Shown piece by piece: positions 1-21,876 of a stretch of 21,876 nt of DNA (the stretch's first letter is position 1; the number at the start of each line of letters is the position of its first letter). This DNA comes from a virus. The notes under the pieces were generated by a model that was not told the origin of the DNA, searched no databases, and saw only the letters and a list, made by a program, of their open reading frames with translations. A program made the position numbers and the translations under genes. The stretch lies in IMG/VR virus record IMGVR_UViG_3300005664_000113, positions 1 through 21,876 of that record; one strand, given 5' to 3'.

Positions 1-257
1 GCGGTCTTTTGGAACAATGCGGGTACGTGTTCACCATACTGATAAATTATCTCGCCATCTTTTAAGGCTTTCCAGCGCCATATCTGATTGAAACATTTAA
101 GACGCTCTGCATCTTTGGTTAGCTCGGCAATGCGCCCTTCTTGTGCTAAATACGCTTCTATTAATTTTTCTATAGCCTCTGCTGGTCGCGTCATCCGAAC
201 TGAACGTAAGGTAGATGCCATAGATTTAGCGTCATCAATTACGGTGTTTTTTGTCAT
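1..257 (-). CDS. Unknown phage protein, C-terminus cut by window edge
   Basis: An open frame runs leftward from an ATG at 255-257 to the window edge without a stop (85 codons visible). The start is preceded by AAGGA at good spacing on the minus strand, which fixes it. The visible part begins MTKNTVIDDAKSMASTLR and continues as a charged, helix-prone stretch with a later basic and aromatic patch (FNQIWRWK). I see no recognisable domain or catalytic motif. It is the last visible gene of the leftward recombination operon and lies about 100 bases downstream of its neighbour, further than the other spacings in that operon. The function is unknown and the rest of the protein lies outside the window. 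Confidence 0.6.
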   Translation of the reverse strand, partial: MTKNTVIDDAKSMASTLRSVRMTRPAEAIEKLIEAYLAQEGRIAELTKDAERLKCFNQIWRWKALKDGEIIYQYGEHVPALFQKT

Positions 258-353
258 ATCAATTCCTTAGTTAATCCCCCTAGCCATTAATAAAACTTAA
301 CGGCTATTGCATACGAGAGGGTGGGCGTATCTTTCTTTTACCGAGGAGGAAAG

Positions 354-614
354 TTAATCTGCTTTGTATGGTTTTTCAGGGCTATCTGACCATTCGTGCA
401 TAATTCCGCTAGGCTTATATAAAACACCCACAAAAACACCGTCTACATTTTTAACATTACCAATCATCCATGAAGCCCAAAATTTCTTTTGCGCTGCTAT
501 TGAATAGTCACTAACTTCTTTGTAGTTGTCTGAATATACAAACAGCACGTTAAAGCCTTTTCTTTTAGTGTCCCAAGGATGCCCATAATTCCTAACTAAT
601 TGCGTCTTTAACAT
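354..614 (-). CDS. Hypothetical protein downstream of SSB
   Basis: A small protein of about 86 residues from the ATG at 612-614. A TTG three codons upstream (621-623) overlaps the SSB stop as TTGA and is an alternative start giving 89 residues. Neither start has a convincing ribosome binding site, so translation is probably coupled to SSB. The protein has many aromatic residues (YGHPWD, KKFWASWMIGN, HEWSD) and no Cys motif, membrane segment or signal peptide. I do not recognise the family. Its position directly after ssb in a recombination operon suggests a role in phage DNA metabolism, but this is inference from position only. Confidence 0.6.
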   Translation of the reverse strand: MLKTQLVRNYGHPWDTKRKGFNVLFVYSDNYKEVSDYSIAAQKKFWASWMIGNVKNVDGVFVGVLYKPSGIMHEWSDSPEKPYKAD

Positions 615-619
615 TACGA

Positions 620-1051
620 TCAAAAAGGTATATCTGAGTCCATATCATCAAACCCACTAGCAGCCCTAGGAGATTGCTTAGGTGCTTGCCGTGGTGCACC
701 AGCAGATTCACCGCTAGGTTTTCCACCCAATAGCTGCATACTGTCTGCAATAATGTCGCAGGTGTTTTGCTCTACACCGTCTTTATTGGTGAACTTGCCA
801 TATTTCAAGCGCCCCTCTACATAAATAGGTGAACCTTTCTTCACATATTCGCCCACAATCTCTGCGAGTTTGTCAAAGAAAGTCACGCGATGCCATTCGG
901 TGCTTTCAATGTTTTCGCCTGATTGCTTGTCTTTGCGCTTGCTGGTAGTGGCTACACTGATGCTTGCTACGGCTTGACCGCTAGGTAAATAGCGAATTTC
1001 CGGGTCTCGTCCTGCGTTGCCAATAATTTGGACTTTATTCAAACTTGCCAT
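620..1051 (-). CDS. ssb: Single-stranded DNA-binding protein
   Basis: This 143-residue protein matches bacterial SSB closely. It opens with [20 protein letters not shown], continues with an OB-fold body to about residue 105 (including [31 protein letters not shown]), then a low-complexity Gly/Ala/Pro linker, and ends in the acidic tip DDMDSDIPF that recruits partner proteins. It coats ssDNA during phage replication and recombination. The ATG at 1049-1051 has AAGGA upstream on the minus strand. It sits two genes downstream of a Sak-like annealing protein, a common pairing because annealing proteins act on SSB-coated DNA. Length is slightly short for a chromosomal SSB, as usual for phage copies. 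Confidence 0.96.
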
Positions 1052-1063
1052 TTTGTTTTCCTT

Positions 1064-1444
1064 TTAAATGTGACCGTTTAAGTTATGAAATCTTGTGTGT
1101 TCGCCATTGGTCATTAGCTGTAAATTTTCAAGTCGGTTATCTGTTTTTTTACCATTTATGTGATGCACAACTTCCCCACGAAGTATTGATCTTCCAATGT
1201 GCATTTCCATAAAATGAATATGCTGTCTGCGCCATCCTTTTAATGTTTTCTGTTCGATATATCCTGATTTTTTATGCACCCTTATTGACCCAATTGGCTT
1301 AGCCATCCGCTTATTTCTTATGGTGTTCGCACAACTTAGACAACTCCAAACACCAGTACGTTTAATGACCTGATTGGTTTGTTTTAGAGTTCTTTTAAAA
1401 ACGCCATCACATTTATGGCAGTTAATGTCAATTACTGATGCCAT
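1064..1444 (-). CDS. HNH endonuclease, free-standing
   Basis: A 126-residue protein with an N-terminal CxxC pair (Cys9/Cys12) and a second (Cys35/Cys38), consistent with a small zinc ribbon. A basic segment follows, then a C-terminal HNH nuclease core: VVHHINGKKTDNR at 92-104 and ENLQLMTNGEHTRFH at 106-120. His94/His95, Asn103 and His116/His120 are the likely metal-binding and catalytic residues. It lies between the annealing-protein gene (ends 3 bases upstream) and ssb (starts 12 bases downstream) in the same direction. HNH genes of this kind are often mobile, homing-like insertions between phage genes. A role in recombination or packaging is possible but not shown. The ribosome site is weak, which suggests coupling to the upstream gene. 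Confidence 0.88.
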   Translation of the reverse strand: MASVIDINCHKCDGVFKRTLKQTNQVIKRTGVWSCLSCANTIRNKRMAKPIGSIRVHKKSGYIEQKTLKGWRRQHIHFMEMHIGRSILRGEVVHHINGKKTDNRLENLQLMTNGEHTRFHNLNGHI

Positions 1445-1447
1445 GAT

Positions 1448-2101
1448 TTATGCTGCTTTCTTTTGTAGTGATTGATGATGGTTACGAATTGCTGTGCGAA
1501 TGTTTGACGGTAATAAATTGTGCAAAGCAATAGCTTCTTCTCCGTCTGTGATTCCCATTTTTTCGCCATAAGCATCAATGATGTTATCTTTTGCAAAATG
1601 CTCTTTGATGTTTTCCGCGCATAACTGAATGATTGCCAAGCGGCCTGCACTGATGCCAAGTGTTTCAGTTTTGGGGCTTGCAGGGATAATGGTTACTTTG
1701 GTATCTTTCTTTGTGTCAGGTGCTTCTTCACCCTCTGGTAAATCTTCGCCAGCATAGATATACAAGCCCAAACCATGCAGGGATAACGCCTTGGTCATAC
1801 AGCGCATAATGGCGGTATTGACTTGGAAAGCATCGGGGTTTGATATGGCCTTGTTGCGATGATCCATTACGGGTAATTGGCAGGTCATAGCCTTTTCAAA
1901 CATGGTTACAGTTACCCAAACCATGCAAGTGCCGTTAATATCCATGAAGCATTTGTCGCCGAACATTTCTACTTTGTAGGACACTTTAGGGTCAGCTTTC
2001 AATGCTTCAGCCCAAGCCCAAGCCCACGATAGATAAATCAGGTTTGCTTTCTTTTCCGTGTGTTCATTCACATTTGTTTTTAAGAGTGTTTCGATATTCA
2101 T
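1448..2101 (-). CDS. DUF1071 / Sak-like single-strand annealing protein
   Basis: A 217-residue protein. The N-terminal part carries the DUF1071 signature LSWAWAWAEALK (residues 24-35), followed by conserved MVWVTVT and VNTAIMRCMTKALSLHGLGLYIYAGEDLP segments. This family is assigned to the Rad52/Sak-like annealing proteins, which pair complementary ssDNA during phage recombination. The C-terminal third (after about residue 125) is more variable and contains a Lys/Thr linker and a helical segment. The start ATG at 2099-2101 has GAGGA upstream. ssb two genes downstream supports the assignment. I see no companion exonuclease in the window, so the strand-resecting partner may lie beyond the left edge or be a host enzyme. 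Confidence 0.86.
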   Translation of the reverse strand: MNIETLLKTNVNEHTEKKANLIYLSWAWAWAEALKADPKVSYKVEMFGDKCFMDINGTCMVWVTVTMFEKAMTCQLPVMDHRNKAISNPDAFQVNTAIMRCMTKALSLHGLGLYIYAGEDLPEGEEAPDTKKDTKVTIIPASPKTETLGISAGRLAIIQLCAENIKEHFAKDNIIDAYGEKMGITDGEEAIALHNLLPSNIRTAIRNHHQSLQKKAA

Positions 2102-2160
2102 AATGTCCTCTGTTAAAAATAATCAGGATTACCGCCAGCACGTAAATGACGGCGATATTT

Positions 2161-2217
2161 CTATGCGTCTAACGCTACTTGAATAGCGTGTTTAAGGTCT
2201 TGTAGTAGTGTTTTCAT
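2161..2217 (-). CDS. Possible 18-residue peptide
   Basis: A very short frame (MKTLLQDLKHAIQVALDA) begins 4 bases after the stop of the tiny membrane protein and is preceded by TTGGTGA, a possible ribosome site. It reads as one amphipathic helix. It could be a real leader-type peptide or chance. The remaining bases up to the annealing-protein gene show no other signal I can support. Confidence 0.22.
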   Translation of the reverse strand: MKTLLQDLKHAIQVALDA

Positions 2218-2221
2218 AAAG

Positions 2222-2353
2222 TCACCAAAAAATTAAATAAACTGCCAAACAAACAAGCGCAATAACCCATGCACATATCCAGCAAGTCGCACGCGCAAAT
2301 TCGGCATTGATTGATTCGTCGCTGTCATCACATTGGCCTAATGAGCATTTCAT
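2222..2353 (-). CDS. Tiny single-pass membrane protein
   Basis: A 43-residue frame whose ATG (2351-2353) overlaps the TGA of the upstream gene as ATGA, the coupling used throughout this operon. The N-terminal half is acidic and polar (CDDSDESINAEFA, residues 8-20). The C-terminal half (about 24-43) is a continuous hydrophobic segment rich in Cys, Trp, Val and Leu, ending IFW next to the stop, so the protein should span the inner membrane once. It follows another membrane-anchored protein. I do not recognise the family. Small membrane proteins in early phage operons are often host-takeover or exclusion proteins, but nothing in the sequence proves that here. Confidence 0.55.
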   Translation of the reverse strand: MKCSLGQCDDSDESINAEFARATCWICAWVIALVCLAVYLIFW

Positions 2354-2742
2354 TTGGACACCTTGCATACTGTTTGAATAGATTTCGCTACGCGCTCAGG
2401 GTCATCATTGAAGTAATAACCAAGGCACATTTGCACCTTTTCAGCTTTGAACATCTCGCGCTTAATCGCGCCTTTGAAGTCGTACTCAGCCAGTTTTGCG
2501 CCATCGCTCATACCGTCTAATCGCACAGATTCACTACGGCTAATCATTTCGTTTTCGCTTGCAATTTGACCGATTGCAAACCCACCAGCGACCAAGCAAG
2601 TAGCGATGACGGCAGTCTGAGAATGTTTATCCATCCATTTGTCAATAGCGGGTAATTGGTTTTGTTTGAACAACCACACGCGCAAACTAATGGCGCTTTT
2701 GAGCTGTAGATATTCTTCTTTGAGAGGGTGGTTTAGTCTCAT
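2350..2742 (-). CDS. Hypothetical protein with one membrane segment
   Basis: A 130-residue protein. A basic, helical N-terminal part (residues 1-40) is followed by a hydrophobic stretch TAVIATCLVAGGFAIGQIA (about 43-61) that could cross the membrane. A charged C-terminal domain follows with two cysteines (MCLGYYFNDD and QTVCKV). The start ATG overlaps the upstream stop as ATGA, and its own stop overlaps the next start the same way, so three genes form a tightly coupled unit. I do not recognise the family. With the following 43-residue protein it could form a small membrane complex, which is inference from adjacency. Confidence 0.65.
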   Translation of the reverse strand: MRLNHPLKEEYLQLKSAISLRVWLFKQNQLPAIDKWMDKHSQTAVIATCLVAGGFAIGQIASENEMISRSESVRLDGMSDGAKLAEYDFKGAIKREMFKAEKVQMCLGYYFNDDPERVAKSIQTVCKVSK

Positions 2743-3080
2743 GCTGTCACCCCCTGCACAATTTCATCTTCAATTTGGCTAATCAATCCTTCTGATAAAA
2801 CATCTTCAGCTTTGAGCCATTGACCATCAATCCAAACTGATAGCACGTTGACTTGTGCATCAAAAGATGGGTCTGTTCCTGTTTCGATTTGTGCAGGGTC
2901 AAACTCGTATGACACCCAAAGATTTGCGCCATATGCTTCAGTGCAGTGGAGTCCTTCACCAACAGGTGCGCTTGCAGGTTCTTTCTCAGCGCGTAGAGTT
3001 GCAACGATTCTGTAAGCGTTGTCTAGCTTGGCTTTCAATGCGCCAACTTCTTGCGACAGTCTTGTGATTTGTTCTAGCAT
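2739..3080 (-). CDS. Hypothetical protein, first gene of leftward operon
   Basis: A 113-residue protein. I chose the ATG at 3078-3080 because AAGGAG lies 5 bases upstream of it. A GTG two codons earlier would sit inside that ribosome site. The N-terminus (MLEQITRLSQEVGALKAKLDNAYRIVATLRAEKE) is a predicted coiled coil, followed by a Pro/Ala linker and a compact acidic domain with NLWVSYEFDPAQIETG and VLSVWIDGQWL. No catalytic motif is visible. It is the promoter-proximal gene, about 30 bases downstream of the predicted start of transcription, at the place where many lambdoid phages carry repressor or anti-host genes. It has no HTH and is not a CI-type repressor. Confidence 0.65.
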   Translation of the reverse strand: MLEQITRLSQEVGALKAKLDNAYRIVATLRAEKEPASAPVGEGLHCTEAYGANLWVSYEFDPAQIETGTDPSFDAQVNVLSVWIDGQWLKAEDVLSEGLISQIEDEIVQGVTA

Positions 3081-3113
3081 GTTCACTCCTTGGTTTAGTT
3101 AAGAGTTCGTTTA

Positions 3114-3142
3114 GTGATATGCCCCAAGCAATAACAGGTCAA
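3114..3142 (-). promoter_or_regulatory. Leftward early promoter
   Basis: Read on the minus strand: TTGACC (3142-3137), 17-base spacer, TATCAC (3119-3114). The -35 has one mismatch and the -10 has two against sigma70 consensus. Transcription would start near 3107 and give a short leader before the first leftward gene at 3080. This is the only good leftward promoter I find for the recombination operon. Confidence 0.6.
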
Positions 3143-3220
3143 ATTGTTAATAAATAACCTGAAGCACATCTCTAAACAAACTCTGCTTTATCGACAACAC
3201 TAATTTGCAGCCGATGATGG

Positions 3221-3319
3221 ATTGTAAACCAAATTACAGAACTTCTGCGAATTATTTTATACTCCCGAAGCATTATAGGGTTTATACCTATGTAAGTTTG
3301 ATTAAATTAGGTTTACAAT
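3221..3319. promoter_or_regulatory. Inverted operator-like repeats in divergent control region
   Basis: ATTGTAAACCAAATT at 3221-3235 is repeated in inverted orientation as AATTAGGTTTACAAT at 3305-3319. The first ten bases are identical and 14 of 17 positions agree over the full repeat. The pair brackets an AT-rich stretch with several -10-like hexamers (TATACT at 3258, minus-strand TATAAT at 3277-3272, TATACC at 3283). The right copy lies 8 bases before the Cro-like gene. This is the layout expected of operators for that HTH protein or for an unseen repressor. Further GGTTTA-like motifs are scattered between 3090 and 3290. The rightward promoter itself is not clear-cut. Confidence 0.5.
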
Positions 3320-3326
3320 CGCGTTT

Positions 3327-3539
3327 ATGAACAAATCTTATGCTATCCAACTGTTAGGCGGCACAGCGTCAAAAGCTGCACGAACTATAGGCAGAACGCC
3401 ACAGGCCGTTATCCAATGGCCTGACCCATTAACCGAGCGCATACAAGAGACGGTAGAGTTCCACTTTAACAGATTACCACCATCACAAAAGCGTAAAAAC
3501 AAAGCTAAAGCAGAAGCGTTATTAAGGGGGCAAGAATGA
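3327..3539 (+). CDS. Cro-like helix-turn-helix regulator
   Basis: A 70-residue basic protein beginning MNKSYAIQLLGGTASKAART. Residues 12-31 (GTASKAARTIGRTPQAVIQW) form a helix-turn-helix of the Cro/YdaS type, in which the second helix (TPQAVIQW) would contact DNA. The C-terminus is short, basic and lacks a protease or dimerisation domain, so it resembles Cro and not CI. It is the first rightward gene, directly after the inverted operator-like repeats, and its stop overlaps the next start. It probably represses early promoters in the adjacent control region. A YdaS-type antitoxin-like annotation would describe the same fold. Confidence 0.75.
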   Translation: MNKSYAIQLLGGTASKAARTIGRTPQAVIQWPDPLTERIQETVEFHFNRLPPSQKRKNKAKAEALLRGQE

Positions 3540-3751
3540 ATGGTAAAAAACTAGAAAAAATTGATAGCGCGGACTTGAAAATGATACGCGAAAGATACAG
3601 CCTAAACGGTGGTGTAACAGTACGAGGAATGCTGACTCTTATTGATGCAGTGCAGGTTGTATTTTGCGAAAAAAATGGATTGACGTTAAGAGATTCAGAA
3701 ACTGAATTAAGCGAAAGAATCAAACAATTTAAAAAGGCGTTGGAAGCATGA
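3536..3751 (+). CDS. Hypothetical protein coupled to Cro-like gene
   Basis: A 71-residue protein whose ATG overlaps the regulator's stop (ATGA) and is preceded by AAGGGGGC. It is charged and largely helical (IDSADLKMIRERY; a C-terminal SERIKQFKKALEA helix) and contains one Cys. At this place, right after cro, lambdoid phages often carry a CII-type activator, but this protein shows no clear helix-turn-helix, so I do not make that call. The function is unknown. Confidence 0.6.
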   Translation: MNGKKLEKIDSADLKMIRERYSLNGGVTVRGMLTLIDAVQVVFCEKNGLTLRDSETELSERIKQFKKALEA

Positions 3752-3972
3752 AGCTATCTAAACATAACGCCTTTACCCCAAACCTCTGCGCTATAACTGG
3801 CAACGTTCGTACTAGCAGCATTGTCATTGCACAGCTAACCCCACAGCAGTACAGAAAAGAGCCAAAGACAGCATCAGACATTACTGCATTTATGTCACCT
3901 AGCGCACAGATAGTTATCGGTACTAAAGCTGATTCTGATAAACGCGTTTCATTTAGCAAGGCGCGGATATAG
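3748..3972 (+). CDS. Hypothetical basic protein
   Basis: A 74-residue protein starting in an ATGA overlap with the previous gene. It begins MKLSKHNAFTPNLCAITGNV and is rich in Ser, Thr and Lys with a short hydrophobic patch (SSIVIAQL, AQIVIGT). There is no membrane segment, Cys pair or recognisable domain. It is the last gene of the short early unit before a hairpin at 3993-4029. The function is unknown. Confidence 0.5.
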   Translation: MKLSKHNAFTPNLCAITGNVRTSSIVIAQLTPQQYRKEPKTASDITAFMSPSAQIVIGTKADSDKRVSFSKARI

Positions 3973-3992
3973 TTTGCGATTGTAGAAAAAGC

Positions 3993-4029
3993 AAACCCCA
4001 TAATCATAAGCCAATGATTACAGGGTTTT
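3993..4029 (+). terminator. Hairpin before helicase-methyltransferase gene
   Basis: Two 15-base arms (3993-4007 and 4014-4028) pair at 13 positions around a 6-base loop. The 3' arm ends in GGGTTTT, so there is a run of four T. It could be a weak intrinsic terminator or attenuator, or a stabilising 5' structure. The Shine-Dalgarno AAGGAGGT of the next gene lies just downstream and outside the stem. Confidence 0.45.
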
Positions 4030-4052
4030 AACCAAAAATAAGGAGGTATTTT

Positions 4053-6263
4053 ATGGCTAATGATATTTTATACGAGGATTTTATAAAATCCAAACGGCGA
4101 ACAGAGATTGCTACAGGACATACTCCGGGCGAGTTAAACGAGCATTTATTCGATTTTCAACACGCCATTGTTTCGTGGGCTGTGAGGCGTGGACGCGCCG
4201 CCATATTCGCAGATACTGGACTAGGAAAAACTTTAATGCAGCTCTCATGGGCTGACGAGGTGTCAACGTATAGCGATGGCATTGTTTTGATTTTAGCTCC
4301 ATTGGCTGTATCAGAGCAGACTATTGAACAGGGCGCTACTTTTGGTATTGAAGTTAAACGAGTGCCAGAGGGTGAAACTCCTAAGAATAGCGGAGTTTGG
4401 ATTACCAACTATGAGCGAATAAATGCAATAGACTTTGATTCATTGACTGGTATTGTGCTGGATGAATCAAGCATTTTGAAAAGCCATGATGGTAAAACAA
4501 GGACTGCAATTATTCAATCATGCCAGTCAATACCGTACCGACTAAGCTGCACAGCTACGCCAAGCCCTAATGACTTCGAGGAATTAGGCAATCAGTGCGA
4601 GTTTTTAGGCGTAATGACACGGACTGAAATGCTCGCTACTTATTTTGTAAACGACGCAGGCGATACAGGTACATGGATATTAAAAGGATGGGGGCAATCA
4701 AGATATTGGGAATGGATGGGGACTTGGTCTGTTGTATTGCGTAGTCCTGCTGATATTGGATTTGATGGGTCACGTTATGATTTGCCGAAACTTGAATATC
4801 ATGAGCACGTAGTTGCAACTGACGTGATTGGCGATGAATTATTCTCACGGCCTGCTATGGGATTGGCAGAGCGTAGGAAAGCCCAAAGAGATAGCATCAT
4901 TGAACGATGCAAAGCACTGGCCGAAGTCGTTAATTCAGAGCCGAATGAGCCGTGGTTGATTTGGTGTCATTTGAACGATGAAGCAGAGATGCTGCAAAGC
5001 ATGATTGCAGGGTCAGTTAATGTCCAAGGCTCTGACAAACCAGAAAGCAAAACAAAAAACCTGCTAGGGTTTGCGCATGGTGATATTCGCGTATTGATTA
5101 GCAAGCCAAAAATAGCAGGCTACGGCATGAATTGGCAACACTGCGCGCGCATGGCGTTTGTCGGTCTTGACGATTCATTTGAAAAGTTTTATCAAGCCGT
5201 GCGCAGGTGCTATAGATTCGGGCAAAAGCGCGAAGTCCAAGTGCATATTTTCACGGCTGAAAATGAAGGACAGATATTGCTAAATATCAAAAGAAAAGAA
5301 GCCCAACATCACAAAATGAGCATTAATATGATTGAACACATGAAAGATATTATGAATCAAGAATTAGCAGGTCAGGTAAATATCGTTGACACATACAAAG
5401 AAGATACGCATAAAGGCGATGGCTACACGATACACCTTGGAGATTGTGTGAAGTGGGCGCGTAGAATGGATGACAACAGCGTTGATTATTCAGTATTTTC
5501 ACCGCCATTTGCAGATCTATTTGTTTACTCAAACAGTGACCATGATATGGGGAATTGTCGCAATGATGATGAATTTGTGGCTCAATTAAAATTTTTAATT
5601 ACTGAGCTTTATAGAGTTATTAAACCCGGTCGCAATGTTTCATTCCATTGCATGAATCTGCCAACAACAAAAATGCGTCAAGGGTTTATTGGGCTTCGCG
5701 ACTTTAGGGGAGATTTGATCCGTGCATTCCAAGAAGCAGGTTTTATTTATCACTCAGAGGTTTGTATTTGGAAAGACCCAGTAGTCGCAATGCAGCGTAC
5801 CAAAGCACTTGGGTTGCTGCATAAAACAATACGCGAAAACAGCACAATGAGCAGAATGGGGCTACCTGATTACGTTGTAACAATGCGAAAGCCGGGAGAT
5901 TGTGAAGAACGCGTTACGCACGGCGATGACTTGCCAGTCTTAATGTGGCAAAAGTACGCCAGTCCTATTTGGGACGATATTAACCAAAGTCGCACACTTA
6001 ACAAAATGCCAGCGCGTGGTGAAAATGATGAAAAGCACATGTGTCCATTACAACTTGATGTCATTGAAAGATGTATCCATCTTTGGACAAATAAGGGCGA
6101 TGTTGTCTTTTCCCCGTTTACAGGAATTGGATCAGAGGGTTATACGGCTGTAAAAATGGATAGGAAATTTATAGGGACAGAATTAAAACCAGAATACTAT
6201 GAACTTGCCTGCCAAAATATCAATGATGCTATGCGCGAAAATATGGACTTATTTGCAGCATAA
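4053..6263 (+). CDS. SNF2-type helicase fused to DNA methyltransferase
   Basis: A 736-residue two-domain enzyme with a perfect AAGGAGGT ribosome site. The N-terminal superfamily 2 ATPase shows Walker A ADTGLGKT (53-60), Walker B-like LDESS (136-140), motif III TATPSP (167-172) and an arginine-finger motif VI QAVRRCYRFGQ (381-391), the SNF2-type ending. After a helical linker (about 410-450), the C-terminal domain is a beta-class amino-methyltransferase: GDCVKWARRMDDNSVDYSVFSPPF carries catalytic SPPF (483-486), and the AdoMet-binding motif FSPFTGIGSEG follows at 686-696, with KFIGTELKPEYYELA near the end. Ser-Pro-Pro-Phe favours N4-cytosine methylation, though N6-adenine is possible. All key residues look intact. 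It probably modifies phage DNA with ATP-driven translocation, perhaps to evade restriction. The target site is unknown and no cognate nuclease is visible. Confidence 0.9.
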   Translation: MANDILYEDFIKSKRRTEIATGHTPGELNEHLFDFQHAIVSWAVRRGRAAIFADTGLGKTLMQLSWADEVSTYSDGIVLILAPLAVSEQTIEQGATFGIEVKRVPEGETPKNSGVWITNYERINAIDFDSLTGIVLDESSILKSHDGKTRTAIIQSCQSIPYRLSCTATPSPNDFEELGNQCEFLGVMTRTEMLATYFVNDAGDTGTWILKGWGQSRYWEWMGTWSVVLRSPADIGFDGSRYDLPKLEYHEHVVATDVIGDELFSRPAMGLAERRKAQRDSIIERCKALAEVVNSEPNEPWLIWCHLNDEAEMLQSMIAGSVNVQGSDKPESKTKNLLGFAHGDIRVLISKPKIAGYGMNWQHCARMAFVGLDDSFEKFYQAVRRCYRFGQKREVQVHIFTAENEGQILLNIKRKEAQHHKMSINMIEHMKDIMNQELAGQVNIVDTYKEDTHKGDGYTIHLGDCVKWARRMDDNSVDYSVFSPPFADLFVYSNSDHDMGNCRNDDEFVAQLKFLITELYRVIKPGRNVSFHCMNLPTTKMRQGFIGLRDFRGDLIRAFQEAGFIYHSEVCIWKDPVVAMQRTKALGLLHKTIRENSTMSRMGLPDYVVTMRKPGDCEERVTHGDDLPVLMWQKYASPIWDDINQSRTLNKMPARGENDEKHMCPLQLDVIERCIHLWTNKGDVVFSPFTGIGSEGYTAVKMDRKFIGTELKPEYYELACQNINDAMRENMDLFAA

Positions 6264-6266
6264 ATC

Positions 6267-6515
6267 ATGCAATCAAAGACGCAATCAATCATTGAAACAA
6301 TTACAAACGTGGTGATAGGCTACATTGTGGCGTTACTGTCGCAATTAGCTGTATTCCCACTGTTTGACATTCACATACCGCTATCGTCTAATCTCATGAT
6401 AGGCGTATGGTTTACTGGTATCGGTTTGGTACGGGGATATTTTGTAAGGCGTTACTTTAATTGGAGACACCATCATGCAAACACAACAAAACAAACTAAT
6501 CAAACGCCTGCGTAA
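6267..6515 (+). CDS. Small two-TM protein (DUF7220-like)
   Basis: An 82-residue protein starting 3 bases after the methyltransferase stop. It begins MQSKTQSIIETITNVVIGY. Hydrophobic segments at about 11-32 and 41-60 should form two membrane helices. A conserved GLVRGYFVRRYFNWR segment follows, then a polar tail. The MQSKTQS start and the RGYxxRRxFN motif match the small phage family I know as DUF7220, whose function is not established. The tail overlaps the next gene by 41 bases, so the last dozen residues may be poorly constrained. Confidence 0.7.
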   Translation: MQSKTQSIIETITNVVIGYIVALLSQLAVFPLFDIHIPLSSNLMIGVWFTGIGLVRGYFVRRYFNWRHHHANTTKQTNQTPA

Positions 6516-6681
6516 AGGCTGGTTAAACAGCCTGCAAGCGGTCTACGAATGTGATTGTCTCAAACTTACGACTAGAGCAAATGAACCTAATTTCCTGATA
6601 AAGATAAACGCGCTCGGTCTTAAACTTGAACGAAAAGTAGCAAGTGGAACTCGGTACGTTAGCTATAGGCTGGTGAAATAA
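6475..6681 (+). CDS. Small winged-helix-like protein
   Basis: A 68-residue basic protein. TTGGAGA lies just upstream of the ATG and decides the start, although this makes a 41-base overlap with the previous gene. The order is helix (NKLIKRLRKGWLNSLQAVYE), short turn, second helix (LKLTTRANE), then two beta strands with a wing-like loop (LERKVASGTRYVSYRLV). This is the pattern of small phage winged-helix proteins of the MKKQxxxIxxxLxxGxWLTxxxA type. It could be a regulator or a DNA-bound accessory protein. It is the last gene before a new promoter and RNA element. Confidence 0.6.
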   Translation: MQTQQNKLIKRLRKGWLNSLQAVYECDCLKLTTRANEPNFLIKINALGLKLERKVASGTRYVSYRLVK

Positions 6682-6684
6682 ATC

Positions 6685-6712
6685 TTGCTATGAATGAAAA
6701 TAGCGGTATAAT
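6685..6712 (+). promoter_or_regulatory. Sigma70-like promoter for RNA element and replication genes
   Basis: TTGCTA (6685-6690), 16-base spacer, TATAAT (6707-6712). The -10 is perfect and the -35 has four of six consensus bases. Transcription would begin near 6719, just before the first arm of the structured RNA. Confidence 0.62.
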
Positions 6713-6718
6713 GATTAT

Positions 6719-6823
6719 GTCTTTGCTGGCACTAAGACGAACAGAAGCCCTTAAAGCCTCTACTTTCGAGCCGTTAAATCGGTACTGTGCCAGCAGGAAA
6801 GTAGAAGCTTTAGGGGCTTTTTT
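6719..6823 (+). ncRNA. Structured leader or small RNA with interlocked inverted repeats
   Basis: A non-coding stretch of about 105 bases between a good promoter and a run of six T. It holds two inverted repeats in the order A-B-A'-B'. A is TGCTGGCAC (6724-6732) and A' is GTGCCAGCA (6787-6795), a perfect 9-base pairing. B (6745-6767) and B' (6797-6819) are 23 bases each and pair with one mismatch and one G-U. A' lies in the loop of the B-B' hairpin, so the two stems either form a pseudoknot or compete. B-B' followed by T6 is also an intrinsic terminator, 14 bases before the replication gene. This could be a free small RNA or an attenuator that controls replication genes. No known RNA family is recognised. 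Confidence 0.6.
6745..6823 (+). terminator. Long-stem intrinsic terminator of RNA element
   Basis: Stem of 23 pairs (6745-6767 with 6797-6819, one mismatch), 29-base loop, then TTTTTT (6818-6823). The unusually long stem and the 9-base segment in its loop that can pair outside it set it apart from an ordinary terminator. Confidence 0.55.
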
Positions 6824-6837
6824 GTTGGCTAAATAAT

Positions 6838-7602
6838 ATGCATTATTACTCACATCACATTGGAGATATGATACGCGATACAGCGCATTTGGACGATCAC
6901 CAACTGGCAACGTATATGCGAATGATTTGGGCGTATTACCAAACAGAAAAGCCATTTGAAAACAATATGGAAGACCTTGCGTTCGCTATGCGTTCGGATG
7001 AAAAAACCATTCGATTGCTATTACGCCATTACTTCAAATTAGATGGTGAAGTATGGCGGCATGGTCGGTGCGACAAGGTGATTGCAGAGTATCACAGTAA
7101 GTCAGAGAAGGCCGCACAAAGCGCAAAAACACGCTGGACTAAAGCAACTGCAAAGCAAACGGATAGCGAAAGCAATGCGAACGCATTAGTAGATGGTGCG
7201 AACGCACAGAAAAACGATGCTAACCATAAACCAATAACCAATAACCATAAACCAGTAAATAAAGAATACAAGGCGCAAGCGCCATCAGCTTACGCTGATT
7301 TGTTATCCGAAGTTGCTCCGCAGGTTGTTGACGATTGGAAACAGCTCCGAAAAACCAAAAAAGCAGCCGTAACGCGAACGGTCGTAGAGCAAATCATTGT
7401 CGAAGCGGGTAAGGCTGGTTACTCGCTCGAACGGGCTTTATCCGAAAGCTGCGCTAGGGGTTGGACTGGCTTCAAAGCCGAATGGGTTAGCGGAAAACAA
7501 AACGGATTTACCCCTCAAAACCTGAACAAGCAAGAGGCGCTAGAGGCGCGGAATCGCAAAGTTGCAGAACAGTGGGCTAGAGACATGGCAGGAGCAATTT
7601 AA
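6838..7602 (+). CDS. YdaU/DUF1376-type replication initiator-like protein
   Basis: A 254-residue protein. The N-terminal DUF1376 domain (about 1-95) starts with the typical YYSHHIGDMIRDTAHLDDHQLATYMRMIWAYYQTEKP, a winged-helix-like fold found in phage replication proteins. A polar, low-complexity linker (about 96-150) follows, encoded by a heptamer repeat array. The C-terminal part contains DDWKQLRKTKKAAVTRTVVEQI and a GYSLERALSESCARGWTGFKAEW segment common in phage O-like proteins. It probably binds the phage origin and recruits the replisome through the next gene. No good ribosome site precedes the ATG. The upstream 14 bases follow directly after the RNA element's T run, so translation or transcription may depend on that structure. 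Confidence 0.82.
   Translation: MHYYSHHIGDMIRDTAHLDDHQLATYMRMIWAYYQTEKPFENNMEDLAFAMRSDEKTIRLLLRHYFKLDGEVWRHGRCDKVIAEYHSKSEKAAQSAKTRWTKATAKQTDSESNANALVDGANAQKNDANHKPITNNHKPVNKEYKAQAPSAYADLLSEVAPQVVDDWKQLRKTKKAAVTRTVVEQIIVEAGKAGYSLERALSESCARGWTGFKAEWVSGKQNGFTPQNLNKQEALEARNRKVAEQWARDMAGAI
7221..7262 (+). repeat. Heptamer direct repeats, possible replication origin
   Basis: Inside the linker of the YdaU-type gene, five consecutive heptamers of the form (T/A)AACCAN run from 7221 to 7255, followed by TAAATAA. TAACCATAAACCA occurs twice, exactly 21 bases apart (7221 and 7242). Lambda-type phages carry their origin iterons inside the initiator gene at the interdomain linker, so this array is a candidate origin. 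It could also be only a codon-level repeat in a flexible linker. Confidence 0.45.
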
Positions 7603-8198
7603 TGGATATTTCAGAATCACAAGCGTTTTCAAACATGATTACCGATGCATTGGCGTATTGGAAGCAGGACGCTAGCAAATTCACAATCAATGTATGGTGG
7701 CAAGGTTGCAAACCATTCACATTGGAGCAGGTATCAAAGGCATTAACAGCCCACGCCACAGACCCCGACAAAGGGCAATTTCCGCCCAAAGTAGCCGACA
7801 TAGTGCGACACCTAGCAGGAACTAAAACAGACCGTAGTTTGCTGGCATGGGGCAAGGTTTACGACGCAATGTCCAGTGTGGGCGCGTATCAGGATGTTGA
7901 TTTTGGCGATGGTGCTATTCACGCCACGATTATCGACATGGGCGGCTGGCCAAAAATGTGCAGGACTGAATCGGATGAACTTAGCTATCTACAGCACAGA
8001 TTTTGCGAATCATACAGAGCCTACCAAACCGCAGGAACGATAGAAATTCCATACCTGATAGGCGATAGAAGCCCTGACGAAATGTACCTAAAGCGTGGTT
8101 TGCCAGTGCCAAAACCCGTACAGATTGGAGAGGGTAAATCACTGACAAAAGTGAGCCTGATTGAATTGCAACGGGCAGCATTAGGAGTAGCAGCATGA
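7602..8198 (+). CDS. DUF6475-like replication protein, putative helicase loader
   Basis: A 198-residue protein starting in a TAATG overlap with the replication initiator-like gene. The N-terminal part (MITDALAYWKQDASKFTINVWWQGCKPFTLEQVSKALTAHATDPDKGQFPPKVADIVRHL) matches the DUF6475-type domain found in phages of Betaproteobacteria, with the typical alternating aromatics and the GQFPPKVADI motif. The middle part carries an FGDGAIHATIIDMGGWPKM segment, also usual. No Walker motif is present, so it is not a DnaC-type ATPase. By position after an O-like protein it resembles lambda P, which loads host DnaB. This role is inference from context. Confidence 0.75.
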   Translation: MDISESQAFSNMITDALAYWKQDASKFTINVWWQGCKPFTLEQVSKALTAHATDPDKGQFPPKVADIVRHLAGTKTDRSLLAWGKVYDAMSSVGAYQDVDFGDGAIHATIIDMGGWPKMCRTESDELSYLQHRFCESYRAYQTAGTIEIPYLIGDRSPDEMYLKRGLPVPKPVQIGEGKSLTKVSLIELQRAALGVAA

Positions 8199-8416
8199 AA
8201 CGATTTACAAAACAAAAACTTATTATTGATTTGTTAAGTCACGCAGAAATGATTAACAAAGCCCATAAATTTAATAGCAACGGTCTTTCGCAAGTATGGC
8301 CAGTTGGGGCAACAGAAAAAGAAAAACGAATTATTGAAAAAGCGTATCAATATGGTCGCTGGACAGCGGCAAATGATTTTGCATCGTGGGTTGTAAACGG
8401 GGACTTTGGAGCATGA
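8195..8416 (+). CDS. Hypothetical small protein
   Basis: A 73-residue protein starting in an ATGA overlap. It begins with a basic helix (MKRFTKQKLIIDLLSHAEMINKAHKF) and ends with a tryptophan-rich segment (GRWTAANDFASWVVNGDFGA). It has no Cys pair or membrane helix. It lies between the helicase-loader candidate and other small ORFs of the replication region. The family is not recognised. Confidence 0.55.
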   Translation: MKRFTKQKLIIDLLSHAEMINKAHKFNSNGLSQVWPVGATEKEKRIIEKAYQYGRWTAANDFASWVVNGDFGA

Positions 8417-8628
8417 AAACACTAAGCCCCTCCGAACTTTGGTACATCGACCACGACCATGAACTACTAAATGACCGAGCAAGAAATCAACCGTCTAGCC
8501 TATCAATTCAACAAACAGAACTACATCAACATGATAGTCAAACAATACAAGACAGACCCCAAAGAAGCCCGTATAGCTTGCAGGTGGTGGATGGACAATC
8601 ATCCATTAGTTTTGGCAGACCTAGGTAA
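8413..8628 (+). CDS. Doubtful ORF overlapping the next gene out of frame
   Basis: A 71-codon frame from an ATG that overlaps the upstream stop as ATGA. The first 20 residues (MKTLSPSELWYIDHDHELLN) read as plausible protein. From 8471 on it runs in a different frame through the next gene and becomes Gln/Ser/Arg-rich in a way typical of a shadow frame. It may be a short true gene start, the N-terminus of the following gene displaced by a +1 shift, or non-coding. I would not rely on the downstream part. Confidence 0.25.
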   Translation: MKTLSPSELWYIDHDHELLNDRARNQPSSLSIQQTELHQHDSQTIQDRPQRSPYSLQVVDGQSSISFGRPR

Positions 8629-8674
8629 GCTGGTGAAGCGTGAATTAGATAAACAAAGTCAAAGATGGACTTGA
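8471..8674 (+). CDS. Hypothetical small protein, basic and Trp-containing
   Basis: A 67-residue protein beginning MTEQEINRLAYQFNKQNYI, then KTDPKEARIACRWWMDNHPLVLADLGKLVKRELDKQ. It reads as three helices with a basic surface. The reading frame is preferred over the overlapping frame because its residue pattern is protein-like to the end. No clear ribosome site precedes the ATG, so it may be coupled to the frame that starts at 8413. The family is not recognised. Confidence 0.6.
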   Translation: MTEQEINRLAYQFNKQNYINMIVKQYKTDPKEARIACRWWMDNHPLVLADLGKLVKRELDKQSQRWT

Positions 8675-9126
8675 TAGTGAACAATTTTGAATTAAACGAC
8701 ATAGTTCAGCTAGAGGCGCTGAATCTGCTATGCGACGAAAAGCTAGGAGAAGGCAGCATGAGAACCGTTTTTAGACATGCCTTTGACCCAAAGCTAGTTG
8801 TAAAAATTGCAAAATCAAGTGACGGCGTTAAAGCAAACTGGGAAGAGTTTTCGACATGGGAATCGGTGGAATTTACAAAACTAAACTCATGGTTCGCCAG
8901 AGTTCATTCTGTGGGCGACTACGGAACAATATTGATTCAAGAGTGGATACCAAACATACCAGCTGGCAAATACAAAATACCATCATTTTTCACTGATTTG
9001 AAGCCTGAAAATTATGGGCTGGTTGTAGGTACTAAAAGTTCGCAAGTTGTTTGCAGAGACTACGGTATGCATTTGCTTAGAGAAAAAGGCATGAAATTAT
9101 CGCTGGTAAATTACAATGTGACGTGA
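8665..9126 (+). CDS. Miniature protein-kinase-like protein
   Basis: A 153-residue protein with the main kinase signatures in order. There is a glycine-rich loop GEGSMRTV (28-35), a VAIK-like VVKIAK with Lys47, and acidic residues that could serve as the alpha-C glutamate (Glu60, Glu61 or Glu66). A hinge-like ILIQEW follows at 89-94. A catalytic-loop-like DLKPEN has Asp111, Lys113 and Asn116, and a DFG-like RDYG has Asp132. The spacing is much shorter than in normal kinases and only about 20 residues follow the DYG, so the C-lobe is almost absent. It could be a compact kinase, a nucleotide-binding pseudokinase or a kinase-derived binding protein. It starts 10 bases inside the previous gene, with a weak ribosome site, in the replication/nin region. 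Confidence 0.62.
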   Translation: MDLIVNNFELNDIVQLEALNLLCDEKLGEGSMRTVFRHAFDPKLVVKIAKSSDGVKANWEEFSTWESVEFTKLNSWFARVHSVGDYGTILIQEWIPNIPAGKYKIPSFFTDLKPENYGLVVGTKSSQVVCRDYGMHLLREKGMKLSLVNYNVT

Positions 9127-9140
9127 ACTAGATAAAGCAA

Positions 9141-9593
9141 ATGACTGAAACCTACAAAACCACGATATACGAGGCAGTACAAGGCCACAAAGCCTTGCGA
9201 GAGGCTTGGAATTGGGTAAAGCCTATGGTCATTGCAGGACACCGCTTAAACGTGGTAATCAAGCCTGAAAGCAAAACCCGTGAGCAAGAGGAAAAGTATC
9301 ACGCCATGATAGGCGAAGTGGCAGAACAAGCACAGCATTTAGGCTCATCGTGGCAAGCTGAAGATTGGAAGCGATTATTGCTTGACAAGTTTGCACGGGA
9401 AACAGGCAGAACACATGGGAAAGTCATACCAAACTTAGACAAAACGGGCGTGGTGGAAGTGGGTATTTTGTCGCGCAAATTCAACAAAGTAGACGGCGCT
9501 GAATTTATTGAATGGCTCTACGCATGGGGAATTGAGAACGGTGTGACTTACAAAGATGGTGCTACAGAGCGCGACGAAAGGTTGGCTGCGTGA
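9141..9593 (+). CDS. ninB: NinB-family recombination protein
   Basis: A 150-residue protein of the NinB (Orf) family, which binds ssDNA and can replace RecFOR functions in phage recombination. Typical segments are LREAWNWVKPMVIAGHRLNVVIKPESKTREQEEKYHAMIGEVA (19-61), WQAEDWKRLLLDKF (71-84), and the C-terminal LSRKFNKVDGAEFIEWLYAWGIENGV (109-134). Length equals that of the lambda protein. Its stop overlaps the GTG start of ninG, as in lambdoid nin regions, which supports the pair. It fits functionally with the Sak-like annealing protein and SSB on the other strand. Confidence 0.94.
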   Translation: MTETYKTTIYEAVQGHKALREAWNWVKPMVIAGHRLNVVIKPESKTREQEEKYHAMIGEVAEQAQHLGSSWQAEDWKRLLLDKFARETGRTHGKVIPNLDKTGVVEVGILSRKFNKVDGAEFIEWLYAWGIENGVTYKDGATERDERLAA

Positions 9594-10168
9594 ACCAAAT
9601 CAGCCCAAATAAAACCTACAAATGCCGTATCTGCAAAGCGCCATTTGTAAAATCACGACCTATGCAAAGCATCTGTGGTGATACCAAGTGCATTGTAGAG
9701 ACTGTCTACCGTTCACAAGCCAAACGTGAGCGCACAGAACGCGCCACAACGAAACAAAAACTAGCGGCAATAGCAACTAAGCCAGAGCTAACAAAACTGG
9801 CTCAAAAAGCCTTTAACGATTACATCAGAGCGCGGGACTATGGAAAGCCGTGCATTTGTTGTGGGAATCCTATCCCTTGGGGAACAACAAAAACGACAGG
9901 CGGCGTTTGTGACGCAGGGCATTACCTAAGCATTGGGGCGCGAGTAAATCTGCGCTTTGATGAAAGCAATGTCCATGCTCAACTAAAAAGCTGTAACAAC
10001 TACAAAGCTGGTAACGCTGTCAATTACCGCATAAACCTGATTAAACGCATAGGACTTGAAAGAGTAGATGCGCTTGAATCTGACCATGAATTGAAGCATT
10101 GGACGAAAGACCAATTACGGGACATTGCCACGAAATACAAACAAATGATAAAGGAGTTAAAGAAATGA
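9590..10168 (+). CDS. ninG: NinG-family protein (zinc-binding, HNH-like)
   Basis: A 192-residue protein with a GTG start overlapping the ninB stop (GTGA). A GAAAGG-type ribosome site lies upstream. The N-terminal zinc knuckle has Cys12/Cys15 and Cys29/Cys34. A basic helical linker follows, then an HNH-like core with CICCG (88-92), DAGHYLS (108-114), and an FDESNVHAQLKSCNNYKAGN block (123-142). This is the Rap/NinG family. In lambda, Rap (NinG) is a structure-specific endonuclease that cuts recombination intermediates. The C-terminal WTKDQLRDIATKYKQM helix is also typical. It probably resolves branched DNA during phage recombination. Confidence 0.94.
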   Translation: MNQISPNKTYKCRICKAPFVKSRPMQSICGDTKCIVETVYRSQAKRERTERATTKQKLAAIATKPELTKLAQKAFNDYIRARDYGKPCICCGNPIPWGTTKTTGGVCDAGHYLSIGARVNLRFDESNVHAQLKSCNNYKAGNAVNYRINLIKRIGLERVDALESDHELKHWTKDQLRDIATKYKQMIKELKK

Positions 10169-10791
10169 GATTCAAAAAAGAAGGAAAAATGATCCGCGTA
10201 TTTAGCAATGACTATGAAATTGCTTACACAATAATTGGCATTTGCGGGTTACAGGTAGAAATTGAATTCCCCTCTGATTGGCACGAAAACCGCAGGGCAT
10301 GGGTAAGGCTTGGCTTCGGTTTTGGAAAGTTGTGCTTTTCTTTTCCTTGGTCAAAAGCAGTGCCTGATGAGCACCAATGCTCTGGCCCAACATACGGCTT
10401 TCAGTTTTACGAAGACCTCTTTTGGCTTAAATACGGCAAAAACAAAGGAACAAGAAACGACCCAAGAATTGCCATATCAATGCCTTGGGCGTGGAAGCAT
10501 AAAGAGCATAAGGTATTAACCACACCAGAAGAACACCCGTACACATACACACTGCGCTCTGGTGAAGTGCAACATCGTACAGCCGTTATCAAAGCTGAAA
10601 CACGCGAGTGGACGCGGTATTGGTTGCCTTTCAGATTAGTGAAAAAAACGATTGACATCACGTTTTCTGATGAGGTTGGAGAGCGCTCAGGCTCATGGAA
10701 GGGTGGCGTTATTGGCTGCGGGTATGAAATGAAGCCAAACGAAACACCGCTTCAAACACTGCGCCGCATGGAAATAGAGAGGACGTTTTAA
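10165..10791 (+). CDS. Conserved phage protein of unknown function
   Basis: A 208-residue protein. The ATG at 10165 is chosen because it overlaps the ninG stop (ATGA) and has AAGGAG upstream; an in-frame ATG 22 codons earlier lies inside ninG. The sequence is beta-rich and aromatic, with blocks I recall from many proteobacterial phages: FSFPWSKAVPDEHQCSGPTYGF, SMPWAWKHKEHKVL, YTLRSGEVQHRTAVIKAE and ERSGSWKGGVIGCGYEMKP. Such strong conservation suggests a defined role, but none is established to my knowledge. There is no membrane segment and no nucleotide-binding motif. It sits in the nin-like region between ninG and small regulators. Confidence 0.75.
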   Translation: MRFKKEGKMIRVFSNDYEIAYTIIGICGLQVEIEFPSDWHENRRAWVRLGFGFGKLCFSFPWSKAVPDEHQCSGPTYGFQFYEDLFWLKYGKNKGTRNDPRIAISMPWAWKHKEHKVLTTPEEHPYTYTLRSGEVQHRTAVIKAETREWTRYWLPFRLVKKTIDITFSDEVGERSGSWKGGVIGCGYEMKPNETPLQTLRRMEIERTF

Positions 10792-11000
10792 TGAACCTCT
10801 ACACCACCAAAGAAAAACTACTAGCCATCCAACTACTAGGAATGGCTAAACAAAGCGTAGCCCAATACGCGAACCCATGTGACCGTGAAGCAGGTGTAGA
10901 AGCCGTCCTGACATTGGCTGCTGAATATGCCAGAACGGGTGCTGATTTGATGGTTCTACAAGTATTGGAGTACCCCGATACAGCGAGGGCTAACAAATGA
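10791..11000 (+). CDS. Hypothetical small helical protein
   Basis: A 69-residue protein whose ATG overlaps the previous stop (TAATG) and whose stop overlaps the next start (ATGA). It is predominantly helical (KEKLLAIQLLGMAKQSVAQY; REAGVEAVLTLAAEYARTGADLMVLQVLEY) with one Cys. No motif is recognised. The tight coupling to the following HTH protein suggests joint expression. Confidence 0.55.
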   Translation: MNLYTTKEKLLAIQLLGMAKQSVAQYANPCDREAGVEAVLTLAAEYARTGADLMVLQVLEYPDTARANK

Positions 11001-11215
11001 CACGTCAACGAATAGTCAAAGAAAAGCCCGTGCCACTTGAAGTCAGCAAAGCACAGTTGATCGAAGTCATCAAAAAGCAACCAGGAATCAAGCCTAAAGC
11101 AGCTGCGCGGATATTGGGTTGGACAGAACGAAAGATAGCGAGCGTGATGACAAAAGCAAAAGATGAGTTTGTGTGTGGGTTAGTTTTATTAACAAAAGGC
11201 AAGCCAAATAGCTGA
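10997..11215 (+). CDS. Small helix-turn-helix DNA-binding protein
   Basis: A 72-residue basic protein. Residues 18-52 (SKAQLIEVIKKQPGIKPKAAARILGWTERKIASVM) form a clear helix-turn-helix of the winged-helix type. The second helix, KAAARIL, and the recognition helix, TERKIASVM, are separated by a GW turn. It lies just upstream of the early-to-late junction, so it is a candidate regulator of late transcription, or of the palindromic operator at 11828-11843. It is short for an activator and has no extra domain. Confidence 0.62.
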   Translation: MTRQRIVKEKPVPLEVSKAQLIEVIKKQPGIKPKAAARILGWTERKIASVMTKAKDEFVCGLVLLTKGKPNS

Positions 11216-11224
11216 AAGGCAACG

Positions 11225-11620
11225 ATGCTAGACCAAAAGAGCATGATTGATGACCTACTAGCCGACTGGCACATATACGCCAGTAGAACCGCTATTGTTT
11301 CGATGCCAGGGAAATGTGCGATGTTTTCACAATCTCAAAGCCCTAGGCATTGGGACACCACAGGCGATATTGACGATGCTCATATTCATCAATCCACAAT
11401 GGCTGCGCTAGACTTCGCTATCCTAGGCGATACACGCGGTCAAGGTGGATTAGATGAACCTTACAGAGCTGCGGTAACATGCTATGCTCGGAATTTGGTC
11501 GCAAAAGTAAGTGTTTGGAGCAATCCAAGACTACCTACAGACCAGATGAAACGGATAGAAGTAACCAATCATGCGTTAGAGATGTTGGCGAAGAAATTAA
11601 AGAGTGCGGGGGTGTTATGA
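11225..11620 (+). CDS. Hypothetical protein at the late-regulator position
   Basis: A 131-residue protein with AAAGG upstream of the ATG. It begins MLDQKSMIDDLLADWHIYASRTAIV. The middle part is DIDDAHIHQSTMAALDFAIL, and the C-terminal half (EPYRAAVTCYARNLVAKVSVWSNPRLPTDQMKRIEVTNHALEMLAKKL) resembles a helical domain I associate with small phage proteins placed before the terminase genes. In lambda this position is held by the antiterminator Q. The protein lacks the HTH and zinc features of classical Q families, so an antiterminator role is only a positional guess, supported by the terminators downstream. Confidence 0.6.
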   Translation: MLDQKSMIDDLLADWHIYASRTAIVSMPGKCAMFSQSQSPRHWDTTGDIDDAHIHQSTMAALDFAILGDTRGQGGLDEPYRAAVTCYARNLVAKVSVWSNPRLPTDQMKRIEVTNHALEMLAKKLKSAGVL

Positions 11621-11811
11621 CAGACAAAGAAGAATATCTACACCAGATGATTAGATTATTGCAAGAGGAGCACGCCAAACAATTGCAGCCGTACTATGAG
11701 CAATTGGCAAAAATACGAGCGATGGAAATTAAGCCAAGGTGCTATATACCAACTGAGGATATTCTAGCAGCAAGGCTAAGAAAGTTGCTAGGTAACACAA
11801 AGGGTTTATAG
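11617..11811 (+). CDS. Hypothetical coiled-coil protein
   Basis: A 64-residue protein starting at an ATG that overlaps the previous stop (ATGA). The same frame is open upstream, but those 46 codons lie inside the preceding gene and are not protein-like. The N-terminal half (EEYLHQMIRLLQEEHAKQLQPYYEQLAKIRAME) is a probable coiled coil, followed by a basic tail (DILAARLRKLLGNTKGL). It is the last early gene before the promoter at 11829. The function is unknown. Confidence 0.55.
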   Translation: MTDKEEYLHQMIRLLQEEHAKQLQPYYEQLAKIRAMEIKPRCYIPTEDILAARLRKLLGNTKGL

Positions 11812-11827
11812 AGAATAATCTTTAACA

Positions 11828-11857
11828 CTTGACGCACGTCAAGAAAAAGTTTACGAT
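11828..11857 (+). promoter_or_regulatory. Putative late promoter with palindromic operator
   Basis: TTGACG (11829-11834), 17-base spacer, TACGAT (11852-11857). The -35 has one mismatch and the -10 two against consensus. The -35 lies inside a perfect palindrome, CTTGACGCACGTCAAG (11828-11843), with 7-base arms around CA. A dimeric regulator bound there would cover the -35. It stands exactly at the boundary between early genes and the terminase operon. Confidence 0.6.
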
Positions 11858-11864
11858 GCGTTTC

Positions 11865-11922
11865 AAGGGCATAACTGCCTCTATACTTTTTGAAGCCTGC
11901 TACTAACCCTAGCGGGCTTTTT
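11865..11922 (+). terminator. Promoter-proximal terminator, short leader transcript
   Basis: The expected transcript begins near 11865. A small hairpin (GGGCA, loop TAAC, TGCCT) is followed by a strong intrinsic terminator: 10-base arms 11893-11902 and 11910-11919 (one G-U pair) around a 7-base loop, ending in TTTTT (11918-11922). The product would be a stable RNA of about 58 bases unless polymerase is modified. This is similar in layout to lambda PR' and tR', where Q antitermination opens the late operon. Confidence 0.58.
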
Positions 11923-12283
11923 CGTTTTTGCAATTAAAGCAAATCCTCTACCAGACGAATATGCAGCTTTGTCCTGCTGGTAGTTGTAAGGAGTGACAAG
12001 CGTGGGACTGGCGAACCCTTTAGCAATCAATCAGCCTAAAGCACCACTAAGTAGCCTCAGATCGGAGCTATCGAGCATGGTAAAAGCGGGGTTTAGCGAA
12101 GAAATGCCTAGACTTGGCTCATGCGGCATACATCGGGCTTAATCGCGTCCGTAATGGAGCTGGAAAGCGTAACCAGCACAAATTTAACAGTTCTAGCGGT
12201 CAATTCACAATCATTGCATAAACCTTACGCAACGAATTGCACCGCAGATTCATCACCGCCATGGTTGACATAGCGCAACCTTT
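11923..12283 (+). other. Gap between leader terminator and second terminator
   Basis: Apart from the possible frameshifted gene at 12002-12221, this stretch shows short inverted repeats only: CTACCAG with CTGGTAG (about 11949-11982) and GCTGG with CCAGC (12159-12177). A 50-codon frame at 12121-12273 overlaps in a third frame and lacks a ribosome site. No tRNA is visible. It should be transcribed as the late leader if the first terminator is read through. Confidence 0.4.
12002..12221 (+). pseudogene. Small gene apparently split by a +1 frameshift
   Basis: This is the only protein-like content in the gap between 11812 and 12316. A GTG at 12002 has AAGGAG 8 bases upstream and opens a 46-codon frame (VGLANPLAINQPKAPLSSLR, then SELSSMVKAG, stop at 12140-12142). 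A second frame, shifted by +1 and open from 12084 to a TAA at 12219-12221, reads KCLDLAHAAYIGLNRVRNG, then AGKRNQHKFNSSSGQFTIIA, and looks equally protein-like. A junction near AAAGCGGGG (about 12083-12091) would join them into one basic protein of about 70 residues. It could be a decayed gene, a programmed +1 shift, or two overlapping small genes. I do not recognise the family. Confidence 0.35.
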
Positions 12284-12303
12284 GCCACTTCGGTGGCTTT
12301 TTT
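12284..12303 (+). terminator. Strong intrinsic terminator before terminase
   Basis: GCCAC, UUCG-type tetraloop, GTGGC (12284-12297), followed by TTTTTT (12298-12303). It is a compact, classical terminator only 14 bases before the ATG of the small terminase gene. Late transcription must read through it or start downstream, and no promoter fits in that space. Confidence 0.8.
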
Positions 12304-12316
12304 ATTTGAAAGTCTT

Positions 12317-12715
12317 ATGAAACTAACAGTTAAGCAAGAGGCTTTCTGTCTAGCCTACATAGAGACAGGAAATGCAAGCGAAGCATACAGGCGATCCTAT
12401 GACGTGCAGGATATGAAGCCTGAGAGCATTAACCGTAAAGCAAAAGAGTTAATAGACAACGGCAAGATTACGGCAAGGGTTGCAGAATTACAACAGTCCT
12501 TAGTAAAACGCCATGAAGTAACAGTAGATAGCCTAATGCTAGAGCTTGAAGAGGCTCGTATGGCTGCAATGGGAGCATCAAACCCACAAAGCGCGGCTGC
12601 TGTAGCTGCAACGATGGGTAAGGCTAAATTGGCTGGCCTGCTGGTTGACAGAGTAGGCAACCCTGATGGCACTCCAATGGATATGAGCGTAAAGGTATCG
12701 TTCGTTAAGCCATGA
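12317..12715 (+). CDS. terS: Terminase small subunit
   Basis: A 132-residue protein of the Terminase_2 type. I start at the ATG at 12317; a GTG eight codons upstream falls in the terminator hairpin. The sequence starts MKLTVKQEAFCLAYIETGNASEAYRRSYD, the usual N-terminal HTH domain that recognises the packaging site. A helical oligomerisation region follows (NGKITARVAELQQSLVKRHEVTVDSLMLELEEARMAAM). The C-terminal part would contact TerL. The stop overlaps the TerL start (ATGA). It selects phage DNA and starts packaging. The ribosome site is weak (GAAAG). Confidence 0.9.
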   Translation: MKLTVKQEAFCLAYIETGNASEAYRRSYDVQDMKPESINRKAKELIDNGKITARVAELQQSLVKRHEVTVDSLMLELEEARMAAMGASNPQSAAAVAATMGKAKLAGLLVDRVGNPDGTPMDMSVKVSFVKP

Positions 12716-13980
12716 ACGTTGAATTCCCTGAAAAGCTAAAGTTCTTGTTTCAACCTAAGCGGTACAAGATAGCTAAAGGTGGGCGCGGTAGTGGCAAGAG
12801 TTGGAGTTTCGCTAGGGCTTTGTTGATACAAGGCGCTGAAAAGAAGCTACGCATCTTGTGTACTCGTGAAGTTCAGAAGTCAATTAAAGACTCCGTGCAT
12901 AAACTATTAGCCGACCAGATACAAAGTTTGGGTTTCGGTGGGTTTTATGAGGTATTAGAGAATGAAATTAGAGGAAAGAACGGCACAGTTTTTACCTTCG
13001 CAGGCTTGGCTACCCATACGATTGAATCAATCAAGTCTTATGAAGGCGTGGATCGGGTTTGGGTGGAAGAGGGTCAAGTAGTAAGAAAACGTAGTTGGGA
13101 CGTATTGATTCCAACGATTAGAAAGCCTGATAGCGAGATATGGGTTAGCTACAACCCCGCGCTAGAGACAGACGAAACTCACCAAAGATTCGCAGCAAAT
13201 GGCGGCGATGATTGCATTGTTGTTGACATGAACTACAACGACAACCCTTGGTTTCCTGAAGTGCTAGAAGACGAACGTCAAAAAGCAAAAATCAGGATGC
13301 CAAAAGCTGAGTATGAGAACATTTGGGAGGGCAAATGTATGCCTGCTGTAGCTGGTGCTATTTACTTCAATGAAGTGGCCAAGGCAGAAGATGATGGCAG
13401 GATTACGAATGTCCCACATGACCCGATGCAAAAGGTTCATGTAGTCTTTGATTTGGGTTGGAATGACGCAATGGCGATTAGCTTGGTACAAAAGAGCCTA
13501 TCAGCAATTGCAGTTATCGAGTACATAGAAGACAACTACAAAACACTGGATTACTACTCTGCACTGCTTAAAGAAAAGCGGTACAACTGGGGCAAGGTTT
13601 GGCTACCACACGACGGCAGGCACAAAGACTTTAAGACTGGCAAGAGCGCAGAAGACATTATGAAGGCTCTGAATTGGGACGTAGCAATTACCCCGAATAT
13701 AAGTGTAGAAGATGGGATTAGACAAACCCGCATGGAGTTTGGTAAGTTCTATTTTGACAAGAAAAAGACCGACAGGCTGGTGCAGTGTGCAAAGCGTTAC
13801 AGACGGTCAATTAACCAACAAACCAACGAGGCAGGAGCGCCATTCCACGATGAATGGTCGCATGGTGCTGACAACCTGAGATACATAGCGATTAACGCTG
13901 AAAAAATGAGTAACGATGATTATGGGTCTATGCGCCCACTGGCTGAATTACAACCAAACGAAGACGGAATATATTTCTAA
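12712..13980 (+). CDS. terL: Terminase large subunit, Terminase_3 type
   Basis: A 422-residue packaging motor. The N-terminal ATPase has Walker A GGRGSGKS (23-30), Walker B ending VWVEEG with Glu119/Glu120, and the coupling motif WVSYNP (144-149). The C-terminal RNase H-like nuclease has VVFDLGWND (Asp247), WLPHDG (Asp301) and HDEWSHGADNLRY (Asp387), the expected acidic triad. The sequence resembles the PBSX-type TerL family and not the lambda type. It cuts concatemeric DNA and pumps it into the prohead through the portal encoded next. All motifs look intact. Headful packaging is likely given the P22-like context, but the end type is not visible here. Confidence 0.95.
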   Translation: MNVEFPEKLKFLFQPKRYKIAKGGRGSGKSWSFARALLIQGAEKKLRILCTREVQKSIKDSVHKLLADQIQSLGFGGFYEVLENEIRGKNGTVFTFAGLATHTIESIKSYEGVDRVWVEEGQVVRKRSWDVLIPTIRKPDSEIWVSYNPALETDETHQRFAANGGDDCIVVDMNYNDNPWFPEVLEDERQKAKIRMPKAEYENIWEGKCMPAVAGAIYFNEVAKAEDDGRITNVPHDPMQKVHVVFDLGWNDAMAISLVQKSLSAIAVIEYIEDNYKTLDYYSALLKEKRYNWGKVWLPHDGRHKDFKTGKSAEDIMKALNWDVAITPNISVEDGIRQTRMEFGKFYFDKKKTDRLVQCAKRYRRSINQQTNEAGAPFHDEWSHGADNLRYIAINAEKMSNDDYGSMRPLAELQPNEDGIYF

Positions 13981-16223
13981 TGACTGAAACAACCCAAGAG
14001 CAAACAGGATTAGCATCACTGCTAGAAGACCGTTTAACTACTTGGGAAAAAGCACGCCTGCCACAAACTGAAAAGCTACTGGATTGCTATCAAGATGTGA
14101 TGCGTATTCCCCGCGAAGATGACACAGCAGGCTCTGGCGCGGCAAGGGCTAAGAAAGCTAAAGGGCTATTCATTGGCTCAACCCGTAACAAGGTACGAGC
14201 TGCAAGGGCTAAGATTGTGGATGCCTTGCTTGGTGCAGGCAAGATGCCGTTTGACACGACACCGACTAACGAAGAATTAGCGCCTTTTGCTGATGTGGTA
14301 GAGGATATTCTTAAAGAGCAATTAGAGCGCGGACAATACAAAACTCTGCTTAGATCAGGCGTAAACACGCTGGCAACCTATGGAACTGGCTACACAGTCG
14401 GGCCATTGGTGCGCAAAGAAAAGATAGTCGAAGCAAGAGTAGAAAAAGCTGGTTTAAGCACGCAATTGGTTGAATCTGTCTATGAATATGACCTGCCTTA
14501 TTTTGAATTGTGCAACACCTTGGACTTCGTGCCAGATGCAGAGGCGCGGTCTATTGAAAAAGGTTTGGGCGGGTTTTGGGTAACGATGGAAAGTCGCCAC
14601 ACTGTCAAGGCGTGGGCTTCAGATAAGAGCTATAAGAACATCGAAACAGCCTTAATCGGGTGCAACGACAATGCCAATGAAAACGGCTCTGAACGTGCAT
14701 CACAAATGCGAGCCAATGTTGATTATTGGTACAAGAATGACCGTATCAAAGTAGCTAGATTCTTTGGTAAAGTGCCAAAACGCTTGCTAGATGGTGCAAA
14801 ACCAACAGAAGGCGAACAAGAAGACGGCGAAATGGTAGATGCTGTGGTAATCATGGCTGGTGGCGTAGTTGTTAAAGAAAGTGCCAGCCCTTACAAGAAA
14901 ACACCCGTTCAACGCTGCGTATATGAAGCAGTAGAGGATGAAATGGACGGTGTAGGCGTAGCTGAAAACAACGCACCACACCAAAAAGTAACCAATGCTG
15001 CTTTCCGCTTATTCATGGAAGGCAAGGGGCTTGCATTGTTGGGGACTAAGAGCGTAGACCGTTCTAAGTTTTTGCCAACAGAAGATTTTAAGAAGTTCCC
15101 CGGCAAAACCTACCAATTCAAACCGGGTTTATCACCAGACGAACGCAAAGACGCGATCATTAACCACACTGAACCAGATATTACAGGTGGTTGGATTGAT
15201 GTAATCCGAATGTCTGAGAACTTCAGCGATGATGACACAGGCATTACCAAGTACACCCAAGGCGATGATTCTAGCAACCTGAACAAGACAGCTAGCGGAA
15301 TCAGTATGATTATGTCGGCATCATCATTGCCAATCAAAGAGGTTATCCAAAACATTGATTCGATGTGGATTGAGGAGCATATAGAGCTGCTTTTAGATTG
15401 GGATTTGAAGTATTTAGAGCCTGAAACCGTAGAGAAGATTCACGGTAAAGAACATGCTGAAAAGTGGGCGCAAATCAAGGAATTTGGCAAGACTTCATTC
15501 ATGGATTGGCAGGCTACAGGCACGTCAAGTTTCATGCAAAAAGAGATTTTGACCAATAAAATTAGAGCCTTTGCTGATTTTGCGTTAAGCAACCCAATGA
15601 CAGCGCAAAAGATTGACGTTACTGAGATATTGCAGCAAACATGGGACGTAATGGAAATCGGGCGCGAATCGCCCATCTTGAAAGACGATAAAGGCGGTAT
15701 TCCACCTGAAATGCAACAAATGCAAGAGCAAATGAAGCAACAAATGCAGGCGATGGGTACAGCTTTGGAAAATGCGTCTAAACAAGTGGACGAACTAGAA
15801 GCAAAACTAGCTGACAAAGCAAAAGATACCGAGATTAAAGCGTTTGAAGCAGAGACAAAACGCCTACAAGCCACACAAACAACAGACCCTAACGCAATTG
15901 ACCCAACTGCAATAAGGGTAGCTGAAATCAACGCACGATCTGCTGAAAAGATTGCACTGATTAACAAAGTAAGCCAAGGCACAGCAGAAACACCAGAGTT
16001 TGCAGAAAACGAAGAAACAGGCGAAATCGAGGAAAAACCAAGCCAAACGCAAGTAATGCTAGGCGCATTGGTTGAAAGCAATCAACAAGTAATGCAAGCA
16101 ATCGGGGCTATGGCAGAAGCTGTAAGCGCGGTAGCAATCTCAACAAGCAAGCCAAATAACGCACAAATCGTGATTCAGAAACAAGCTGACGGTACGTTTG
16201 TTGGACAAAGGATTGAACAATGA
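13980..16223 (+). CDS. Portal protein, P22-like
   Basis: A 747-residue protein starting in a TAATG overlap with TerL. Its place and length match the portal of P22-like podoviruses. The N-terminal and central parts are mixed alpha/beta (including RSGVNTLATYGTGYTVGPLVRKE and YEYDLPYFELCNTLDFVPDAEA) and correspond to the wing and stem regions. The C-terminal part after about residue 575 is a long Gln/Glu/Lys-rich helix (MQQMQEQMKQQMQAMG and on, to about residue 690), as in the P22 portal barrel. It forms the dodecameric ring at one capsid vertex through which DNA enters and leaves. I call the family from context and composition more than from a single motif. Confidence 0.85.
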   Translation: MTETTQEQTGLASLLEDRLTTWEKARLPQTEKLLDCYQDVMRIPREDDTAGSGAARAKKAKGLFIGSTRNKVRAARAKIVDALLGAGKMPFDTTPTNEELAPFADVVEDILKEQLERGQYKTLLRSGVNTLATYGTGYTVGPLVRKEKIVEARVEKAGLSTQLVESVYEYDLPYFELCNTLDFVPDAEARSIEKGLGGFWVTMESRHTVKAWASDKSYKNIETALIGCNDNANENGSERASQMRANVDYWYKNDRIKVARFFGKVPKRLLDGAKPTEGEQEDGEMVDAVVIMAGGVVVKESASPYKKTPVQRCVYEAVEDEMDGVGVAENNAPHQKVTNAAFRLFMEGKGLALLGTKSVDRSKFLPTEDFKKFPGKTYQFKPGLSPDERKDAIINHTEPDITGGWIDVIRMSENFSDDDTGITKYTQGDDSSNLNKTASGISMIMSASSLPIKEVIQNIDSMWIEEHIELLLDWDLKYLEPETVEKIHGKEHAEKWAQIKEFGKTSFMDWQATGTSSFMQKEILTNKIRAFADFALSNPMTAQKIDVTEILQQTWDVMEIGRESPILKDDKGGIPPEMQQMQEQMKQQMQAMGTALENASKQVDELEAKLADKAKDTEIKAFEAETKRLQATQTTDPNAIDPTAIRVAEINARSAEKIALINKVSQGTAETPEFAENEETGEIEEKPSQTQVMLGALVESNQQVMQAIGAMAEAVSAVAISTSKPNNAQIVIQKQADGTFVGQRIEQ

Positions 16224-17359
16224 GCGACAACGCAACCCTACCCGCAACAGGCACAGTAGTTCGCGCTATTGACAAAGCAGGAACGGTAACGCAGGTCACG
16301 GCTATTGACATTGGCGGCTCAGGTGCTGAAACACTGCTAAGTTCATCTAACAAAATGCCTGTTGTCGCATCGGAGTTGGACGCGCTTTTAACAACCATTG
16401 CAAACTCTGTTAAAAACCATAATTCACCATTTGTTGACGGCATGGCCGGGCAGGTTATGCTGGCTAAACGGCGCGACTCTGACGGTACATCTGTTGCTGA
16501 TGGCGACTTAAACATCTTGAATCAGGATGAAGAAGGCCGACTAAAGGTATCAACAAAGCCAGCAAGTTACTCAACAGTGACAGGCGATATATCCGCAGTA
16601 GCTGGTACTGTTTCGATTGATTGCCAACGATTCTCAGGTATCGCATTACAGGTACACGGCACATTTGCTGCAATGAACTGTACATTTGAAGTATCGAACA
16701 ACTCAACCAATGGCACTGATGGCAATTGGGGTGTTATTCAAGCGGCACGTTCAAACGCAAACACAGCAGAAACAGCGACTGGTAACTTATCAGCAAGCCC
16801 TGCATATTTGTGGGAAGTATCGGTAAACCCTTACAAATGGTTCAGGGTTAGATGCACTGCTAGAACAAGCGGTACACAAACATGGACTTTAGTGCCGGGT
16901 AGCTATGCGACAGAAGTTACGCCTGTTGTTCAGGTAACAGGTACGCAACCCGTATCAGGCACGGTTACATCCACAGTAACAGCAGGAACGATAAACCCTG
17001 TAGTCCCTGCTACGCCTTATTTTGTAAACAGCGCAGCGACTACCAACGGCGCATTGGTTCTAACTGGCACAAGTAACCTTTCATCTTTCTATGCGACGAA
17101 CGAAGGCGCAAGCACAGCCTACGTGAAGTTATACAACAAGGCCACAGCGCCAACGGTCGGCACTGATGTGCCAGAAATGACTTTTCCAGTTCCTGCTGCT
17201 GTAGGTGGAGTGCCAGGTGTAGCCAACCCAAACATAGGTTTTCATGGCTTCAGGTTCGCTTTGGGCATGGGTATCGCCATTACACGTAACGCCGTTCATT
17301 CAGACACGACCGCTGTCGGTGCATCAGAGGTAAAGGTCAAACTTAGCAGGACTGTCTAA
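16220..17359 (+). CDS. Putative virion structural protein, beta-rich
   Basis: A 379-residue protein with an ATGA overlap with the portal. It is Thr/Ser/Val/Ala-rich and mostly beta strand, with few charged residues and a repetitive linker (VVQVTGTQPVSGTVTSTVTAGT, about 235-256). Two domains are suggested: residues about 90-230 (GDISAVAGTVSIDCQRFSGIALQV, NWGVIQAARS, YKWFRVRCTA) and about 260-379 (GALVLTGTSNLSSFYATNEG, FHGFRFALGMGIAI). This composition is typical of capsid decoration, head-fibre or similar surface proteins. It sits between portal and scaffold, not among tail genes, so a head-associated role is more likely. I cannot name a family. Confidence 0.6.
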   Translation: MSDNATLPATGTVVRAIDKAGTVTQVTAIDIGGSGAETLLSSSNKMPVVASELDALLTTIANSVKNHNSPFVDGMAGQVMLAKRRDSDGTSVADGDLNILNQDEEGRLKVSTKPASYSTVTGDISAVAGTVSIDCQRFSGIALQVHGTFAAMNCTFEVSNNSTNGTDGNWGVIQAARSNANTAETATGNLSASPAYLWEVSVNPYKWFRVRCTARTSGTQTWTLVPGSYATEVTPVVQVTGTQPVSGTVTSTVTAGTINPVVPATPYFVNSAATTNGALVLTGTSNLSSFYATNEGASTAYVKLYNKATAPTVGTDVPEMTFPVPAAVGGVPGVANPNIGFHGFRFALGMGIAITRNAVHSDTTAVGASEVKVKLSRTV

Positions 17360-17742
17360 TGCTGTTGCTGATATTTCAGGCTGGCGAAGTTACGCCACCA
17401 GAAGAACCTACTTTAGTAGGGCAAACAAGCTACTCTGTTAAGAAGAAAAAGCACTTAGGAGGTCATTACTGGAAGCCTGAAGAACTGGCATCTGTAGAGC
17501 CATTGGTAACTAGATTGCCAATGCCTTCAGAGCCTAAAGAGCTGCCTCCAATAGCGCCTAAACCGCGCATTAACCGATTAGACACATTTGCAAGCGCACA
17601 TTCAGCACTGGCAGAGATAGGAATTCATTACAAGCAATCATCTATTGACTATTCAAGTGTTATCAATGCCCTACAAGCAGAGATACAGCAACAACAAGAT
17701 GATGACATGGCGATTGCCACACTGGTAGCAATGCTTATATGA
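17359..17742 (+). CDS. Hypothetical proline-rich small protein
   Basis: A 127-residue protein starting in a TAATG overlap. The N-terminal MLLLIFQAGEVTPPEEPT is hydrophobic then Pro-rich, and a basic KKKKHLGGHYWKPEEL follows at about 28-43. A long Pro-containing linker comes next, then a C-terminal helix with poly-Gln (ALQAEIQQQQDDDMAIATLVAMLI). The layout is similar to small accessory ORFs found behind capsid decoration or fibre genes. The N-terminal hydrophobic stretch is too short to be a confident signal peptide. The function is unknown. Confidence 0.55.
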   Translation: MLLLIFQAGEVTPPEEPTLVGQTSYSVKKKKHLGGHYWKPEELASVEPLVTRLPMPSEPKELPPIAPKPRINRLDTFASAHSALAEIGIHYKQSSIDYSSVINALQAEIQQQQDDDMAIATLVAMLI

Positions 17743-17993
17743 CGGACGAAAACATTAAACAAAGAATTGCCGACATAGGGCAAGGATTACAGGCTATTCA
17801 AAACGGATGGCCTTTTTTATTGGGTGAAATCAATTCACGCATAGACGAATTGACTACCTCATTAGTAAACAACAACGATGAGCAAACACGAGGGCGCATT
17901 AAAGCCCTGATTGCTATCAAGAAATTACCTGAAACTCTGGAAGCAGAGCGACATGGTATGAGCGCAGCATTATCTGAAAAGGACGCTGCATAG
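17739..17993 (+). CDS. Hypothetical helical protein
   Basis: An 84-residue protein with an ATGA overlap. It is helical throughout: IKQRIADIGQGLQAIQNGW, GEINSRIDELTTSLVNNNDEQTRGRIKALIAIKKL, then TLEAERHGMSAALSEKDAA. It may be a coiled-coil oligomer. It lies between a putative structural protein pair and the scaffold, with no motif I recognise. Confidence 0.55.
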   Translation: MTDENIKQRIADIGQGLQAIQNGWPFLLGEINSRIDELTTSLVNNNDEQTRGRIKALIAIKKLPETLEAERHGMSAALSEKDAA

Positions 17994-18036
17994 TTTGTGG
18001 ATTATCGGGAGTAACCGACCCATCAGGAGTTATGAA

Positions 18037-18792
18037 ATGACAGACGAAGAGTATCAAGCGGAGTACGAAAAGGCCGCCAAAGAGTTGGAAAACGGGAAGC
18101 CAGAAACCGAGGCAAAAGCAGAACCAGTGAAAACTGAAGAAGCCAAGCCAGAAGTTAAAGCTGAAGAAACTAAGGTAGAGGAAACAAAACCTGCGGAAGT
18201 TGACCCGTTACAGGAGCTGCGCGAAAAGAGTGAAAAACTCGAAAAGCAATTAAAGGATACTAAGGCTTGGGCGACTAAAAATGCTCAGGAACTAGCAGCC
18301 ATTAAACGCGCACAGGAAGAGCGAGAGCGCGAAGCATCACGACCTGCGATTTTGGATGCAAATCCCGAATTAGAGGCTGCGATTCGCTACGTAAACCCGC
18401 CTCCACCTCCAAACTTTGACGAAAGAAATGCACAGTGGCAACAAATCATTGACAAAGCCCACCCCGGGATTTTCGATAAAAACATCGACCCCGAACTGGA
18501 ATCTGCACTGGTTACAAGGCTGCAAGCATTAGGCGAAGAAGTACAAGACCCACTGATCGTAATTCGTGAAATTTCAAAAGAGAAAGAAGCGTATGCAGAG
18601 CGAATGATTGGCAAGAGATTTGCTATGGAATCCGCAAAAGCTGCGCAAAAGAACGCGATGGCTGTCCCTGTAGCTGGCGCTGGTGGTGCACGAACTGCCC
18701 CACAAGATTCAGATTTAGAGGCTAAAAATCGCATTTTGAATATGTCACCTGCCGAATTCGAGAAAGAACGACGAAGGGTGATCGGTTATTAA
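18037..18792 (+). CDS. Putative capsid scaffolding protein
   Basis: A 251-residue protein. I start at the ATG at 18037 because AGGAG lies 7 bases upstream. A TTG 14 codons earlier is open but has no ribosome site. The N-terminal 60 residues are Glu/Lys/Ala/Pro-rich and low-complexity. A coiled coil follows (LQELREKSEKLEKQLKDTKAWATKNAQELAAIKRAQEERERE, about 58-99). The C-terminal part ends with NRILNMSPAEFEKERRRVIGY, a basic helical tail. Charged, helical composition and position directly before the major capsid gene are typical of scaffolding proteins, which guide capsid assembly and then leave. The sequence alone does not prove it. Confidence 0.78.
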   Translation: MTDEEYQAEYEKAAKELENGKPETEAKAEPVKTEEAKPEVKAEETKVEETKPAEVDPLQELREKSEKLEKQLKDTKAWATKNAQELAAIKRAQEEREREASRPAILDANPELEAAIRYVNPPPPPNFDERNAQWQQIIDKAHPGIFDKNIDPELESALVTRLQALGEEVQDPLIVIREISKEKEAYAERMIGKRFAMESAKAAQKNAMAVPVAGAGGARTAPQDSDLEAKNRILNMSPAEFEKERRRVIGY

Positions 18793-18807
18793 CTTTAGGA
18801 GCAAATT

Positions 18808-19797
18808 ATGGCAACAACCACACTGGCGCAAGTCCCACCAGGCGTACAAGCCTTTTATGATCGCAACCTGCTCACACGAGCAAAACCCAATGAAGTGCAT
18901 GGCCGTTTCGGTCAAAAGCGCCCCATTGCAAAGCGTAACGGAAATCAAATCAAGTTCCGCCGCTATTCAGCATTAACTGCTGCTACCACACCTTTGACAG
19001 AGGGTACAACTCCATCAGGCTCTAGCCTTGCAGTGACTGACGTTACAGCAACTTTGGCGCAATATGGCGATTTTGTTACCTTGTCTGACATGGTGGATAT
19101 GACCAATCAAGACGCAGTGGTTACAGAAACTACCGATGTCTTGGGTGATCAGGCTGGTTTGACAATTGACCAAATCCGCCGCGATGTGTTGGTAGCTGGT
19201 ACGAATGTGGCTTACGCTAACGGCGTGGCTGCTCGTGTCAACGTCAACGTGAAACTTAGCACTGCTGATTTGGATAAGGCGATTCGTTACCTTAAAAACC
19301 AAAACGCCAAATACATCAAAGAGGGTATCCCCGCTTCTGATGGTGTTGGCACTGGTGCTGTACGTAAATCGTTTGTTGCAGTCTGTCACCCTGACACTGA
19401 ATATGACTTGGAAGGCTTGACTGGCTTCCGTGCTGTCAGTGATTACCCATCACAAGAAATGCTCTTGGAAGATGAAATCGGTTCATATAAAAACATCCGT
19501 TTCGTTTCTTCTACCAATTGCAAGATCTTTGCTGGTGGTGGCGCGGCTGGTACAACCGTTTACAAAAACAACGGTGCAAACTTTGACGTGTACGCAACCA
19601 TGATTTTCGCGGCTGATGCTTATGGTATCTGCCCGTTGTCTGGTGAAGCGATGAAAACATACGTGAAATCTCTTGGTTCTGCTGGTACAGCCGACCCATT
19701 AGACCAGCGTTCTACTGTGGGCTGGAAAGCGACAACAACTACCAAGATTCTTAACGAAGCTTGGATGATTCGCTTAGAGCACGCAGCTTCTTTGTAA
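18808..19797 (+). CDS. Major capsid protein, N4-gp56 family
   Basis: A 329-residue HK97-fold capsid subunit of the N4-gp56 family. The N-terminal FYDRNLLTRAKPNEVHGRFGQKRPIAKRNGNQIKFRRYSAL (16-56) is the family signature, followed by TPLTEGTTPSGSSLAVTDVTATLAQYGDFVTLSDMVDMT, and later RKSFVAVCHPDTEYDL. Strong AGGAG precedes the ATG. Codon use is richer in GGT, GCT and CGT than the neighbours (for example the stretch 19080-19680), which fits a highly expressed gene. A terminator follows directly, so the transcript level can peak here. It forms the icosahedral head. Confidence 0.94.
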   Translation: MATTTLAQVPPGVQAFYDRNLLTRAKPNEVHGRFGQKRPIAKRNGNQIKFRRYSALTAATTPLTEGTTPSGSSLAVTDVTATLAQYGDFVTLSDMVDMTNQDAVVTETTDVLGDQAGLTIDQIRRDVLVAGTNVAYANGVAARVNVNVKLSTADLDKAIRYLKNQNAKYIKEGIPASDGVGTGAVRKSFVAVCHPDTEYDLEGLTGFRAVSDYPSQEMLLEDEIGSYKNIRFVSSTNCKIFAGGGAAGTTVYKNNGANFDVYATMIFAADAYGICPLSGEAMKTYVKSLGSAGTADPLDQRSTVGWKATTTTKILNEAWMIRLEHAASL

Positions 19798-19812
19798 TCT
19801 AAGTAACTTAAC

Positions 19813-19841
19813 AAAAGCCCACCTAAGACGTGGGCTTTTTT
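19813..19841 (+). terminator. Intrinsic terminator after major capsid gene
   Basis: Perfect 10-base arms AAAAGCCCAC (19813-19822) and GTGGGCTTTT (19830-19839) around a 7-base loop, with T6 at 19836-19841. It lies 15 bases before the next start and probably attenuates transcription between the capsid gene and the connector genes. Confidence 0.85.
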
Positions 19842-19855
19842 ATTGGAGTAATTAA

Positions 19856-20167
19856 ATGGCACGACCAAAAAAAGAAGATGGATTAGCACAAGCCCCATCT
19901 GTAGCAGTTACCGAAGTAGCAGAGCCTGTAAAGCCTGCGAAGAAAGTAAAAATAACCATCCATAGCGATGCTGACGGTGGCGATAAAGGCGACGTGATTC
20001 TTGTCCACAATTTCAAATTGTTGCAAATCATGCGTGACAAAGAGGTTGAAATCGACGCAGTTTATTTAGATGTATTGAAAGCATCCGTTATCAATACACA
20101 AGTCAAAGGCGGGGACGAAAAGATGCGCCCCGTCACATTACCCCGTTACTCATACACAGTGAGCTAA
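19856..20167 (+). CDS. Hypothetical protein after major capsid gene
   Basis: A 103-residue protein with GGAG 7 bases upstream of the ATG. The N-terminus is Lys/Pro/Ala-rich and disordered (MARPKKEDGLAQAPSVAV). The C-terminal part (KVKITIHSDADGGDKGDVILVHNFKLLQIMRDKEVEIDAVYLDVLKASV, ending RPVTLPRYSYTVS) is a small beta-rich domain. Proteins of this plan often follow N4-gp56-type capsid genes and may be head accessory or completion proteins. I cannot assign a specific function. Confidence 0.65.
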   Translation: MARPKKEDGLAQAPSVAVTEVAEPVKPAKKVKITIHSDADGGDKGDVILVHNFKLLQIMRDKEVEIDAVYLDVLKASVINTQVKGGDEKMRPVTLPRYSYTVS

Positions 20168-20168
20168 T

Positions 20169-20810
20169 ATGACAGCCAACGAAATCATACGTGGTGCGCT
20201 TGAACTTTGCGGAGTGCAGGGCGCTGCTGAACCAATCAGTGCAGAAGATGCCGAATTAAGCCTTAAAGTGCTTAATCGCGTGCTTGCTTTATTGCCTACG
20301 TATGGGTTTTCTTGGCCTAACATTTCAAGTGCAGATACATCAATCACATGGTCTGTACTTACCCAAAACACATTTACAACACCAACTAATTACTTTGGTG
20401 TACCCGTTTTGCGCATGACTGATGCAAGCGGTAATGCAGTGCCTTTAACAGAGCTTACAAAGCCTGAATATGACGCACTGCCAAACAAGGCATTAACAGC
20501 GACCTACCCAACGCACTTTTACCTGACTCCAAGCAGCACATTCATTCTCTACCCTGTACCGACACAAGACCCACAGCTAAAACTTAGCTATCAATCGGTG
20601 GTTACAGAAGTTGGTTTGACAGATACGCCTACAGTCTCCGCAATCATGCAGGACATGATAGAGCATTGCTTGGCTAATGAAATAGCTCTCAAATTTGAAG
20701 TGCCGGAAGCAAAGCGCATAGAGATTAACAAACGATTCGCAGCTAAAAAAGAACTAGCCTTACAGTGGGCGGTTAGTACAGCACCGATAGTGATAGAGGT
20801 CGCGGAATAA
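20169..20810 (+). CDS. P22 gp4-like head-tail adaptor
   Basis: A 213-residue protein. The N-terminal helices TANEIIRGALELCGVQGAAEPISAEDAELSLKVLNRVLALLPTYG (2-46) are typical of P22 gp4-type adaptors. A beta-rich insertion follows (FTTPTNYFGVPVLRMTDASGNAVPLTELTKPEYDAL, FYLTPSSTFILYPVP, KLSYQSVV), then C-terminal helices. In P22, gp4 binds the portal ring and is the platform for the tail knobs. Its partner gp10-like gene starts in a TAATG overlap directly afterwards, which supports the call. Confidence 0.8.
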   Translation: MTANEIIRGALELCGVQGAAEPISAEDAELSLKVLNRVLALLPTYGFSWPNISSADTSITWSVLTQNTFTTPTNYFGVPVLRMTDASGNAVPLTELTKPEYDALPNKALTATYPTHFYLTPSSTFILYPVPTQDPQLKLSYQSVVTEVGLTDTPTVSAIMQDMIEHCLANEIALKFEVPEAKRIEINKRFAAKKELALQWAVSTAPIVIEVAE

Positions 20811-21876
20811 TGCTCCCCATCCCGCTATTCGGTATCGGCAATCAAGGTCGATCCGTGAATGTTGACGCGCAAGAAAGAACGAACCTCTACGTAGAGTTAA
20901 ACAACGCTGACCCGCAAAAGAACATTGTTACGCTTTATACAACGCCCGGCTTAGTCTCATTTGTAGACTTTGGCGCAACACCTATCAGGGGTTTGTATCA
21001 GGTTGGTGACTATATGTATGCGGTGCATGGTGATAAGTTCTACAAAGTCTTGAACGATGCCACATTCAGCGTCATTGGTACGCTTTTAACCAACACTGGT
21101 AACGTTGACATAGCTGATAACGGCAATCAAATCATGATTGTTGACGGTACGAATGGCTATATTTACAACCTAACAACACTTGCATTTGCGCAAATCATAG
21201 ACGTTGATTTTGTGGCAAGCGATACGGTTACTTACTTTAACTCCCGTTTTGTTGTCCAAGAAGCAGGCAATACAGGACGGTTTGCTATCTCTGCACAATA
21301 TGACGGCTTGGCATGGGACGCTTTAGACTTTGCAACAGCCGAGGCTTCACCCGATCGCTTAGTACGTGTTTACGCTGATTCTGGTTTACTTCAGTTATTT
21401 GGCGACAAAACTAATGAGCCTTGGGGTGATAACGGCGCTGTAGATTTTCCGTTTAGCCGTATCGGTTCTGGCGCGATTGAATGGGGTTTAGCTGCTAGGT
21501 GGTCATTGTGCAAATTCATTGATTCGCTGATTTTCCTACGCACAAACCGACTAGGACAAGTGCAAGTTTGCGTACAAGCTGGCGGTGCAGCTCAGGCCAT
21601 CTCAACACCTGAAATGGACGTAGAGTTTGGCACGTACTCAGTAACGAGTGACGCTACAGCCTTCACTTATATGCACAGTGGACACGCTTTCTATCAGATT
21701 AACTTTCCAAGTGCTAATAAATCTTGGTTGTTTGACGGTCAATCTAAATCATGGTCTAAGTTGCAATCTGGCACAGGCAGACACAGAGGCGACAAGTACA
21801 CCCAATATCTAGGTCGTAACTTCGTATCTGACTACGAAAACGGCAAGATATACCGCTTGGATATTAACGAGTACAC
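20810..21876 (+). CDS. P22 gp10-like DNA-stabilisation/tail hub protein, 3' cut
   Basis: The frame opens at an ATG in a TAATG overlap and runs to the window edge without a stop (355 codons visible; P22 gp10 is about 470). The start GIGNQGRSVNVDAQERTNLYVELNNADPQKNIVTLYTTPGLVSFVDFG, followed by IRGLYQVGDYMYAVHGDKFYKV, is characteristic of the P22 gp10 / packaged DNA stabilisation family. Repeated beta-blade-like segments follow (VDIADNGNQIMIVDGTNGYIYN; GRFAISAQYDGLAWD; HAFYQINFPSANKSWLFDG). It joins the adaptor ring to the tail needle and seals DNA in the head. The missing C-terminus lies beyond the window. Confidence 0.88.
   Translation, partial: MLPIPLFGIGNQGRSVNVDAQERTNLYVELNNADPQKNIVTLYTTPGLVSFVDFGATPIRGLYQVGDYMYAVHGDKFYKVLNDATFSVIGTLLTNTGNVDIADNGNQIMIVDGTNGYIYNLTTLAFAQIIDVDFVASDTVTYFNSRFVVQEAGNTGRFAISAQYDGLAWDALDFATAEASPDRLVRVYADSGLLQLFGDKTNEPWGDNGAVDFPFSRIGSGAIEWGLAARWSLCKFIDSLIFLRTNRLGQVQVCVQAGGAAQAISTPEMDVEFGTYSVTSDATAFTYMHSGHAFYQINFPSANKSWLFDGQSKSWSKLQSGTGRHRGDKYTQYLGRNFVSDYENGKIYRLDINEY

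Follow-up and report, generated by a model that had tools for sequence, protein, structure and literature searches.

What kind of element is formed by the interlocked inverted repeats that stand between a promoter and a replication-type gene in this viral DNA? The window analysed here is the whole stretch of 21,876 nucleotides, a virus fragment recorded in IMG/VR, and its source is a tailed phage, given the genes for a Sak single-strand annealing protein (1448-2101), a Terminase_3 protein (12712-13980) and an SU10-type portal (13980-16223) that it also encodes. Our preferred reading, to which we assign a probability of about 60%, is that the repeats belong to a pseudoknotted RNA gene running from promoter to terminator, whose terminator would gate the replication operon downstream, as in the IsrK locus discussed below. 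The element sits where early transcription enters the replication genes, so that RNA-based control of phage replication can be addressed with a simple termination assay.

The original prediction described repeats in the order A-B-A'-B', and all four arms are present in the window where it had placed them (Table 1). The A:A' pairing is a perfect 9 bp, while B:B' spans 23 positions, among them a single C.A mismatch at 6758:6806 and a single U.G pair at 6751:6813, with U6 directly behind it. The location of A' inside the terminator loop, the promoter-like sequence and the replication-type gene 14 bases past the T-run are likewise confirmed, this gene encoding a DUF1376 protein that is likely a replication/primosomal protein. 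Two features had been overlooked: a 5-bp hairpin (P1) carries A in its 10-nt loop, and a small hairpin with a 6-nt loop (P3; 6770-6773 paired with 6780-6783) lies between B and A'. The nine A:A' pairs connect the P1 loop to a junction within the terminator. Homologues also have a hairpin stem around A, and P3 is found in the long subtype described below. The folding energy calculated for the segment as RNA is -48.1 kcal/mol (z = -6.2). A descriptor combining P1, A:A', the terminator and the T-run scored 97.6 at the element, compared with a maximum of 80.5 and a median of 61 for the best score per shuffle when the whole window was shuffled 400 times with its dinucleotides preserved and both strands were scored. 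A Pfam search with the upstream 68-aa ORF gave no match.

Table 1. Coordinates of the element and of its neighbouring genes in the window
Feature	Position	Strand	Basis or remark
Sigma70-like promoter, TTGCTA-16 nt-TATAAT	6685..6712	+	-10 box ends 6 nt 5' of P1
P1 hairpin, GUCUU/AAGAC (6719-6723 with 6734-6738) plus U6718.G6739	6718..6739	+	sequence, fold
A, PK1 5' strand, within P1 loop; TGCTGGCAC	6724..6732	+	pairing kept in the window's clade
B, 5' strand of terminator stem (P2)	6745..6767	+	sequence; homologues
P3 small hairpin in terminator loop, GCCG-UUAAAU-CGGU	6770..6783	+	fold
A', PK1 3' strand, one base 5' of B'; GTGCCAGCA	6787..6795	+	pairing kept in the window's clade
B', 3' strand of terminator stem	6797..6819	+	sequence
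Intrinsic-terminator U-run, predicted RNA 3' end	6818..6823	+	sequence; T-run after B' in homologues
Downstream gene, DUF1376 protein, 254 aa	6838..7602	+	ATG 14 nt past T-run
Upstream co-directional ORF, 68 aa	6475..6681	+	stop codon 3 nt 5' of -35 box

The starting sample for homologues consisted of contigs encoding the SNF2-helicase/methylase of the window, which were scanned for the element. L060 was found first, by a DNA profile search, and none of its four arms has the sequence found in the window, yet they pair. A structure scan then yielded L023, L071, L004, L081, L073, L015, L066, L049 and L053; this loose scan produced many false positives in coding regions, and only matches with a promoter, P1, a U-run and homologues were kept. 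A pattern derived from these members led to further contigs. About 35 related phage loci, found in IMG/VR contigs and in one GenBank phage (MW202462.1), retain the pairing through matched mutations, and the homologues are organised alike: a sigma70 -10 box precedes P1, the terminator stem encloses P3 and A', and a T-run follows, as a rule with a start codon behind it. The family is defined here by the alignments A1 (20 distinct sequences of the long subtype) and A3 together with R1, a covariance model of the nested helices only, pseudoknots left out. R1 matches MW202462.1 (74.5 bits), L081 and, twice, L073, and it detects L191, a locus picked by its terminase. It also detects the element in 7 of 80 loci picked by DUF1376 (among them L291, L312, L297, L282 and L246), six of the seven carrying it directly 5' of DUF1376. 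Members found in this way keep PK1, the A:A' pseudoknot, and PK2, which in the long subtype joins the linker 5' of the terminator stem to the P3 loop, with further sequence types such as UGGAAGG/CCUUCCA in L246. The alignments and the model enable others to search for members.

The element of the window itself belongs to a divergent short subtype, with L060 and L023. It has PK1, a terminator stem enclosing P3 with its U-run, the -10 register and a nearby start codon; it has neither PK2 nor P4, its P3 loop (UUAAAU) having no partner in the linker. R1 gave no match to the window at E<=5, and a second model, R2, run with filters off, gave 27.6 bits (E 9e-5), and reverse-strand copies made from true members score about as high. 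Since the window is missed by R1 and weak with R2, what links it to the family is its layout, together with L060 and L023, rather than a model. A DNA similarity search using the window's element returned nothing useful in phages, a single exact pattern had no match in viral contigs, and a second pattern designed for the window's subtype brought no new members. The two matches of a pattern scan of genome contigs were both unrelated coding sequence and were discarded.

The promoter keeps its register with P1 across the family. Of the 32 upstream regions listed, 28 have a -10 box ending 5-8 nt 5' of P1, and a -10-like hexamer (at least 5/6) occurs in the 20 nt before P1 in 68% of members versus 10% of shuffled sequences. 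With the -10 box in this register, the predicted RNA would span P1 to the T-run, as the original prediction proposed. The element would be a non-coding RNA gene of ~105 nt, bounded by a sigma70 promoter and an intrinsic terminator, both belonging to it, with both transcription and termination predicted. On the upstream side, the distance from the preceding stop codon to P1 is variable (5 to 192 nt). On the downstream side, the start codon lies 10-16 nt past the T-run in nearly all long-subtype members despite differing genes: DUF1376, SNF2 helicase-methylase and HNH genes (two with Pfam support), and others whose proteins have no Pfam match and are replication-protein-like. The L060 group and the L004 forms have no gene directly behind the element. 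Besides, in L099/L116 and L111/L119 the upstream flank and the element are identical or closely similar and the downstream genes differ, suggesting recombination or gene-cassette exchange at the element.

How could such an RNA gene act on the replication operon at whose head it is placed? In the gate that we propose, the P1 loop (A) would pair with A' at the junction atop the terminator hairpin, giving the pseudoknot. Since the start codon stands 14 nt past the terminator, which leaves no room for a second promoter, the gene would be transcribed only by read-through, starting either at the promoter of the element or in the upstream early operon. The element would then be an attenuator before the replication module, set by its pseudoknotted fold or by an RNA-binding factor, and the terminated short RNA would be stable and might exert feedback in trans, like IsrK. 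The helices with their covariation, the promoter register, the U-run and the start-codon spacing are the components of this model that sequence comparison supports directly. The control step is its weakest part, and we infer both the control of read-through and the action in trans. No alternative antiterminator pairing is conserved among the members; a P1-B' antiterminator (CCCUUGG/CCAAGGG), present in some of them, was dropped for this reason. The 10-16 nt spacing could merely be the shortest leader that retains a ribosome site.

The same RNA might instead be a free-standing phage sRNA acting in trans on an RNA or protein target of the host or the phage, with an incidental position and with early transcripts passing the terminator by phage antitermination. 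We consider this possible, though rather unlikely. It would fit a predicted RNA that spans exactly promoter to terminator, the compact fold with its double pseudoknot, the usual single copy per phage record and downstream genes that vary in kind, and it suits the L060 group and L004 better than a leader does, as these two forms have no gene directly downstream. What speaks against it is that the start-codon spacing is retained before unrelated genes, and that antisense targets of A', sought by complementarity within these loci, did not turn up consistently. In L071, the helicase gene that follows the element repeats A (GCCAAACCAAAU, 2066-2076) at its start codon (AUGCCAAACCAAAU, 2178-2192), and A' could therefore pair with that start site.

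Compensatory changes in related phages were the check that accompanied the original prediction. Both stems display them. In the clade of the window (window, L060, L023, L087), PK1 is 100% paired, with 9/9 pairs kept and 4/9 double-changed. All eight PK1 types compared are fully paired; their own partners form 7-11 Watson-Crick pairs, whereas foreign partners mostly form 3-5 and reach 5-8 only among the closely related window, L060 and L023. The sequence of B:B' is almost entirely replaced across homologues, with its pairing retained. Over P1, P2, P3, P4 and both pseudoknots, 95.7% of the cells in A1 are paired and 22 of 42 pairs are double-changed; the covariation score is 0.407 versus 0.139 in shuffles, with 0/500 shuffles matching the observed value, and sliding the partner by 1-3 columns lowers pairing to 36-52%. 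PK1 is shifted by one gap in A1, the correct reading being a change from CG/GC to UA/CG at two positions. PK2, spotted by eye and then counted in A1, is 100% paired with 5/5 pairs double-changed. Comparison across the family establishes the structure and its covariation. To our knowledge, few phage RNAs have pseudoknots supported by covariation.

These data also bear on whether A and A' pair between molecules, as in the kissing loops of plasmid copy control, so that the RNA would dimerise or answer the RNA of a co-infecting relative. The lack of complementarity between different PK1 sequence types is in line with such a role. However, PK1 of the long subtype comes in few, nearly constant sequence types, unlike incompatibility loops, and the presence of A and A' in one short molecule favours intramolecular pairing, which makes this account improbable. 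Operators and origins commonly appear as inverted repeats beside replication genes, but a protein operator or an origin structure acting as DNA is very improbable in view of the G.U-compatible changes, the two covarying pseudoknots and the fixed polarity of the element, with a U-run at one end and the promoter at the other. An ordinary terminator with a chance 9-bp repeat nearby is hardly credible: although most of the folding energy is attributable to the terminator alone, 0/400 shuffles reach the descriptor score and the compensatory A:A' changes lead us to regard this reading as refuted.

According to the original prediction, no RNA of this form is known to have been described in this position. 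The element has no Rfam family and was previously uncatalogued: neither the window nor any tested member matches a family there, and in a literature search that reached few of the subscription journals no account of this RNA came up. For positions 6650-6860 of the window, neither int-alpA (RF02996) nor IsrK is among the matches up to E=10, and the gathering-level search of the window gave no IsrK match. The high-E matches were set aside, as they were eukaryotic microRNA models, which fit any long hairpin, or wrong-strand PK-repBA. The PK-repBA and plasmid Rep leader pseudoknots (RF01089) also join a loop to a distant strand before a replication gene, but the sole window match is on the wrong strand (16.4 bits versus a gathering score of 45) and their fold is not terminator-centred. 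The OOP RNA of lambda, located next to the replication gene O, is also short and has a promoter and a terminator of its own; it is antisense to cII. It opposes the direction of its operon, whereas the RNA described here is co-directional with its own.

As to gene order, the claim of novelty has to be qualified by the IsrK locus of the Gifsy-1 prophage, which has the same order within a phage operon: own promoter, short RNA, intrinsic terminator and, directly behind, a read-through ORF (PMC4825925). IsrK acts by pairing with a downstream mRNA and activates translation of its own read-through mRNA (PMC4825925). The two elements differ in that IsrK has no Rfam match here, the neighbour genes are different and no counterpart to its mRNA pairing was found. 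HK022 put (PMC9378689) is a nascent phage RNA structure of the early operon that alters termination, suppressing it further downstream. Compared by description only, both are early-operon RNA structures, but the present one ends in a terminator and its long form has two covarying pseudoknots.

As to position, the claim likewise needs qualifying: int-alpA-like RNAs occupy the same place before DUF1376 in other phages. The int-alpA RNA (RF02996) is a phage-associated structured RNA with another sequence and fold, and its model matches neither the window nor the R1 family. An int-alpA-like signature (UUUGAAACxCGGCUAGG..hairpin..GAAAAG..CUCCC..GUUUCUUUU..GGGAG) lies directly before DUF1376 in 21/80 loci, versus 6/80 for the present family. 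Such loci include L242, L244, L250, L258, L266, L269, L272, L284, L293, L311 and L318; the element in L258 scores 27.7 bits (E 3e-4), under the gathering score of 35.8. A full int-alpA match (52 bits) lies immediately behind the helicase gene of L023. In the int-alpA-like RNA, an internal strand pairs with a strand past the U-run near the start codon, with matched changes seen by eye. A third type precedes DUF1376 in L253 (~2360-2500), where a terminator-like hairpin carries CUGGUAC in its apical loop, the complement of the hairpin loop GUACCAG.

We tentatively suggest, at less than even odds, that the family may represent a new class of regulatory RNA in phages: a terminator started by a promoter, with an apical junction that the loop of its own 5' hairpin would clamp, helped in most members by a second pseudoknot, and with a role in gating access to the replication module. 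Together with the int-alpA-like RNA and the kissing type of L253, the family would then belong to a set of unrelated structured RNAs that are interchangeable in this slot. If so, there would be a general RNA checkpoint ahead of phage replication genes. The shared slot is a first functional lead for the orphan int-alpA family.

Three minor observations concern individual members. L073 carries two different RNA copies (1481-1591 and 3817-3920) that flank its helicase gene, one before and one after. In L084 and L093, a DUF1376-like coding stretch (CRAWQQD) shares 22 identical nt with the L023 P1 hairpin (TGTCGAGCGTGGCAGCAAGACA). Finally, the record MW202462.1 (L137) places a hypothetical protein across the RNA (817-1059), on the strand opposite to it, and this annotation is probably not a gene.
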